Notes under the pieces: model-generated | Told to the model about the DNA's origin: nothing | The model's input: the letters and a program-made list of their open reading frames with translations, nothing else | The model's database searches: none | Translations under genes and position numbers: made by a program | In this document: piece by piece, positions 1-64,000 of the stretch | How the letters are laid out: each line of letters starts with the position of its first letter | How positions within the stretch are numbered: the first letter of the stretch is position 1 | Assembly (NCBI RefSeq): GCF_014207505.1 | Contig: NZ_JACHGL010000005.1 | Location: 112,358-176,357 of the forward strand | From: Leuconostoc carnosum | GTDB taxonomy: Bacteria; Bacillota; Bacilli; Lactobacillales; Lactobacillaceae | DNA length: 64,000 nucleotides | Direction: 5' to 3'

Positions 1-236
1 ATCATCCATTGCGGATAACCGGCAAGTAAATCAAGTAATAGACCACTTAACCCTCCGACAATAAGCCCACTGCGAGCGCCTCCAAGTATGGCAGCGATAA
101 ATATACCAGCTTCAACCAAGTTTACGAAACCATTTGTAGCTGGGACAGGTATTTTTACAATGTAAGACAAAGCAACATTAAAAGCCACAATTAGCGCTAA
201 TACTGTTACTTGCTTTGTATGAAATTTTTGTTCCAT
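1..236 (-). CDS. ECF transporter S component, N-terminal part (cut by window edge)
   Basis: The visible 78 or so codons encode a hydrophobic protein with the pattern KIPVPATNGFVNLVEAGIF followed by GGARSGLIVGGLSG, typical of the substrate-binding S component of energy-coupling-factor vitamin transporters (PF07155-like family). It lies directly downstream of a ThiD/PdxK-type kinase and its start overlaps the kinase stop, so the two are almost certainly co-translated; a substrate such as hydroxymethylpyrimidine, pyridoxine or a related vitamin is inferred from that pairing. Two ATGs are adjacent (239 and 236). The AAGGAG site stands 3 nt from the first and 6 nt from the second, so 236 is preferred. 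The C-terminus lies outside the window. Confidence 0.75.
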   Translation of the reverse strand, partial: MEQKFHTKQVTVLALIVAFNVALSYIVKIPVPATNGFVNLVEAGIFIAAILGGARSGLIVGGLSGLLLDLLAGYPQWM

Positions 237-1036
237 CATACACTCCTTCGCGCGCCTTGCCAAACATTACCGACATGAAATGCTTTATTTAAAATAATAC
301 CATGTTTAATCCCATGCCAAACAAAATCTTTTGCATCAGCGACGGCTTCTTCAATTACTTGTGCTTGTCCTAAATTCGCTGCAATGCTCGCTGCGAAGGT
401 GCATCCTGCCCCGTTGTTATATAAATGATCAGATACAATTTTGTCTTGTTGGAAAATGTCAAACTTTTGACCATCATATAGCACATCGATGGCTTGGTTC
501 CCAGTGATAGCTATACCACCTTTAACAACAACATGATTAGCACCCAAATCGACAATTTTTTGAGCAGCAAGCTTCATATCATCGATATTTTGGATGACTT
601 GATGCGTTAAAATTTGTGCCTCATTAATATTCGGGGTAACCACAGTTGCTAATGGTATCAGATATTTCTTCAATGCGTCAGCGATTTGCTGAGTATCAAC
701 ATTAGTTGTTTCCTTAAACACCATCACAGGATCCACAATAACTGGTATATCAACTGCTTTTAAATATTTGGCTACTAGCTCAATCACATGGACATTCGGT
801 AATAAACCAACCTTAATCGCAACAATATCATCTAATGCCAATATAGACTTTAATTGTGATTCAATAACATCATTAGATATAGGGAAAATTTTAAAATCAT
901 CCGCTGTGACTGTCACAATAGATGTGATAACACTTAACCCGAAGTAACCATATTCAGTGAAAGTTGCCAAATCAGCTTGAATCCCGCCGCCGGCTAATGA
1001 ATCTGAACCAGCAATCGTTAAAATTTTATGTGGCAT
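236..1036 (-). CDS. thiD: Hydroxymethylpyrimidine/pyridoxal kinase family (ThiD/PdxK)
   Basis: A ribokinase-fold kinase of 266 residues that phosphorylates the hydroxymethyl group of HMP(-phosphate) or a B6 vitamer in the cytoplasm. Seen: N-terminal TIAGSDSLAGGGIQADL (substrate and nucleotide fold start), VDPVMVFKE near 102, TPNINEA near 153, VVVKGG near 188 and the C-terminal anion-hole loop NNGAGCTFAASIA with a cysteine after the second glycine, as in the ThiD/PdxK branch that includes bacillary pyridoxal kinase. Length is normal. It is the middle gene of a minus-strand run (membrane protein, kinase, ECF S component), which suggests a salvage role for an imported vitamin. HMP and B6 substrates cannot be separated from sequence alone. 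Confidence 0.82.
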   Translation of the reverse strand: MPHKILTIAGSDSLAGGGIQADLATFTEYGYFGLSVITSIVTVTADDFKIFPISNDVIESQLKSILALDDIVAIKVGLLPNVHVIELVAKYLKAVDIPVIVDPVMVFKETTNVDTQQIADALKKYLIPLATVVTPNINEAQILTHQVIQNIDDMKLAAQKIVDLGANHVVVKGGIAITGNQAIDVLYDGQKFDIFQQDKIVSDHLYNNGAGCTFAASIAANLGQAQVIEEAVADAKDFVWHGIKHGIILNKAFHVGNVWQGARRSV

Positions 1037-1061
1037 ATTTGGGTTATCACTCCTTTACTAA

Positions 1062-1541
1062 TTACTGAGCAGATGCGATGAAGTTAATATGACTACCATC
1101 ATCAGTAACAGAAGTTACCACAGCATCATTACCACCAGAGGTAATTGACCATGAATAGTAGCGTCCATGTGCTTTGGCCCAAGCAATTGCTTCTGAAATT
1201 TTTTTACCTTTTAATTGCGCTGATTCTTGAATGCTATCTTTTTTCTTCGAGTCATCACTACTTGAAGATGATGAGGAAGATTTAGATGACGACGTTGACG
1301 CATCACTAGATGACTCACTATTTGAGCTTGCACCATTGGATTCAACAGTTTCATCAACCGTTCGATTGGTTACTTTCTTTTCTGATATTGGTTCACTTGG
1401 TTTCGCTGATGATGAGTAACCAACATAAATAAACACACCTAGTGCGATAATAATGATTACAGTGAGTGCTATGAAGAAGTTGCGTATCGGGTGCTTCTTC
1501 TGATAAAATCTGGGACGTTGATTTTCATTAGGGGATGTCAT
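1062..1541 (-). CDS. Membrane-anchored protein with serine-rich linker, function unknown
   Basis: About 159 residues. A short charged N-terminus (RPRFYQKKHPIRN) is followed by one membrane helix (FFIALTVIIIIALGVFIYVG), a long low-complexity Ser/Asp/Lys stretch, and a small C-terminal domain of roughly 50 residues (KKISEAIAWAKAHG...) that vaguely resembles a PASTA-like repeat in its spacing. Topology suggests a cytoplasmic N-terminus with the Ser-rich linker and end domain outside the cell. Start chosen at 1541 because GAGAGG lies 7 nt upstream; an earlier in-frame codon exists but has no ribosome site. It precedes the kinase gene by 25 bp in the same direction. Function is not known to me. 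Confidence 0.6.
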   Translation of the reverse strand: MTSPNENQRPRFYQKKHPIRNFFIALTVIIIIALGVFIYVGYSSSAKPSEPISEKKVTNRTVDETVESNGASSNSESSSDASTSSSKSSSSSSSSDDSKKKDSIQESAQLKGKKISEAIAWAKAHGRYYSWSITSGGNDAVVTSVTDDGSHINFIASAQ

Positions 1542-1563
1542 AATATACCTCTCAATACATATC

Positions 1564-1572
1564 ATTATATCA
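1564..1572 (-). promoter_or_regulatory. Extended -10 promoter of the membrane-protein/kinase operon
   Basis: The minus strand reads TGATATAAT, a TGn-TATAAT extended -10 element, about 23 bp upstream of the start at 1541. No good -35 is seen at 17 bp; TTGGCG stands 19 bp upstream of the hexamer. Confidence 0.5.
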
Positions 1573-1603
1573 AATATATACCGACTTCCGCCAATTGATT
1601 TTA

Positions 1604-1612
1604 TGGTAAGAT
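1604..1612 (+). promoter_or_regulatory. Extended -10 promoter of yitT
   Basis: TGG followed by TAAGAT forms an extended -10 element about 30 bp ahead of the chosen yitT start. No clear -35. It is divergent from the promoter of the minus-strand kinase operon 40 bp away. Confidence 0.4.
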
Positions 1613-1642
1613 AGAAAGAATGAACTCTTGGAGAAAATGCCT

Positions 1643-2533
1643 ATGATGAAAACTAATTTGGAGCGCATTACCATAAAAGATATTATTATGATTGCCCTTG
1701 GTACAGGTATTTATGCTTGGGGATTAATCAACATCAATATTCCAAATGAACTTGCTGAAGGTGGTATTTCTGGTATTACTTTAATCTTACGTGCACTATT
1801 TAATTGGAACCCTGCTTACACAAACTTAATTTTAAATATTCCATTAATTATTATCGGCTATCGTATTCTTGGACGAAGATCGCTTATTTATACCTTGTGG
1901 GGTATCGCTACACTCTCCTTCTGGTTATATGTGTGGCAAGCTTTCCCAACACCACCGGCTTTACACCACGACATGTTAATTTCTGGTTTACTTGCTGGTT
2001 TACTTGCTGGTTTTGGACTTGGTTTAGTCTTTCGTTTTGGTGGTACATCAGGTGGTACAGATGTCGTAGCGCGTATATTAGAGCAAAAATTTGGGATCCA
2101 AATCGGCCGCTCGATGTTTATCTTAGATGCCATGGTTTTGTTATTGTCCCTGGTCTATGTTGATTTAGTGAATATGATGTATACATTAATCGCTTCATTT
2201 GTTTTCGCCCAAGTCGTTGGTGTTGTGCAGCAAGGTAGTTATACAGCCCGTTCATTTATGATATTTACTGATTATCCTGAAGAAATTTCTCATGCTATTA
2301 TGGATCAGCTGGAACGTGGTACAAGTTTAATCAAATCTGAGGGTGGCTATTCACACCGTGAACAACGCATTGTTTATGCTGTTGTTGACCCTTCGGAAGT
2401 TAATACAGTGCAACACATTATTGAAGAAATTGATGCCAAAGCTTTTGTGTCAATTTTCACCGCACAAGAACAACTAGGTGAAGGTTTCTCTTACTTAAGA
2501 CCTAAAAAAATGTTTTCTTTCGATAAAAAATAA
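1643..2533 (+). CDS. yitT: YitT family membrane protein (DUF161 + DUF2179)
   Basis: A 296-residue integral membrane protein of the YitT family. Seen: several hydrophobic helices in the first 200 residues, the family signature LAEGGISGITLILR near 35 and FRFGGTSGGTDVVARIL near 130, and a soluble C-terminal DUF2179 domain beginning near MIFTDYPEEISHAI. The molecular function of the family is unresolved. Three in-frame ATGs and one TTG compete for the start; GGAG at 1630-1633 sits 9 nt from the ATG at 1643, which is chosen. A 12-nt tandem duplication near 1985 encodes the repeated GLLA. It stands alone on the plus strand and ends in a strong terminator. Confidence 0.88.
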   Translation: MMKTNLERITIKDIIMIALGTGIYAWGLININIPNELAEGGISGITLILRALFNWNPAYTNLILNIPLIIIGYRILGRRSLIYTLWGIATLSFWLYVWQAFPTPPALHHDMLISGLLAGLLAGFGLGLVFRFGGTSGGTDVVARILEQKFGIQIGRSMFILDAMVLLLSLVYVDLVNMMYTLIASFVFAQVVGVVQQGSYTARSFMIFTDYPEEISHAIMDQLERGTSLIKSEGGYSHREQRIVYAVVDPSEVNTVQHIIEEIDAKAFVSIFTAQEQLGEGFSYLRPKKMFSFDKK

Positions 2534-2566
2534 CGGACAAACAATATTGTTTGTCCGTTATTTTTT
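2531..2566. terminator. Bidirectional terminator between yitT and the GNAT gene
   Basis: A perfect 15-bp inverted repeat (TAACGGACAAACAAT and its complement, 2531-2560) carries a T-run on each side. It starts at the yitT stop codon and lies right after the stop of the convergent GNAT gene, so it serves both. Confidence 0.9.
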
Positions 2567-3134
2567 ATATACTTTTTTGCAGGTGTGTATAATGATGATT
2601 TTCAAGTGTTAAGGCGCCAACAGCACTAAAACCTAAAGATTCATATAGTTTACGTGCTCTCGGATTAACATTATCAACATTGAGTCCTAAAACTTTTTGC
2701 CCATCCCGCTTAGCCTTGGCTTCAATATATTTTAACAACTGTGTGCCAATACCCTGTCCACGGGCTGCGCTAGTCACAACGATAGAATCAATATACCATT
2801 CATTAGAAAAAGCTTCAGCATCTTCAAACATCCAGCGATGGTAGCTAAACTTATCGGCTAAAATTGATTGAAAAGCATGATCTACCTGTTCTTCTTCACT
2901 GTCTGGGAAGCCAAACAATACACCTAAAACTTCGTTATCATCTGATTTTGCAACTACAGCACGACTAAAATGGTAACGACTTTTTTCAGATTTAGCTACT
3001 GCTAAAGCCATAGCTTGCTGTACATCATCAACAGATAATTCATCATAAATCGGTAACGCCATATCATCAAAAATTGTTTGTTCTAACTGTAGGATGGCCG
3101 ATTGATCAGCCTGAGCTGCTGATTCGATTCTCAT
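2565..3134 (-). CDS. GNAT family N-acetyltransferase
   Basis: A 189-residue single-domain acetyltransferase of the GNAT superfamily. The acetyl-CoA binding motif A is RGQGIGTQLL near residue 143, preceded by the usual strand IDSIVVTSAA, and followed by the typical end NPRARKLYESLGF. The acceptor substrate cannot be predicted. Its ATG overlaps the tex stop (TAATG, one shared base), so it is translationally coupled to tex. The minus-strand run ends at the bidirectional terminator just downstream. Confidence 0.82.
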   Translation of the reverse strand: MRIESAAQADQSAILQLEQTIFDDMALPIYDELSVDDVQQAMALAVAKSEKSRYHFSRAVVAKSDDNEVLGVLFGFPDSEEEQVDHAFQSILADKFSYHRWMFEDAEAFSNEWYIDSIVVTSAARGQGIGTQLLKYIEAKAKRDGQKVLGLNVDNVNPRARKLYESLGFSAVGALTLENHHYTHLQKSI

Positions 3135-5326
3135 TATTTTTCCTCCTGTGGCTCAAGCATTGTCAAGCCAATACGTTGTCTCTTTTCATCAATGTCAACT
3201 ACCCAGACATTCACGATATCACCTACTGCAACTATTTCAGAAGGTGACTTAATTCGGCGTCTTGCTAAACGTGAAATATGCACTAGCCCATCATGTTTGA
3301 CACCCAAATCAACAAATGCACCAAAGTCAACAACGTTTCGAACTGTTCCCTGTAATTTCATACCTGCTTTTAAATCTTCAATATGCAATACATCTGATTT
3401 CAACAAAGCGCCTACCATATCTGAGCGTCCATCACGGCCAGGTTTTTGTAAACTAGTAATCATATCATGTAATGTTTGTCTACCAGTACCTATCTTATCA
3501 GCGATTACTTGATTATCTAAGGTACGCAATGCTTGGTTAGCAGTTTCTGTTGCAAGTTTGCTGGCTACAATATCAGCTAATGCTAACAACTTTTTAGCAG
3601 CTGAATAACTTTCAGGATGAATGTCCGTATTATCTAAAATATTTTTACCATCCAAAATACGTAGAAAACCGGCAGCTTGTTCATAAGCTTTAGGCCCTAA
3701 GCGGGGTACTTTTTTCAGTTGTGCACGTGAACTAAATTCACCTACTGTGTTTCGATAGTCAACAATATTTTGTGCTAAGGTTTTATTCAACCCAGCAATG
3801 TGCGTTAACAAAGCCGGACTGGCTGTATTTAAATTAACACCTACTTGGTTAACTGCTGTTTCAACAACATGATCAACCTGTTGATCTAATGCTTTAGCAT
3901 TCAAATCATGTTGGTATTGACCTACACCAACTGACTTAGGATCAATTTTAATCAACTCCGCCAAAGGATCTTGAATACGTCGCCCAATTGAAATTGCAGA
4001 GCGCTCCTCAACATGTAAATTTGGAAATTCTTCGCGTGCTTCATCTGATGCAGAATATACCGATGCCCCGGCTTCATTCACAATACTATATGACACACCT
4101 TGTGATAGGTTTTTTGCCACAAATTCTTCTGATTCACGTGAAGCTGTACCATTACCTATAGCAACCAGTTGTACATGATACTCTGCAACCAATGCTTTAA
4201 AAATATCAGCTGCTTCTGCACGTTGTTGCGCATTAGCAGGCTTATGTGGGTAAATCACTTGTTTCTTTAAAAATTTACCCTGTGCATCAATAATTGCTAA
4301 CTTTGATCCCGTACGAAATCCCGGATCAAATCCCATCACAATTTTACCTTTGAGTGGTGCTTGCATCAACAAATGGTATAAATTATCACCAAACACTCGA
4401 ATAGCTTGTTCTTGTGCTTGTGTCGTTAAATCTTGTCTGAGTTCACGTTCAACAGCTGGTTGTATAAAACGCTTGTATGCGTCTTCGATAGCGCTACGCA
4501 ACACTTGGTATCCGTCACCGGTAGTTAATTGTCCTTTAGACGCTTTTGTTTGAATAAAATGAATCATTCGTGCGGAAGCAAAGTCAATTTTAACTGATAA
4601 TACACCATCTTTTTCACCACGATTAACAGCTAAAATACGGAATTTATTATTTAACAACGACTTGATTGATTCGCTATAATCGTAGTATCCAGCGTAAACT
4701 TCTTGCTCATCCTTGTCTTTACCACCACGTTTCAGGCTGGACACAAGTACGCCATCTAACGCCATTCGTGTACGTAACCATTGACGATATGCAGCATTTT
4801 CACCAATTTGCTCTGCAAGAATTTCGTGCAATCCAGCCAAAACATCCTCTTTTGTGGGTAGTGCTTCATTCACATAGTCAGCTATTGGTATTTTAGCATT
4901 GAGATTTGCCATAACAAAATCAGCTAATGGTTGTAGCCCTTGTTCGCGAGCAATCATGGCTTTCGTACGACGCTTTTGCTTGTACGGTAAGTAAAGATCT
5001 TCTACAACTGGCAAACTAGCTGCTGACATGATGTGCTGTTGTATTTCTGGTGTTAATTTATCCTGATCATGAATTGCCTTTATGACCGTATTTTTACGAT
5101 CAGCTAGTTCTTGAGATTTTTTAGCCGTCAGTTGAATATCACGAATCTGTACTTCGTCAAGTTCGCCAGTCATCTCTTTACGGTAACGTGAAATAAAGGG
5201 TACTGTAGACCCATCATTGATCAAGGTTAGCGTTGCATCTACTTGTTTCAAACCAATATTAAGCGCTTGAGATACCTGCTTAGCAATTTCAATTTGTGTT
5301 GGCTCATTTAAAACTAAATTTGTCAT
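3134..5326 (-). CDS. tex: Tex family S1 RNA-binding transcription accessory protein
   Basis: A 730-residue nucleic-acid-binding protein of the Tex/YhgF family. Seen in order: N-terminal helical region with VPFISRYRKEMTG near 48, the YqgF/RNase H-like core starting MGFDPGFRTGSKLAIID near 330, helix-hairpin-helix segments (VNLNTASPALLTHIAGL) near 500, and a C-terminal S1 domain (GTVRNVVDFGAFVDLGVKHDGLVHIS) near 655. Length is typical. Tex is thought to act in transcription or RNA turnover; the exact role here is inferred from family. The ribosome site is weak: GGAG is 15 nt from the ATG, and upstream in-frame codons run into a stop. Confidence 0.93.
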   Translation of the reverse strand: MTNLVLNEPTQIEIAKQVSQALNIGLKQVDATLTLINDGSTVPFISRYRKEMTGELDEVQIRDIQLTAKKSQELADRKNTVIKAIHDQDKLTPEIQQHIMSAASLPVVEDLYLPYKQKRRTKAMIAREQGLQPLADFVMANLNAKIPIADYVNEALPTKEDVLAGLHEILAEQIGENAAYRQWLRTRMALDGVLVSSLKRGGKDKDEQEVYAGYYDYSESIKSLLNNKFRILAVNRGEKDGVLSVKIDFASARMIHFIQTKASKGQLTTGDGYQVLRSAIEDAYKRFIQPAVERELRQDLTTQAQEQAIRVFGDNLYHLLMQAPLKGKIVMGFDPGFRTGSKLAIIDAQGKFLKKQVIYPHKPANAQQRAEAADIFKALVAEYHVQLVAIGNGTASRESEEFVAKNLSQGVSYSIVNEAGASVYSASDEAREEFPNLHVEERSAISIGRRIQDPLAELIKIDPKSVGVGQYQHDLNAKALDQQVDHVVETAVNQVGVNLNTASPALLTHIAGLNKTLAQNIVDYRNTVGEFSSRAQLKKVPRLGPKAYEQAAGFLRILDGKNILDNTDIHPESYSAAKKLLALADIVASKLATETANQALRTLDNQVIADKIGTGRQTLHDMITSLQKPGRDGRSDMVGALLKSDVLHIEDLKAGMKLQGTVRNVVDFGAFVDLGVKHDGLVHISRLARRRIKSPSEIVAVGDIVNVWVVDIDEKRQRIGLTMLEPQEEK

Positions 5327-5360
5327 GTGTAATCAATATTTCTCCAATGTATTTAAACCT

Positions 5361-5369
5361 ATTATACCA
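5361..5369 (-). promoter_or_regulatory. Extended -10 promoter of tex
   Basis: The minus strand reads TGGTATAAT, a consensus extended -10, about 35 bp before the tex ATG. It lies just after an intrinsic terminator, which supports a separate tex transcript. Confidence 0.6.
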
Positions 5370-5377
5370 CCTAAACT

Positions 5378-5410
5378 AAAAACGCCACCTACTCCGAAGA
5401 ATAGGTGGCG
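5378..5410 (-). terminator. Intrinsic terminator with UUCG tetraloop upstream of tex
   Basis: A 12-bp stem (CGCCACCTATTC paired with GAGTAGGTGGCG, one wobble) closed by a cUUCGg tetraloop and followed by five Ts on the minus strand. It ends whatever is transcribed from the pnuC side before tex. Confidence 0.85.
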
Positions 5411-5440
5411 GGTAGGTAGATAGATTCTACCCAGTTGGTC
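5378..5440 (-). ncRNA. Candidate small RNA or orphan leader between pnuC and tex
   Basis: On the minus strand TTGCTT (5470-5475), a 17-bp spacer and TATACT (5447-5452) form a good promoter, with a start near 5440. The predicted transcript is only about 63 nt and ends at the UUCG terminator. Before the terminator there is a second hairpin, GGGTAG paired with CTACCC (5427-5432 with 5410-5415). No convincing reading frame starts inside the transcript. It could be a small RNA or simply a pnuC 3' end with a spurious promoter; no known family is recognised. Confidence 0.35.
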
Positions 5441-5513
5441 CTCATTAGTATACCTGAAAAAATAATACAAAGCAACTCTTTTTTATAAAGCTCTGGACAA
5501 ATGTATCAAATTA

Positions 5514-6224
5514 TTACTTGGCCTGTTCTCGCGCCAGTCGCCAAATTGGATATGCGACCCCACTATTGACAATATAATAAATATATTTACCAATATTTGC
5601 AAAATTACCCTGAGTTATTGCTTTTGCTAGTTGAACAATATTATAAAATATCCAAAAGAACCATTGATCTTCAATTTTAAAAATATTAAGCATATTTGGT
5701 ATGAGTGATAGCGTAAACACTGCACTCGCTAACCAAAATAACGGACTCGTATTCCTAAATGCAAGGTAATTGAGTCCTAGACTCAGTATAACCGCGCCAC
5801 CAATCATCACTGGTAGCCATTTTTTAAAATCTAACGCACGATTAACACGCCCTTCACCGTAATGTTGCCATCCTTTAACAGAAGCTGCGTTAATCAGAAA
5901 AGAAACAGGGTAAGTCAACACAGCACCACTGTTACCAAGTATAAAATCAATAGCACCTGATATGACAGTATTGATAGTCCCGATAATATTACCAAATTTA
6001 TTCAGACGTGCAGTTAATCGCGTTGATAAAATCGATAAACTAGATGATACGACTGAAATTATGCCAAATGGTATATATTTTGCCCAAGACACACCTGAAA
6101 ATCGTATTGTGCTACCTAAACTATCAAACAAATAACCTGATGTATAGGCGGCTATCATCACCAACAAAACCCCAACTAAATCGAACACCCAAGATTGGTT
6201 CAATTTTTTTAAAATCATCAGCAT
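5514..6224 (-). CDS. pnuC: PnuC-family nicotinamide riboside (or related vitamin) transporter
   Basis: A 236-residue membrane protein with about seven hydrophobic segments. The C-terminal half carries the PnuC-like run IEDQWFFWIFYNIVQLAKA and IYYIVNSGVAYPIW. PnuC proteins are facilitators that import nicotinamide riboside, which is trapped by phosphorylation; some relatives carry thiamine or other vitamins. Start at 6224 is supported by GGAGGG 8-11 nt upstream. It is monocistronic by appearance and is preceded by a structured leader that may be a riboswitch. Confidence 0.78.
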   Translation of the reverse strand: MLMILKKLNQSWVFDLVGVLLVMIAAYTSGYLFDSLGSTIRFSGVSWAKYIPFGIISVVSSSLSILSTRLTARLNKFGNIIGTINTVISGAIDFILGNSGAVLTYPVSFLINAASVKGWQHYGEGRVNRALDFKKWLPVMIGGAVILSLGLNYLAFRNTSPLFWLASAVFTLSLIPNMLNIFKIEDQWFFWIFYNIVQLAKAITQGNFANIGKYIYYIVNSGVAYPIWRLAREQAK

Positions 6225-6295
6225 GATCTCATGCCCTCCGTTTGTTTTTTATGAGCCGGTCTTCCGGGAACGCTCGCATGCAATGCGCTTATCAA
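6225..6295 (-). promoter_or_regulatory. Structured 5' leader of pnuC, candidate riboswitch
   Basis: The minus-strand leader holds two adjacent stems: CGCAT-GCA-ATGCG (6275-6295 area) and a hairpin with CCGG-AAGA-CCGG closed outside by GAG/CTC (6253-6275). Downstream of the ribosome site, GCATGA and TCATGC flank GA and could pair over the initiation region. The pnuC motif (NAD+-II riboswitch) is known ahead of pnuC in lactic acid bacteria, so that class is the leading hypothesis, but I cannot match its consensus by eye. Confidence 0.4.
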
Positions 6296-6347
6296 CACTA
6301 CAATTTATATTCTATCAAATAAACTTACCTCATTTTGATTTAATATA

Positions 6348-6385
6348 AAAAAGATATTGAATTTTAAGTTATCCAATATCTTTTT
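6348..6385 (-). terminator. Terminator of the trp operon
   Basis: AAAAAGATATTG and its complement flank a 14-nt loop; on the minus strand the stem is followed by a T-run. It stands 14 bp after the trpG stop. Confidence 0.75.
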
Positions 6386-6398
6386 AATCTTTAAACAA

Positions 6399-6965
6399 TT
6401 AGCGAGTTATAGCTACAAACTGTTTAATTATAGCCGCCCCCTCAGGCGTACCAATGGATTCTGGGTGAAACTGTAATCCAAAAATTGGTAACGTGTCATG
6501 TTGCATCGCCATGATTTGATGGTCATCTGCTGCAATACCGGTGATTTTAAAATGTTTAGGAACATTGTTTTTGTCAATAATTAATGAATGATAACGCATG
6601 ACATCAATGCTTGCTGCTGTCCATAATTGAGAAGCTTTAGCCGTTAACATCTGTGATACTTTACCATGTTTAACTTCTGATGCATGAATTATTTTCCCGC
6701 CAAAGACCTCGCCTATTGCTTGATGTCCCAAACAGATACCTAACATCGGTTTACTTTTTGCATAATGTCTCACCATATTTTCCATTTCACCTGCTTTATC
6801 AGGTGTTCCGGGACCTGGCGAAAAAATAATACCAGCAGCTTGATCAGCAACTTCATATAATCGCTTATCATCATGTCTTAAAACAACTAAATCGGTGATT
6901 TGCCCGATGATTTGCGCTAAATTGTAAGTGAATGAATCGTAGTTATCAACTAATAAAATCATCAT
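6399..6965 (-). CDS. trpG: Anthranilate synthase component II (glutamine amidotransferase)
   Basis: A 188-residue class I glutamine amidotransferase that supplies ammonia from glutamine to TrpE. Seen: LLVDNYDSFTYNL at the N-terminus, IIFSPGPGTPDKAG oxyanion strand near 47, the nucleophile in GICLGHQAIGE near 77, and the His-Glu pair in LQFHPES near 167. Length is that of a stand-alone subunit. Its ATG overlaps the trpE stop (ATGA), consistent with coupled synthesis of the two subunits. It is the last gene of the operon, unlike the usual trpE-G-D order. It could also serve as PabA for folate; no other PabA is visible here. Confidence 0.92.
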   Translation of the reverse strand: MMILLVDNYDSFTYNLAQIIGQITDLVVLRHDDKRLYEVADQAAGIIFSPGPGTPDKAGEMENMVRHYAKSKPMLGICLGHQAIGEVFGGKIIHASEVKHGKVSQMLTAKASQLWTAASIDVMRYHSLIIDKNNVPKHFKITGIAADDHQIMAMQHDTLPIFGLQFHPESIGTPEGAAIIKQFVAITR

Positions 6966-8362
6966 ACATCCCCCATGTTTAATAAAGCAGCCGCTTTATT
7001 AAATGTTTCTTGATATTCATTTTCTGGTATCGAATCATAAACTATTCCTGCACCTGCTTGAACATAGCCCTGCTTATTTTTGACGATCATCGTACGGATA
7101 GCAATCGCAAAATCCATTTGATTATCTCGCGATAAGTACCCAATCGCTCCTGCATAGACACCACGTTTAACTGGTTCCATCTCATAAATACGCTGTAAAG
7201 CACGCACTTTCGGTGCACCACTCACTGTTCCTGCAGGTAGTGTCGCTTTTAATGCTGCAATAGCCGGTGTATTTGGTCGTAATTTTCCTTGTACTTCTGA
7301 TACTAAGTGCATAACATAGCGATATCTTTCAACCGCTAGCAATTTAGTGACTTTAACGCTACCATATTCAGATACTTTTCCGATATCATTACGTCCAAGG
7401 TCCACTAACATTTTGTGTTCGGCTAATTCCTTTTCGTCATGTGCAAGATCATTTTCATTTTTTAAATCTAATGCTGAATTGGTGCCACGTTTTCGAGTCC
7501 CAGCAATTGGGTTTGTTGTCACGATGTCACCGCGGACAGTTACTAGACTCTCTGGGGATGAGCCAACTACCTGTGCCTCGCCAAAATCCATGTAATACAT
7601 GTAAGGTGACGGATTGGTACGACGTAGTTGACGATAAAAATCAAAGGGATCATCGTTAAAATCAAAATTAAAACGTTGTGATGGCACCATTTGAAACATA
7701 TCACCGTCTGTAATCAATTGCTTCGTACGATCAACAATCGCTGTAAACTGTGCTTGCGTTAAATTAGATTTAGGTTCAATATGCTGCAATTTTACATGTG
7801 CTAATTCAGCATCGACTTGCTGGTGCAATCGTCCTTCTATTTCTGCTAATCTGCGATGTAACTGTACTTCATCACATTGAGAATAGACATTGTTTGCCAC
7901 CATGGTTATTATTTCTTTTTGATGGTCAAATACAATAAATGTTTCGTACAAAAACATATGAATATCTGGCATATCTAAAGTATCTTTTGGTATTTTACCT
8001 AACATTTCATAGGTGGCTATGGTATCAAAACCAACATACCCAATTGCCCCCCCATGAAATGGCAAGTCATCACCAATTGATGCTTCATTAACTACTAAAT
8101 CGTTCAGTGCCTGCAAAGGATCTTGGTTAGCTTGCACTTGGCCATCAATAACGATTTTTGTCCCGGTTGCTTGAAACTCATGTTCAGGATTCAAGGCAAT
8201 AATTGAATAACGCGCTTTCTCATTCATGTCAGGCACTGACTCTAGTAGAAAGGTATGCTTCCCTCTCAGACGTAAGTAGGCGCTGATCACACTAATCGTA
8301 TCTGAATTAATTATTTTAGTATATTGCATGCTTTTATTCAAAATGTATGTTGATTTCAACAT
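6962..8362 (-). CDS. trpE: Anthranilate synthase component I
   Basis: About 466 residues; converts chorismate to anthranilate with TrpG. The chorismate-binding domain carries FQMVPSQRF, NPSPYMYYMDFGEAQVVGSSPE, PIAGTRKRG, ELAEHKMLVDLGRNDIG and GAGIVYDS. The N-terminal segment has LLESVPDMNEKARYSIIA, the usual tryptophan-binding LLES motif, so feedback inhibition is likely. The ATG at 8362 is chosen because GGAGG lies 8 nt upstream; an in-frame GTG at 8377 overlaps that site. A perfect 12-bp inverted repeat spans the start codon. It is separated from trpA by 73 bp, the largest gap in the operon. Confidence 0.93.
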   Translation of the reverse strand: MLKSTYILNKSMQYTKIINSDTISVISAYLRLRGKHTFLLESVPDMNEKARYSIIALNPEHEFQATGTKIVIDGQVQANQDPLQALNDLVVNEASIGDDLPFHGGAIGYVGFDTIATYEMLGKIPKDTLDMPDIHMFLYETFIVFDHQKEIITMVANNVYSQCDEVQLHRRLAEIEGRLHQQVDAELAHVKLQHIEPKSNLTQAQFTAIVDRTKQLITDGDMFQMVPSQRFNFDFNDDPFDFYRQLRRTNPSPYMYYMDFGEAQVVGSSPESLVTVRGDIVTTNPIAGTRKRGTNSALDLKNENDLAHDEKELAEHKMLVDLGRNDIGKVSEYGSVKVTKLLAVERYRYVMHLVSEVQGKLRPNTPAIAALKATLPAGTVSGAPKVRALQRIYEMEPVKRGVYAGAIGYLSRDNQMDFAIAIRTMIVKNKQGYVQAGAGIVYDSIPENEYQETFNKAAALLNMGDV

Positions 8363-8367
8363 ACATT
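8342..8367 (-). repeat. Perfect inverted repeat covering the trpE start codon
   Basis: AATGTATGTTGA (8342-8353) and TCAACATACATT (8356-8367) are exact complements two bases apart. The trpE ATG (8362-8360) lies in the right arm. In RNA the arm would hide the start codon and the bases just after the ribosome site. Confidence 0.7.
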
Positions 8368-8435
8368 TTTCCTCCACTCTTATAGTTACTCGCCTAAATT
8401 GACAAATATTGTCACCTTCAGTTCATTGGTGGATA

Positions 8436-9203
8436 TCAAGTATTTTTCATTCTTTTCACAAAATCAAATAATGGCTGCTCAGCATCATAAGGATGTTGTT
8501 CAATGATTTTAACGATTGCTGAACCAACAATTACCGCTTCGCTGTCATGAAATTGTGCAACTTGCTCTGGCTGACTAATGCCAAAGCCCACCGCTGTTGG
8601 GATATCAGTGTAACGCCTAATTTGTCTAATTACCTCACTAGCTGCTGTCGTAATTTTATGACGCGCCCCTGTAATACCAAGAGAACTCACTACATAAATA
8701 AATCCTGACGCCCGTTTCACAATATCGGAGATACGTTCACCAGATTTGAGTGTCACTAATTGAATAAATGAACGGTCATATTTTTCCGCTAGCGTCACAA
8801 ATTCTGACTGTTCTTCAAGCGGCATGTCTGGCATAATAATACCTTGAACATCCAATGCCTGCATTTTCGTTAAGAAAGCCTCGTAGCCATATTTATACAC
8901 AGGATTAGTGTAGGTCAGAAAAGCAAGTGGGACTTGTGTCCGTTGACGAACCGCTTCAACTAATGAAAATATTTTTTCAGTAGTTGAGCCAGATTGAGCA
9001 GCCCGCAGATCAGCCTGCATAATAGTTGGTCCATCAGCTGATGGATCAGAAAAAGCAATTCCTATTTCTACAACATCAGCCCCAGCTTCTGCTAGAGTCA
9101 CAATATAATCCACACTTTTATTAAAATCAGGATCACCAGCTACAGTAAATCCTATGAATCCCTTCCCTGATTTTAAAACATCTTCTATTCTTTTTACTGT
9201 CAT
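8436..9203 (-). CDS. trpA: Tryptophan synthase alpha chain
   Basis: About 255 residues; TIM-barrel subunit that cleaves indole-3-glycerol phosphate to indole, which is channelled to TrpB. Seen: GFIGFTVAGDPDF at the N-terminus, the catalytic glutamate in ADVVEIGIAFSDPSADGP near 45, the catalytic aspartate in IIMPDMPLEEQ near 125, and phosphate-binding GITGARH and AVGFGISQPEQ. Start moved to the ATG at 9203 (GGAG 7 nt upstream); a TTG at 9218 is less likely. It stands apart from trpB, which is unusual since trpB and trpA are normally adjacent. Confidence 0.93.
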   Translation of the reverse strand: MTVKRIEDVLKSGKGFIGFTVAGDPDFNKSVDYIVTLAEAGADVVEIGIAFSDPSADGPTIMQADLRAAQSGSTTEKIFSLVEAVRQRTQVPLAFLTYTNPVYKYGYEAFLTKMQALDVQGIIMPDMPLEEQSEFVTLAEKYDRSFIQLVTLKSGERISDIVKRASGFIYVVSSLGITGARHKITTAASEVIRQIRRYTDIPTAVGFGISQPEQVAQFHDSEAVIVGSAIVKIIEQHPYDAEQPLFDFVKRMKNT

Positions 9204-9266
9204 TTTTTTCTCCAACAATGTCTAAATACATTTCTAACAAAGCCTCTCTAGCTCACAACGCCATAT

Positions 9267-9860
9267 TCACACATTCTTATGTGCAATTTGTACCAGCGTA
9301 CGCATCTTATCTAAATTTTTAATGCCATTGGTTTCATCACCACTTGATATATCAACGACATCAGGATGAGTTTGATCAATGATTGCCTGTAAATTAGCTG
9401 GTGTTAAGCCACCAGCTAGGATTAATGGTTGTTGACGAAGAGACTTTGGTGGTACCATTCGCCAATCAAATACTTTTCCTGATCCGGCACTCTCATCTAA
9501 CAATAAATAATTAGCAGATGTTGGTAATAACGCTTGCTCTGGTGTTCTAACTTTGATAACAGGAATATCTTTTTTCTGAAGCAACTCAACATCCAATTCT
9601 GACTCATCGCCGTGGAGCTGGACACCTTGAATCATATCTGTCTCAAAAATGCTTAATATATCATCAATATTCTGATTCTTAAATACCCCAAACAATGGGA
9701 TATTGCTATCCAATCTTGCACGTATCGCTAGAGCTGCCTGAATATTGACAGTTCGTCGCTGGTTTGGAACAAAAATCATGCCAGCCATATCTGGTTGAAC
9801 AAGATTTAATAAATCAGTATCTTCTGCTCGAAAGTTACCACAAAGTTTGATTTTCGTCAT
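9267..9860 (-). CDS. trpF: Phosphoribosylanthranilate isomerase
   Basis: About 197 residues; Amadori isomerisation of phosphoribosylanthranilate in the cytoplasm. The catalytic cysteine lies in KIKLCGNFRAEDTDLL near residue 7, the general acid aspartate in LLLDESAGSGKVFDW near 125, and the phosphate loops in LAGGLTPANL and VDISSGDETNG. Two ATGs (9866, 9860) follow AAAGGAG; the second has the better spacing and matches the family start MTKIK. The 48-bp gap to trpA contains nothing notable. Confidence 0.92.
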   Translation of the reverse strand: MTKIKLCGNFRAEDTDLLNLVQPDMAGMIFVPNQRRTVNIQAALAIRARLDSNIPLFGVFKNQNIDDILSIFETDMIQGVQLHGDESELDVELLQKKDIPVIKVRTPEQALLPTSANYLLLDESAGSGKVFDWRMVPPKSLRQQPLILAGGLTPANLQAIIDQTHPDVVDISSGDETNGIKNLDKMRTLVQIAHKNV

Positions 9861-9874
9861 ACTCATTCTCTCCT

Positions 9875-10660
9875 TTATCCTTGAAATAATGACCTAATTT
9901 TTGCAATTTTGTCGTTGGCTCTCATAAGGGTTTCGCCGACTAAAATACCATTCACATGTACTAATTCTAATTGCTCGACATCATGACGTGTTTTAATACC
10001 TGATTCAGCTATAAATAAAACATCTTTTGGTATCAATGCTCGCAAACGTTGTGTATGGTTAAAATCAACTGTGAAATCTTTCAAATTACGATTATTAACA
10101 CCAATGATTTTGGCATGTGCAGCAATTGCTCGTGCAATTTCGTTTTCATTGTGGGTTTCTACAATAACCGATAATCCTAATTTATCAGCCAGATCTAAAT
10201 ACGCTCTTAATTGATCATCATCTAGAATAACTGCAATCAATAATATAACTGATGCACCTGCCATCTTTGCTTCATAAATCATATATTCGTCAATAGTGAA
10301 ATCTTTGCGGAGAACAGGTGTTGCGACAGACTGAGAGACAGATGTTAAGATAGCAAGAGATCCTTTGAAATATGCTTCTTCTGTTAATACACTAATCAGG
10401 TCCACTTGAGCTGCTTCATAATCTTTAGCAATCGATATGTAATCAAAGTCCGATGCTGGAATGATTTGCCCTTTTGATGGGGATGCTTGTTTAATTTCAG
10501 CAATAACAGACATATGTGGTGCTCTAAGCGCTTGCTCAAAAGGAAATACGCGAATAATGTTGAGTTTATCAACTTGTAATTTTAAGGCTTCTAATGGTAT
10601 CAATTGCTGTCGTTTTCGCATGTTGCGTCTTGTTGTTGCTACTAATTCGTCCAAAATCAT
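9875..10660 (-). CDS. trpC: Indole-3-glycerol-phosphate synthase
   Basis: A 261-residue TIM barrel that closes the indole ring. Seen: [15 protein letters not shown] (catalytic Glu and Lys) near 52, [20 protein letters not shown] near 116, [11 protein letters not shown] near 183, and FIAESGIKT and [11 protein letters not shown] at the phosphate site. The ATG overlaps the trpD stop by four bases (ATGA), so translation is coupled. It lies 14 bp upstream of trpF; the two are separate proteins, not a fusion. Confidence 0.93.
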
Positions 10661-11682
10661 ATAAATACCGCCTGCGTCACTTTTTGCATTTTAATGAGTT
10701 GTTGGTAGGCTAAACCACTTTCCAATACCTCACGTGCTAACGCAATGTTCTCTGATAATGTTTCTCGTATGCCAGCATTATATAAGGCCACTCCAGCATT
10801 TACAATAACAATATCTTTCTTAGCTCCTTGTATTTCCCTGCGTAGAATACGCTGCGTAATAATTGCGTTCTCAGCTGGACTACCGCCTTGCAATTCACTA
10901 GCAGTCACATACTGAAATCCATAATCATACGGATCAAATATCGTCTCTGTGATATTACCATTATGGAGTCTAACCATATCAGTTTTGGTTGTCATAGTGA
11001 CTTCATCTAAACCATCTTGACCGTGAATCAGAATAGCTTCACTCACACCTAATTCAGATAAAACATGAGCCAGTGGTACTAGTAAATGTTTTGAATAAAC
11101 ACCTAGTAACATTTTACGTGGTCTTGTAGGGTTCGTCAGAGGACCAAGAATATTAAACACCGTACGCACACCCAGAGCCTTTCGAATCGGACCAACAATT
11201 TTCATCGATGGGTGAAAAGATTGCGCAAACAGAAAAGTTTGCCCCACTTGATTTAAAACAGCTGTTGCTTGTTTTGGCGTTAAACTGATTTTAATATCCA
11301 AGTTCTCCAATACATCTGCCGTACCAGATTTTGAACTGGCTGCACGATTACCATGCTTAGCTACCGGAACACCTGCAGCTGCCACAATAAAACTTGATGT
11401 GGTTGAAATGTTAAATGTATGAGCAAAATCACCGCCAGTGCCTACAATGTCCATTGCATCAAACTCTGGCGCAATTTTAACCGCGTGACTTATCATCGCT
11501 TTAGCTGAACCAACAATTTCAGGAATTGACTCATTTTTTACCGACAATCCCATCAAATACGCAGCAATTTCATAATTAGAAACATGACCATCCATCACGT
11601 CATTCATTACGCTTTCCGCCATTTCTGCGGATAAATCTCGACGCAATGATAATAATTTGAGTGCTTCACTTATATTACTCAT
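10657..11682 (-). CDS. trpD: Anthranilate phosphoribosyltransferase
   Basis: About 341 residues; transfers the phosphoribosyl group of PRPP to anthranilate. The PRPP-binding loops are visible as [17 protein letters not shown] near 79, [22 protein letters not shown] near 104, and GPLTNPTRP near 183. The start at 11682 has AAAGGAG 9 nt upstream and overlaps the end of trpB by eight bases. An earlier in-frame start inside trpB is not supported by a ribosome site. Confidence 0.92.
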
Positions 11683-12883
11683 CAATATTAACTCCTTTAT
11701 ATCGAGCAATAGCAGCTACATCTTTGTCACCGCGACCGCTGAGATTAACCATAATTTGTTGATCTGGTCTCATTGTTGGGGCAAGTTTCATAGCATAAGC
11801 AACAGCATGTGTACTTTCAATTGCTGCTATGATCCCTTCGGTGCGTGCAATATATTCAAATGCAGTTACTGCTTCATCATCTGTAATTGGCACATATTGT
11901 GCACGTTGACTGTCTGCCAAATAGGCATGTTCTGGACCGATACCAGGGTAATCTAAACCAGCTGAGATGCTATACACAGCATCAATTTGCCCATCATTTG
12001 ATTGTAAAAATTTTGATTTCATACCGTGAAAAATACCGTCAGAACCATTAGCGATTGTAGCCGCTGTTTCCCTAGTATGAATTCCTTTCCCAGCTGCTTC
12101 AACACCAATTAGTGTGACATCTGGATCATCAATAAATTTTGCGAAAGCACCAATGGCATTAGAACCACCACCGACTGCAGCAATCACAGCATCCGGCAAT
12201 TTGCCAGTCTGATCTAAAAATTGTTGACGCGCTTCTTCACTAATCACTGATTGGAAATACTTAACCATTTCAGGAAAAGGATATGGTCCAACTGCTGACC
12301 CAAGTACATAAAATGTATCATCAATTCGCTTCGTCCAGTCTTGAAATGTTGCGTTAACAGCATCTTTTAATACCTGTGTTCCAGTTTCTACGGCATGTAC
12401 TTTAGCACCAAGTAACTTCATACGATAAACATTTAAAGCTTGTCTATCCGTATCTTCTTTACCCATAAATATTTCAGCATCCATGCCAAACAATGCAGCA
12501 GCAGTAGCTGTCGCAACACCATGTTGCCCAGCACCAGTTTCAGCTATTAAACGCGTTTTTCCCATTTTTTTAGCAATCAAAGCTTGACCCAAAACATTGT
12601 TAATTTTATGAGCGCCCGTGTGATTCAAATCTTCACGTTTAAAATAGATTTGTGCACCACCAAGATCATCGGACATACGCTTAGCATGATAAAGTAATGA
12701 TGGGCGGTTGGCGTAATTATCAAAAAGATCTTGTAATTCTGCTTTAAATTGCGGATCATTTTTATAATGATTAAATGCATCAGCAACAGCTTCCACTGCA
12801 GGCATTAACAATTCAGGAATGAATTGACCACCATATTGCCCGTAATAACCGCGTTTGTTGTGTATCGATAAGTTGTTCGCCAT
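11675..12883 (-). CDS. trpB: Tryptophan synthase beta chain
   Basis: A 402-residue PLP enzyme that joins indole and serine. Seen: [12 protein letters not shown] at the N-terminus, the PLP lysine in [15 protein letters not shown] near residue 86, the substrate loop in [12 protein letters not shown], and the PLP phosphate loop [12 protein letters not shown]. It is the first gene of the operon, directly behind the T-box leader with AAGGAG 7 nt from the ATG. First position for trpB, ahead of trpD, is not the common arrangement in Firmicutes. Confidence 0.95.
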
Positions 12884-13230
12884 CAGATTCTCCTTTTAAG
12901 AACACGTAATCAAAGCAAATAAAAAACCGTCCTGAAAATATTTGCTCATCACAATATTTTCAGGACGGTTTCCCGCGGTGCCACCTGATTTCGATATACT
13001 AAGTAAACAAAAAGACTTGGTATATCGCCCTCCACAACTTGCTAACACAAATCTGACAACTCACGTATGCCTCACGTTCTCGCCTACTCGCAATAAATGC
13101 TTTCAACGGACCCTCGATGGTCCATTTGCCAACCTGCGTTCGACCTAGCTCTCAGTATCCTAGGTTCCCTGTACGCGCACAATTGGTTTGATCTCCATCT
13201 CATCGGTTTATTTGGACGATTAAATTGTTA
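12884..13230 (-). ncRNA. T-box riboswitch leader of the trp operon
   Basis: About 345 nt of leader. The T-box sequence AGGTGGCACCGCGG is at 12973-12986 and is followed by a 19-bp terminator stem (12924-12942 with 12953-12971) and a T-run. Several stems are visible upstream, including ACCTAG/CTAGGT and GGACC-ATCGA-GGGTCC. A TGG triplet occurs as AAATGGACC just before the latter and is the candidate tryptophan specifier, but I could not fold stem I with certainty. Uncharged tRNA-Trp should promote readthrough into trpB. Confidence 0.93.
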
Positions 13231-13236
13231 TTAATT

Positions 13237-13265
13237 ATATTAAAACTAAATTAGCATTATGTCAA
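13237..13265 (-). promoter_or_regulatory. Promoter of the trp operon
   Basis: TTGACA (13260-13265) and TAATAT (13237-13242) are 17 bp apart on the minus strand, placing the transcript start near 13230, just ahead of the T-box leader. Confidence 0.8.
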
Positions 13266-13330
13266 TACTTTATCTTAAAATACCTTTATTTAGATAATTA
13301 AAATCTAATATTATTCTCACATATATCAGT

Positions 13331-14209
13331 TTAGAAGAATTGCATGCTATAAGTACCATTAAAAGTATCGCCTGCAGCCAAAACATTGACACCAAACTTC
13401 TCTTTAAAATTACCAGTTGAATCAACAGTATCAGCAATTCCCCACCAAGGCTCAAGTGCAATAAAAGGCGCTTCTTTTCCAGCTGGTGTCCAAATGCCTA
13501 AGAATTGTGCATTATCGACCGTCAACCGTAAACCATGTTGATTTGCTAACCGAGCTAACAAGAATGATGTTTTTTGTCGTTGTAATCTTAAAATAATCGC
13601 ATCATCATGATAATCTTCTTGCTTAAGACGTAGCGGAATACTGGCATTAAAGTCAGTTGGTGTATTCGGATTAGAATACGGTCCTGTTAATCGTACTCGC
13701 TCATACAATTTTTCCGGTTCAATTGATACATAGTAATCCGAGAATTTCCCACCATCTAGTGGCAAGTTAAATGCCGGATGTCCACCTACACTAAAGAATA
13801 GTGACTCTTCTGTATCTGTATTTGTAACGATGTACGCAATTTTAAGTTCGTTATCATCTGTTAAATCATATTGAATATCAAATCGGAAACTAAATGGATA
13901 GATACGCTTTGTCGAGTCAGTATCGTGAATACGAAAAAGAGCGTGATTGTCACTGTGTTCAATCACATCAAAAAGTGTATTCCGAGCAAATCCATGTTGG
14001 TTCATGAAGTATGTTTCTCCATCAACCTTAAATTGATCACCACGTAAACGGCCGACAATTGGGAACAAATTAGAGGCATGACGCCCCCAATATTTGGGAT
14101 CGCCAACCCAAATATATTCTAGTTCTGCTTTTTTGTGCCAAACACTAGTCAGTTCAGCACCCTCTTCGTTGATCTGAATTTTTAAATCATCATTTTCAAG
14201 TATAATCAT
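13331..14209 (-). CDS. Aldose 1-epimerase family protein (LacX/YeaD-like)
   Basis: A 292-residue galactose-mutarotase-fold protein. Seen: HASNLFPIVGRLRGD with the typical Asn/Arg pair near 45, the base histidine in NQHGFARN near 71, FFSVGGHPAFNLPL with the second histidine near 143, and a late glutamate in PFIALEPWWG near 250. It resembles the LacX-like branch rather than classical GalM, so the sugar substrate is uncertain. It stands between the trp promoter and the recombinase gene and probably has its own promoter (TGGTAGAAT on the minus strand near 14225). Confidence 0.85.
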   Translation of the reverse strand: MIILENDDLKIQINEEGAELTSVWHKKAELEYIWVGDPKYWGRHASNLFPIVGRLRGDQFKVDGETYFMNQHGFARNTLFDVIEHSDNHALFRIHDTDSTKRIYPFSFRFDIQYDLTDDNELKIAYIVTNTDTEESLFFSVGGHPAFNLPLDGGKFSDYYVSIEPEKLYERVRLTGPYSNPNTPTDFNASIPLRLKQEDYHDDAIILRLQRQKTSFLLARLANQHGLRLTVDNAQFLGIWTPAGKEAPFIALEPWWGIADTVDSTGNFKEKFGVNVLAAGDTFNGTYSMQFF

Positions 14210-14267
14210 AATATCTATATTCTACCAAATTTTTAACTAAAATGTTACTACTGTTAAATCTTTATTG

Positions 14268-15170
14268 CTATTTTTTTGCACGTGGAAAAAAGGAACGGTA
14301 ATTTTTCTGTAAACTTTCTCGCGTAACATGTGTATACATCTGTGTGGTTGATAAATTAACATGTCCTAGAAGCTCTTGAACTGTACGCATATCAGCGCCG
14401 TGGTTGAGTAAATGCGTAGCAAAAGTATGTCGTAACATGTGAGGATGAATTTTTCCAGTTAATGTTGACCGTTTCATTAACTCATTTAAAATGTATGTAA
14501 TCCCCGCAGCTGTTATCGGCTCTCCTCTATGATTCACAAAAACGACATCATGCACTTTCTTAGCTGTTAATTCTGGTCGTAATGTGGTTAAATACTCACG
14601 CATAGACTGTGCAGCAAAGTGACCAAAAGGTACGTATCTGTCCTTATTACCTTTACCATGAATCAAAACAAGTCGTTGATCGAAGTCTAATTGAGATATC
14701 TTTAAGGTGGCAATCTCAGTCACACGGGCACCTGTGGCATATAAGAATTCTAATAAAGCCGCATTTCGTTGCCACAGTGCATCATCAGATTGATATGCCA
14801 CATCAAAAAGTGCCGTCATTTCTGTTTCATAAAAGAATTCTGGTAAATGATTTTGATGCTTGCGCAGCGCAACATTTTCAAATGGATTATCATCTACAAA
14901 TTGATTTGTCACCATAAATTGATAAAACATCCGCAGACTGCTAATTTTTCGAGAAATGGTTGTGCGTGCTAACGCGCGATTATACAGATCATTTAAGTAA
15001 ACGCGAACATCTAAAGACTGAACATCATTAAAGGTCGTAAATCCACCATTGTTCTCTAAAAAAACTAGAAACTCTTCAATGTCTGTTAAGTATGCCTTTA
15101 CAGTTTGTGGTGAGTACTGTCTTTCCGAAACCAGATAATCATGATATAGTTGTTGTTCTCTTGTTAACAT
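14268..15170 (-). CDS. xerC: XerC-type tyrosine recombinase
   Basis: A 300-residue site-specific recombinase. The N-terminal SAM-like core-binding domain (YLVSERQYSPQTVKAYLTDIEEF) is followed by the catalytic domain with R149 (ATGARVTE), K173 (HGKGNKDR), H244 and R247 (HMLRHTFATHLL), H270 (LLGHVN) and nucleophile Y279 (TQMYTH). All catalytic residues are present. Likely role: chromosome dimer resolution at dif, inferred; no dif-like site is seen here. No Shine-Dalgarno precedes the ATG; TATAAT ends six bases before it, which would give a leaderless mRNA. Confidence 0.9.
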   Translation of the reverse strand: MLTREQQLYHDYLVSERQYSPQTVKAYLTDIEEFLVFLENNGGFTTFNDVQSLDVRVYLNDLYNRALARTTISRKISSLRMFYQFMVTNQFVDDNPFENVALRKHQNHLPEFFYETEMTALFDVAYQSDDALWQRNAALLEFLYATGARVTEIATLKISQLDFDQRLVLIHGKGNKDRYVPFGHFAAQSMREYLTTLRPELTAKKVHDVVFVNHRGEPITAAGITYILNELMKRSTLTGKIHPHMLRHTFATHLLNHGADMRTVQELLGHVNLSTTQMYTHVTRESLQKNYRSFFPRAKK

Positions 15171-15176
15171 AACTTT

Positions 15177-15182
15177 ATTATA
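15177..15182 (-). promoter_or_regulatory. -10 box directly ahead of xerC (possible leaderless start)
   Basis: The minus strand reads TATAAT, six bases, then the xerC ATG. With a normal -10 to +1 distance, transcription would begin at the A of the start codon. A weak TTTATA lies 17 bp upstream. Confidence 0.5.
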
Positions 15183-15334
15183 CGCGCGACCACTCGAAAT
15201 ATAAATATTAAGAACACTTTAATTTCCTTATAATCCCGCAAACATCCACATTAACACAAGTTTTTTTTATATTATTATATTAGGAGTAACTATATTACAA
15301 TATTTCAAAATAAATAGCACATAGGAGACCTCTT

Positions 15335-15775
15335 ATGAAGATACCTGTACAGACACCAATCGAACGACTTTACGATAGCTTTTTATCATTACAACATGCT
15401 GTGTTGGTTCATATTGCTGACTTTCGACAAAACATTTTATCTAACCGCGATCAATATCACGAGTCAGTCGCACCAACACAACAAGTAAAAACACGTGATA
15501 TCGCACTTGTACCCTATGAATCATCCGCTAAATCAGTTGATTCTGAAAGTTTTGCGTATGCTGTTAACGCATCAATTTCTGAAGGAAATGATGATAGCTA
15601 TACTGTTCCCAGTCGCTTAAAGTCAATAACACAATCTTTTTTTCATCATCCTGCACGTGTATTAGCAGCCACCATTATCATTATTTTGTTAGGTTATATT
15701 ATCATTATGACAATACAAGCTAACTCAAATAACAATCAACCCATTACAGCAGTGAAACAGCAAAAGTTACAATAA
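15335..15775 (+). CDS. Small single-span membrane protein, function unknown
   Basis: A 146-residue protein with an N-terminal soluble part of about 105 residues (rich in Gln, Ser and acidic residues) and one membrane helix near the C-terminus (VLAATIIIILLGYIIIMTI), followed by a short polar tail. There is no signal peptide, so a tail-anchored topology with a cytoplasmic N-terminus is likely. AGGAG lies 7 nt from the ATG. It is divergent from xerC and ends in a strong bidirectional terminator. I do not recognise the family. Confidence 0.6.
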   Translation: MKIPVQTPIERLYDSFLSLQHAVLVHIADFRQNILSNRDQYHESVAPTQQVKTRDIALVPYESSAKSVDSESFAYAVNASISEGNDDSYTVPSRLKSITQSFFHHPARVLAATIIIILLGYIIIMTIQANSNNNQPITAVKQQKLQ

Positions 15776-15777
15776 TA

Positions 15778-15810
15778 AAAAAAGCAAATTCATAATGAAT
15801 TTGCTTTTTT
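15778..15810. terminator. Bidirectional terminator
   Basis: AAAAAAGCAAATTC and its exact complement flank a 5-nt loop, with A- and T-runs on the two sides. It separates the plus-strand membrane gene from the convergent DUF711 gene. Confidence 0.9.
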
Positions 15811-15815
15811 ATTGA

Positions 15816-17159
15816 TTAATTTTTAAATGAATGAATTGGTGCTGGAATATGACCACCACGATTGATAAAGTTAGCACTTGATTTTTCGACAACTTGCATC
15901 ACAGGTGCTGTTCCTAGCAACCCGCCATAATCGACCATATCACCAACTTTTGTACCATTAGTTGGCAAAATACGAACAGCAGTTGTCTTATTATTTTGCA
16001 CACCAATGGCGGCTTCATCAGCAATCATAGCAGAAATGGTTGTGGCTGCTGTATCTCCTGGAATGGCTATCATATCTAAGCCAACCGAACACACAGAAGT
16101 CATTGCCTCTAGTTTAGCCAGTGACAGAACCCCAGCCTTTACAGCATCAATCATACCAGCATCTTCTGAAACTGGAATAAAAGCACCAGATAAGCCACCC
16201 ACACGCTGTGAGGCCATCACGCCACCCTTTTTAACAGCATCATTCAACAACATGAGGGCGGCCGTTGTACCATGAGTTCCGACCATCTCTAAGCCAATTT
16301 CTTCTAGAACTTCCGCAACAGAATCCCCACGTGCTGGTGTTGGTGCCAAACTGAGATCAACAATGCCAAACTCAACACCTAATCGCTCAGCAGCTAATGT
16401 GCCAACTACCTGACCGACTCTAGTAATTTTAAATGCTGTTTTCTTAACTGTTTCTGCAACAATCTGAATGGGTTCTCCTTGAACCTTTTCAAGTGCGCGT
16501 TTAACTACTCCAGGGCCTGAAACACCAACATTTATCACAACGTCTGGTTCACTCACACCATGAAAAGCACCTGCCATAAAAGGATTGTCCTCAACAGCAT
16601 TAGCAAAAACAACCATTTTAGCATTAGCCGTATCAGATTTATCCGTAATAGCTTTAATTGTTTCACCCATAAGTTTGATAGCATCTAGATTAATGCCTGC
16701 TTTGGTTGACCCAATATTGATACTTGACATCACAAGATCTGTTTCAGTTAAGGCACGAGGAATCGATTTAATTAACGCTAAATCACCGTTCGCAAATCCT
16801 TTTTGAACAAGAGCAGAATAACCACCGATAAAGTCAACACCAACCGCCTTAGCTGCATCATCGAGCGCGTGAGCATAGTAAAGCATGTCGTCTGGAGATG
16901 CCTTTCCAGCAATGAGCGCAATGGGCGTTACACTAATCCGTTTATTTGTGATTGGAATACCAAATTCTCGTTCAATTTGCTGTGCAACTGGTACTAATTT
17001 TTCTGCATAAGTCGTAATTTTAGTATAAATATTTTTAGCAGTCTCTTGTGGTGTGCCGGCAATAGTATCTAATAATGAAATACCCATTGTTACCGTACGA
17101 ATATCTAAATGTTCTTCAGCAACCATATTAATAGTTTCTGTTATTTGATTTGTTTCCAT
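15816..17159 (-). CDS. PFL family protein (UPF0210/DUF711)
   Basis: A 447-residue protein of the DUF711 family. It shows the family start [15 protein letters not shown], the conserved segment [11 protein letters not shown] near 74, [17 protein letters not shown]-type loop near 210, and [17 protein letters not shown] near 295. Its activity has not been established; the fold is related to glycyl-radical pyruvate formate-lyase, from which the name derives, but no radical glycine motif is seen. The next gene downstream of its promoter side is an ACT-domain protein 55 bp away, a pairing found widely in Firmicutes. Confidence 0.88.
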
Positions 17160-17214
17160 GTTTACTCCTGATGTTTATTTATTAAAACACTAATAAGGAA
17201 ATATAAAAAGGACT

Positions 17215-17487
17215 TTAGACACGACTCATCGCATCAAAAATTTCCTCACGTTGTGTGTGAATTGTTACACCAAGCTTGTCACCAACTGCATTCAAATCAT
17301 CCTGCAAAGCATTGAACTCTTCATCTAATTTTTCCAAATTCACTAGCATACTCATAGTAAAAATATCCGACATAATTGTCTGGGAAACATCTAAAATATT
17401 AATGTTATGAGTTGCTAAAGTTTGCGCTACACCAGCGATGATACCTGGTTGGTCTTTTCCTACTACGGTTACAACAGCTTTTGCCAA
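17215..17487 (-). CDS. ACT domain-containing protein (UPF0237)
   Basis: A 90-residue stand-alone ACT domain: AVVTVVGKDQPGIIAGVAQTLA at the N-terminus is the amino-acid-binding loop, then NINILDVSQTIMSDIFTMSMLV. Such domains bind amino acids and regulate partners. The start codon is TTG with AGAGGAAG upstream. Because it precedes the DUF711 gene in the same transcript, a regulatory role on that protein is plausible but unproven. Confidence 0.87.
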   Translation of the reverse strand: MAKAVVTVVGKDQPGIIAGVAQTLATHNINILDVSQTIMSDIFTMSMLVNLEKLDEEFNALQDDLNAVGDKLGVTIHTQREEIFDAMSRV

Positions 17488-17587
17488 GATTTCTTCCTCT
17501 TTATAAGTTATTTGAAAATATGCAATATTTTTACAGTAACATTATTTTATCATACATATACTGTCTACATGTCATAAATATGACATT

Positions 17588-18748
17588 TTATGCATAAACA
17601 CGCTCACCATTCTGCCATCCCAAAAATTGAAATTGTGTCACACCAGATACAGCTTCTGATTTAACATTAACATGTGAATCAAATAATTGTGAATTAAACA
17701 CTGCTTCATACTCACTAACAGATAGTTTTTGGCGACCTTCAAGTAATTGTTTGACAGACTTTCTTGGCACATATTCGGTAAAATTTTCTTGTAAAGTGAT
17801 AGAATACAGTTCAGCCTCTGCACCTGATCCATAACTAAAAATTGCTATTTTTTCACCAGATTGCAACTTATCTGAATAACTCAGCAGTGATAATAGACTG
17901 AGATATACTGATCCTGTATATATATTGCCTACTTGACGGCTCAATTGTTGACTCGCTTTTAACTTTTCCATTAAGTTAACTTGTTGTTCTGCAGTTGCTT
18001 GATCTAGCACCTCATCCAGCGCCTTCTTCCCCATCTTTGTATAGGGTAAATGAAAAGCAAAACCAGAAAAATCACTGATTGTTTGTTGCGTTTTGGTGCA
18101 ATAGCGTTGCCATAATGTTAGAAACATTTCTTTGTAAATATCTGTTGATAAATGTCCATCAACTAGCGCCTGCGTCCGATCTAAAGGTCGCCAAAAATCA
18201 GCACGTTCAGCACTCATATAAACTGAATCTGTGTTTATAGATGCAATTTTTGGATTATCTGAGATAATCATTGCGATAGCCCCAGCACCTTGTGTGACCT
18301 CGCCAGGTGTCACTAAACCGTAACGCGCAATATCTGAAGCAATAACTAAAACTCGTCGTCCTGGATGTACCGCCACATAGTCACGCGCCTGCATTAAGCC
18401 ATAAGTCCCCGCATAGCAGGCTTGCTTGAGTTCAATTGTCCGTGTAAATTCTGATAAATTTAAAAGCCTCTGAATATAAATGGCACCAGATTTGGAATTA
18501 TCAATACCTGATTCTGTGGCTAAAATAACACTATCAATTAATTGGCGATCAGTATCGTCGATAATTTGGGATGCTGCATTTGCCCCCATAGTAACAATAT
18601 CTTCATAATTTGGAACAACTGATTGTTTATCTTGACCAATGCCAATAGTATATTTCTCTGGTTCATCGCCACGTACTTTTGCCAATTCGATTAAATCCAA
18701 TACATATTTTGGTGTATAAAACGCTATTTTATCAATACCAATTGTCAT
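17588..18748 (-). CDS. mvaS: Hydroxymethylglutaryl-CoA synthase
   Basis: A 386-residue thiolase-fold enzyme that condenses acetyl-CoA with acetoacetyl-CoA in the mevalonate pathway for isoprenoids. Catalytic residues fall exactly where known for Gram-positive enzymes: E79 (LATESGID), C111 (KQACYAGTYG) and H233 (AFHLPYTK). Length is normal. AGAGGA lies upstream of the ATG. It is flanked by the ACT gene and the ABC-F gene and appears monocistronic. Confidence 0.95.
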   Translation of the reverse strand: MTIGIDKIAFYTPKYVLDLIELAKVRGDEPEKYTIGIGQDKQSVVPNYEDIVTMGANAASQIIDDTDRQLIDSVILATESGIDNSKSGAIYIQRLLNLSEFTRTIELKQACYAGTYGLMQARDYVAVHPGRRVLVIASDIARYGLVTPGEVTQGAGAIAMIISDNPKIASINTDSVYMSAERADFWRPLDRTQALVDGHLSTDIYKEMFLTLWQRYCTKTQQTISDFSGFAFHLPYTKMGKKALDEVLDQATAEQQVNLMEKLKASQQLSRQVGNIYTGSVYLSLLSLLSYSDKLQSGEKIAIFSYGSGAEAELYSITLQENFTEYVPRKSVKQLLEGRQKLSVSEYEAVFNSQLFDSHVNVKSEAVSGVTQFQFLGWQNGERVYA

Positions 18749-18782
18749 ATTTTAAATCCTCTAGTTGATATTATATCATGAG

Positions 18783-18804
18783 AAAAAGCGCCATTAGACG
18801 CCCT
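18783..18804 (-). terminator. Probable weak terminator after the ABC-F gene
   Basis: AGGGCGTC and GGCGCTTT can pair around a TAAT loop on the minus strand with three wobbles and are followed by a T-rich end. It lies between the ABC-F stop and mvaS. Confidence 0.4.
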
Positions 18805-18824
18805 CATAAACCGGTTACAGATGG

Positions 18825-20447
18825 TTAGTATAATTCTTTGACTTTTTCTTGAATACTTTCAGTTGAAATAAATTCGTCATAAGTCGTATCTACACGATCA
18901 ACTGCGCCTTTACCAGACACCTCAATGACATGATTAGCTGTCGTTGCTAAGAATTCATGATCGTGTGATGTTATGATAATACCACCCTTAAAGTTAACCA
19001 CCGCGTCATTTAATGATTGAATTGATTCTAAATCTAAATGATTGGTTGGATCATCCATCAATAAAACATTAGCCTTCAACAACATCATTTTAGCTAATGT
19101 AATACGGACTTTTTCACCACCTGAGAGTACTTTTATTTCCTTGAGTGAATCATCACCGCGAAATAACATTTGTCCGAGCATGCCACGAAGACTTGTGTTG
19201 TCCTTTTGTTCTTCTTCGGCAAAATCTCTAAGCCAATCTAAAATAGTCAAATCCTGATTATCAAAATTATCATTCAAATCTTTGGCAATATAAGATTGTG
19301 ACGTTGTCACTCCCCAAGTTACAGTACCTGTATCTGGCGTTAGAGTACCAGCAATAATTTGCATTAATGTCGTCGTCGCTAAATCAGATTGTGATAAAAT
19401 AGCAATTTTGTCGCCCGGACGTCCAATAAACGAAATATTACTTAATACTTGTTCACCATCAATTGTCTTGGAAATATTTTCAACACGTATCATATCATTT
19501 CCCATTTCTCGATTGATTGGGAAACTAATAAATGGATATTTACGTGACGAAGGTTTAATATCATCCAACGTGATCTTATCTAATTGCTTTTTACGCGCAG
19601 TTGCTTGCTTAGATTTTGAAGCATTAGCAGAAAAGCGTGCCACGAATTCTTGCAATTGTTTAATTTGCTCTTCTTTTTTAGCGTTTTGTTGTGACGCCAA
19701 ACGTTGTGCTAATTCAGATGATTCACGCCAAAAATCATAATTCCCCACAAATGGTGTGATTTTACCAAAGTCCACATCCAAAATATTCGTTGACACTGCA
19801 TTCAGAAAATGACGATCGTGGGATACAACAATCACTAAGTTAGGAAAATCAGCTAAAAAGTCTTCTAACCAATTAATTGTTTGCACATCAAGTCCGTTTG
19901 TTGGTTCATCTAAAATTAAAATATCAGGATTTCCAAATAATGCTTGGGCTAACAAAACCTTAACTTTATCATTTTCTGTCAGCTCACTCATCATGGTATA
20001 CTGCATATCATCAGAAATACCTAGTTTATTTAAGAGTTGACCTGCTTCAACTTCGGCATTCCACCCATCTAGTTCTTCAAATTCTGCACCTAAATCTGCT
20101 ACGCGTACACCATCTTCATCGTTAAAATCAGGTTTAGCATAAATAGCGTCCATTTCTGTTTTCACTTCATATAAGCGCTTATGACCTTGAATAACCGTAT
20201 CAAGAACTGTAAATTCATCAAAAGCAAAATGATCCTGCTGCAAAGATGACATTCTCTCACCGTCACCAATCGCGATAACGCCTTCTGTAGCTTGTAATTC
20301 ACCTTGTAATAACTTTAAAAATGTTGATTTCCCGGCGCCATTAGCTCCGATAATACCATATGTATTACCAGGCGTGAGCTTTAAGTTCACGTCTTGATAT
20401 AATTTAGGACCAGCAAAACTAAAACTCATATCTGATACTGTAATCAC
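18825..20447 (-). CDS. ABC-F family ATP-binding protein (YbiT/YkpA-like)
   Basis: About 540 residues with two ABC domains in one chain and no membrane segment. First Walker A is GANGAGKST near 40 and Walker B LILDEPTNGLD; the second domain has AILSQSDLATTTLMQ (degenerate Walker A) and LSGGEKVRITLAKMMLLKANVLLMDDPTNHLD. The linker is charged and helical (AKKEEQIKQLQEFVARF). ABC-F proteins act on the ribosome. The family start MITVSDMSFSF corresponds to a GTG at 20447 with GGAGG 8 nt upstream; the earlier TTG would overlap that site. The degenerate second P-loop is a departure from the usual twin active sites. Confidence 0.88.
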   Translation of the reverse strand: MITVSDMSFSFAGPKLYQDVNLKLTPGNTYGIIGANGAGKSTFLKLLQGELQATEGVIAIGDGERMSSLQQDHFAFDEFTVLDTVIQGHKRLYEVKTEMDAIYAKPDFNDEDGVRVADLGAEFEELDGWNAEVEAGQLLNKLGISDDMQYTMMSELTENDKVKVLLAQALFGNPDILILDEPTNGLDVQTINWLEDFLADFPNLVIVVSHDRHFLNAVSTNILDVDFGKITPFVGNYDFWRESSELAQRLASQQNAKKEEQIKQLQEFVARFSANASKSKQATARKKQLDKITLDDIKPSSRKYPFISFPINREMGNDMIRVENISKTIDGEQVLSNISFIGRPGDKIAILSQSDLATTTLMQIIAGTLTPDTGTVTWGVTTSQSYIAKDLNDNFDNQDLTILDWLRDFAEEEQKDNTSLRGMLGQMLFRGDDSLKEIKVLSGGEKVRITLAKMMLLKANVLLMDDPTNHLDLESIQSLNDAVVNFKGGIIITSHDHEFLATTANHVIEVSGKGAVDRVDTTYDEFISTESIQEKVKELY

Positions 20448-20526
20448 TATTTTCTCCTCCAATTTAAAACATATTCAATATTAATAAACATGATTTATGT
20501 AAAAATACCTTCTATAACTATACCAG

Positions 20527-20552
20527 AAAAAGCGCGAAACGTCGCGCTTTTT
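20527..20552 (-). terminator. Terminator between the small membrane gene and the ABC-F gene
   Basis: AAAAAGCGCGA and its exact complement flank AACG. T-runs occur on both strands. It ends the upstream minus-strand membrane-protein transcript. Confidence 0.88.
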
Positions 20553-20591
20553 AACTACTACTAATCAAACGAGTAATATAAATTAAGCCTG

Positions 20592-21029
20592 TTAAGATTG
20601 AAAGCCACCATCAACAGGGACTGTATATTTTTCATCACCTGCTTCTGTCAACCCATGAAAACCGCCTTCAACTGGAATCATATTTTCATCTGGATCATCA
20701 CGTGTATCTCCTAAAAATGTGAATAAACTAAGAACAATATACAGTAGACCAAAATAAAAACCATATTGGTGGGATACTAACCGTAACCAAAAAGTTGAAA
20801 TCAAAGTAAAAAACACTGGCATTGTCAGCAAGACTAGCGGAAATAAACCATTTTTACGCGTAATATAGCCAAGATACAACATGTATGAACTATTGACAAC
20901 TAAATAGAGCCAGATAACTTTATTTAAACCACTAACATTGAGTAATTGAGCACCAAATGGTACCAAAACCCCCAACACTATTGCTACGAGCCATTGATTA
21001 CCATAGTATTTTTTAAACTTTTTTTGCAT
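20592..21029 (-). CDS. Four-helix membrane protein with repeated C-terminal motif, unknown function
   Basis: About 145 residues. A basic start (MQKKFKKYYGN) leads into four hydrophobic segments, ending near residue 110. The soluble tail contains two copies of a short motif, IPVEGGFHGL and VPVDGGFQS, about 20 residues apart. The ATG at 21029 is preferred to an in-frame TTG at 21050, as the latter has no ribosome site. It has a strong terminator downstream. I do not recognise the family. Confidence 0.6.
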   Translation of the reverse strand: MQKKFKKYYGNQWLVAIVLGVLVPFGAQLLNVSGLNKVIWLYLVVNSSYMLYLGYITRKNGLFPLVLLTMPVFFTLISTFWLRLVSHQYGFYFGLLYIVLSLFTFLGDTRDDPDENMIPVEGGFHGLTEAGDEKYTVPVDGGFQS

Positions 21030-21120
21030 GCGCGACCGCCCTTTGCACAATTTATGAGAATACTATAATCACAAAAAGTTATTCTAGTGACAAAGTATTT
21101 ATTTTAATTATTATAAACTA

Positions 21121-21858
21121 TTAATTTAATTCTCGCAAGACACTCATAGCACTTAATACATACAGTGGCGCAGTTTCAGCACGTAATATACGCGGACCTA
21201 ATCCGGCTGGCTGATAGTCAAATTTTTTAAGTGTGTTGATTTCAGTCATTGACAAACCACCTTCTGGCCCAAAAAGAACCGTCATAACTTCGCCATTTGG
21301 CACCTGGTTAACGGCCTGAACTAGTGTCGCCACTTCACCATCTCGTGCTGATTCTTCCCAAGCTACAAGCCCTTTTGTTTTAGGTAGTGACAATATTTCC
21401 CGCCAAGATAAAAATGTAATTTCAGGAATTAATAACCTATGTGACTGTTCAGCAGCAGCTTGAGCAATTTTTTGTAAACGATTTTGTTTCTTTTCTTGCT
21501 GTTTATGCCAATTAGATACTGTACGTTCCATATAAGTAAACACAATCTTATGGACGCCGAGCTCAGTTGCCTTTTGGACGAACCAATCAGAACGATCATT
21601 TTTTAAGGGGGACACGATTAATGTCACTTGAATTGGTAACTCAACTTGATTATTCAACTCAGAAACTACTTTAAGCGTTATTTTTTCTGAATCAATTGCC
21701 GTAACTTCCCCAATGACAACTTTTTGATTCTGACTGACAAATTCCGCCTGAGATCCAATGCGTGCCCTTAAAACTTTACCAAAATGTTTAAAAGCATCTT
21801 GTTCTGATGTTAAAACAATCTTGTGCCCAATTGTTTGTTGTAAAAAATAACGTTGCAT
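21121..21858 (-). CDS. rsmE: 16S rRNA (uracil(1498)-N3)-methyltransferase
   Basis: A 245-residue SPOUT-class methyltransferase that modifies U1498 of 16S rRNA. The N-terminal PUA-like part (HFGKVLRARIGSQAEF) is followed by the SAM knot with LIVSPLKNDRSDWFVQKATELGV-type start near 80, FGPEGGLSMTEI near 200 and LGPRILRAETAPLYVLSAM at the end. It lies 3 bp downstream of prmA in the same operon, the usual prmA-rsmE pair. Confidence 0.93.
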   Translation of the reverse strand: MQRYFLQQTIGHKIVLTSEQDAFKHFGKVLRARIGSQAEFVSQNQKVVIGEVTAIDSEKITLKVVSELNNQVELPIQVTLIVSPLKNDRSDWFVQKATELGVHKIVFTYMERTVSNWHKQQEKKQNRLQKIAQAAAEQSHRLLIPEITFLSWREILSLPKTKGLVAWEESARDGEVATLVQAVNQVPNGEVMTVLFGPEGGLSMTEINTLKKFDYQPAGLGPRILRAETAPLYVLSAMSVLRELN

Positions 21859-21860
21859 AA

Positions 21861-22736
21861 CTAATCTTCCCCGAATTGTGTGATATAGCTATGCCATTCG
21901 CCCATTTGTGAGGATTGAACAATTTGATAGCCATTTTTGAGTAACTCATCTTCTATATGTGGTGCAATAGCATCGTAGATACCAGATACTAGAAAATAAC
22001 CACCTTTTTTCAATAGTGGTATCGTTTGCGGTATTAAGCGTTCAATGACATCTGCTAAAATATTAGCAACGATAATATCGACCGGTGTTGTCTCAATATC
22101 TGCTAATAAATCACTTGTTAAAACAGTTATATCACTAGCAACCAGATTCAAAGCCAAATTTTCTCTGGCGACTGATACAGACATGTCATCAATATCTGTT
22201 GCCAAAACTTGAGTCACGCCTAGTTGTTTAGCCGCAACAGCTAAAACCCCGGAACCAGTACCCACATCAATCATTGATTCTCCGCCGCGAACAACAGTTT
22301 CTAATGCTTGCATCATCAATTTTGTCGTTTCATGTGTTCCCGTACCAAAAGCAAGTTTAGGATCCATGATAATGGGCATTTCATCATCTTGCTGTGGTTT
22401 AAAGTTTTCCCATGATGGTACTACAGTCAAATGTCGCGTTATACGTTGCGCATGATAATATTGTTTCCAATTATTTTCCCAATCTGCCTGCTCCACACCA
22501 CTAATCAATATTTCTGCTGGTGAAGGATCTACGTCAAATGATTTTAAATTGAATAAATCAGTTTTGATTCGTTTGATCGTTTTCGGTAAATTAGCGTCAT
22601 CTTCATAATATGCGATAACTTTTATTTGATCACTATCATCAATTTGAACGCCTTCAGCACCAGCTGACATTAAAATATTTGAGACAGCTTCAATGGCATC
22701 ATTTTGTGTTGTGATTGTTATAGATTGCCAGTTCAT
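21861..22736 (-). CDS. prmA: Ribosomal protein L11 methyltransferase
   Basis: A 291-residue SAM-dependent enzyme that trimethylates ribosomal protein L11. Seen: the N-terminal L11-recognition domain, then DPKLAFGTGTHETT near 145, the SAM loop MIDVGTGSGVLAVAA near 175, LATDIDDMSV, and the catalytic-type VANILADVI near 240. It overlaps the preceding oxidoreductase stop by four bases (ATGA). Confidence 0.94.
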   Translation of the reverse strand: MNWQSITITTQNDAIEAVSNILMSAGAEGVQIDDSDQIKVIAYYEDDANLPKTIKRIKTDLFNLKSFDVDPSPAEILISGVEQADWENNWKQYYHAQRITRHLTVVPSWENFKPQQDDEMPIIMDPKLAFGTGTHETTKLMMQALETVVRGGESMIDVGTGSGVLAVAAKQLGVTQVLATDIDDMSVSVARENLALNLVASDITVLTSDLLADIETTPVDIIVANILADVIERLIPQTIPLLKKGGYFLVSGIYDAIAPHIEDELLKNGYQIVQSSQMGEWHSYITQFGED

Positions 22737-23806
22737 TGGATTGCCTCATATGTGACAACTACTTTTCCAGTCATATGATTCGCTTCAACATCTCGAGTTG
22801 CCTGTTGGATATTCTCAACTGTTAAGCCATTATATGTTTTATTTAATGTTGACTGGATGACTCCTCTGTCAGCTAATTCACTCATCCTATTTAAAGCATC
22901 ACCTTGTGTCTGCATTGAGACACCATAATTTCCCTTAGCAAACATAAATACCCAACTAAATTGCGCGCCAATATTTTTCAAAGGTGCAATATCAACCGCC
23001 TCCGTTGTATCAACAATTGATGCGATACGACCAAATGGCTTGATTGCTTGTAAAACCAGTGGCCAATAAGCATCTGTATTTTGTAATATGGCAATATGAT
23101 CAACTTTATCATGCTGTATTTGAAGTAATTGTTCATGTAAATTTTGATGATAATCTAAAATATAATCAGCCCCTAAATTTTTCACCCAAGCCACTGACTC
23201 TGGACGCGATGCTGTCGTAATGACAACCATGCCTAAATATTTTGCTAATTGAATTAATATTGAGCCAACACCACCTGCGCCATTTAAAATTAAAATACTT
23301 TTACCTTGTGCCGCATTTTCAGTGATGTCGTATCCAAAAGCATCGGTCAAAATTTCTGATGCCGTAATTGAAGTTAATGGCAGCGCCGCAATTTCCGCAG
23401 TCGTCAATGATTTTGGTGCTTGCCCAACTAATGCTTCATTGACTACTTGATATTCAGCGTTAGAACCGGGTTTGATTTGTACACCAGCGTAATAAACACG
23501 ATCTCCAATCGCAAATTGAGTTACTTCTTCACCGGTTGACATTACTTCACCAGTTGCATCAAAACCTAAAATACGAAATTCACCATCATTTTGATACGTT
23601 GCGCGCATTTTAGTATCAACCGGATTAATTGCGCTTGCTGAAACCTTAACTAACAATTCGTGAGCTTTTGGCTTTGGACGAGCAACACTTTTTTCAATAA
23701 AAACATTCGGAGCATCAATCAATAACGCATGTTCAATACCAATGGCACGCATCTTACGGCTTGGGCGAAGCGACCATATTTTTTTTAATTTATCTAAAAA
23801 AGCCAT
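22733..23806 (-). CDS. Zinc-independent alcohol dehydrogenase / quinone oxidoreductase-like protein
   Basis: A 357-residue MDR-superfamily NAD(P)-dependent oxidoreductase. The GroES-like half has SASAINPVDTKMRATY, the loop typical of zinc-lacking zeta-crystallin-like enzymes, and FDATGEVMSTGEEV. The Rossmann half has LILNGAGGVGSILIQLAK near 178. The structural and catalytic zinc cysteines of classical alcohol dehydrogenases are not evident. Substrate unknown. AAGGAG precedes the ATG; it is the first gene of the oxidoreductase-prmA-rsmE run. Confidence 0.85.
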   Translation of the reverse strand: MAFLDKLKKIWSLRPSRKMRAIGIEHALLIDAPNVFIEKSVARPKPKAHELLVKVSASAINPVDTKMRATYQNDGEFRILGFDATGEVMSTGEEVTQFAIGDRVYYAGVQIKPGSNAEYQVVNEALVGQAPKSLTTAEIAALPLTSITASEILTDAFGYDITENAAQGKSILILNGAGGVGSILIQLAKYLGMVVITTASRPESVAWVKNLGADYILDYHQNLHEQLLQIQHDKVDHIAILQNTDAYWPLVLQAIKPFGRIASIVDTTEAVDIAPLKNIGAQFSWVFMFAKGNYGVSMQTQGDALNRMSELADRGVIQSTLNKTYNGLTVENIQQATRDVEANHMTGKVVVTYEAIQ

Positions 23807-23816
23807 AACTACTCCT

Positions 23817-24611
23817 TTATTCTGATAATCCTGTATTCAAAATTTGATTTAAGTTTGCTTTAGTTGCTTGATAACTTGGCGACCGCCACTGACTAGAATA
23901 AAGTAAGTTAAACTGACCTGACTTTTTATCAGCTGTTGGTACTTTGCCTTGTAAAACACGATCCCAATTATCAGATATCATGCCATATTCGACTAATCTA
24001 ATTTGTGAAGATTTTAATTTTTCAAGTGATCCAACATCATGCTTTAAAATCTTGTCAACGTCATTTTGTACCTTTTTTTGTGCAGCTGGCAAATCAATTG
24101 GCGTCACAATATAATTAACCTTAGCATTATGGTACTTATCAAATGACACTTTTTGGATACTATAGTCACGATCGGTTTGCAATGTTTGCATATAATGATT
24201 AGCTAAATCAGACATTACCGTCTTTTTATCATAAGTTTTACCAGCAAAATTGACCTGATTAGCAACCGTTCGTGTCGTGCTTAGCGTATGCTGAATACTA
24301 GCAGATATTTCGCTTTTCCAAGCCGCGTTAGATAGCAACACAATTGACTGAGCATTTTTAGCACTTGTCTCTCCAGTCAAACCAAAATCCAATACAGTTC
24401 GAGCGTCTTTTTCAACCAACTTCTCACGTGTATTTTGACTCACACCATCATAATTAAAACCAATAATTGCCACGGCAAAACCAATCACAGTTAACATAAT
24501 CAACACTGAAACTATAGCCAATATTTTAGTATATCTGCTCATTTTATGTTTACTGGTGGACCAATTACGTTCCATACGAGAATGTGGTTTTTCACTAATT
24601 TCCTTTGGCAT
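23817..24611 (-). CDS. Single-span membrane protein with extracytoplasmic domain, unknown function
   Basis: About 264 residues. A basic N-terminus is followed by one membrane helix ([23 protein letters not shown]) and a 200-residue external domain rich in Lys, Asp and Asn with no recognised motif and no cysteines. Three ATGs follow a GGAGG: those at 24623 and 24620 are too close (0 and 3 nt), so 24611 is chosen. Even so it overlaps the 3' end of lepA, whose final codons contain this ribosome site, suggesting coupled translation. Family not recognised. Confidence 0.65.
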
Positions 24612-26448
24612 ATTGTGCATCATCCTCCGTTTTCAACACTGCCATAAAGGCTTCTTGTGGCACATCTACGGTACCCACAGACTTCATACGTGCTTTACCA
24701 CGTTTTTGTTTATCCAGTAATTTAGCACGTCGATCTGGATCACCTGTGTGAATTTTAGAAGTAACATCTTTACGATATGCCTTGATATTAGTACGTGCCA
24801 AAATTTTAGCACCAATTGCCGCTTGTACTGGAATTTCAAAGTTTTGACGTGGAATGATTTCTTTTAACTTCGATGTAATAATGCGGCCACGTTCAGTGGC
24901 AAAGTCACGATGCACAATAAAACTTAAGGCATCCACTTTTTCTGAATTAAGTAAAATATCAATTTTAACCAAATCTGATTGACGATAACCTGAAATGTCA
25001 TAATCTAATGAAGCATAACCACGGGTACTAGACTTTAATTTATCGAAGAAATTAAAAATAATTTCTGACAAAGGTATTTTGTATTTCACATTCACACGCG
25101 TATCGTCTAAGTATTCCATAGTATCAAATTCACCACGCTTACGTTGTGCCAACTCCATAACCGCACCAACATAGTCATTAGGCACCATGATTTGTGCATC
25201 TACATATGGTTCTTCAATTGACTTTATTTTTGAAGATTCTGGTAACTCAGATGGATTTTCAATAGCTATAATTTCATCATCATTGGTGGTCACACGATAA
25301 GTAACAGAAGGTGCAGTCGTTACCAAATCCAAATCAAATTCACGTTCTAAACGCTCTTGGATAACGTCCATATGTAGCAAACCCAAGAAGCCAACGCGAT
25401 AACCAAATCCCAATGCTTGTGAGGTTTCAGGTTCAAATGCCAGTGCGGCATCATTTAGTTGTAACTTCTCTAAAGCATCTCTTAAATCTGTGTATTTCGC
25501 ATTATCAGATGGATATAAACCAGAATAAACCATTGGTGTCATTTGTTTATATCCTGATAATGACTCGCTAGCAGGATTGTTAACCAAAGTAATCGTATCA
25601 CCGGAATGCGTTGTATGAATATCTTTGATTGCAGCTGTCAAATAGCCAACATCCCCCGCCATTAAATAATCACGCTTTTGAGCTATTGGCGACATCACAC
25701 CAACTTCATTCACTTCGTATTCTGCACCAGTATTCATCATGCGAATCTTGTCACCGGGTTTAACAATTCCTTCCCGTACACGCAAATTAACAACTACGCC
25801 TCGATAAGCATCATAGGCGGAATCAAAAATCAATGCACGTAGCGGTGCTTCAATATCACCAGTTGGCGCTGGTAAATCTGTCACAATTCTTTCTAATAAT
25901 TCTGGAATTCCAATATTTTTTTTAGCAGAAGCCAATATGGCTTCTGAGGCATCAATACCTATCACATCCTCAATTTCTGCACGAACTTTTTCAGGATCAG
26001 CTGCTGGTAAATCAATTTTATTAATTACTGGTAGTATTTCCAAGTTATTATCCAAAGCCAGATAGACATTGGCTAAAGTTTGGGCCTCGACACCTTGCGC
26101 AGCATCAACAACCAAAATAGCACCTTCAGCAGCAGCTAAAGAGCGAGAAACTTCATAAGAAAAATCGACATGCCCTGGTGTATCAATTAAATGAAAAATG
26201 TACGTTTCACCATCTTTAGCATCATAATGTACCTCAACAGCATTTAATTTGATAGTAATACCACGTTCACGTTCCAGATCCATCGTATCAAGCAATTGGT
26301 TCTGCATGTCACGTTCTGCTACGGTATGTGTTTGTTCCAAAATACGGTCCGCTATTGTTGATTTCCCATGATCAATGTGAGCTACAATGGAAAAATTACG
26401 GATATGTTTTTGGCGATCATTAAGTTGTTTTAAATTTAGGTCTGTCAT
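24595..26448 (-). CDS. lepA: Elongation factor 4 (back-translocating GTPase)
   Basis: A 617-residue translational GTPase. G1 is [15 protein letters not shown] near 23, G3 [14 protein letters not shown] near 88, G4 NKID near 143, with the switch region [12 protein letters not shown]. The unique C-terminal domain ends [25 protein letters not shown]. Length is normal. No Shine-Dalgarno is seen; a small hairpin (GCGCT-GATT-AGCGC, 26457-26470) stands eight bases before the ATG. The gene downstream overlaps its 3' end. Confidence 0.96.
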
Positions 26449-26540
26449 ATTTTTTAGCGCTAATCAGCGCGCACTTTCAATTAGTATTTCTATAATCTAT
26501 TTTATCATGAAAGCGTATTAAAAAAGCGTGCCTTATACCA

Positions 26541-26581
26541 AAAATAAAAAAGCTTTCTAAAATACAAAGCTTTTTTATTTT
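26541..26581 (-). terminator. Terminator after the Gfo/Idh oxidoreductase gene
   Basis: A 16-bp inverted repeat, AAAATAAAAAAGCTTT and its complement, around a 9-nt loop. T-rich on both strands; it ends the Gfo/Idh transcript before lepA. Confidence 0.85.
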
Positions 26582-26590
26582 AATCTTTTA

Positions 26591-27643
26591 TCATGAAAAA
26601 AATTCAGTATGTGGACTTATATGTTGCTGACCCACATCTAATAACTGCATAACTGTTAACATCTGCTCATCACTGACGAGCTTTTTGCTTCCCGTAGTCA
26701 AAGTGTCAAAGATATTGTCATAAATGCGACCATAATCACCTGATACGCTTGGTATATATTTTTCGATGCGATCACCACTTTGATTGAAGTAAACGAGTTT
26801 ACCATAATTTTGCGGTACATCCAAACCAAAGCCAGGTTCTCCGGGTAGTATACCAGTTTTCAAATCATTCTCTTGTTCATCAACTTGATATTTAATAAAT
26901 GTCCCTTTGGTGCCACGCAACTGCCATTTTGGATACTGTATTGCCGCTACTTCCGTAGTTTGAACAGTTGCTTTGAAAGCTTTGTCATAAAACAAATTGA
27001 CTTCAATTTGGTCAGTGACTTGACTATCCAAGATACGTGCTGAGCGCAAATCATAAGTGGCAGCTTTTGGTTTACCAAATAAACTAACCACTTGATCGAT
27101 TAAATGTACACCATGATCGTACAATGCCCCATCAATTGACGAACCGTTTTGTAGCCCATCATTGGGACGATAATGATCCATGTGTACTTCAAGATCCACA
27201 AGACGACCCAAATAGCCATCAGCTAGTACTTTTTTCACAGTTAAGAAATCACTATCAAATCGACGACTCTGATAAGGCATTAACAAAACATTATTTTTAT
27301 TAGCAAGATTAACCAATGTCTTGGCTTCGTCATAATTAGTCGCCATCGGCTTATCAACTATCACGTTTTTCCCAGCAGCTAATAATGTCTTTGCTATTTG
27401 ATAATGGCTGGCTGAGGGTGTGACAACAACAACTAAATCAACTTTATCATCATTAACAATGTCTTCAATGTCAGTGGAGAAAATTGTGCCTGTCGCTTCC
27501 CAAGCAGCCTGTTCAACTGCTCTTTTACCTAATGTAGGTGTAATAATACGACGTACATTAAAATGATCTAAACGCAACTTTAAATAAGGTAAATGATAAC
27601 GATTTGTACTTTTACCAAAACCAACGTAAGCAATATTTATCAT
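26591..27643 (-). CDS. Gfo/Idh/MocA family oxidoreductase
   Basis: A 350-residue NAD(P)-dependent sugar or cyclitol dehydrogenase. The Rossmann start is INIAYVGFGKSTNRYHLPYL (a GxGxS variant typical of the YvaA/scyllo-inositol dehydrogenase branch), then VVVVTPSASHYQIA and the lysine motif GKNVIVDKPMA near 95, and the substrate face with GSSIDGALYDHGVHLIDQ (Asp/His pair) near 168. The natural substrate is unclear. It lies 60 bp downstream of glyS and has its own ribosome site (GAGG) and terminator. Confidence 0.85.
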   Translation of the reverse strand: MINIAYVGFGKSTNRYHLPYLKLRLDHFNVRRIITPTLGKRAVEQAAWEATGTIFSTDIEDIVNDDKVDLVVVVTPSASHYQIAKTLLAAGKNVIVDKPMATNYDEAKTLVNLANKNNVLLMPYQSRRFDSDFLTVKKVLADGYLGRLVDLEVHMDHYRPNDGLQNGSSIDGALYDHGVHLIDQVVSLFGKPKAATYDLRSARILDSQVTDQIEVNLFYDKAFKATVQTTEVAAIQYPKWQLRGTKGTFIKYQVDEQENDLKTGILPGEPGFGLDVPQNYGKLVYFNQSGDRIEKYIPSVSGDYGRIYDNIFDTLTTGSKKLVSDEQMLTVMQLLDVGQQHISPHTEFFS

Positions 27644-27703
27644 GACGGATCCTCACTAGATTTCTATTCAACCGTGTGGTGTTTCAGTTTACAATGTTAC
27701 CCC

Positions 27704-29761
27704 CTATTTAATAACAATCAACGATAAGTCACCCAACTCATTAATCACTCGATTAATCATATTCAACTGCGCATAGCGGTTATTTTTTACAACAACTTGC
27801 TCTGTATTAACCATTGTAACATCAAAATAATTTGCAATTGGTTTTTGTAACTTAGCTAACACCTCGTAAATTGCTTCTGCACCTTGTAATACCAGTGCAG
27901 ATACATCAATATTTTGCGTTGCTTCATACAATGTTTTTTCAGCAGTATTTTCAAAAAGTGTCTCATCAACAGCATCATTCGTCACTTGCTTAACAGCTAA
28001 ACGTGATACACGAGTTAATGCCTCAATAACATCACGGAAATTATCGTCTTCAGCATGCTGTGATAAAACTTGAATACGATCTGCTACAGCAACAACATCA
28101 CTTGTCGTGGTATGAGTGCCAGCAGCTACAAGATCTTGGCGGATACCACTATCAATAGCTATTTTACGCACACGGTCTAAAATAAACATATGAATAGCTG
28201 ACAAATCAGCTTGATTTGTCACATCAGAAGTATGCGATACGAAATTTTCCAATAGAGGTGTTAGCGTAACATGCCATTTTTTATCTTGTAATGTGCGCAC
28301 AATACCAGTGGCTGCACGACGTAAGCCATAAGGATCATTTGAACCTGATGGAATCAAACCAGCTGAGAAAAATGTCACAATTGAGTCAAGCTTATCGGCA
28401 ATTGCTAGTACAGCGCCAATGTCGGATTGTGCAACTTCCCCATTAGCCGAAGTAGGCATATAATGTTCACTCATTGCTTTAGCAACATCATCTTTTTCAC
28501 CGAATAACTTGGCGTAATGTTCACCCATAACTCCCTGCAACTCATCAAATTCACCGACCATACCTGTCATTAAATCAAATTTATAAATATCTGCCGCACG
28601 AGCTAAATCAAGTTTTTGTTCTGAAGTAAATGCTAAATGTTCTGCCAAATATTCTGAAAGCTGGCTAACACGTTGCATATGTTCATACACTGTCCCTATT
28701 TTTTCATGAAAAACTAATTTTTTCACTTTGCCCATATAATCAGCAATTGTCTTATTTTGATCTTCATGGTAAAAGAATTCAGCGTCTTCTAGACGTGCAA
28801 CCAAAACTTTTTCATTTCCAGCAATAACATTATCTAAGTGCTGATCATTTCCATTACGTACCGACAAAAAATGAGGTAGAAGTTTCCCTTCATGATCTGT
28901 CACAAAAAAGAAACGTTGATGTTCACGCATTGAGGTAATCAGTACTGCATCAGGTATCTGCAAATATTTATCATCAAAACTACCTGAAAATGCCGTTGGC
29001 CATTCAACAATATTATTAACTTCTTCTAGTAAATCTTGTGCTGCTGATGTATCAAGCTGCAGTACCCAATCATGTTCAGAAGCAATTGTCTCTAATTGCT
29101 GACGAATTTGTGCTTTTCGTTCATTAGCATTGACCATCACTGAAGCGGTTTGTAATGTTTTTTCATATACATCTGCATTAGCAAGTTCAACATTTTCGTT
29201 AGATAAGAAACGATGTCCTCGCGTGATACGACCTGTAGACACGTCTAAAATATTGAAATCAATCACTTCTGAATCAAGTAATGCTACAAGCCAGCGAATT
29301 GGTCGAACATACAGGAAATTGTTATCAGCCCACTTCATATAAGTTGAAAACTTCATTTGTGATACAACTTCATCACCAATTTTTTTCAGAATTACTGCAG
29401 CATCTTCCCCTGCAGTTTGCTTAGTTAACCATATGTAACCATCACGTTCTTCAAAATCTTCTGGTGTGCCACCTTGTCCTCTTGCAAATCCTTGTGCTGC
29501 CTTTGTCCAATCACCATTGTCATCTTTTGCACGATCAATTGAAGGCCCACGCTTCTCTTCTGATAGAGATTCCGATTGAGAAGCAACCTGGATTAACTGT
29601 ACAGCTAACCGACGTGGCGTAGAATACGGCTTGATTTCACCAACAGATAAGCGGTGATCTGCCAAAAAAGTTTGAACGCGCGCAATTAATTGTGCTTCTG
29701 AACTACTAACCAAATGTGCGGGCATTTCTTCCAAGCCAATCTCTAATAAAAATGTTGACAT
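27704..29761 (-). CDS. glyS: Glycyl-tRNA synthetase beta subunit
   Basis: A 685-residue subunit of the bacterial alpha2-beta2 glycyl-tRNA synthetase; the beta chain binds tRNA-Gly. Seen: LLEIGLEEMPAHLV at the start, TPRRLAVQL, RPIRWLVALLDSEVI near 158, HQRFFFV near 280, LSVRNGND and the C-terminal anticodon-binding domain. It starts one base after the glyQ stop region, so the two are cotranslated under the T-box leader upstream of glyQ. Confidence 0.96.
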   Translation of the reverse strand: MSTFLLEIGLEEMPAHLVSSSEAQLIARVQTFLADHRLSVGEIKPYSTPRRLAVQLIQVASQSESLSEEKRGPSIDRAKDDNGDWTKAAQGFARGQGGTPEDFEERDGYIWLTKQTAGEDAAVILKKIGDEVVSQMKFSTYMKWADNNFLYVRPIRWLVALLDSEVIDFNILDVSTGRITRGHRFLSNENVELANADVYEKTLQTASVMVNANERKAQIRQQLETIASEHDWVLQLDTSAAQDLLEEVNNIVEWPTAFSGSFDDKYLQIPDAVLITSMREHQRFFFVTDHEGKLLPHFLSVRNGNDQHLDNVIAGNEKVLVARLEDAEFFYHEDQNKTIADYMGKVKKLVFHEKIGTVYEHMQRVSQLSEYLAEHLAFTSEQKLDLARAADIYKFDLMTGMVGEFDELQGVMGEHYAKLFGEKDDVAKAMSEHYMPTSANGEVAQSDIGAVLAIADKLDSIVTFFSAGLIPSGSNDPYGLRRAATGIVRTLQDKKWHVTLTPLLENFVSHTSDVTNQADLSAIHMFILDRVRKIAIDSGIRQDLVAAGTHTTTSDVVAVADRIQVLSQHAEDDNFRDVIEALTRVSRLAVKQVTNDAVDETLFENTAEKTLYEATQNIDVSALVLQGAEAIYEVLAKLQKPIANYFDVTMVNTEQVVVKNNRYAQLNMINRVINELGDLSLIVIK

Positions 29762-29762
29762 A

Positions 29763-30707
29763 TTACTTTGTCTCCTTCACTGCGTATTTACCATTTTCGC
29801 CAATATATTTATCACGTAAGTCAGTGTCTTTTAATAACGGGAATCCTAGTTTTGCACGTTCTTCGATAAATACCTTTGATACTTTACGTGCCATTGTTCG
29901 AATACGGTGTAAATATCCTGCACGTTCGGTCACTGAAACTGTACCACGTGCATCCAACAGATTGAACGTATGAGATGATTTCAAAATATAATCATAAGCT
30001 GGGTGAACAAGACCCAGAGAGAGCAAATGGGTTGCTTCTGCTTCAAACTCATCAAAATGTTTTAATAACATTTCTTGATTAGATTCTTCAAACGCATATT
30101 TTGAATGCTCAAATTCAGGTTCTTTGAAAATATCACCATAGAGGACACCGTTTCCCCATTCAAGATCGTACACAGTAGGTACATCTTGAATGTAGGATGC
30201 CAAGCGTTCTAATCCATAAGTTACTTCAGCAGTTACCGAGTCAACTTCAATACCACCAACTTGTTGAAAATACGTGAATTGGGTCACTTCCATACCATCG
30301 AGCCAAACTTCCCACCCGATACCAGCAGCACCCATTGAGGGATTTTCCCAATTATCCTCAACAAAACGAATATCATGCTCAAGTGGCTTAATACCTAACG
30401 CTTCTAAAGACCCTAAATATAATTCTTGAATATTTGATGGTGATGGCTTCATGACAACTTGAAATTGGTGGTGTTGGAACAAACGATTTGGGTTATCTCC
30501 GTACCGACCATCAGCTGGACGACGTGAGGGTTGTACATAGGCAGCATGCCATGGTTCAGGACCATTAGCACGTAAAAATGTATACGGTGACTGCGTTCCG
30601 GCCCCAACCTCATTATCATAAGCCTGCATCAAATTTGCACCTTGATTTGCCCAGTACTGTTGCAAATTTAAAATAATATCTTGAAGTGATAGTTTATTAT
30701 TTGTCAT
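29763..30707 (-). CDS. glyQ: Glycyl-tRNA synthetase alpha subunit
   Basis: About 314 residues; the catalytic class II subunit that forms glycyl adenylate. Family motifs: [21 protein letters not shown] near 15, [21 protein letters not shown] near 50, [12 protein letters not shown], and [11 protein letters not shown] (motif 3) near 165. The start is the ATG at 30707 with AAGGAAA 7 nt upstream; a longer in-frame reading extends into the leader and is not supported. It is the first gene of the glyQS unit. Confidence 0.96.
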
Positions 30708-30775
30708 TTTATTTTCCTTTTCTAAATAATTGTGCCATTGTAGCACCATCCATCAGCTTTTTACAGCATCAAAAA

Positions 30776-30923
30776 AACCGCTGTAAACTATCCAATGTCA
30801 AAATGATTGACATCAGGACGCTTACGCGCGGTTCCACCTGATTTCCTGCATATACTGCAGACACTCGAATTGTCTGCTAACTCCATCATCGCCACATGAC
30901 TTCAACGTTTACAAACTTTAATA
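30776..30923 (-). ncRNA. Compact glycine T-box leader of glyQS
   Basis: The T-box AGGTGGAACCGCGCG (30825-30839) is followed by a terminator in which AACCGC pairs with GCGGTT (30776-30833) around an internal hairpin (ATGTCA/TGACAT), ending in seven Ts. Upstream there is only about 85 nt to the predicted transcript start, with one clear stem (GCAGACA/TGTCTGC) and a GGC triplet in TGTGGCGATGA. That is short for a canonical stem I, so the architecture is unusual. Confidence 0.88.
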
Positions 30924-30929
30924 TCTATT

Positions 30930-30958
30930 ATTATGCACTGTAACCATCAGTACGTCAA
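30930..30958 (-). promoter_or_regulatory. Promoter of the glyQS T-box transcript
   Basis: TTGACG (30953-30958), a 17-bp spacer and CATAAT (30930-30935) on the minus strand, giving a start near 30923. Confidence 0.8.
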
Positions 30959-30998
30959 GCACTGATAAATAACAGTAATACTCATTACAATCTAGAAA

Positions 30999-31544
30999 TC
31001 AAATTGTTAATAATTCTTTTTCTTTCTCAGTAGCAATCATATCAATTGCTTTGATATTATCATCTGTCAACTTCTGAATATCATCTTCTGCATTGCGAGC
31101 ATCGTCTTCAGGAATTTCTTTATCCTTTTTAACACTATCCATTGCATCACGACGTACATTACGGACAGAGACTTTTGCCTTTTCTCCTTCAGCTTTTACT
31201 TGTTTTGCCAAGTCTTTACGACCTTCTTCAGTCATTTGTGGAATTGCTAATCGCACAACGTTACCATCTGATGCTGGATTCAACCCCAAATCAGAAACAT
31301 TTATTGCTCGAATAATTTCATCTAAAACTGTTTTATCAAAAGGTGTGATTAGCAAAATACGTGCTTCAGGTACTGAAATTGAAGCAACCTGGTTTAATGG
31401 TGTCATTGCACCATAGTATTCTACTTCAATACGATCCAAAATGTGCGGATTTGCACGTCCCGTACGAATACTGCCTAATTCCCGTTGCAATGCATCTTGT
31501 GCACCTTGCATACGTATCTTAGCATCTGTTAAATCAAAAGCCAT
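30999..31544 (-). CDS. frr: Ribosome recycling factor
   Basis: A 181-residue two-domain factor that splits post-termination ribosomes with EF-G. Seen: the three-helix bundle starts ([44 protein letters not shown]), and the C-terminal [12 protein letters not shown]-like helix with [19 protein letters not shown]. Its ATG overlaps the pyrH stop by one base (TAATG). Confidence 0.97.
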
Positions 31545-32269
31545 TACTTTCCTCCTGTAACTGTTGTACCAATATTTTCACCCAAAACTACTCGTTTTAG
31601 GTTGCCAGTTTTGTTTAAATTAAAGACCACAAGTGGCATATCATTATCCATTGACAATGAACTTGCCGTTGAATCCATAACTTTTAAGCCTTTTTTCAAA
31701 ATATCTAAATGTGTCAATTCAGTAAACTTAACAGCATTAGTATTTTTGTTAGGATCAGAATCATAAATGCCGTCAACACCATTCTTACCCATTAAGATAG
31801 CATCCGCATTAATTTCGTTTGCTCGTAATGCGGCTGTTGTATCTGTTGAGAAATAAGGTGAACCCGTACCTGCTGCAAAGATAACAATACGTCCTTTTTC
31901 CAAGTGACGAATAGCACGACCACGGATATATGGTTCAGCAATTTGTTGCATTGTAATTGCTGTTTGCACACGCGTATCTACACCAGTACGTTCCAATGCA
32001 TCCTGTAGTACGAGCGCATTCATGGTTGTACCTAACATCCCAGTATAATCAGCACGTGAGCGTTCCATACCAATTTTTGAAGCAGGCTCCCCACGCCATA
32101 AATTACCACCACCAACTACGATAGCAATTTGTGTACCAAGGTCGTGCACCTCTTTTAAAGCCTTCGCAATTTCAGAAACCGTTTCCAGATCAATCCCTTG
32201 ACCTTTCTCGCCAGCTAATGCTTCGCCAGAAAGTTTAATCAAAACGCGTTTGTACTTAATATCAGTCAT
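31544..32269 (-). CDS. pyrH: UMP kinase
   Basis: A 241-residue hexameric amino-acid-kinase-fold enzyme that phosphorylates UMP. Seen: [15 protein letters not shown] at the start, [13 protein letters not shown] near 50, [20 protein letters not shown] near 73, [17 protein letters not shown] near 130 and [18 protein letters not shown] precedes the ATG. It is coupled to frr, the standard arrangement. Confidence 0.97.
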
Positions 32270-32295
32270 GATTTACCTCATTTTCTATCTAATCA

Positions 32296-32304
32296 ATTAT
32301 ACCA
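32296..32304 (-). promoter_or_regulatory. Extended -10 promoter of pyrH-frr
   Basis: TGGTATAAT on the minus strand, between the tsf terminator and the pyrH ribosome site. No clear -35. Confidence 0.55.
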
Positions 32305-32313
32305 AAAATTGCC

Positions 32314-32345
32314 ACAAAAAAAGTACGTTATTTTATAACGCACTT
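32314..32345 (-). terminator. Terminator after tsf
   Basis: AAGTGCGTTAT and ATAACGTACTT pair (one wobble) around AAA on the minus strand and are followed by a seven-T run. Confidence 0.85.
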
Positions 32346-32424
32346 TTCAGGAAATACCATTTCCGAGTCGCTGCGCTTTTTTACGTTAACGACGCATATT
32401 ACCAGAAAATTGGTCACTTACGTC

Positions 32425-33300
32425 TTAACCTAATTGCTTAGCAACTTCTTCAGCTAAATCAGTCACTGTTTTTTCAATACCATCACCAACTTGATAACGA
32501 ACAAATGACTTTACTGAACCATTTTTTGATTCGATAAACTGTGCAACAGTTTGATCACCATTCTTAACGAATGCTTGATCTAATAATGAAATCTCGGCCA
32601 AGAACTTCTTAATACGTCCTTCAACCATCTTTTCTTTGATATTATCAGGTTTACCAGCTAAGTCTTCAGAAGCGAGTTGCACTTCCTTTTCCTTATTAAC
32701 TACTTCTGCTGGCACTTCTGAATCTGATACATATTGTGGTGCAATAGCGGCAACATGCATTGCAATATCTTTAGCAGCTTCTTCTGAAGCACCATCAACT
32801 ACAACCAAAGCTGATATTGAACCGGCCAAGTGAGAATAGGCACCAAAGTTTTCTGAATCTGACTTTGTAACGAGTTCAAAACGACGCAACGTAATTTTTT
32901 CACCAGTGATTTGTGTTGTACCAATGATTTTATCATTCAAAGTTTGACCTGATTCAACTTCTAATGCTAAAGCAGCTTCAACATCAGCAGGTGCAAATTC
33001 AACAATTGTATCCGCTACACACTTCAACAAATCATTAAATTCAGCATTACCCGCAACGAAATCAGTTTCAGAATTCAATTCAATAATTGCAGCTTTGTTA
33101 CCTTGTACAGCAACATGCGTCATACCTTCAGCAGCAACACGGTCACCCTTCTTAGCGGCTTTAGCCATACCTTTTTCGCGGAGAAGGTCAATTGCCTTAT
33201 CCAAATCACCTTCGGCCTCAACCAAGGCCTTCTTAGCATCCATCATACCAACAGATGTTTTATCACGTAATTCTTTTACTTGTGCAGCAGTAATTGCCAT
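32425..33300 (-). CDS. tsf: Elongation factor Ts
   Basis: A 291-residue nucleotide-exchange factor for EF-Tu. Family markers: [44 protein letters not shown] at the N-terminus (ubiquitin-associated-like domain), the TDFVAGN motif near 80, and the C-terminal [17 protein letters not shown] precedes the ATG. It follows rpsB, with an attenuator-like stem and an extended -10 box between them. Confidence 0.97.
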
Positions 33301-33331
33301 TGTATTGCTCCTCTAAAATATTGATATTTTT

Positions 33332-33340
33332 ATTATAACA
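33332..33340 (-). promoter_or_regulatory. Extended -10 promoter of tsf
   Basis: TGTTATAAT on the minus strand 32 bp before the tsf start. It allows tsf expression independent of rpsB. Confidence 0.5.
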
Positions 33341-33354
33341 TGTTCTGATCAAAC

Positions 33355-33397
33355 AAAAATGCCGCTCCGCGTCCCAAACAGGTCCGCAGGAACGGCA
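33355..33397 (-). terminator. Terminator or attenuator between rpsB and tsf
   Basis: TGCCGTTCCTGCG can pair with CGCGGAGCGGCA around a 13-nt loop and is followed by TTTTT on the minus strand. It may reduce readthrough from rpsB into tsf. Confidence 0.75.
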
Positions 33398-33413
33398 AGT
33401 GTCATTAAAATAA

Positions 33414-34190
33414 TTAGTTATTGCCTTCTTCAACAATGTTAGCAATTTCTTCGATAGATTCTGTGTTTTCGTCACCTTCAACAAAAGCATCTTCAGGTGC
33501 TGAATCTTCACCTTGACGACCTTCAACGATAGCGTCAGCCATCTTTGCAGTGATCAAACGTACAGCACGGATAGCATCATCGTTTGCAGGAATCTTAACA
33601 TCAACAACGTCTGGGTTAGCATTCGTGTCAATCATAGCCACAACAGGAATATTCAACATGTTGGCTTCCTTAACGGCAATTTCTTCCTTCTTAGGATCAA
33701 CAACAAACAATACATCTGGCAAACCAGGCATATCCTTGATACCACCCAAGAACTTATTCAACTTTTCACGTTGCTTATTTAGCAACACAACTTCTTTCTT
33801 AGGAAATTGTTCGAAAGTACCATCTTCAGCCATTGCTTCCAAGTCCTTAAGACGTTGGATACGTGACTTGATTGTATTCCAGTTAGTCAAAGTTCCACCC
33901 AACCAACGGTGGTTGATGAAGTATTGACCAGCACGCGTTGCTTCTTCAGCAATAGCGTCTGAAGCTTGCTTCTTTGTACCAACAAACAAAACGTTGGCGC
34001 CATCAGCTGATGCGTTACGAATAAAGTTATAAGCTTCGTCAACCAGCTTAACTGTTTTTTGTAAATCGATAATATGAATACCATTACGTTCTGTAAAGAT
34101 GTATTCATCCATCTTTGGGTCCCAACGACGTGTTTGGTGACCGAAGTGAACTCCTGCTTCGAGGAGTTCTTTCATTGAAATAACTGCCAT
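33414..34190 (-). CDS. rpsB: 30S ribosomal protein S2
   Basis: About 258 residues. Family markers: [32 protein letters not shown] at the N-terminus, [31 protein letters not shown] near 90, and IVVDPKKE-type segment near 155; an acidic C-terminal tail. The start at 34190 follows AGGAGG 8 nt upstream; a longer in-frame reading into the leader is not supported. Confidence 0.97.
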
Positions 34191-34301
34191 GTTATGGCCT
34201 CCTAGGTTTTTCCGCCGACAAATTCGACATTCATATTGACATTTCTGCACCTATATGAACTCGTCTGTCGTGTGTATTTATTGCAATTTGCAACAGCTAA
34301 A

Positions 34302-34330
34302 ATTATACGTGATTTTCAAATTAAACGCAA
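34302..34330 (-). promoter_or_regulatory. Promoter of rpsB
   Basis: TTGCGT (34325-34330), a 17-bp spacer and TATAAT (34302-34307) on the minus strand. It leaves a leader of about 105 nt with GTTGCAAATTGCAA-type pairing and could hold an S2 autoregulatory site, which I cannot confirm. Confidence 0.75.
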
Positions 34331-34349
34331 GTATTTTTGTTAAATAAAT

Positions 34350-34634
34350 TCAGTCACGACGCCAAATACTTGGACTAATATCATGCATGATTAAAAATAC
34401 TTCTTTTTTCGGTCGTGTCAATTTTTTGAAATTGGCTTCAGCATGTAGCGCCTCACTCTTTGTCTCAAATTGTTCTGAATAAATTAATCGTAGTGGATGC
34501 CTTGATTTTACACGCGTAAACTTGGCCCCTTTTCTTGCTTCGTGAACTTTAAAACGACGAGACACATCATCGGTAAAACCACCATAAAAATAGCCGTCAG
34601 CAGTATATAAAACATAAAAAAAGTAAGGTTTCAT
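34350..34634 (-). CDS. GIY-YIG nuclease domain protein (UPF0213/YazA-like)
   Basis: A 94-residue single GIY-YIG domain. The first motif appears as FYVLYTADGYFYGG, followed by DVSRRFKVHEARKGAKFTR with the conserved arginine, and the glutamate-bearing helix SEALHAEANFKKLTR. Proteins of this size are widespread in Firmicutes; a nuclease activity is presumed but the role is unknown. It overlaps the upstream methyltransferase stop by four bases (ATGA). Confidence 0.88.
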   Translation of the reverse strand: MKPYFFYVLYTADGYFYGGFTDDVSRRFKVHEARKGAKFTRVKSRHPLRLIYSEQFETKSEALHAEANFKKLTRPKKEVFLIMHDISPSIWRRD

Positions 34635-35395
34635 TTAGTCCATGACGCTCCGTACAAAATTTCTTTTACTTCTGCAGTGTAATCATTGGCCATCGTATAA
34701 GCTATAATTGGTGGTAAAATGCGAACGCCACCAGGGCGTCCAGATTTAATAGCTTCGACTAATACCATATTAGCTTCGCGATCAACTTTACCATAGACAA
34801 ACCTTATGCGCTTAATCATCAATTTGCGTGCCGACAAGGCAGCAAATATATCACTTAATCGTTCTGGTCGGTGTACCATGTAAAATTTACCATTGTTTTT
34901 CAATAACTTATTAGCAACTTGTGCTAATCCAGGTAAATCAATCGTCAATTCATGTCTTGCTAATTCATAGTGTTCATCCTTATTTGTTTTTGTGGTTTCA
35001 TTTAGCGGAAAATAGGGCGGATTCGAAAGTACAGTTTCCGCAGATCCGGGTGCAATATCATCGAAAATAGCTTTCATATCTGACTTTAAAACACTGACAC
35101 GTTCTTCTAAACCGTTCATGACGATACTACGTGCTGCCATATCAGCTAATTCTGGTTGGATTTCTACTAGCTTAATCTCCCCAGTGACTTTTGGTGCGTA
35201 AAACAGACCAACTGCGCCAGTTCCAGCACCGAGATCTACTGTTAATCCAGCACCTTTTCCTTTAATTCCTGCAAAATGCGCTAGTAAAATGGCATCTAAA
35301 GAATACGAAAACATATCTGGATTTTGAATAATATGAATATTTTGTGCAGGCAGTCCATCAATTCGCTCGCCTTTGTTAAGAATTGGTTCAATCAT
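34631..35395 (-). CDS. tRNA1(Val) (adenine(37)-N6)-methyltransferase-like protein
   Basis: A 254-residue SAM-dependent methyltransferase of the TrmN6/YabB type. The SAM loop is TVDLGAGTGAVGLFYA near 52, the acidic residue in IKLVEIQPELADMA, and the N6-adenine catalytic motif is LSNPPYF near 125. In Bacillus the homologue sits beside the same GIY-YIG gene, as here. Modification of A37 in tRNA-Val is inferred from the family. Confidence 0.87.
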   Translation of the reverse strand: MIEPILNKGERIDGLPAQNIHIIQNPDMFSYSLDAILLAHFAGIKGKGAGLTVDLGAGTGAVGLFYAPKVTGEIKLVEIQPELADMAARSIVMNGLEERVSVLKSDMKAIFDDIAPGSAETVLSNPPYFPLNETTKTNKDEHYELARHELTIDLPGLAQVANKLLKNNGKFYMVHRPERLSDIFAALSARKLMIKRIRFVYGKVDREANMVLVEAIKSGRPGGVRILPPIIAYTMANDYTAEVKEILYGASWTK

Positions 35396-35457
35396 TGTGA
35401 ATTTCTCGCTTTATCGTGTAAAATACATAGAGATAGTTGATATGAGGTGAATAAATA

Positions 35458-36105
35458 ATGAAGTTTTATGATTTTCTACGTGGTATTGCAGTTGGTCTGA
35501 TTTGGTCAATTAACGGACGCATCAAATATATGAATCGAGACCGTATACCAGTAAATGACAATTATGTCTTAGTCGGTCCACACCGTAGTTGGTGGGATCC
35601 CATATGGTATGCTATTGCGGCATATCCTAAACATTTTATTTTCATGGCAAAAATTGAATTATTCAAATTTCGGCCATTAGCTTGGTTGATTACGTCTGCT
35701 GGTGCATTTCCAGTTGACCGCAAAAACGTTAGCCCTAGTGTCATTAAAATTCCTGTTCGTGAACTGAAAACTGGGCAACGATCATTGATCATGTTCCCGT
35801 CAGGTTCCCGTCATGACAAAGACTTAAAATCTGGTTCACTACTTATTGCACGTATGTCTGGTAAAGCTATAGTTCCCGCTGTTTATCAGGGTCCTGTGTT
35901 ATTCCGTCAATTATTTAAACGTAATAACACAACAATTAATTTTGGTGAACCAATTGTATTTGATAAAAGTGAAAAGTTTAATGCTGAGAGCATTGCCAAA
36001 TACACAAAAAAGATGCAAGATGCTTTTGATCAATTAGACCGTGAAATTGATCCCGATTGGCAATATGTCGATCCAAAAGAACAATCATCATCTGAAAAAA
36101 AATAA
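35458..36105 (+). CDS. plsC: 1-acyl-sn-glycerol-3-phosphate acyltransferase family protein
   Basis: A 215-residue membrane-associated acyltransferase that makes phosphatidic acid. Block I is GPHRSWWDPIW (the HX4D motif near residue 43), block II is GAFPVDRKN near 82, block III reads FPSGSRHD in place of the usual FPEGTR, and block IV is AIVPAVYQGP. GAGGTGA precedes the ATG. The altered block III is noted because that Glu normally helps bind glycerol phosphate. It stands alone on the plus strand and shares a terminator with yneF. Confidence 0.87.
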   Translation: MKFYDFLRGIAVGLIWSINGRIKYMNRDRIPVNDNYVLVGPHRSWWDPIWYAIAAYPKHFIFMAKIELFKFRPLAWLITSAGAFPVDRKNVSPSVIKIPVRELKTGQRSLIMFPSGSRHDKDLKSGSLLIARMSGKAIVPAVYQGPVLFRQLFKRNNTTINFGEPIVFDKSEKFNAESIAKYTKKMQDAFDQLDREIDPDWQYVDPKEQSSSEKK

Positions 36106-36126
36106 GCCACTAGGCTTATTTTTTTT
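36095..36126. terminator. Shared terminator of plsC and yneF
   Basis: AATAAGCC (36101-36108) and GGCTTATT (36113-36120), extended by A- and T-runs. The plsC stop TAA lies in one arm and the yneF stop in the other; the stop codons are only ten bases apart. Confidence 0.88.
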
Positions 36127-36355
36127 GTGATTGAGCACTTTGTTGCTTCATTTGAGCCATCATTTGATTTAACTTCTTTTGTGATGGTTTCTGTCCCATT
36201 GACATCATCATTGACTTCATCATTTCTTCAGAGATGGGCGGATTTTTTGCCAAATAATTCTTCATTGAATTACGTGCCAGAAAGAAACCAGCCACTAACC
36301 CAAGAGCCAAAGCCAAGACAGCAATCAAGATCACAAATCCGATACCTATAGTCAT
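36116..36355 (-). CDS. yneF: YneF family small membrane protein (UPF0154)
   Basis: A 79-residue protein with one N-terminal membrane helix ([22 protein letters not shown]) followed by the family core [39 protein letters not shown]. It matches the UPF0154 family in length and sequence; the function is unknown. AAGGGG precedes the ATG and TGTTATAAT lies upstream. Confidence 0.92.
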
Positions 36356-36564
36356 AGTTTTCCCCTTAATTATTGTCTAAAAAGTATTATAACATAATTC
36401 AAGTTGTAGATACACCGCTAATTATCATCTTAATTTTTAATATTTCATGAAGGAAAAGTTGATATATTTTCACTACTTATGAACGACAAAATCGTTCAAA
36501 TTACATGTTTTATAAAGAAAATGTAAAGATTTAAAGTGAAATATTTATTAAAATATAAAATTAG

Positions 36565-36604
36565 CGAACAAACGTTTGATTTATATGATAAAGTTCGGTA
36601 CAAT
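36565..36604 (+). promoter_or_regulatory. lexA promoter with overlapping LexA operator
   Basis: CGAACAAACGTTTG (36565-36578) matches the Gram-positive LexA/DinR box pattern GAAC-N4-GTTY. The -35 TTGATT (36576-36581) overlaps its end and TACAAT (36599-36604) follows after 17 bp. LexA bound here would block its own promoter. Confidence 0.8.
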
Positions 36605-36647
36605 ACAATAAGAATATAAATAAATCAAGTAGGTAATTTAACCCATC

Positions 36648-37289
36648 ATGGCAAACAATATTAAAGAAAGTAAACAACTACAAGTATTGCGCTTCATCCA
36701 TGAAGCACAATTATCAAATGGTTATCCACCAACAGTGCGTGAAGTTGGTGAAGCAGTTGGTTTATCCTCATCATCTACAATTCATGGGCACATCGAACGT
36801 TTGGTTAAAAAGGGCTACTTACTCAAGGATGCTGCAAAACCACGTGCACGTGCAATTGAAGTAAGTGATGCCGGATTGGAAGCACTAGGATTATCAACAA
36901 CTCCTGGTCGTATTCCTGTTCTTGGGCTTGTTACAGCAGGTACACCTGTTTTAGCAGTTGAAGAAGAAGCGACGGAGTTCTTCCCAATTCCCGATAATTT
37001 AATGCAATTTGATGGCGACATGTTCATGTTAAATGTTAAGGGAAACTCGATGGTCAATATCGGGATTCTAGATGGTGACAAGGTAATTGTTCGTAAGCAA
37101 GACAATGCCGACAACGGTGATGTTGTCGTTGCTATGAATGAAGATGACGAAGCCACTGTCAAACGCTTTTTCAGAGAAGCAGATCATTTCCGTTTACAAC
37201 CAGAAAATGACGCCATGGCACCTATTATTTTAAACAATGTCTCAATTCTTGGTAAGGTCATTGGCCTTTACCGTGACGCTATTTATTAA
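36648..37289 (+). CDS. lexA: LexA repressor / SOS regulator
   Basis: A 213-residue SOS repressor. The N-terminal winged helix has [33 protein letters not shown]; the self-cleavage site is Ala97-Gly98 (VTAGTPV); the catalytic dyad is Ser134 (KGNSM) and Lys172 (ATVKRFF). All are intact. In SOS the RecA filament triggers cleavage. The ribosome site is weak (AGGT 14 nt upstream). A perfect LexA-type box overlaps the promoter, so it is autoregulated. Confidence 0.96.
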
Positions 37290-37297
37290 TATATTAT

Positions 37298-37335
37298 AAA
37301 AAGAGGCTCGTTCAAAATTGAACGAGCCTCTTTTT
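37298..37335. terminator. Bidirectional terminator between lexA and pyrE
   Basis: AAAAAGAGGCTCGTTCA and its exact complement around AAAT, with A and T-runs on both sides. It ends lexA and the convergent pyr operon. Confidence 0.93.
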
Positions 37336-37337
37336 AT

Positions 37338-37973
37338 TTAATAACTGTACCAATCAGTGGGATTTTCTCGCCACGCTTGTAAACTAGTATATTGTGAGGC
37401 ATCAAGATGTCCACTATTAATAGCTTCTGTCACCATTTGTGAATATGTTGTTAGTGATTGATATGTTAATTTCGCAGCCGCGAAATTAACATCCGCGGCA
37501 TCTAATTCATAAGAAAAGATTGCAATAACACCTATAACTTTACCACCTTCTGCTCGAACAGCCTCAGCTGCTTGCAAAACCGAACCACCGGTAGAAATTA
37601 AGTCATCAATCAAAACAACTTTTTTTCCTGAAACCGCTGCACCTTCTGTTTGTCGACCAGCCCCGTGATCCTTAGGTTTAGAACGAACATAAATCATTGG
37701 TTTTTTCAAAAGATCCGCTACCCAAGCAGCATGAGGTATTCCTGCAGTAGCAACACCACCGATTACCTCAACATCATCATAGTGTTCCTTAATTAATGTA
37801 GCTAATCCGTTATAAATGTTTTCCCTAACTTCCGGGAAACCAATGGTCATACGATTATCAGTGTAAATCGGACTTTTAATACCTGAAGCCCATGTGAATG
37901 GTGTTGTTGGCGCAAATTTAACCGCCCCAATTTTTAATAGATCTCGTGCAACTTGTTTTGCATATTCGGTCAT
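37338..37973 (-). CDS. pyrE: Orotate phosphoribosyltransferase
   Basis: A 211-residue type I phosphoribosyltransferase that makes OMP from orotate and PRPP. The PRPP loop is KKVVLIDDLISTGGSVLQAAEAV near 117, and the flexible loop is RSKPKDHGAGRQTEGA near 98. Its ATG directly follows the pyrF stop (TAG-ATG), and it is the last gene of the pyr operon before the terminator. Confidence 0.95.
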   Translation of the reverse strand: MTEYAKQVARDLLKIGAVKFAPTTPFTWASGIKSPIYTDNRMTIGFPEVRENIYNGLATLIKEHYDDVEVIGGVATAGIPHAAWVADLLKKPMIYVRSKPKDHGAGRQTEGAAVSGKKVVLIDDLISTGGSVLQAAEAVRAEGGKVIGVIAIFSYELDAADVNFAAAKLTYQSLTTYSQMVTEAINSGHLDASQYTSLQAWRENPTDWYSY

Positions 37974-38666
37974 CTAGATACTCCATTCTGCTAATACACG
38001 TTGATAGGCTGCAACTGGTGTTTCAGCCTTGGTTATTGATCTGCCAACTACTAAACCAGTGGCCCCAAATTGGCGTGCTTGCGTTGGTGTTGTGATGCGT
38101 GCTTGATCATTTCCATCATCTCCAGCTAAACGAATACCTGGGGTAATTCTTAAAAAATCATCATGTGTTTGCTGCTTTATAATCTGTGCTTCAAAAGGTG
38201 AACTAATCGTACCATCAACACCTGCTTTTTGCGCCAATTTTGCTAAATGTAAAACACTTTCATTTAATGAAGCTGTTGTCAATTGTGTTTGTTGCATGTC
38301 TTCTTCAGAAAATGATGTTAGCTGTGTCACAGCCAATAATTTTAAATCTGCCCCTTTATTTTCAACGGCTCGACGCAACATTTTTTCACCGCCAGCTGCA
38401 TGTAAAGTTAAATATTGGACATCCAGCTTAGCAATACTAGCTACAGCTTGCCCAACCGTATTTGGTATATCATAGAGTTTCAAATCTAAAAAGATTGTGT
38501 ATCCTCGTTGACGTAACTCTTTAACAAAATCCGGACCTTCAGCATAAAATAACGCCATACCAACCTTTAGAGCTGGCTTAGGAGAAATATCTTTAAATTG
38601 TGCTAAAAATTGTCGTGCCGTGATTGCATTAGGAAAATCTAATGCGATAAATACAGGATATACCAT
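37974..38666 (-). CDS. pyrF: Orotidine-5'-phosphate decarboxylase
   Basis: About 230 residues; converts OMP to UMP. The catalytic Lys/Asp cluster is FLDLKLYDIPNTVG near 58; the substrate is held by TLHAAGGEKML near 120 and TPGIRLAGDD near 180; VGRSIT at the end binds phosphate. The ATG at 38666 has GGAG 5 nt upstream and is preferred over an ATG five codons earlier. It is 90 bp downstream of carB, across an inverted repeat (38695-38715) that may stabilise the carB 3' end. Confidence 0.94.
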   Translation of the reverse strand: MVYPVFIALDFPNAITARQFLAQFKDISPKPALKVGMALFYAEGPDFVKELRQRGYTIFLDLKLYDIPNTVGQAVASIAKLDVQYLTLHAAGGEKMLRRAVENKGADLKLLAVTQLTSFSEEDMQQTQLTTASLNESVLHLAKLAQKAGVDGTISSPFEAQIIKQQTHDDFLRITPGIRLAGDDGNDQARITTPTQARQFGATGLVVGRSITKAETPVAAYQRVLAEWSI

Positions 38667-38694
38667 AACTTCTCCCACCATCCAATTGATTATT

Positions 38695-38715
38695 AGTCCT
38701 GTTTTGAACAGGACT
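38695..38715 (-). repeat. Inverted repeat between carB and pyrF
   Basis: AGTCCTGTT and AACAGGACT are exact complements around three bases. There is no T-run on the minus side, so it is not an intrinsic terminator; it may be a processing or stability hairpin. Confidence 0.6.
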
Positions 38716-38756
38716 TATGTGATGTCGTTGCTGAATATTGAACTCATGTTAATAAA

Positions 38757-41700
38757 TTACTTCATTTCACTTACCGTAAAACTTCTACTTTCCAGAACAT
38801 CTAGAAAAGCACTGACCGTATCTAAAGCTGTAAACAATGGTACAGCATTTTCGATTGCAACTTGGCGAATTAACAAACCATCTGATTCTGCATGATCATC
38901 GGCTTGGGTCGTATTAACTACAACTTGAAGCGTCTGGCTGCGCAAAGCATGAAGTGAATTATTTTCAGATTCTGATATTTTATCTAGGATAGCAACTGGC
39001 AAATTTTCTGCCAATAAGGTAGCACCAGTTCCAGAGGTAGCATATAATGAGAAACCTAAATCAACAAAGCGTTTAGCCAAAGCAATTGTTTCATTCTTAT
39101 CAGCATCGGCAACTGTAAATAATACATTTCCGTACTTTGGTACCTTAATATTAGAAGCTACAAATGCTTTATATAGCGCCTTGGGTAAGGTCGTATCAGA
39201 TCCCATAACTTCACCAGTAGACTTCATTTCTGGTCCAAGTAACGAATCAACTTCTGGCAACTTTGTAAAGGAGAAAATAGGCGCTTTAACATGAACCATA
39301 TCATCTGCTGGTACTAGCCCTGTTTCAAATCCCATATCTGCAAGCTTTTCACCTAACATCACACGTGTAGCTAATTGTGCTAATGGTAAATGTGTTACTT
39401 TTGAAATAAAGGGTACCGTACGTGATGCACGCGGGTTGACTTCAATGACATAGGCTTTGTTTTCATGAATAACAAATTGCACATTCATTAGTCCAATCGT
39501 ATTCATAGCTTTTGATAAAGCAATCGCAGCTTGAACAATCTGGTCTTGCACACGTTGTGATAAATATTGTGGTGGATACACCGACATTGAATCACCAGAA
39601 TGCACGCCTGCCCGTTCAATATGTTCCATAATACCAGGAATCACAGCCGTTTGACCATCTGACAAAACATCGACTTCTGCTTCTTGACCAACCAAATAAG
39701 AATCAATCAACACAGGATGATCATTTGATACTTTGACTGCGCGCTGCATATAATCTTGCAATTCGTCATCAGAAGCAATAATTTCCATAGCTCGACCACC
39801 AAGTACATAAGAAGGTCTAATTAATACAGGATACCCAATCATTTGAGCAGCGGCTAAAGCACCTGCTACTGTTGTTGCAGTCTTCCCAACTGGCTGTGGT
39901 AATTGTAGTGACTTGATGACTTGATCAAAAGCTTCACGATCTTCAGCACGATTCAAGTCTTCTACAGTTGTTCCTAATATGTGTACCCCGTTATCTACTA
40001 AAGGTTGGGCTAAATTAATAGCTGTTTGGCCACCAAATTGAACAACAACGCCCATTGGCTGTTCAACATCAATAACATTCACAACATCTTCTAAAGTTAG
40101 TGGTTCAAAATATAATTTATCTGATATTGAGAAATCTGTTGACACCGTTTCAGGATTTGAATTCATAATAATAGCTTCATAACCAGCACGCTGAATTGCT
40201 TTCACTGCATGAACAGTTGCATAATCAAATTCAACACCTTGTCCAATTCGAATTGGACCTGAGCCTAGAACCAAAACCGACTTTTTATCTGATACAATCG
40301 ATTCATTTTCATGTTCGTAAGTGGCATAATAATAAGGTGTTTGCGATTCAAACTCAGCTGCCACCGTGTCAACCATTTTATAAACTGGCAACACATTATT
40401 TTCTTGGCGCAAATCACGAATATCTTTAGCAGTCATTTCCCAAAAGCCAGCGATTGTTTGATCAGCAAAGCCATTTTTCTTAGCGTACTTTAAATAATCT
40501 AGATCACCAATATGTTGTTTTAAATCTTCTTCAATTTCAATAATATGAACAAGTTTATCCAAGAAAAATTCGTCAATGCGTGTTTTTTCATGAATAACTT
40601 CATCCGAAATTCCACGCCGTAATAAGTCAGCAATCATAAACAGACGGTCATCTCGTGCTGGCATTAAAGCTTCAAGTAATTGTTGATCAGTCATATCACT
40701 AAAAGTAATATCATTAAGACCAATAGCACCAATTTCTAGTGAACGAACAGCTTTTAAGATGGCCTCTTCCATATTACGTCCGATAGCCATAACTTCGCCT
40801 GTTGCTTTCATTTGTGTACCCAAACGACGATCAGCAGTAGCAAATTTATCAAATGGCCAACGCGGAATTTTGACAACGACATAATCTAATGCTGGTTCAA
40901 ATTCCGCTTTAGTTGTACCAGTAACTGGATTTGTAATTTCATCTAATGTCAAGCCAATCGCAATCTTAGCTGCCATTTTTGCAATTGGATAACCCGTTGC
41001 TTTTGATGCCAATGCTGATGAACGCGAGACACGCGGATTTACTTCAATAATGTAATATTTATACGATTCTGGATCAAGTGCCATCTGAATATTAACACCA
41101 CCTTCAATCTTCAAAGCGCGAATAATTTTTAATGCAGCATCACGCATCATTTGCACTTCACGATCTGACAATGTTTGTACCGGAGCAGTAACAATTGAGT
41201 CACCAGTGTGAATACCAACTGGATCAAAGTTTTCCATCGAAGCGACAACTAAGGCATTGTCATGAGAATCACGCATGACTTCAAATTCAATCTCTTTAAA
41301 TCCGGCAATAGAGCGTTCTATCAAAACTTGCGTGACTGGCGATAAATCTAAACCATTTGCTGCAATATCAAGCAATTGCTCATGTGTATCAGCAATTCCT
41401 CCACCTGTCCCACCTAAGGTATAAGCTGGTCGAACGATGACAGGATAGCCTTGCGTATCGGCAAAATCCATTGCTTCGTCCAAGGTTGTAGCAATCGTTG
41501 ATTCAGGAATCGGCTCATTTAGTCGTTCCATTAATTGTTTGAATTCTTCCCGATCTTCTGCTTCTTCAATGGCGGATAATTTTGTACCTAATAACTCGAT
41601 ATTGAGTTCATCAAGTATGCCAGCTTCAGACAAATCTTTTGCCATGTTTAAGCCGGTTTGGCCACCCAAAGTTGGTAAAATAGCTTCTGGTCGTTCTTTA

Positions 41701-41936
41701 CGCAAAATGCGTTCAATAAAATCAATGGACAAGGGTTCAATATAGACTTTATCCGCAATTTCTGCATCAGTCATAATTGTAGCTGGATTCGAGTTAACCA
41801 AGATGACTTCGTAGCCTTCTTCTTTAAGGCTCAGTGCAGCTTGCGTCCCAGAATAATCAAACTCAGCTGCTTGCCCAATAATAATTGGGCCAGAGCCAAT
41901 AACTAATACTCTTTTAATATCCTCGCGTTTAGGCAT
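38757..41936 (-). CDS. carB: Carbamoyl-phosphate synthase large subunit
   Basis: About 1059 residues, with two homologous ATP-grasp halves. First: [29 protein letters not shown] and [15 protein letters not shown] near 165; second: [27 protein letters not shown] near 555 and [15 protein letters not shown] near 710; a C-terminal MGS-like allosteric domain follows ([19 protein letters not shown]). It makes carbamoyl phosphate for pyrimidines with CarA. The ATG at 41936 overlaps the carA stop by eight bases; an upstream reading inside carA is not used. Confidence 0.97.
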
Positions 41937-43017
41937 GTTGTGTGGTCTCCTTGCTCGTTTCCGCAATCATTTTCAAAAAGTCATCAAACAAATATTCAGC
42001 ATCATGTGGTCCTGGTGCTGCATCGGGATGAAATTGAACTGAAAAAGCTGAATGATTTTTTAATCGTAGTCCTTCAATTGTTTGATCATTAATTTCTTCA
42101 TGTGTCACAATCAAGTTAGTCTGATCTAATCCATCACGATCTACTGCGTAGCCATGATTTTGTGAAGTAAAATCTAAACGATCTTTTGAAAGCGTACGGA
42201 CTGCGTGGTTAAAGCCACGATGTCCAAATTTCATTTTATATGTTTTAGCACCATTAGCAAGCGCAAATAATTGATGTCCTAAACATATACCCATCAACGG
42301 CAACTGCTCTTGCAGCGTCTGTATCATCGGTAGTGCATAAGCAACATCTTGTGGATTTCCTGGGCCATTAGAGAGCAGAATACCATCTGGATGTGCAGCT
42401 AAAACTGTTTTGGCATCGGTGTTTGCTGGGAAGACAATGACATTCACACCACGCTTCGACAAAGAACGTAGAATCGAATTTTTCAAACCAAAGTCAATCA
42501 ATGCAATTGATACACCATCTGTTGGATTTTGATATTGCGTTTTGGTGGTTGCATCATGAACTAACGTTTTATCTGTCTCAAATGATGCTAATTTTTTCAA
42601 AACATCATCAGAATACGCATCAACTAGAGCAGCCTTCATTGCACCTTTATCACGTAATTCTTTTGTTAAAGCGCGCGTATCAACGCCTGTAATTCCAGGC
42701 ATACCTGTGCTCTCTGCCCATTCAGGCAAACTCATCATTTGTCGCCAATTACTTGGACGTCGAGCAATTTCATGAACAACAATCGCTGCAGCGGCAGGTC
42801 GGAAACTTTCAAAATCATCTCGATTAACACCATAATTACCAATCAAAGGATATGTAAAGACAATCATTTCACCACGATAGGATAAATCAGTAATCGACTC
42901 TTGATAACCTGACATACCAGTGTTGAATACCAACTCTGCCATAACCTCAATGTCAGCACCAAAAGCTTCGCCTTCATAAACTGAACCATTTTCAAGCACT
43001 AAATAACGTTTTTTCAT
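41929..43017 (-). CDS. carA: Carbamoyl-phosphate synthase small subunit
   Basis: A 362-residue glutaminase subunit. The N-terminal domain has [20 protein letters not shown]-type segment near 32; the glutamine amidotransferase domain has the nucleophile in [14 protein letters not shown] near 240 and the His-Glu pair in [13 protein letters not shown] near 325. It delivers ammonia to CarB and overlaps its start. Being inside the PyrR-controlled operon, it is the pyrimidine-dedicated pair; whether a second arginine-type pair exists cannot be seen. Confidence 0.96.
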
Positions 43018-43065
43018 TTTTCCATTATCCCCATTAACATGTTTTTCAAGTCATCAAGACAGTGT

Positions 43066-44346
43066 CTAATTATTTTTTGTTGCATGGTCGTACACAATTT
43101 GACCATCAACCCAAGTTACCAGTGTCGTACCAAAAACTTTCCAACCAATAAATGGTGTATTCTTACCTTTTGATGCCATTTGATCAGCCGAAATGACTGT
43201 ACTATGCTCTAAATCAAATAACGCAAGATCCGCTGATTGACCAACTGCTACAGACGCTGATGCCTCAAGATTAAACGCCTGAATAGGCGCTTTAACCATA
43301 CGATTAATCAATGTTTCTAACGTCATAATCCCAGACTTAACCAGTTTTGTGTAAAGTAATTGGAAACTCGTTTCAATACCAGTAATACCAAAGGGTGCTT
43401 CAAGAAAGGACTTTGCTTTTTCTTCAGCACCGTGCGGTGCATGGTCTGTGGCAACCATATCAATCGTGCCATCCAACAAACCAGCAACAACTGCTTCCCG
43501 GTCTTCCGATGTACGTAACGGTGGGTTCATCTTAAATAATGCATCGTCGGTTAGAATATCACTATCTGACAATAATAAGTGATGTGGTGAAACTTCAGCC
43601 GTTACATGAACGCCCTTTAACTTAGCTAATCGGATTAACTCCACTGAAGTTTTCGTTGACACGTGTGCAACATGGTAATGAACACCCGTTGCATGCGCTA
43701 AAACTAAATCTCGTGCAAGTTGTGTACTTTCAGCCAAGCCAGTAATTCCAGGCAAATTCAAACTTTCCGCCTGCTTCCCAGCATTCATCACACCGCTATG
43801 TATCAAAGAATCATCTTCGAGATGCGCTACAAGTGGTTTATTGACTTTAGCCACTGCAATCATCGCTTGTAACATCGTATCAGCTGTTTGAACGCCTTTT
43901 CCATCATTACTAAATGCTATTGCGCCTTGATGTGCCATCTCTTCAATATTGGACACAGTATCAGAGACCAAATCACCTGATATTGCACCATATTGTGCAA
44001 TATGAACAACACCATTATGATCATTCAAAGTCATTTGTTTGGCAACACGTTCTGGGGTGTCTGGTACTGGATTTAAATTAGGCATCGCTAGTACTGTTGT
44101 AAAACCACCACGTGCTGCTGCTTGAGATCCTGTCGCAATTGTTTCCTTATATTCAAATCCAGGTTCTCTAAAATGAACATGTACATCAACTAACCCATTT
44201 GATAAGAAAGCACCCTGTGCATCATAAGTCGGCACCTCTGATGTGATGCTTTCTTCTACTTGAACAATTCTTTTGCCATCAATTAAAACATCGCGTTTAA
44301 CAAGTTTGCCATGAACTAATATTTTTGCATTTTTAATCAGTTGCAT
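43066..44346 (-). CDS. pyrC: Dihydroorotase
   Basis: About 426 residues; cyclises N-carbamoyl-aspartate. The metal-binding HxH motif is VDVHVHFREPGF near 58, further ligands lie in HVAHVSTK near 230 and the catalytic aspartate in MVATDHAPH near 303. It is of the class I type found in Gram-positives. The ATG at 44346 has GGAGG 7 nt upstream and overlaps the pyrB stop by 14 bases. Confidence 0.95.
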   Translation of the reverse strand: MQLIKNAKILVHGKLVKRDVLIDGKRIVQVEESITSEVPTYDAQGAFLSNGLVDVHVHFREPGFEYKETIATGSQAAARGGFTTVLAMPNLNPVPDTPERVAKQMTLNDHNGVVHIAQYGAISGDLVSDTVSNIEEMAHQGAIAFSNDGKGVQTADTMLQAMIAVAKVNKPLVAHLEDDSLIHSGVMNAGKQAESLNLPGITGLAESTQLARDLVLAHATGVHYHVAHVSTKTSVELIRLAKLKGVHVTAEVSPHHLLLSDSDILTDDALFKMNPPLRTSEDREAVVAGLLDGTIDMVATDHAPHGAEEKAKSFLEAPFGITGIETSFQLLYTKLVKSGIMTLETLINRMVKAPIQAFNLEASASVAVGQSADLALFDLEHSTVISADQMASKGKNTPFIGWKVFGTTLVTWVDGQIVYDHATKNN

Positions 44347-45244
44347 TGTGATCCTCCATTGTATACTCCAAAATTGCCATCCGCGCAAACACACCGTTAG
44401 TCATTTGTTCAAATATACGAGACTTGGGTGCTTCAACTAAATCATCAGCAATTTCTACATCCCGATTAACTGGCGCTGGATGCATAATAATTGCGTCAGA
44501 TTTTAAGTGATCATAACGTGATTGGTTTAAGCCAAATTGTTCATGATATTTTTTAGCAGAAAAATTTTGATTTTCCGTTTTTGTAATCCGCTCATGTTGT
44601 ACCCGTAAAAACATAACAACATCCAACTTGTCCCAATCAGAATCCATCGCCACAAAATCTCCGAACTGTTCGAATCCTGTTGTTTGCCACTGTGCTGGTC
44701 CAGAAAATGATACCTGAGCACCAAATTTTTTTAAAATTTCTGCATTAGAACGCGCGACCCGCGAATGCGCCAAATCACCAATAATGCGAATTTTCAAGTT
44801 TTCTAAATGTCCAAACTGCTCATAAATTGTCACCAGATCTAGTAGACTCTGTGATGGATGTTGTCCACTCCCATCACCGGCATTGACAAGTTGAGGCATA
44901 TCATGACGACTATCGGTTAAGATTTGATCGTACCAATTTGTCATTGAATGACGAACCACAACCAGGTCCACACCAATTGCTTTCAAAGTTTTCAATGTAT
45001 CAGTTAAACTCTCACCTTTTGACATTGAACTATTTTGCGGATCAATGATTATCTTTTGTAAGCCTAAGTGGTTTTCAGCCATTTGGAAACTACTGTTTGT
45101 CCGAGTCGAATTTTCAAAAAACAAATTAGCAACGGTTAAATTTTTCTTGATTGGTCGTACACCTGACTTCAAAGCTAATGCACGTTGCACTAAGTTTAAC
45201 ACATCTGATTTTTGAAGTGCATTTATATTCAGAAAACTACGCAT
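44333..45244 (-). CDS. pyrB: Aspartate carbamoyltransferase catalytic subunit
   Basis: About 303 residues; first committed pyrimidine step. Carbamoyl phosphate site: FFENSTRTNSSFQMAE near 48; the SKGESLTDTL loop near 76; HPSQSLLDLVTIYEQFG near 125; and HPAPVNRDVE near 260. The ATG at 45244 has GGAG 5 nt upstream; the longer reading runs into the attenuator. It is the first gene of the pyr operon here. Confidence 0.95.
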   Translation of the reverse strand: MRSFLNINALQKSDVLNLVQRALALKSGVRPIKKNLTVANLFFENSTRTNSSFQMAENHLGLQKIIIDPQNSSMSKGESLTDTLKTLKAIGVDLVVVRHSMTNWYDQILTDSRHDMPQLVNAGDGSGQHPSQSLLDLVTIYEQFGHLENLKIRIIGDLAHSRVARSNAEILKKFGAQVSFSGPAQWQTTGFEQFGDFVAMDSDWDKLDVVMFLRVQHERITKTENQNFSAKKYHEQFGLNQSRYDHLKSDAIIMHPAPVNRDVEIADDLVEAPKSRIFEQMTNGVFARMAILEYTMEDHNATD

Positions 45245-45386
45245 AAATCTCCTTTTTATACAAAAAACCGTGTAAGTCAGGAGACTCACACGGTTCTAGA
45301 AAATTACAGTAAAAGTATACACTCCTACCCTGAATATCTAGTTGCCTTGCAAGCCTCTCTGGACTTAAATTAAAGGTACTATCGTT
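45245..45386 (-). promoter_or_regulatory. PyrR-dependent attenuator of the pyr operon
   Basis: The leader holds a PyrR-binding motif, AGTCCAGAGAGGCTTGCAAG (45346-45365 area), and a terminator in which AACCGTGT pairs with ACACGGTT (45266-45295) followed by a T-run. Between them CTAGATA and TCTAGAA can form an antiterminator. With UMP bound, PyrR should bind the first stem and allow termination. The pyrR gene itself is not in the window. Confidence 0.9.
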
Positions 45387-45392
45387 TCAAAT

Positions 45393-45421
45393 ATATTATC
45401 ATTTTTTTAACACATGTGCAA
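45393..45421 (-). promoter_or_regulatory. Promoter of the pyr operon
   Basis: TTGCAC (45416-45421) and TAATAT (45393-45398), 17 bp apart on the minus strand, directly ahead of the PyrR leader and immediately after lepB. Confidence 0.75.
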
Positions 45422-45422
45422 A

Positions 45423-46055
45423 TCATTTGTCAAAGAAATGTTTGTTGTGCTGATTAATGTTCGCTTTTGCTGTTTTATTTGTATTCCAAAACGGTACGAC
45501 TACCTTACCGGAAATACTCGATTTATCAATAAAACCAAAGTAGCGACCATCGTTAGATACTGAACGATGATCTCCCATCACAAAATATGTGCCCTTTGGC
45601 ACCGTAGTATGATTACGATCCTTTGCTTGCCATGCACGATTTGCAGATAGCGTCTTCAATGACCACTCACTACCAAAAGACATTTCTGTTCCCTGGGTAC
45701 GTTCGTTAATACCAATAAAATTTTGATTAATAACTTTACCATTAACATATAAATCAGAATTTTTATATGATACAGTATCACCCCCGACACCAATAATACG
45801 TTTCACGTAATCTTTCTCACCAGTTCTAATCCTTGGATCTTCATGGCGCGCATCAAAAACGACTACATCCCCACGTTTATATTTTGAAACTTTACTCACG
45901 CCAACGAATTCTCTATCTTGTAAATTAGGTTGCATAGAATCACCACTAACACGAACAAATGTAAAAACAAATGATCTAATCAAACTGACTATAATAATAG
46001 CAGTGACAATGGGCAAAACCCACTCTTTTAGAAATTGCACGATTTGCTTTGTCAT
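45423..46055 (-). CDS. lepB: Signal peptidase I
   Basis: A 210-residue membrane serine protease that removes signal peptides. One N-terminal membrane helix (EWVLPIVTAIIIVSLIRSFVF) anchors it; the nucleophile is S40 (VSGDSMQPNL) and the general base K85 (KDYVKRIIGVGGD); box E is GTYFVMGDHRSVSNDGRYFG. AAGAGAAAGAAG precedes the ATG. It lies between the YheA-like gene and the pyr promoter, and has no obvious terminator of its own. Confidence 0.95.
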   Translation of the reverse strand: MTKQIVQFLKEWVLPIVTAIIIVSLIRSFVFTFVRVSGDSMQPNLQDREFVGVSKVSKYKRGDVVVFDARHEDPRIRTGEKDYVKRIIGVGGDTVSYKNSDLYVNGKVINQNFIGINERTQGTEMSFGSEWSLKTLSANRAWQAKDRNHTTVPKGTYFVMGDHRSVSNDGRYFGFIDKSSISGKVVVPFWNTNKTAKANINQHNKHFFDK

Positions 46056-46077
46056 AATACTTCTTTCTCTTATATGT

Positions 46078-46105
46078 ACAAAAAGCGATCATTAACTGAT
46101 CGCTT
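46078..46105 (-). terminator. Terminator after the YheA-like gene
   Basis: AAGCGATCA and TGATCGCTT pair around a 5-nt loop and are followed by TTTTT on the minus strand. Confidence 0.85.
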
Positions 46106-46109
46106 AAAA

Positions 46110-46463
46110 TTAAGGACGTAAAGTTGCATAGGCATCAGCAACTGGTTTTGTAACAATATCATTTAATTCTGTGAGCAATGTATTTAATGCCTGTTCGGCA
46201 GATAGTAATACTGTAATTAAATCATTTTTTTGAACTCTGGCAGCCACTTCATCCCATGCTTTTTCTTGTTCTGGATTAGGTTGTTGCTGAGACTGCATCA
46301 TTTGTTGTACAGCCATTTGAATACTTTGAAACTCAGTAAATAATGTTTTTGCTTCATTATCGTTTTGAATGGCATCAAAAGCTGATTGCCAAGCCACATA
46401 CTGCTGTGTTTCTTTCAAAACTATCGCCATTTCATTAGCGTTGTCATAAATATTAACTGTCAT
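46110..46463 (-). CDS. YlbF/YmcA family protein (YheA-like, UPF0342)
   Basis: About 117 residues of alpha-helical protein: MTVNIYDNANEMAIVLKETQQYVAWQSAF then a second helix rich in Gln (MQSQQQPNPEQEKAWDEVAARVQ) and a third. It belongs to the Com_YlbF superfamily, whose members form small coiled bundles, some acting with RNase Y; the YheA-like branch has no defined function. Start at 46463 with AAGGAAC upstream; the longer reading lacks a ribosome site. Confidence 0.87.
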   Translation of the reverse strand: MTVNIYDNANEMAIVLKETQQYVAWQSAFDAIQNDNEAKTLFTEFQSIQMAVQQMMQSQQQPNPEQEKAWDEVAARVQKNDLITVLLSAEQALNTLLTELNDIVTKPVADAYATLRP

Positions 46464-46537
46464 GTATATCAGTTCCTTTGTTTTATAGTTGATAACCATT
46501 CATCGCGTTATCTAGAGAATTAAACAGACGACGACGT

Positions 46538-48604
46538 TTACTGTCCAAATAATCCCTTTACAGTATCCCATACTTTGCCGGCACCATCAACAGCTTTACC
46601 AACACCATTTGAAAAGTCTGAACCGATCTTTGACCAATCCATTCCCCCTGTTGACGATGAACCATCACTTGTATTATTTGGATTAGTAACGGTAAAGTTT
46701 GTACCTGGTGTATTAGGTAAGATTTGCTCTAAAGAAGTTTTCACAAGTGGTCCCATGGTCGCTGTTAAACCTAATGGTAAGCTTTTATTCTCACTCTTCG
46801 AATCTAGTCCCATCCATGTTGACGTGACAACATCTTTCGTGTACGCAAGCGCCCACGAATCTTTAGACGATTGTGAATTATCTGTATCATTAGGATTTTC
46901 AGTAGTCCCTGTCTTACCAGCAATAGTGAATCCAGCTGGCGAAGTTCCTGCACCTGTACCGTTTGTATAAGTACCAAGCATCATTCGTGTCATGTTATCA
47001 GCTACGCGTGAACTAATTACCCGCTTTTGCTTAGACTTTGGTTCCTTAACAATTACTTTCCCTGTTGCATCAACAATTTTGGTAATAAAGTGTGTTTGAC
47101 TCATAACACCATCATTAGCAAATGCTGTGTATGCTTGAGCCATTTGCATTGGCGAAACACCTGTCGTTAACCCACCCAATGACAAAGCCAAACTCTTATC
47201 TTTTTCAGATAAAGTCAAACCAAATTTTTTGGCGCTAGCAAAACCAGCATTAACACCAATTTTGTTAAGTAAGTAAACTGTTGGTACATTATAAGAGTGC
47301 GCCAGTGCCGAATACATCGGTACATTACCTGTCTCTACATTTAAGGCGTTATGCACTTCCCAGTTATCTGTTCCAAACGTACGCGTGGTATTTGGTAACG
47401 AAGTATCAATACTATACCCTCGTTCCAAAGCTGGCGCATATACAACAATCGGTTTAATTGCAGAACCTGGAGATAGTTTTGATTGTGTGGCATAGTTGAA
47501 GCCTCGGAAAGTATGTGTTGCTTCACGACCACCAACTACCGCACGTACACCACCATTTTTTGCATTAAGTACAACACTGGCAGCTTGCGCATCCGTATCA
47601 TAATTAAATAATGCGTTATTCTTAAAATCTTCCTGCAAATTTGTTTGATCTTGCTGATTCAGTGTTGTATATATCTTATATCCACGATTCATAACATCAC
47701 TTTCAGTTAGACCATACGTATTAATCGCTTCATGAATAACTGAATCAAAGAACCATGGATATTTGTAATTACCTGAATCATCGTAGGTATCATTCAATAT
47801 AATATCTGTTGCTTTGGCTTCACGCGCTTGTGACGCTGTTAATTTTTTGTTTTCAACCATCGTATTCAACACAACATTACGACGATTTTTAGCATTTTCT
47901 GGATGTTCAATTGGATTATAGAGTGCTGGGCTCGGCAACATTGCCGTTAAAGTAGCAGCTTGAGATGTTGTTAACTCACTGGCATGGACCCCAAAATATT
48001 TTTGAGAGGCATCTTCAACACCCCAAACACCATGACCAAACCAAGCATTATTCAAATACATTGTAATAATTTGTTTTTTTGTATAATCCTGTTCAACCTG
48101 CATAGACAGAAATATTTCTTTTGCTTTACGACTAATCGTTTGTTCTTGCGTCAAGTAAGCATTTTTAACCAGTTGCTGAGTTAATGTTGAACCGCCACCT
48201 GCAATCACACGCGATCCAGTTAACTTATTTCTCAAGTTCAATAAAGCTGCACGCACAATACCTTTGAAAGAGAAACCATACTCTCGATAAAAATTACGAT
48301 CCTCACTCGATATAACCGCATCACGCATATTTTGTGAAATATGATCATATTGAACATATGACCCTTTTTGTGAATATAACTCACCTGCCTTAGCACCAGA
48401 ATCATCAATAACTACTGCAGTGTTTGACAACGTTGCTTGTAAATTTTTCACCTGTGCTGTTTTAGCGACAACAACTAAATAAACACTCATCACTAAAAAG
48501 GATGTCAAAAAGAGCACAATTAATAAACGACCAAACTGCCATCTTTTTGAAATGGGTTTAAATTTTGCATATATAGACTTCATTGTATTTTTAAACCAAA
48601 CCAT
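46538..48604 (-). CDS. pbp1A: Class A penicillin-binding protein (PBP1A family)
   Basis: A 688-residue bifunctional wall synthase. A short cytoplasmic start and one membrane helix (FGRLLIVLFLTSFLVMSVYLVVV) are followed by the glycosyltransferase domain with SSEDRNFYREYGFSFKGI near 100 and GGSTLTQQLVKN near 137. The transpeptidase domain has SPGSAIKPI near 382 (SxxK), SYN near 445 and KTGTTE near 584. The C-terminal tail is Ser/Thr/Gly-rich. It starts four bases after the argR stop, so it is likely cotranscribed. Confidence 0.94.
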   Translation of the reverse strand: MVWFKNTMKSIYAKFKPISKRWQFGRLLIVLFLTSFLVMSVYLVVVAKTAQVKNLQATLSNTAVVIDDSGAKAGELYSQKGSYVQYDHISQNMRDAVISSEDRNFYREYGFSFKGIVRAALLNLRNKLTGSRVIAGGGSTLTQQLVKNAYLTQEQTISRKAKEIFLSMQVEQDYTKKQIITMYLNNAWFGHGVWGVEDASQKYFGVHASELTTSQAATLTAMLPSPALYNPIEHPENAKNRRNVVLNTMVENKKLTASQAREAKATDIILNDTYDDSGNYKYPWFFDSVIHEAINTYGLTESDVMNRGYKIYTTLNQQDQTNLQEDFKNNALFNYDTDAQAASVVLNAKNGGVRAVVGGREATHTFRGFNYATQSKLSPGSAIKPIVVYAPALERGYSIDTSLPNTTRTFGTDNWEVHNALNVETGNVPMYSALAHSYNVPTVYLLNKIGVNAGFASAKKFGLTLSEKDKSLALSLGGLTTGVSPMQMAQAYTAFANDGVMSQTHFITKIVDATGKVIVKEPKSKQKRVISSRVADNMTRMMLGTYTNGTGAGTSPAGFTIAGKTGTTENPNDTDNSQSSKDSWALAYTKDVVTSTWMGLDSKSENKSLPLGLTATMGPLVKTSLEQILPNTPGTNFTVTNPNNTSDGSSSTGGMDWSKIGSDFSNGVGKAVDGAGKVWDTVKGLFGQ

Positions 48605-48607
48605 AGA

Positions 48608-49078
48608 TTAGCCTATTAATGTTGACCAATGTGCAGTTAATTTTGAGGCACTTTCTTCATCTGGGCTAGTCACATATATTGTATCAAAACCAGCTAAAGT
48701 GGCAACAACTTCGGGTAAATTGGCATCATCAATAATACCAGCAACAGTATTACCGCTAGAATCCGTTGTTTTAACAATTGTCATAAATTGAACTTGTTGA
48801 ACAAAAATAGCATACTCAGATAACGCGCTATCAACCGCATTTTGTGTCACTACTGGATCCACAATTGGATCAGAATCAGATAACTGTTGGTATCTTAATT
48901 CACCATTCTCATCCTTAATACGTACAATACCCAGTGAACGGATATCACGAGAAATAGTTGTCTGTGTCGTTTCGACACCTTGTTCTAGTAATTGACCTAA
49001 CAATACATTCTGACTAGCAATTGGTTTATTTCTAATAATTTCAAGAATTAGTTCTTGACGTTGTTGCTTTGAAATCAT
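48608..49078 (-). CDS. argR: Arginine repressor ArgR
   Basis: A 156-residue transcription factor. The N-terminal winged helix is KQQRQELILEIIRNKPIASQNVLLGQLLEQGVETTQTTISRDIRSLGIVRIKDE; the C-terminal arginine-binding hexamer domain includes SGNTVAGIIDDANLPEVVATLAGFDTI with the conserved aspartates. It controls arginine metabolism. AGGAG precedes the ATG. It follows argS by 49 bp in the same direction; argS is itself under a T-box. Confidence 0.94.
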   Translation of the reverse strand: MISKQQRQELILEIIRNKPIASQNVLLGQLLEQGVETTQTTISRDIRSLGIVRIKDENGELRYQQLSDSDPIVDPVVTQNAVDSALSEYAIFVQQVQFMTIVKTTDSSGNTVAGIIDDANLPEVVATLAGFDTIYVTSPDEESASKLTAHWSTLIG

Positions 49079-49127
49079 TACTGTCTCCTAATTAGACATA
49101 CCCCAAATTATGTTGACACAATTCGAG

Positions 49128-50819
49128 TTACATCTCTTCTGGTGCCTGAACACCTAACAGACGCAAACTTTCTGACAAAACAATCGTCACCGATTGTACC
49201 AATGCCAAACGTGCATTTAATTGCGAATCATCCGTTAAAATTTTGGAATTAGCATAATATTTGTTAAATGCACGAGATAGTGTCAAAGCATATTTTGCGA
49301 TAATGCTTGCTTCACGTTGATCCCATGCACGTCTAACAGTAGCTGGAAAATTATTTAGTATGGTAATGATATCCCAAGTTGATGAATCTGTCAAACTCAG
49401 GTCGCCAGTTGTTATCATCTGACCTGCCTTACGCAAAATAGATTTGGCACGCGCATTTGTATACTGTACATATGGACCGGTATCGCCTTCGAAACGTACA
49501 ACTTCATCCAAATTAAAGTCAAAGTTATTTGTGCGATCATTCATTAAATCATGAAAAACAACCGCGCCAGCGCCAACTTGCTCAGCAACCATGTCTTTAT
49601 TATTTAGTGTTGGGTTCTTTTCTTCAATTTGCTTCAATGCCAAGTCATGTGCATCATCCAAAACATCTTTCAATAGGACCACATCACCCTTACGTGTTGA
49701 CATTTTTTTGCCATTAAAAGTAATCAATCCAAAAGAAATATGTTCAATATCATCAGCCCAATCAAATCCCATCAAGGATAGAACGGCCTTCATTTGCGTA
49801 AAATGTTCACGTTGTTCGCCACCAACAACGTAAAGTGACTTAGTAAAATGATAAGTATCTTTACGATAGATAGCTGCTGCCAAATCACGTGTCATATACA
49901 ACGTTGCACCATCTGACCGTTTAATCATAGCTGGTGTTAGGTTAGGATTAATTCCTGATAAATCAACAATTTGTGCACCCTGTGAGCGAACAAGAAGCGC
50001 TTTATCTTCCAATAAATCAATCACTTTGTCCATTTTATCATTGTAAAATGCTTCACCATTGAATGAATCAAAACTAATCCCTAAGCGATCATAAATTTCA
50101 GTAAATTCCTTCAATGATTCCTCACGGAACCATTGCCATAAGTTATGTGCTTCTTGATCGCCATCCTCTAGCTTTTTAAACCAAGCACGGCCTTCATCAT
50201 TTAACGTATCATCGACCTTAGCTTTTGCATGAAACTCAACATAGTAGCGCAATAATGTCGCAATTGGATCGGCTTTCACTTCGTCAGCAGATCCCCATGT
50301 CTTATAAGCATAAATTAATTTACCAAACTGCGTGCCCCAATCACCTAAATGATTAATCTTAACTGGCACGTAACCGTTTTTAGCAGTAATATTTGCCAAC
50401 GCATTACCAATCACTGTTGATCGCAAATGACCCATAGACATAGGCTTAGCGATGTTTGGCGAAGACATGTCAATAGTCACATTATTGCCTTCACCATCAT
50501 CATTATGACCAAAATGAGACTTTAAATCAATAATTGTCTGCAAGGTTTTAGCTGACGTTGCCACTTTATCCAAAAAAAAGTTAACATATGGCCCTGTTGC
50601 TACAACTTTTTCAAACTCATCCTGATTAATTTGTGCCACAATATCAGTTGCAATTTGCTGTGGTGCTTTATGAAGTACTTTAGCCAACGTAAAAGTTGGA
50701 AACGCTACATCACCGAGATCCGAAGACTTTGGTGATTCTAATTTTTCTGAAATTTGTTCTGCTGTTAGGTCAGTCAACACATCCAAAAGTGCTACAACAA
50801 CCTTTTTATTTCCTGTCAT
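49128..50819 (-). CDS. argS: Arginyl-tRNA synthetase
   Basis: A 563-residue class I synthetase. The N-terminal additional domain is short; the HIGH-like motif is DMSSPNIAKPMSMGHLRSTVIGNAL near 117 (MSMGHLRS), the KMSKS-like motif is KKMSTRKGDVV near 365, and the anticodon-binding domain ends in RLLGVQAPEEM. Length is normal. AAGGAA precedes the ATG. A T-box leader lies upstream and argR just downstream. Confidence 0.96.
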   Translation of the reverse strand: MTGNKKVVVALLDVLTDLTAEQISEKLESPKSSDLGDVAFPTFTLAKVLHKAPQQIATDIVAQINQDEFEKVVATGPYVNFFLDKVATSAKTLQTIIDLKSHFGHNDDGEGNNVTIDMSSPNIAKPMSMGHLRSTVIGNALANITAKNGYVPVKINHLGDWGTQFGKLIYAYKTWGSADEVKADPIATLLRYYVEFHAKAKVDDTLNDEGRAWFKKLEDGDQEAHNLWQWFREESLKEFTEIYDRLGISFDSFNGEAFYNDKMDKVIDLLEDKALLVRSQGAQIVDLSGINPNLTPAMIKRSDGATLYMTRDLAAAIYRKDTYHFTKSLYVVGGEQREHFTQMKAVLSLMGFDWADDIEHISFGLITFNGKKMSTRKGDVVLLKDVLDDAHDLALKQIEEKNPTLNNKDMVAEQVGAGAVVFHDLMNDRTNNFDFNLDEVVRFEGDTGPYVQYTNARAKSILRKAGQMITTGDLSLTDSSTWDIITILNNFPATVRRAWDQREASIIAKYALTLSRAFNKYYANSKILTDDSQLNARLALVQSVTIVLSESLRLLGVQAPEEM

Positions 50820-50873
50820 TTGCTCTTATTCCTTTATTTGTTATTATACCGTATTTTTTAATTACGATATAAA

Positions 50874-51045
50874 AAAACTCATCCCCTGTTTAACATTAAC
50901 AAGAGACGAGTTTTAACCCGCGGTACCACTCTAATAGCTTCAATATTCACCACTCATTATTCTATTAAAGACTCTGAGTATGCGACCGTTTCTATTCAAG
51001 ACCTGACTTTCATCGCCACAGGTTCGCTAAACTCGAATATTTGAA
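50874..51045 (-). ncRNA. T-box leader of argS
   Basis: AGTGGTACCGCGGG (50917-50930) is a canonical T-box, followed by a terminator whose arms run from AAAACTC (50874) to GAGTTTT (50914), ending in Ts. Upstream stems include ACCTG/CAGGT and a CGC triplet in GGTCGCATACTC that could be the arginine specifier, not proven. It shares the string TGTGGCGATGA with the glycine leader. The leader runs to the end of the DUF2187 gene, so its promoter may lie within that gene. Confidence 0.88.
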
Positions 51046-51051
51046 ACATAT

Positions 51052-51366
51052 TTACTCTTCTTCGTCTGCATCAGCTTGCTGAGGTGCTGGTGCGTGTTTA
51101 ATCACTTCTATTTCATCCATACGAACCACAGCACGATGATTCATTTCATTCACTGCTGGTTGGTCTGAAGGATCATTTTCTGTAATCTCGACTAATAATG
51201 CATTTTCATATATTTTTTCAACTTGGCCCGTGAATGGCTTTTCTAAATTACCGTATGCTGGTGCAAGTAAAACATCGCCAACATTATATTTTGAGGCTTT
51301 AGTTTCTTCTTCGTCTACCATATTATTTGTTAGTGCACAATCGCGTAACAAAAAATCATGATTCAT
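51052..51366 (-). CDS. DUF2187 family protein
   Basis: About 104 residues. The central KYNVGDVLLAPAYGNLEKPFTGQVEKIYENALLVEITE fits the small SH3-like DUF2187 fold; the C-terminal tail is acidic (QQADADEEE). Function unknown. The ATG at 51366 has no near ribosome site; AGGAGG lies 33 nt upstream and fits a short GTG-initiated reading frame whose stop overlaps the region just before this ATG, so coupled translation is likely. A later in-frame ATG at 51321 also lacks a ribosome site. Confidence 0.7.
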   Translation of the reverse strand: MNHDFLLRDCALTNNMVDEEETKASKYNVGDVLLAPAYGNLEKPFTGQVEKIYENALLVEITENDPSDQPAVNEMNHRAVVRMDEIEVIKHAPAPQQADADEEE

Positions 51367-51367
51367 A

Positions 51368-51394
51368 TCAATTTTTGTCCGCTACCTTGTACAC
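51368..51394 (-). CDS. Candidate 8-codon leader reading frame ahead of the DUF2187 gene
   Basis: AGGAGG (51399-51404) stands four bases from a GTG that reads eight sense codons (MYKVADKN) and ends in TGA two bases before the DUF2187 ATG. It may deliver ribosomes to that gene by coupling. Too short to be confident. Confidence 0.35.
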   Translation of the reverse strand: MYKVADKN

Positions 51395-51445
51395 AATTCC
51401 TCCTATAATCGATGTGTAACACCATATTCTATCATAAAATCCGCA

Positions 51446-52639
51446 TTAATTCAACGTAATCATTCGTTCTATAATTTCACGTGCAATAGCAATTTTAGAC
51501 GCTTTTGCCAATGTTTGCGCACGCTCATCACGAGTCAAAATTGTTACTGCGTTATTATCTGATGAAAAACCTGCGTCTTGCCGGCTAACGTCATTTGCAA
51601 CTAACATATCAGCATTTTTGGATACTAGCTTTTCTTGTCCAGACTGGATAATATGCTGTGTTTCAGCAGCAAAACCGACAACACGTTGCCCCGCTTTTTT
51701 ACTTTGCCCAATCGCTTTTAAAATATCAGGATTTTGTACTAAATTCAATGTCAATGTACTATCGGCTTGCTTTTTAATTTTATGCACTAATTCTGCCGTT
51801 GGTTTGAAATCAGCTACCGCAGCAGCAGCAATAAAGTAGTCAGCATCTTCGAATTCGCTCATCGACATATCGTACATTTCTTGTGCAGATTTCACCATAA
51901 TTTGACGGACACCGAAAATTGTTTCGCGATTGATCGTCGTAATCAAGGTCACATGAGCGCCATGTTCTGCTGCTGCACGCGCCAAAGCATATCCCATTTT
52001 ACCGCTTGATCGGTTAGTTAAATATCGCACTGGATCAATCGCTTCACGTGTACCGCCTGCTGTAATCACAACTTTTTTGCCTTGTAACTTACCAGACCGG
52101 CTGCGTAATCGAACATCAGTTTGACTCAAAATAGTTTCGGGTTCAGGTAGTCTACCTTTAGCATCATAACCTTCTGCCAAAAAACCAGTTTCGGGTTCAA
52201 TCACAAGCCAGCCATCTGTCTGTAATTGCTTAATATTGCGGGAAACAGCTAAATTATTAAGCATGTGATCATTCATAGCTGGTGCGATAACTTTATCTGC
52301 AGCCGATGCCATTATCGTTGCAGTTACCGCATCATCAGCAATGCCATTTGCTATTTTACCAATAATATTAGCAGTAGCTGGTACCACCAAAATAATATCT
52401 GCCCATTTTGCCCAATCAATGTGTACAACAGCTGACTCTGGAGCATTAAATAAATCAGTTAATACTTCGTGCCCTGATAAAATCGCTAAAGTACGGCTTG
52501 TAATAAATTCTTGTGCCGATTTTGTCATTCCCACGCGTACTTGAGCATCATTTTTAACGAGTAAACGTACAAGAGTTGTTGCCTTATAGGCTGCAATGCT
52601 ACCTGTTACAATTACTAATACATTTTTATTAGTGAACAT
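51446..52639 (-). CDS. coaBC: Bifunctional phosphopantothenoylcysteine decarboxylase/phosphopantothenate-cysteine ligase
   Basis: A 397-residue fused coenzyme A enzyme. The N-terminal CoaC flavoprotein domain has VTGSIAAYKA, H73 (VVHIDWAKWAD), N123 in IAPAMNDHM; the CoaB domain begins near 185 with KKVVITAGGTREAIDPVRYLTNRSSGKMG and has KIKKQADSTLTLNLVQNPDIL near 285. Where the catalytic cysteine of the decarboxylase is expected (33 residues after the PAMN asparagine, as in E. coli Dfp), this protein has E156 in GFLAEGYDAKGR. AGGAAAG precedes the ATG. Confidence 0.92.
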   Translation of the reverse strand: MFTNKNVLVIVTGSIAAYKATTLVRLLVKNDAQVRVGMTKSAQEFITSRTLAILSGHEVLTDLFNAPESAVVHIDWAKWADIILVVPATANIIGKIANGIADDAVTATIMASAADKVIAPAMNDHMLNNLAVSRNIKQLQTDGWLVIEPETGFLAEGYDAKGRLPEPETILSQTDVRLRSRSGKLQGKKVVITAGGTREAIDPVRYLTNRSSGKMGYALARAAAEHGAHVTLITTINRETIFGVRQIMVKSAQEMYDMSMSEFEDADYFIAAAAVADFKPTAELVHKIKKQADSTLTLNLVQNPDILKAIGQSKKAGQRVVGFAAETQHIIQSGQEKLVSKNADMLVANDVSRQDAGFSSDNNAVTILTRDERAQTLAKASKIAIAREIIERMITLN

Positions 52640-52710
52640 ACTTTCCTCAACTACTAATACATGTTAGAGATCGCTTTTCATGACATTTTCTTGTCAAATA
52701 TCACTTTCAT

Positions 52711-53523
52711 TTAAAAACCTTTTTCAAGCAGTTTCCCAGCAACTGGCAATTGGCCTAATTGATCTACCTTTTGACCATCGACGACTACCAAATTAGCAGG
52801 TGATTGGGCTAATGATGTGAAAGCATTGATTGATTGATTCTGGAAATATTTATCATCAGCACCAGCTAAACCAGCTTGCACTGTATCAATACGATAGCGT
52901 TCAGCATTAGCTCGTGTCTTTGTTGCGTCAGCTTCAGCAATAGCTGTCGCCATTAATGCATCATTTTTTGCTTTAGTAGTTAATTCAATTGAACGTGCTT
53001 CACCTTCAGCTTTAGCGATTGTAGCCACACGTTCACGATCGGCTGTTAGTTGTTTGTCCATGGCTTCTTGAATAGAAGCTGAAGGACGTAATTCATCAAT
53101 ATTAATACGGTCAACATTAATCCCGTATGTATTTGTCAAGTCACCAATTGCCGTTGCTAATTGCACATTAATCTTGGTAGTTGACCCTAATGCTTCATTT
53201 AATTCCATACGCCCAATGATATCACGAAGATGACCACGAACTAATTGTGCCATCGATTCTACTGAGTCAGTATTTTCATAGCGATACTTAACAGCATCAG
53301 TCACATGATAATTTAAGGTAACACTTGCTTTTATATCAGCGTTATCAGCCGTAATCACCGAATAGTCAGGCAGACGTAAGGGGCGCATTGCCAAGCTCAC
53401 TTTACGTATTGCTTGAAGAAATGGGATATAAAAATGCAACCCCGCTTCCTTACGACGACTATATTTGCCTAATGTTTCAACTAAACCAGCATTATTCTGT
53501 GGCACAATTTTAAAAAATAACAT
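52711..53523 (-). CDS. SPFH/Band 7 domain protein
   Basis: A 270-residue protein with a band 7 domain: FFKIVPQNNAGLVETLGKYSRRKEAGLHFYIPF at the start, then the long coiled helix SIQEAMDKQLTADRERVATIAKAEGEARSIELTTKAKNDALMATAIAEADATKTRANAERYRIDTVQAG. Homologues usually have an N-terminal membrane helix of 20-25 residues; here the SPFH core begins almost at the first residue and the upstream gene ends 14 bp away, so no helix is encoded. Role likely in membrane microdomains or protein quality control, inferred. Confidence 0.85.
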   Translation of the reverse strand: MLFFKIVPQNNAGLVETLGKYSRRKEAGLHFYIPFLQAIRKVSLAMRPLRLPDYSVITADNADIKASVTLNYHVTDAVKYRYENTDSVESMAQLVRGHLRDIIGRMELNEALGSTTKINVQLATAIGDLTNTYGINVDRINIDELRPSASIQEAMDKQLTADRERVATIAKAEGEARSIELTTKAKNDALMATAIAEADATKTRANAERYRIDTVQAGLAGADDKYFQNQSINAFTSLAQSPANLVVVDGQKVDQLGQLPVAGKLLEKGF

Positions 53524-53537
53524 ATTTCTCCCTCTTT

Positions 53538-53882
53538 TTACTTCAATTCTCTCAACGTCAAAATATTACCATTAGCTTCAATAATAGCGTAATCAGCATC
53601 TTGATGCACACGCGATGAATTATCAATCAAATAACGATAATAAATACCTGAAACATTTACTAATTGACTTGCTAAATCAAAATTTTCACCTGAAATCACC
53701 TGCCCAACAAATTGGCGATCTTCAAATGTTTCTGGGTGTAACCCCTCCTCTAATAGTTTCGTTAAAAAGTTGTTTAACGAACGCCCTTCTTGATTAGCTC
53801 TTTTAGCTAAAGCCTCATGCAATTTTGGATCAATTCGCAGTGGAATTTTCCCTGATTTTTGTGAATTGTTTTTGTCAACCAT
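53538..53882 (-). CDS. Ribbon-helix-helix (HicB/Arc-like) protein
   Basis: A 114-residue protein. The region SGKIPLRIDPKLHEALAKRANQEGRSLNNFLTKLLEEGL is a ribbon-helix-helix DNA-binding fold like the antitoxin HicB tail or Arc. The rest (FVGQVISGENFDLASQLVNVSG...) is unassigned. No toxin gene is adjacent; the next gene downstream is the SPFH protein 14 bp away. No Shine-Dalgarno is seen; TGATATCAT ends six bases before the ATG. It may regulate its own operon. Confidence 0.75.
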   Translation of the reverse strand: MVDKNNSQKSGKIPLRIDPKLHEALAKRANQEGRSLNNFLTKLLEEGLHPETFEDRQFVGQVISGENFDLASQLVNVSGIYYRYLIDNSSRVHQDADYAIIEANGNILTLRELK

Positions 53883-53938
53883 ATCTATATGATATCACAT
53901 TCAGACTAGATTAACATCTTTTGCGTTATTTTTTTCAC

Positions 53939-53970
53939 AAAAAAGACTTAGGAAACCCCAAATCTTTTTT
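53939..53970 (-). terminator. Terminator after murE
   Basis: AAAAAAGATTTGGG and CCTAAGTCTTTTTT pair (two wobbles) around GTTT on the minus strand. Confidence 0.85.
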
Positions 53971-53980
53971 ATTTGCTTTA

Positions 53981-55456
53981 TTAATCGTGATATTGGCGCA
54001 CTACTGCATAATCACCAATATATGGTTCGTCCACGCCGTTAATCTTTTGGTAAGGGTCTTCCCCTTTACCAGCAACAATAACAATATCTTTATCACCTGC
54101 TTGTGCTATTGCGTCATGAATAGCTTGAATGCGATCCATTTCAAAATGAACTTCAAGACAGTCATTTTCAATATAATTGGCTATTTGATGCGCAATATCT
54201 AGTGGATTTTCATATTGTGGGTCATCAGCTGTCAAATAAACCACATCAGCGAGCTCTGAAACAACACGGCCAAAATCTGCTCGACGAGATACGCCTTTAT
54301 TGCCAGGTGAACCAACAACCACCAAAACCTGTCCTTCAGGATATTGGTTTTGTGCAAAACTAAGCAAGGCACGCATCGACGCATAATTATGCGCATAATC
54401 TACGAAAGCCACACCATGACCTGCAATAGGAAGACTCAGCATACGCCCAGGAATAAAGACTTCATCCAGGCCGTAAAGCATATCTTGATGATTCGCCCCA
54501 GCTAGTGACGTCATAATTAATGCCGCCATAGCATTTGATTCATTAAAATCTCCAGGTAAATTTAATCGATAGCGACCTGAAATCTCAATAATATCACTTT
54601 CTTGAACCGTAAAACGGCTTTCGTGGATAGCACTTTCTTGAGATGTATAGGTGTAGTCACCACCGTTTTCAAACAAACTGTACGTATATATTTTGTCATG
54701 TGTTTTTTTGGCATGCTTTAAGATGTCATTTAGATGATCACTTTCCGCGTTAATTATGACCTCATCTGAATGATCAAATAACATCATTTTGTGCGCTAAA
54801 TAATCTTCAAATGTTGGATGCTCATTTGGACCGATATGGTCGGGAGATATATTTAAAAATGCACCAACCTGATATCGCAAGCCATAAACCCGTTGCTTGA
54901 GATAAGCCTGTGAACTGACTTCCATAATTAAATGCGTCATGCCATTATCTACCGCTTGCCGCATATCTTTAAATAACTCATATGATTCAGGGGTCGTCAA
55001 ATCTGATTTTTTCTTATCGGCATTGGTCACCCCAGTAATGCGATCAACAGTTGAAAAAAGCGCAGTATGATTATTTGTGGCATGTTTTAAGATGTTATAT
55101 GCCATATAGGCTGCCGTTGTCTTACCTTTTGTTCCAGTAAACGCACCAATCCATAACTGGTTTTGCGGATAATCAAAGAATGCCATGGATAAAATTGATA
55201 GCGCTTTTTGAACATTTGTCACTAACCATTGTGGTTGTGGTAAATTCAAGATTTTTTCTGTAATCAGACCTGTGACACCATTGACGTCATTTAAATACTC
55301 AATTTTAAATGCACCTTTGACGACAAAAAGTGTATTGTCTTTAACCTGCCGCGTATCATAGTGCAAAAAATCAAAAGTCATCCTATTTTTTGGTTTTGAC
55401 ACTAAAAGATTATGTTCGTTTAAAAGTTGCTCAATTGTTTCACTTGTAATTTGCAT
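53981..55456 (-). CDS. murE: UDP-N-acetylmuramoyl-L-alanyl-D-glutamate--L-lysine ligase (MurE)
   Basis: About 491 residues; adds the third residue of the wall peptide. The ATP loop is TGTKGKTTAAYMAY near 107; EVSSQAYLKQR near 188 and NISPDHIGPNEHPTFEDY near 205 are Mur ligase motifs; the specificity loop reads TADDPQYENP rather than the diaminopimelate-type DNPR, consistent with lysine. Start at 55456: no Shine-Dalgarno, and TATAAT ends six bases before the ATG, immediately after the terminator of dus. This points to a leaderless transcript or a promoter inside the T-run. Confidence 0.92.
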   Translation of the reverse strand: MQITSETIEQLLNEHNLLVSKPKNRMTFDFLHYDTRQVKDNTLFVVKGAFKIEYLNDVNGVTGLITEKILNLPQPQWLVTNVQKALSILSMAFFDYPQNQLWIGAFTGTKGKTTAAYMAYNILKHATNNHTALFSTVDRITGVTNADKKKSDLTTPESYELFKDMRQAVDNGMTHLIMEVSSQAYLKQRVYGLRYQVGAFLNISPDHIGPNEHPTFEDYLAHKMMLFDHSDEVIINAESDHLNDILKHAKKTHDKIYTYSLFENGGDYTYTSQESAIHESRFTVQESDIIEISGRYRLNLPGDFNESNAMAALIMTSLAGANHQDMLYGLDEVFIPGRMLSLPIAGHGVAFVDYAHNYASMRALLSFAQNQYPEGQVLVVVGSPGNKGVSRRADFGRVVSELADVVYLTADDPQYENPLDIAHQIANYIENDCLEVHFEMDRIQAIHDAIAQAGDKDIVIVAGKGEDPYQKINGVDEPYIGDYAVVRQYHD

Positions 55457-55462
55457 ATTCTT

Positions 55463-55468
55463 ATTATA
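55463..55468 (-). promoter_or_regulatory. -10 box directly ahead of murE (possible leaderless start)
   Basis: The minus strand reads TATAAT, six bases (AAGAAT), then the murE ATG. The upstream terminator T-run abuts the box. No convincing -35 at 17 bp. Confidence 0.5.
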
Positions 55469-55469
55469 C

Positions 55470-55502
55470 AAAAAAAGTTGTGTCAAATACAGACACAACT
55501 TT
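55470..55502 (-). terminator. Terminator after dus
   Basis: AAAGTTGTGTC and GACACAACTTT pair exactly around a 7-nt loop, followed by a run of seven Ts on the minus strand. Confidence 0.92.
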
Positions 55503-55528
55503 GAATCAATCAATTAAAAACTATAAAA

Positions 55529-56650
55529 TTAGACCGATTGGCTATTTTTTTCTAATGTGGTGGCAGTCATATCGGCACTAGCTGCAGCATTATCACGATA
55601 AATATGTTGATCAGAAGCTACTGCAGCATAGACGCGATCCAGTTCACGTTTTAAAATATCACGAACTTCATTTGTTGCATGTGTCTCCATTAACATTTGA
55701 CGTAAAGCTGATGCATGTGCAAAACCACGCAAATAAATTTTGAAATAACGTTTCAGTGCTTCAAAATGCTTAGACGTGACATTTTCGTTGACATCATCAA
55801 ATAAATCAAGTTGTAAATTTAATAGTGCAATCGATTCTTCTAAAGTATGTGGCGTTGGTGTCTTTTCAAAAGCGTAAGGATTTTCAAAAATGCCACGTCC
55901 AATCATAATACCATCAACTCCAGGATGTGCCTGTGCCAATGCTAACCCTTCGGCACGCGTTTTAATATCACCGTTAAGCTGAATGAGTGTCTTTGGCGCA
56001 ATACTATCTCTCATTGCTAAAATTTCATCAATATACTCCAGATGGGCAGGTACTTTTGACATTTCTTTTCGTGAGCGCAAATGAATTGTCAGGAGAGCGA
56101 CATCTTGTTTAAAAATAATAGGTAACCATTCACGAAATTCCTCAACCTGTGAAAATCCCAAACGGGTTTTAACGGAAACGGCTAGGCCAGATTGCTTAGC
56201 AGCAGCTATGACTGATACTGCAAGTTCTGGATGCCTAATTAAATCTGACCCGGCACTATTTTTTATCACGGTATTATCTGGACATCCCATGTTAATATCT
56301 ACTGCTTGAAATCCCATCGTTGGTAAAATCTTTGCTGCACCAGCGATGGTTTCAGGACGCGATCCCCATATTTGAGCAACTGGCTGTTGTTCACCTTCAG
56401 CTACAGCTAAACGCCCTTGAACAGAGAACTTTGCTTTTGGATGAACCATTGAACTAGCGTTAGTGAACTCGGTAAAATAAACATCGGGTCCGCCAGCCTG
56501 AGCAACTACTCGTCTAAAAATAGTATCTGTTACTGCTTCCATTGGTGCTAGACTAAAAAAAGGTACTTTCTCAGCACTGTCACTGCCGAGTTGTGCCTTT
56601 TCCACTACTTTAGACCAAAAATTGTGTTGAGGAGACTGTAAAGTCATCAT
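55529..56650 (-). CDS. dus: tRNA-dihydrouridine synthase
   Basis: A 373-residue flavoprotein that reduces uridines in tRNA. FSLAPMEAVTDTIFRRV near 33 is the FMN-binding start, AQIWGSRPE near 92, the catalytic cysteine is in DINMGCPDNTVIKNSAGSDLI near 127, then VKTRLGF, HLRSR and QLNGDI, and IGRGIFENPYAF near 250. The C-terminal extension of about 40 residues is low in motifs. GGAG lies 5 nt from the ATG. Target position cannot be assigned. Confidence 0.92.
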   Translation of the reverse strand: MMTLQSPQHNFWSKVVEKAQLGSDSAEKVPFFSLAPMEAVTDTIFRRVVAQAGGPDVYFTEFTNASSMVHPKAKFSVQGRLAVAEGEQQPVAQIWGSRPETIAGAAKILPTMGFQAVDINMGCPDNTVIKNSAGSDLIRHPELAVSVIAAAKQSGLAVSVKTRLGFSQVEEFREWLPIIFKQDVALLTIHLRSRKEMSKVPAHLEYIDEILAMRDSIAPKTLIQLNGDIKTRAEGLALAQAHPGVDGIMIGRGIFENPYAFEKTPTPHTLEESIALLNLQLDLFDDVNENVTSKHFEALKRYFKIYLRGFAHASALRQMLMETHATNEVRDILKRELDRVYAAVASDQHIYRDNAAASADMTATTLEKNSQSV

Positions 56651-56691
56651 ATTTTCTCCTTATTTAATGTAAGTGAATAATGTATATCATA

Positions 56692-57279
56692 TCATATTTT
56701 GTTAATTAATGTTTGTAGCGCACGTGAACGGTCATGATATTGGATGACTTCAGCCAAAGTCATTTCTGATAGTGTTTTACCATTTTCAGCTTCCATAATA
56801 TTATCTAAACCATCTAACCATTGTCCACGGCGAATACTATCAGCAACACGTATGCCGCCTTGACCTTTAGCTAAAAATGTTTGTCCATCTGGTGTGACAA
56901 ATGCCATAACTGCCAATAAGTATCCTGCACGATCCACATTATTTTGATAAAGATTCAGAATATATTGTTGCTCTGCTTCAGTGCCAATAATACCTTTCTC
57001 TACAAACTCACGTGCGGTTACTACACCAAATCTTTGCGGAAAAGCTTTTAAATAGAGCGCTGTATCATCAGCCAAAATTATCTCATTAGGCAAAAATTCA
57101 TGGATAAATGCTGCTTTTGTTGTTGCATTTTGCGTTTGTGACGTCGTTGTTTCTTGAGGAAAAGACAGCTTTTCACCCAATAACTCACGATAATTGATGA
57201 TTTCATGACCCATCTGTGTCGCTAAAATTTGAATCTCTTTAGTTTTAGCAGAATTGTTTGAAGCTAATATGAAGCGCAT
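56692..57279 (-). CDS. Non-canonical purine NTP pyrophosphatase (Ham1/RdgB) family protein
   Basis: About 195 residues. The Ham1 fold is suggested by FILASNNSAKTKEIQILA at the N-terminus and EIILADDTALYLKAFP near 67, but the usual DSGL and Ser/His end motifs are altered (ADDTAL), so it is a divergent member. It may remove inosine or xanthosine triphosphates. The ATG at 57279 overlaps the folC stop (TGATG); an earlier TTG is unlikely. Confidence 0.75.
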   Translation of the reverse strand: MRFILASNNSAKTKEIQILATQMGHEIINYRELLGEKLSFPQETTTSQTQNATTKAAFIHEFLPNEIILADDTALYLKAFPQRFGVVTAREFVEKGIIGTEAEQQYILNLYQNNVDRAGYLLAVMAFVTPDGQTFLAKGQGGIRVADSIRRGQWLDGLDNIMEAENGKTLSEMTLAEVIQYHDRSRALQTLINKI

Positions 57280-58604
57280 CAAATCCGTCCTTCCTTTTGT
57301 ATCGCACTTAATGTGTAAAATGAGCCTGTGACGACAATTAAAGCCTGCGATGATTCACGAACACGCATCGCCAAAGAGATGGCCGCAGAGGCATCATTGG
57401 CTATTTCAACATCAACAGATGGATAAAGTGTAATAATCTCTGCTGCCAGTTCATCAGCAGATAGTGCCCGTGTCTTATTACTTGGCGTAACGGTAATCAC
57501 GCGTTGGACAACGGGTATGATAGCATCTAGCATACCGTGGTAATCTTTATCTTTTAAAACACCTAAAACCAAAGTCGGCTTGATTTTCAAATGCCAAGCA
57601 TTTAACGCCGCAACTAATCCTTCAATGCCATCAACATTATGCGCCGCATCAAATAAAATATTTGTGTCCTCATGATAATTCATACGACCTAACATTTTAA
57701 CTTTTGCGAGACCTTCACGTGTTTTTTCCTGATCAAACGTATAGCCCTTTTCAGTCAGTGCATCCATAATTTGCAAAACAATACTAAAATTATGAACTTG
57801 AAAAGCACCCGGCATACTCAAAAAATATCCTGGTGTCCCATTTATGATCAAATCTAACCCTTTAGGTGTCGTACTGACGATAATAATACTATCTTTTTCA
57901 TGTTCAAACCAACGTGCCCCTACTGCCGAAGTACGTGCCTTCAAAACTTTGCTTGCTGTTAAATTTTGTCCAGCATAATCAATGACCCAAGTGCCTGGTT
58001 TAATGAGAGCTGACTTATTTTCTGCTATTTCAGTAACATTACGCCCGAGTATATTTTGGTGATCCATACTGATTTTAGTAAATACAGTCAACATCGGTGA
58101 CTCAATGGCATTGGTTGCATCGCGCAAACCACCCAAACCTGCTTCAAATATGACAAAGTCAACTTGTTGATCAACAAAATATAAAAGAGAAATAATTGTA
58201 AAGTACTCAAAATAAGATAAATAATTAGTTTTTTTATCATATTTAGCAAGACAAGCAGTGACTTTGTCATAATAATTTAAAAAATCAGCCCGTGTTATCA
58301 TGACACCATTAATACGAATCTGTTCACGATCTGTCAAAATAAAAGGGCTTGAGAAATGACCATATGAATAATTATTTGCTTTTAAAACAGCCCCTGTCAT
58401 AGTACCAGTAGAACTTTTTCCATTCGTACCACTAATGTGAATAATCTTTAATTTTTGATCAGGATGACCTAACCAACTCAAAATCTGCTGCAACTTAGGC
58501 ACACGTGTATCATCTAGTAAACGCCATGTATTGTCTAAATTTTTAATCACTTTTTTATAACGTGCCTGAATCTTAGCTTCATGTTTATCTAGTTGTTTAT
58601 CCAC
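57279..58604 (-). CDS. folC: Folylpolyglutamate synthase
   Basis: About 441 residues; adds glutamates to folates. The P-loop is HISGTNGKSSTGTMTGAVL near 58, followed by FSSPFILTDREQIRING near 87, EAGLGGLRDATNAI near 155, and FDAAHNVDGIEGLV near 325. A GTG at 58604 is chosen because GGAG stands 7 nt upstream; the ATG at 58610 is one base from it. It is followed directly by the Ham1-type gene. Confidence 0.9.
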   Translation of the reverse strand: MDKQLDKHEAKIQARYKKVIKNLDNTWRLLDDTRVPKLQQILSWLGHPDQKLKIIHISGTNGKSSTGTMTGAVLKANNYSYGHFSSPFILTDREQIRINGVMITRADFLNYYDKVTACLAKYDKKTNYLSYFEYFTIISLLYFVDQQVDFVIFEAGLGGLRDATNAIESPMLTVFTKISMDHQNILGRNVTEIAENKSALIKPGTWVIDYAGQNLTASKVLKARTSAVGARWFEHEKDSIIIVSTTPKGLDLIINGTPGYFLSMPGAFQVHNFSIVLQIMDALTEKGYTFDQEKTREGLAKVKMLGRMNYHEDTNILFDAAHNVDGIEGLVAALNAWHLKIKPTLVLGVLKDKDYHGMLDAIIPVVQRVITVTPSNKTRALSADELAAEIITLYPSVDVEIANDASAAISLAMRVRESSQALIVVTGSFYTLSAIQKEGRI

Positions 58605-58666
58605 TGTCATTCTCCGAAAAGTTTTCTGCCATTTATTTTATCATAAGTTTATTACTAAACAAAAAA

Positions 58667-58692
58667 TCAACTATCAATAGACCCTACTGATA
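58667..58692 (-). terminator. Possible terminator after the phosphodiesterase gene
   Basis: TATCAGTA and TATTGATA can pair around GGGTC, with TTTTTT a few bases later on the minus strand. Weak. Confidence 0.45.
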
Positions 58693-58716
58693 ATTTTCTT
58701 TTGTAAGCACAGATTA

Positions 58717-59424
58717 TCATGTTTCAGGAAAATCAGTAAATATCGCATTAACGCCCCATTTTTCTAATTCTATTGCCATCAAATCATCATCAACAGTCCA
58801 GACATTAACTGCTAATTGATTCTCCACTAAATAACTAACTTGATTTTGTGTTAAATATGTCACATCTGGATGAATGTATTTAGCATCAATTTTTTGAGCT
58901 AATATTAAAATATTATCAGGCAATGGTCCCTCAATTAAAACACCAATTGCTACTTGCGGCATTAATTGATGATATTTTTCCAGTAATTCAAGGTTGAAAC
59001 TTGATACAATCATGTCACTACCAGAATTCACTCGATTTAAAGCTGATACCACACGTTTTAAGTAGTATTGTTGATTGTCTTCAGTCACTGCTGTTTTTAA
59101 TTCAAAATTCACATTTAACTGATTAGCATTAATAAAATCAATTAACCAGTCCAGTGTAACAATGTGTTCTCCGACAAAATCAGTCCCAAACCAGCCACCA
59201 AAATCTATTTTTTGTAATTCTGAGAATGATTTATGATTAACCTCACCCTCACTATCCGATGTCCGATCAACTTGATTATCATGAATTAAAATCAACTGAT
59301 TATCTGAAGATATATCAATATCTGTTTCAAGCCATGAGACACCTAAAGGTAACATTTTATTAAAAGCTGCACGTGTATTTTCTGGTGCCTGTGCTGAAAT
59401 ACCACGATGTGCAATTTTTATCAT
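58717..59424 (-). CDS. Glycerophosphodiester phosphodiesterase family protein
   Basis: A 235-residue GDPD TIM barrel. The start IAHRGISAQAPENTRAAFNKML is the catalytic His-Arg-Gly and Glu-Asn pattern, and ETDIDISSDNQLILIHDNQVDRTSD near 38 supplies the metal-binding Glu/Asp and the second histidine. There is no signal peptide, so it is cytoplasmic. It likely hydrolyses glycerophosphodiesters from lipid or teichoic acid turnover. It overlaps no neighbour; the ribosome site is weak. Confidence 0.87.
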   Translation of the reverse strand: MIKIAHRGISAQAPENTRAAFNKMLPLGVSWLETDIDISSDNQLILIHDNQVDRTSDSEGEVNHKSFSELQKIDFGGWFGTDFVGEHIVTLDWLIDFINANQLNVNFELKTAVTEDNQQYYLKRVVSALNRVNSGSDMIVSSFNLELLEKYHQLMPQVAIGVLIEGPLPDNILILAQKIDAKYIHPDVTYLTQNQVSYLVENQLAVNVWTVDDDLMAIELEKWGVNAIFTDFPET

Positions 59425-59460
59425 AATTCTATCCCGTTTCTATTTTTTAAATTTCATGAA

Positions 59461-60402
59461 CTAATAACCTCTATCGAGATCAACAACATTTTGTACAAAT
59501 GTACCCTCGGTTACAAATGAAGGCACATTCTTTTCGAGAAATGTAAATAGTCCACCTGCACGTCCAGTTTGCGCGTTCTCACCCCAACTTGTATGCTGTG
59601 TTAATAAGATTTGTGATCGTTCAAATAATGGATGATTTTTTGGCAATGGTTCTGGTGTCGTCACGTCTAGTGCAGCGTACTTAACGCGCGAGTCATCAAT
59701 TGCCGATAGCAATGCTGACTGATTCAATGTTGTTCCACGGCCAATATTAATAAACAAAAAAAGTTGGTTCATTTGTTCAAAAAAACGTTCATCAAAGAAA
59801 TTGTCAGTTTCTGTCGTACCTGGTAAGCCATCTACCACGATATCTGCCTTAGCTAAGCCTTCTTGGTAATCTGTCATAGCATAAACTCGATCAAAATTTG
59901 GCACTTGGTGACCCGTTCGGTTCACACCATAAACAGTACCACCAAAACTTTTAATTAATTTAGCAATTTGTTGTCCAATTCTACCAGTGCCAAAAACTAA
60001 TACTGGTAATTCACTGACAAGATATTGATCAGTGAATGGCTCCCAATGTGTTCGCGTTGCATACATGTGCAACCCACGAGCAAAGTATAAAATATAACTC
60101 AAAACTGTCTGCGCAATAGGCAGCGCCTTCAAACCACTAGCATTTGTAACAGTGATATCCCGTGCTTTGAGTTGCGCTAATGGTAAGTAATCTACACCAG
60201 CAGACTGTGCTTGAATCCACTTGAGTTTAGATGATGGATTCGTTAATATCTCTTCACCAATAGCATTGTCCCAACCATAACTAATTACAATTTCTGAAAT
60301 TTGACTTGCCTTAATCGTATCAGGCGTCACCACTTCAATGCCATATTTTGCTAAAAAATTGCGATTTTCAGTATTTAAAACTTTGACTGCTAGAAGTAAC
60401 AT
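59461..60402 (-). CDS. D-isomer specific 2-hydroxyacid dehydrogenase
   Basis: About 313 residues. NAD-binding loop VLVFGTGRIGQQIAKLIKSFGG near 135; substrate loop and catalytic residues INIGRGTTLN (Arg near 232), DVTTPEPLP (Glu) and ILLTQHTSWG (His) near 280. It belongs to the family of D-hydroxyacid dehydrogenases but the substrate is not predictable; it resembles the phosphoglycerate-dehydrogenase-like hydroxyacid group. The ATG at 60402 follows GGAG by 7 nt. It may act on keto acids, of interest next to the BCAA unit, which is divergent. Confidence 0.86.
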   Translation of the reverse strand: MLLLAVKVLNTENRNFLAKYGIEVVTPDTIKASQISEIVISYGWDNAIGEEILTNPSSKLKWIQAQSAGVDYLPLAQLKARDITVTNASGLKALPIAQTVLSYILYFARGLHMYATRTHWEPFTDQYLVSELPVLVFGTGRIGQQIAKLIKSFGGTVYGVNRTGHQVPNFDRVYAMTDYQEGLAKADIVVDGLPGTTETDNFFDERFFEQMNQLFLFINIGRGTTLNQSALLSAIDDSRVKYAALDVTTPEPLPKNHPLFERSQILLTQHTSWGENAQTGRAGGLFTFLEKNVPSFVTEGTFVQNVVDLDRGY

Positions 60403-60502
60403 CACTAATCTCCAATCTATTTTCTTTAATTATATTAAACTTTTGGATTAATAGCACTATTAATGTAAAAAAAATTTAATAAATGAGTTTATAATTAAAA
60501 CG

Positions 60503-60531
60503 TTGACATTTAATTATAGTTATGCCATAAT
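60503..60531 (+). promoter_or_regulatory. Promoter of the BCAA leader/EIIC/ilvE unit
   Basis: TTGACA (60503-60508), a 17-bp spacer and CATAAT (60526-60531). The transcript should start near 60538, 25 nt before the leader peptide. Confidence 0.85.
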
Positions 60532-60562
60532 TTAAACATTAACTCAAAGGAAAAAGAAACTA

Positions 60563-60628
60563 ATGCATATGTCAAGCTCATACAACTTCACAAACCTCAT
60601 TACGATCAGCGTCGTCATTATTATCTGA
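60563..60628 (+). CDS. Branched-chain amino acid leader peptide
   Basis: A 21-codon reading frame with AAAGGA 11 nt upstream. Its last ten residues, LITISVVIII, hold eight Leu/Ile/Val codons, the layout of a classical attenuator peptide that senses charging of tRNA-Ile/Val/Leu. The stop TGA (60626-60628) is followed at once by ACTTCTC, the first arm of the competing hairpins. The frame is not a fragment of a longer gene. A second ATG two codons in is possible. Function is inferred from composition and position. Confidence 0.8.
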   Translation: MHMSSSYNFTNLITISVVIII

Positions 60629-60740
60629 CTTCTCGCTGGTCTACTTTTGGTTGCCAGTTGAGAAGTACTCTCAACTGGCGTGAAGATGTTGAACTTCTCA
60701 ATATCTTAAAAGGCGCTAGTAGTATCTAGCGCCTTTTTTC
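60628..60740 (+). promoter_or_regulatory. Attenuator: competing hairpins and terminator
   Basis: Four helices are visible. A: ACTTCTC-CTGG (60628-60639) with CCAG-GAGAAGT (60654-60666). B: GCCAGTTGAGA (60653-60663) with TCTCAACTGGC (60669-60679). C: TTGAGAAGT (60658-60666) with ACTTCTCAA (60693-60701). D: terminator AAAAGGCGCTAG (60708-60719) with CTAGCGCCTTTT (60726-60737), then a T-run. A, B and C compete for the same strand. How they reach the terminator arm is not obvious by eye. Confidence 0.8.
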
Positions 60741-60817
60741 TTTTTTCTTTAAAATACAAGCACGTATGCGACTGATATCTCATCACTCACATACACCAAA
60801 AAACGGAGGATTCAATT

Positions 60818-61951
60818 ATGAATGCAGCTGCAACAAATGCGCCAAAAAAGGCCGAAAACGAAAAAACCTTGATCGACCAAAAAAATCCACCACGTTCTAC
60901 ACGTGACGTCGTGTTTGATGTTTCGACTGGTATTTCTAATATCATTCTCGCGGTTCTTGGCATGGGACTCCTAATGTCATCAATTGGTAATTTATTTAAT
61001 TTCACGCCACTTGTTCAAGCAGGCCTCATGGGTCAAAAAATGTTAGCTCCAGGACTTGGCGTTGGAATTGCCATTATGATGCGTGCCAATATCTTAACGA
61101 CTGGTGCTGCATTAATTTCTGCAACAGTTGGATCAAACGCAGTGTATTTTACAACAACTGCTTCACCAGCAGCCCACACTGCTACTGGTTGGGTGGCTGA
61201 TCAAGCTGCCGGGTCACTAGTTATGACCTCTGGTCAACCTATTTCCGCTGTTCTGGCTGCGCTAATGGCAGTTTTAGTCGGTAATTGGCTAACCGGCAAA
61301 ACACCGTTGGACATGATGCTTGTGCCACTTGGTGCTGTGCTTGCTGGTACATTTTTTGGACTCGGTGCTGCCGCAGTGACAACACCATTTCTAAATTGGG
61401 TATCTGAAAATTTGGCTTCAACAATGCAGGTTAACCCATTGCTTGGTGCATTCGTTGTTTCTACTGTTTGGTTTATGTTCCTGATGACACCCGCTTCGTC
61501 AGCAGCTCTTGCGATCGCCGTTATGCTTGATCCTTTGTCTGGTGGTGCTGCGTTAATCGGTACAACTGCTGGATTTGTCGTTTATACTGCGATGGGCTGG
61601 ACACAAAATAATTTGGGTGCTAATTTTGCTCAAACAATTGTCACACCAAAAGTCCAATTCACAAACTTATTAAAAAGTCCCTTATTGTTCCTTGGTCCTG
61701 CAATGATTGCAGGCGTTTCAGCTATGTTTGCAGTTGGTGTCTTTAATTTAAAAGTACCTTTTGCTATTGCCGGCCTTGGATTAAATGGCTTCATTGCCCC
61801 CTTGGCATTGGCTGCCACTAACCCTCGTGGTTTATTACTGGTTGCTATCTTTGGTATTGTTGTTCCTACTATCAGCAGTTTGGTTTTTTATTACCTACTT
61901 AAAAAGTCTGGTAAGACAAAGACAAACGATTTGCATTTAGATGTTGTTTAA
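60818..61951 (+). CDS. PTS EIIC_2-like membrane protein, candidate BCAA-related transporter
   Basis: A 377-residue protein with about ten membrane segments, an N-terminal polar start (MNAAATNAPKKAENEK) and motifs FDVSTGISNIILAVLGMG, MRANILTTGAALISATVGS, TSGQPISAVLAALMAV and NPLLGAFVVSTVWFMFLMTPASS. It resembles PF13303 (PTS_EIIC_2), a family lacking IIA/IIB domains and poorly defined in substrate. No PTS partner is encoded nearby. It lies behind the BCAA attenuator and 54 bp ahead of ilvE, so transport of branched-chain amino acids or their keto acids is my inference. GGAGG precedes the ATG. Confidence 0.75.
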   Translation: MNAAATNAPKKAENEKTLIDQKNPPRSTRDVVFDVSTGISNIILAVLGMGLLMSSIGNLFNFTPLVQAGLMGQKMLAPGLGVGIAIMMRANILTTGAALISATVGSNAVYFTTTASPAAHTATGWVADQAAGSLVMTSGQPISAVLAALMAVLVGNWLTGKTPLDMMLVPLGAVLAGTFFGLGAAAVTTPFLNWVSENLASTMQVNPLLGAFVVSTVWFMFLMTPASSAALAIAVMLDPLSGGAALIGTTAGFVVYTAMGWTQNNLGANFAQTIVTPKVQFTNLLKSPLLFLGPAMIAGVSAMFAVGVFNLKVPFAIAGLGLNGFIAPLALAATNPRGLLLVAIFGIVVPTISSLVFYYLLKKSGKTKTNDLHLDVV

Positions 61952-62005
61952 ATTCAAATTAAGCGTTATAGTATTATTATATTTTTATAAGAAAGAAGAT
62001 TGACT

Positions 62006-63046
62006 ATGTCACAGAAAAAAGCAGAACCCTCAGATTTTAATTGGTCAGAACTTGGTTTTGAGTATCACGACTTGCCTTATCGCTTCCGTGCTTACTACAA
62101 AGATGGTAAGTGGAGTGAAGGTGGTCTTGAAACTGACTCAAATCTGCCAGTTAACGAAGCCGCAACAGGTCTTCATTACGGTCAAAACATTTTTGAAGGT
62201 TTGAAAGTTTATCGTCGTAAAGATGGTGGCGCTAATATTTTCCGCCCAGATCGTAATGCACAACGTTTCCAAAACTCAGCTGACCGTCTAATGATGGCAC
62301 CAGTTCCTGAAGAATTATTCCTACGTGCTTTGAAAGAAGTTACAAAGGCCAACAAAGACTTTGTCCCACCATATGGCACAGGCGCAACTTTATATCTTCG
62401 CCCATTTGAATTTGGAGATGGTCCCGTGGTTGGTGTTCACCCAGCTGATGAATATGTCTTTGAGGTTTACGCAACACCAGTTGGTGCCTACTACAAAGGT
62501 GGCTTAACACCAACAGCTTATGTAACAAATCACTTTGATCGCGCTGCCCATGGTGGTACCGGTGCTGCTAAGGCTGGCGGAAACTATGGCGCTTCAATGA
62601 TGGCTGGTAATCAAGCACATGCAGCTGGTTACTCAGATGTCGTTTACCTTGATCCACGTTTACATGAAAATATTGAAGAATTGGGTTCAGCTAATTTCTT
62701 TGGTATCACAAAAGATGGCCGCTTCCTAACACCAAAGTCACCTTCAATTTTGCCATCAGTAACAAAATATTCATTGCTGGAGGTTGCTAAGGAACTAGGA
62801 CTACAAGCTGAAGAAACAACGATTTCAATCAATGACTTGGATCAGTTTGCTGAAGCTGGTGCAATGGGTACCGCAGCTGTGATTTCTCCTGTTGGTTCTA
62901 TCACACACAATGGCAATAAGCATGTTTTCTATTCAGAAACAGAAGTTGGTCCATGGACTCAAAAGCTATATGATCGTTTGACAGCTATCCAATATGGTGA
63001 TGAAAAAGGTCCCGAAGGCTGGGCTGTAGACGTTCCACTTAACTAA
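62006..63046 (+). CDS. ilvE: Branched-chain amino acid aminotransferase
   Basis: About 346 residues; PLP fold IV enzyme that interconverts Leu/Ile/Val and keto acids. Seen: FNWSELGFEYHDLPYRFRAYYKDGKW at the start, NEAATGLHYGQNIFEGLKVYR near 50, the PLP lysine in AAKAGGNYGASMMA near 195, and EELGSANFFGI near 230. The ATG at 62006 is chosen over a TTG two codons upstream; the ribosome site is AG-rich but weak. A weak promoter (TTGTTT, 17 bp, TATAGT) may lie at the end of the preceding gene. Confidence 0.95.
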   Translation: MSQKKAEPSDFNWSELGFEYHDLPYRFRAYYKDGKWSEGGLETDSNLPVNEAATGLHYGQNIFEGLKVYRRKDGGANIFRPDRNAQRFQNSADRLMMAPVPEELFLRALKEVTKANKDFVPPYGTGATLYLRPFEFGDGPVVGVHPADEYVFEVYATPVGAYYKGGLTPTAYVTNHFDRAAHGGTGAAKAGGNYGASMMAGNQAHAAGYSDVVYLDPRLHENIEELGSANFFGITKDGRFLTPKSPSILPSVTKYSLLEVAKELGLQAEETTISINDLDQFAEAGAMGTAAVISPVGSITHNGNKHVFYSETEVGPWTQKLYDRLTAIQYGDEKGPEGWAVDVPLN

Positions 63047-63100
63047 TAAGCAAAATAAAAAAGTTACTTGCATTAAAGTAGCTTTTTTATTTTGCTTATT
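63045..63100 (+). terminator. Long terminator after ilvE
   Basis: A 25-bp stem (63045-63069 with 63076-63100, one wobble) with a loop of six bases. It begins at the ilvE stop and overlaps the -35 of the tRNA promoter at its end. Confidence 0.9.
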
Positions 63101-63127
63101 GACGCATTTAATTTTTTTTGCTATACT
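63099..63127 (+). promoter_or_regulatory. Promoter of tRNA-Glu
   Basis: TTGACG (63099-63104) and TATACT (63122-63127), 17 bp apart, about 34 bp before the mature tRNA end. Confidence 0.8.
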
Positions 63128-63168
63128 TATATAGTTGTCTGATAGAGATATCGGACATCACTGACCAT

Positions 63169-63240
63169 GGCTCGTTGGTCAAGTGGCTAAGACGCTGCCC
63201 TTTCACGGCGGAATCGAGAGTTCGATTCTCTCACGAGCTA
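63169..63240 (+). tRNA. tRNA-Glu (anticodon UUC)
   Basis: A 72-nt cloverleaf: acceptor GGCTCGT/ACGAGCT (first pair G-U), D arm with GTCAAGTGGCTAAGAC, anticodon loop CTTTCAC reading TTC, T arm GAGAGTTCGATTCTCTC, discriminator A. No 3' CCA is encoded. It has its own promoter and terminator. Confidence 0.95.
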
Positions 63241-63244
63241 TATC

Positions 63245-63271
63245 AAGTCGCAACTTCGGTTGCGGCTTTTT
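63245..63271 (+). terminator. Terminator after tRNA-Glu
   Basis: GTCGCAAC and GTTGCGGC (one wobble) closed by a cUUCGg tetraloop, followed by TTTTT. Confidence 0.88.
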
Positions 63272-63329
63272 ATGTTGTTCTTAAATCCAAACAAAAATAG
63301 AAGCAAGGCGTATAAGTCTCTTATTGCTT

Positions 63330-63848
63330 CTATTTTTGTTTAATTGTAAATACTCTTTTAGCTGGTTGTTTTTTATTAGACACAACTGTTTTGCGTGTTG
63401 CTTTTGGTTTAGGATGATGATTAGCTGTGTCACGTCTATTTTTATCACGAGACCGACGTTTATTTCTTGATGGCTTTTCTTTTTCAACTTTACGCGGATT
63501 TATATTTTCTAAAACAAAGTATGGTGCACCAAAGTTAACATATTCATATAAATAATCTTGCAATGCATCAATCTGATCTTGTTTGACATTTGTTTTGCTA
63601 TTATTATAAAAGCCCTTTAATCGTAGCTGACCTGCTGAAATATCACCGACAAGAAAATCATATTGTGCTAACAATGGTGTATAACGAATAGCTAACTTAT
63701 CCGCATCAAAAGCTGATTTGAAATTTTCAACTAATATTAATGTTAGTTTATCAATTTCCACCTCATTATCTTGCACAATGACTTGATAGGCTTTTTTTCG
63801 CTCTTCTTGTTGTAATATTGTCCGTTCTTTCAATGTTTCATGATCCAT
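63330..63848 (-). CDS. yutD: YutD family protein (DUF1027) with basic C-terminal tail
   Basis: About 172 residues. The core LVENFKSAFDADKLAIRYTPLLAQYDFLVGDISAGQLRLKGFYNN and DALQDYLYEYVNFGAPYFVLENI match the DUF1027/YutD family; the last 50 residues are Lys/Arg-rich low complexity (RNKRRSRDKNRRD), suggesting binding to nucleic acid or membrane. The ATG at 63848 has AGAGGTGA 4-5 nt upstream and is preferred; a longer frame overlaps the upstream gene. Function is unknown. Confidence 0.83.
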   Translation of the reverse strand: MDHETLKERTILQQEERKKAYQVIVQDNEVEIDKLTLILVENFKSAFDADKLAIRYTPLLAQYDFLVGDISAGQLRLKGFYNNSKTNVKQDQIDALQDYLYEYVNFGAPYFVLENINPRKVEKEKPSRNKRRSRDKNRRDTANHHPKPKATRKTVVSNKKQPAKRVFTIKQK

Positions 63849-63852
63849 ATGT

Positions 63853-64000
63853 TCACCTCTTCTCGTAAAAATCGCCCGGTTGGCGACTGTATTTGTCTTG
63901 ATAATACTTTGCCATGAGTTCACGTAGCAAAATATTTAATTTAATTTGGATTGGTGCGGACTGAATAACTGGAAAAAAAGGCACCCATTTATAATGGTCC
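63853..64000 (-). CDS. C-terminal end of a protein cut by the window edge
   Basis: The minus strand encodes about 49 residues (DHYKWVPFFPVIQSAPIQ..., ending YSRQPGDFYEKR) before a TGA five bases ahead of the yutD start. The stop lies within the yutD ribosome site, so coupling is likely. A YunD-type 5'-nucleotidase/metallophosphoesterase would fit the usual yutD neighbourhood, but this is a guess from context. Confidence 0.5.
   Translation of the reverse strand, partial: DHYKWVPFFPVIQSAPIQIKLNILLRELMAKYYQDKYSRQPGDFYEKR

Follow-up and report, generated by a model that had tools for sequence, protein, structure and literature searches.

The operon of EIIC and ilvE in Leuconostoc carnosum is preceded by an RNA leader that, judging from its sequence, is very likely a ribosome-mediated transcription attenuator. 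The best overall explanation, in which we place high confidence, is that the attenuator senses isoleucine and valine and that EIIC and IlvE supply branched-chain amino acids (BCAAs) under starvation. The leader occupies 60503–60739 of the window (the whole 64,000-nucleotide stretch of DNA that was analysed) and consists of a promoter, a leader ORF, a relay of helices, and a terminator, all located 5′ of the two genes. The features are as follows.

59461–60405, minus strand: divergent D-2-hydroxyacid dehydrogenase-like neighbour gene, presumably linked to the operon
60503–60531, plus strand: sigma-A type promoter, TTGACA-17-CATAAT with extended −10 (TG), 11/12 hexamer matches
60546–60551, plus strand: Shine-Dalgarno sequence AAAGGA of the leader peptide, read from the sequence
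60563–60628, plus strand: leader peptide ORF of 21 codons, MHMSSSYNFTNLITISVVIII, TGA stop at 60626
60604–60611, plus strand: segment 1 (GATCAGCG), within the Ile15-Ser16-Val17 codons; partner segment 2, by the swap test
60629–60641, plus strand: segment 2 (CTTCTCGCTGGTC), abutting the stop codon; partner segment 1 or 3
60653–60665, plus strand: segment 3; partner segment 2 (antitermination state) or 4 (termination state)
60669–60680, plus strand: segment 4; partner segment 3, or segment 5 via ACTGGCG
60683–60707, plus strand: accessory hairpin between segments 4 and 5, from the fold of the window sequence only
60708–60739, plus strand: intrinsic terminator (segments 5:6), hairpin at 60708–60737 followed by a T tail, from the terminator scan
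60714–60720, plus strand: segment 5 (CGCTAGT), the terminator 5′ arm; 4:5 is the antiterminator
60818–61951, plus strand: PF13303 (PTS_EIIC_2) membrane protein, EIIC paralogue 1 (199 bits, cut-off 28.9)
62006–63046, plus strand: ilvE, branched-chain aminotransferase (NF009897, 456 bits, cut-off 307; TIGR01123, 395 bits, cut-off 250)

The elements named in the initial annotation were confirmed. Re-reading the sequence returned the 21-codon leader peptide with eight Leu/Ile/Val residues in its final ten codons (L I T I S V V I I I), and the profile scores of the two downstream genes lie above their cut-offs, in agreement with their assignment as a PF13303 membrane protein followed by ilvE. An alternative start of the leader is possible at a second in-frame ATG at 60569. 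The hairpins proposed to follow the leader stop are reflected in a predicted fold of −70 kcal/mol for 60536–60742, compared with a shuffled mean of −38.1 (sd 4.0, z = −8.0), and the mutually exclusive helices are kept among relatives. The intrinsic terminator claimed ahead of EIIC was also found, with an expectation of 0.2 in shuffles of the leader stretch. The promoter, which had been called strong, is present on the plus strand with 11 of 12 matches; however, shuffled versions of such a stretch give about two promoter-like sites each, and by itself the match is therefore not significant. The window contains no match to the T-box (RF00230) at the gathering threshold and none to the curated Rfam amino-acid operon leaders, the only gathering-threshold matches being PyrR and tRNA.

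The helices form a relay in which 1:2, 3:4, and 5:6 are mutually exclusive with 2:3 and 4:5. Segment 1 lies within the control codons and segment 2 at the stop, positions that allow masking by a finished ribosome. We infer ribosome stalling and the direction of the response from this arrangement: the attenuator would respond to the charging of the tRNAs for Ile and Val, possibly also for Leu. When Ile or Val is short, the ribosome would stall at the Ile15-Val17-Val18 codons and cover segment 1, leaving segment 2 free to pair with segment 3. Formation of 2:3 would release segment 4 to pair with segment 5 in the terminator 5′ arm, and RNA polymerase would then read into EIIC and ilvE. When Ile and Val are plentiful, the ribosome would reach the stop at 60626 and cover segment 2, allowing 3:4 and thus the terminator 5:6 to form. 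Without translation, 1:2, 3:4, and 5:6 would form, which should lead to termination too. The operon would thereby serve BCAA supply in starvation, with EIIC most likely importing a BCAA or the matching 2-oxo or 2-hydroxy acid and IlvE interconverting amino and 2-oxo acids.

The initial annotation had asked for a leader frame and helices conserved with covariation, and 18 of the 19 Leuconostoc genomes gave a readable EIIC1 leader, the 19th having too little sequence. When 31 Ile/Val leaders were aligned with MAFFT the distant ones were misplaced, and a Leuconostoc-only alignment and a swap test were used. In the 18 aligned Leuconostoc sequences, 93.8% of the cells of the terminated state are paired and nine pairs have changed on both sides, and the corresponding values for the antiterminated state are 95.4% and four; slid controls for both states gave 22–53% paired. 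In the terminator stem, both sides have changed in four of the ten pairs, whereas helix 4:5 shows no variation within these sequences. Two pairs of the terminated state are broken in 11 of the 18 sequences each, and the number of further pair types was 17, compared with a shuffled mean of 19.1, and was lower than or equal to that of 499 of 500 shuffles.

In the swap test, the segments of each sequence were paired with their own partners or with those of other clades, the clades being grouped by hand. Own partners paired better for 1:2, 2:3, and 4:5 among both the Ile/Val-type leaders (10 clades; p ≤ 0.0004, 0.0002, and 0.0004, respectively) and the Leu-type leaders (13 clades; p ≤ 0.004, 0.0002, and 0.0056), while four control segment pairs showed no own-partner advantage (p 0.35 to 0.996). 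The advantage is uneven among clades: own 4:5 pairing exceeded the mean swap in 7/10 Ile/Val-type and 10/13 Leu-type clades, and own 1:2 pairing did so in just 8/13 Leu-type clades. Weak 4:5 helices are seen in Convivina (L010, L011) and in four second copies, those of L057, L066, L069, and L074.

The leader extends well beyond Leuconostoc. One fixed scan found a BCAA-rich leader and terminator ahead of 52 of 128 EIIC homologues, while none was found in 128 reverse complements or 384 dinucleotide shuffles; its rule was set after leaders had been seen and was applied equally to real and control sequence. The 52 include L047, which is not a trusted leader and is labelled as having none on the EIIC tree, and the count leaves out L039, L073, and L091 (little upstream DNA) and L208 and L210 (repeats). 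Leaders occur in Convivina, Fructobacillus, Weissella, Fructilactobacillus, Periweissella, and Oenococcus, as well as in three more families of the order. Under a laxer rule a terminator follows 57 of 57 pattern-selected leaders, a count that is not independent because the peptide patterns were written after viewing them. Similar promoter hexamers precede several other Leuconostoc leaders.

Placing the leaders on the EIIC tree, it becomes clear that the leader codons follow the phylogeny of the protein, with Ile/Val in the window's clade and mostly Leu in a second clade. The leader class requires 5 changes over 113 EIIC rows, compared with 52 when shuffled; the tree omits L039, L091, and rows lacking a full open frame, and some of its leaders (e.g. 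L057, L063, and L065) score under the fixed-scan threshold. The last 12 codons are 40% Ile and 16% Val in the Ile/Val group and 45% Leu in the Leu group. L017 (LLGLILDLIIIN) was counted as Leu within the Ile/Val clade, and one lineage within the Leu clade, made up of tandem second copies, has Ile-rich leaders. No leader stands directly ahead of 51 of the 113 EIIC rows, although six of these (seven with the weaker L051) sit after ilvE and there the leader precedes ilvE. The leader codons are conserved in relatives; a lack of such conservation had been put forward as evidence against attenuation. T-boxes ahead of EIIC were found in none of 69 locus entries (60 at the strict gathering threshold); the lone T-box at an EIIC locus (L022) stands ahead of a divergent hydratase-like gene.

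Related RNA is present at other genes. The RNA model built from EIIC1 leaders also matches brnQ leaders in Oenococcus and Periweissella, and that built from EIIC2 leaders matches leaders of leuABCD, of a suf operon, and of the gene for a NicO metal transporter in the L. carnosum genome. The suf operon adjoins ilvD, an Fe-S enzyme gene. No BCAA leader or T-box was found in the stretch searched at the ilvBHC-ilvA operon of this genome, nor towards ilvD in its intergenic region. The models gave about 30 further matches outside known EIIC loci, some of them akin to the suf and NicO leaders; among the matches inspected, five weak ones (L256, L257, L258, L299, and L300) were dismissed as chance, as they overlap coding sequence or have no fitting gene downstream. 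Comparative sequence data show leader conservation, predicted mutually exclusive helices, and related RNA at other BCAA genes.

Attenuation, as first annotated, is strongly supported by conservation and covariation, whereas the suggestion that this family moves BCAAs or keto acids has only indirect support: the codons track the paralogues, the operon company fits, and brnQ carries related RNA. Operon partners of EIIC include ilvE and genes resembling those of 2-hydroxyacid dehydrogenases, LIV ABC systems, or BcaP, and EIIC2, the Leu-clade copy in the L. carnosum genome, heads a LIV-like ABC operon. We consider it reasonably probable that EIIC transports a branched-chain compound and infer, as the best reading of the sequences, that its substrates would be BCAAs or the corresponding 2-oxo or 2-hydroxy acids. 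Against this, the 51 EIIC rows without a leader directly ahead count, as does the amino-acid permease-like gene that lies 3′ of EIIC in place of ilvE in 6/19 Leuconostoc. BrnQ and a LIV-like ABC system are also present alongside EIIC, and the need for an extra carrier is thus not evident. With slightly less assurance, we lean towards the view that PF13303 proteins of Lactobacillales include unrecognised carriers of BCAAs or their 2-oxo or 2-hydroxy acids, whose specificity (Ile/Val versus Leu) is written in the leaders, and that the Leuconostoc attenuator regulon includes leuABCD, suf, and NicO.

The direction of transport could be the reverse, EIIC exporting the 2-oxo or 2-hydroxy acids that IlvE and 2-hydroxyacid dehydrogenases make from BCAAs and so balancing redox behind a genuine attenuator. 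EIIC adjoins an L-2-hydroxyisocaproate dehydrogenase-like gene in Liquorilactobacillus operons (the one scanned, that of L042, has 1hyh as its best PDB match at E 4e-82, compared with 4e-52 for the next), stands with a D-2-hydroxyacid dehydrogenase, ilvE, and a PanE-like gene in Weissella confusa, and has the divergent D-2-hydroxyacid dehydrogenase-like gene beside it at 12/19 Leuconostoc loci, as read by eye. Lactic acid bacteria make 2-hydroxyisocaproate, with Leuconostoc lactis as a starting point in the available part of one report (PMC5589888). However, the leader predicts induction by BCAA starvation, under which exporting BCAA products would be wasteful, and the Leu paralogue in the L. 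carnosum genome shares its operon with LIV-like uptake genes; export is unlikely on this evidence.

Two further roles for the protein have far lower probability. We take some PF13303 relatives to be named toxin regulator or PfoR, and Staphylococcus aureus SAUSA300_0310 to belong to the family. The latter is called perfringolysin O regulator PfoR in the portion of the source at hand (PMC13227979), which would suit a membrane sensor or regulator rather than a carrier. The AlphaFold2 model of EIIC (pLDDT 84, pTM 0.77) is predicted to be mostly helical, as expected for a membrane protein, 40 columns are invariant among 60 homologues, and the operon company is of transporters and enzymes; these points argue weakly against such a role, which we judge quite improbable. 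A PDB sequence search with EIIC gave no match up to E 10. Very improbable, in turn, is a PTS-like sugar permease co-regulated with BCAA genes by happenstance: the Pfam name PTS_EIIC_2 (199 bits) speaks for it, but no EIIA or EIIB was recognised by eye among the EIIC neighbours viewed, few of which were HMM-scanned, and in four families of the order EIIC repeatedly accompanies BCAA leaders and genes. Lastly, a response of the hairpins to an RNA-binding protein or to the overall rate of translation, instead of to BCAA codons, is compatible with evidence of this kind, but the residue bias differs by group and Ile-rich leaders occur in one lineage of tandem copies inside the Leu clade, a specificity that makes this reading extremely improbable.

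The attenuation mechanism is of a known kind, and its target family and regulon are what appear to be new. No earlier account of a PF13303 target or of the regulon was found in the open literature searched, where hits to PfoR were swamped by pyruvate:ferredoxin oxidoreductase (PFOR). The his attenuator of Salmonella and E. coli has six segments, with A:B, C:D, and E:F opposed to B:C and D:E. The EIIC-ilvE leader matches it in relay topology and sign, taking its general definition, but the his leader has His codons and no sequence relation is claimed. T-boxes are the better known device in lactic acid bacteria. In Firmicutes, T-boxes control LIVCS (BrnQ) and APC carriers, so that tRNA charging likewise governs BCAA transport, and they have been used to predict transporter substrates; unlike the present leader, they are tRNA-binding RNA with no leader peptide, and the available text mentions no PF13303 gene (PMC2494555). 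Leader-peptide attenuation in place of T-boxes is also found in His leaders of bacilli, albeit with His codons and hisS paralogues, and the part of the main text at hand is without Leuconostoc (PMC2965389). Rli60 of Listeria monocytogenes is similar as a Gram-positive BCAA leader peptide with a terminator and antiterminator under cis control by BCAA supply; however, it targets ilv-leu biosynthesis through two alternative overlapping hairpin structures, and the available portion describes no EIIC, ilvE, or brnQ target (PMC5864092). The S. aureus ilv-leu attenuator has a Leu-rich leader and a predicted terminator, but the part available covers a biosynthetic operon only, and the same source cites predicted leaders in Lactococcus and Streptococcus (PMC5794164). 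The Corynebacterium glutamicum ilvBNC attenuator, with three hairpins in the available account, also serves a BCAA operon, but a biosynthetic one in Actinobacteria (PMC11857589).

The EIIC family, whose name is probably misleading, thus gains a testable function, and the data suggest that the codons of a leader may tell what an uncharacterised transporter carries. They also indicate that lactic acid bacteria have several related BCAA attenuators, extending as far as Fe-S assembly. How these food bacteria take up and convert BCAAs is relevant to compounds such as 2-hydroxyisocaproate.

The region ahead of the EIIC-like membrane protein (EIIC1) and ilvE contains a leader ORF of 21 codons, in which Leu, Ile, or Val fill 8 of the last 10 positions, and its predicted secondary structure is strong when compared with shuffled sequences (z = -8.0). 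The features of this region in the window are as follows:
60503–60739, promoter within the region (sequence scan)
60503–60739, intrinsic terminator within the region (sequence scan)
60818–61951, PF13303 membrane protein EIIC1, followed by ilvE at 62006–63046 (profile matches)
A PyrR binding site (RF00515, 62.9 bits) is located elsewhere in the window, at 45260–45380 on the minus strand.

The leader RNA can be divided into six arms, which pair as 1:2, 3:4, and 5:6 in the termination state and as 2:3 and 4:5 in the antitermination state. A ribosome stalled at the Val/Ile codons would free segment 2 and permit readthrough, and translation to the end of the leader would mask segment 2 and lead to termination. 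This is the logic of classical attenuation, and comparative sequence data support it. The predicted topology is shared with the his operon attenuator, which forms the same relay, and is unlike the trp attenuator, which has a simpler, three-helix form.

EIIC1 was found in all 19 Leuconostoc genomes, and the leader upstream of it was read in 18; only 194 bases of upstream sequence were available for the 19th locus (L039 of G202), on whose contig the RNA model matched part of the element. In most Leuconostoc, the leader core is INVVIII or nearly so and is preceded by an NFT motif. The leaders outside this genus differ yet remain rich in Ile/Val, as in Fructobacillus (NIIVAIIIIT), Weissella (LILDLIIIN), and Oenococcus (IILVSVVLLITQ). 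A fixed scan rule requiring an ORF of 12 to 46 codons with 7 or more L/I/V among 10 consecutive codons toward its end and a terminator 30 to 110 bases 3′ was matched by 52 of 128 EIIC upstream regions, compared with 0/128 reverse complements and 0/384 shuffles. Outside the family, 9 of 24 loci matched (8 in group f2 and 1 in f7); leaders below the threshold were seen by eye at L221 (f7) and L218 (f9), and none was present at any f3 or f8 locus scanned. At L222, a transposase-like gene (501–1457) lies immediately 5′ of EIIC-ilvE, where relatives carry the leader. In G001, which has the genus code of Fructobacillus, an Ile/Val leader (L260, 1166 onward) precedes what remains (about 98 codons) of an EIIC gene with an internal deletion. 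One Leuconostoc genome has an orphan leader, MNKIISATTKLILSVIVIIT, with a terminator (L259, 6865–7014), and within roughly 3.5 kb 3′ of it no gene of at least 70 codons is listed on the same strand.

Across the 18 aligned Leuconostoc sequences, 93.8% of cells are paired in the termination state, where 9 pairs have changed on both sides, and 95.4% in the antitermination state, where 4 have; when one arm was slid as a control, pairing fell to 22 to 53%. However, each of two termination-state pairs is broken in 11 of the 18 sequences, and the real count of further pair types for this state is equaled or exceeded in 499 of 500 shuffles. Because helix 4:5 is invariant within Leuconostoc, evidence for it was drawn from comparison between genera. 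Swapping segments between clades weakened 1:2, 2:3, and 4:5 in both the Ile/Val and the Leu leader classes (permutation p 0.0002 to 0.0056), with no significant effect on four control segment pairs. Own pairing exceeded the mean swap in 10/10 Ile/Val and 8/13 Leu clades for 1:2, in 9/10 and 13/13 for 2:3, and in 7/10 and 10/13 for 4:5, the pairing of which is slight in Convivina.

A second EIIC clade, 39 to 46% identical to the window EIIC, has mostly Leu-rich leaders (for example, LLLNLLLI), including all eight Leuconostoc copies fetched. On a FastTree phylogeny of 113 proteins, with long branches flagged and near-copies included, the leader classes require 5 changes versus 52 in shuffles. 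Ile-rich leaders also occur inside the Leu clade, in a single group made up of the tandem second copies from L057, L066, L069, and L074. No leader stands directly 5′ of EIIC in 51 of the 113 rows; in 6 of these (7 including the weaker L051), EIIC lies behind ilvE and the leader precedes ilvE. A YLVSLVII-type motif was present in 7 of 9 ilvE upstream stretches read.

The gene company of EIIC bears on its role. ilvE follows EIIC1 in 13/19 Leuconostoc loci, and a permease-like gene does so in the remaining six (PF13520 in L005, which was scanned). Of 80 further EIIC copies in the family, at least 8 have ilvE 3′ and at least 9 have it 5′, the flanks examined being no longer than about 1.5 kb; outside the family, it is 3′ at 4 of 24 loci. 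The Leu-leader paralogue in G000, the genome of the window, heads genes best matching a LIV-type binding protein, LivH, LivM, LivG, and LivF, all NCBIfam matches being under the curated cut-offs. An APC permease follows Leu-leader EIIC in L064 and L067, and that of L064 best matches BcaP in a profile scan (440 bits, under the cut-off of 690). The gene order is ilvE, EIIC, and an L-2-hydroxyisocaproate dehydrogenase–like gene in Liquorilactobacillus, and D-2-hydroxyacid dehydrogenase, ilvE, leader, EIIC, and a PanE-like gene in Weissella confusa. Regulation and gene company favor a role for EIIC in importing a branched-chain compound, the main rival being that it exports 2-oxo or 2-hydroxy acids. 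The AlphaFold2 model of EIIC1 is fair (pLDDT 84, pTM 0.77), and its sequence matched no solved structure. At L022, a T-box (2236–2477) lies ahead of a 2-oxopentenoate hydratase–like gene divergent from EIIC, and similar genes adjoin EIIC in L133 and L174, as judged by eye.

Leader-peptide attenuators of BCAA biosynthesis are already known in Listeria and Staphylococcus (PMC5864092 and PMC5794164, respectively). Our search, which covered literature outside subscription journals, found none linking PF13303 to BCAAs or describing the present regulon.

When searched against 397 family genomes, a covariance model built from the EIIC1 leaders of Leuconostoc also matched leaders 5′ of brnQ in Oenococcus and Periweissella, with E < 1e-3 in four genomes (G029, G065, G121, and G114). 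Three of the four were inspected and proteins were scanned in two, whose brnQ products scored 348 and 330 bits with TIGR00796 (cut-off 243). The similarity of the Periweissella brnQ leader MNSTNFTQVNNIIISAIIII to the Leuconostoc EIIC1 leader MKSLSSTNFTQVIKINVVIII suggests that the two share a module. A T-box (L268, 496–753; E 4.6e-17) that scores 83 bits, short of the gathering threshold of 93, lies ahead of the second brnQ in G000.

In G000, the model of the leaders of EIIC2, the second-clade paralogue, identified leaders ahead of leuABCD (MKSMNNNNMNINNTALLLNLLRQHLTS, E 2.0e-5), a unit of HTH regulator and suf operon that diverges from ilvD (MKNVKNNQIILSLLIIC, E 2.6e-7), and a NicO transporter (PF03824; MNKQMTKIEIIRLILLN, E 1.8e-5). 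sufC, sufD, and sufS scored over cut-off in the profile scan. Loci with suf and NicO leaders are:
L117, 4991–5044, minus strand, Leu-type leader RNA, then HTH regulator and suf operon, with ilvD divergent
L290, L293, L295, L298, L301, the same arrangement (in L298, RNA model match present, BCAA leader poor)
L303, 417–1439, minus strand, NicO metal transporter behind BCAA/Leu-type leader (PF03824 scan)
L291, L292, L294, L297, NicO metal transporter behind such a leader (by eye)
Fe–S assembly is perhaps under BCAA attenuation in Leuconostoc, and suf may serve the Fe–S enzymes IlvD and LeuCD. No such leader was present on the own side of ilvBHC-ilvA or ilvD in G000. ilvD occurs in only 6 and ilvC in 5 of the 19 Leuconostoc genomes, but EIIC1 in all; therefore, the EIIC operon is independent of the biosynthetic pathway. 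At 389 residues, LeuA of G000 (L289, 3205–4371, minus strand) stops about 130 residues short of the C-terminal end of the standard LeuA model, and the missing part may be the leucine feedback domain.
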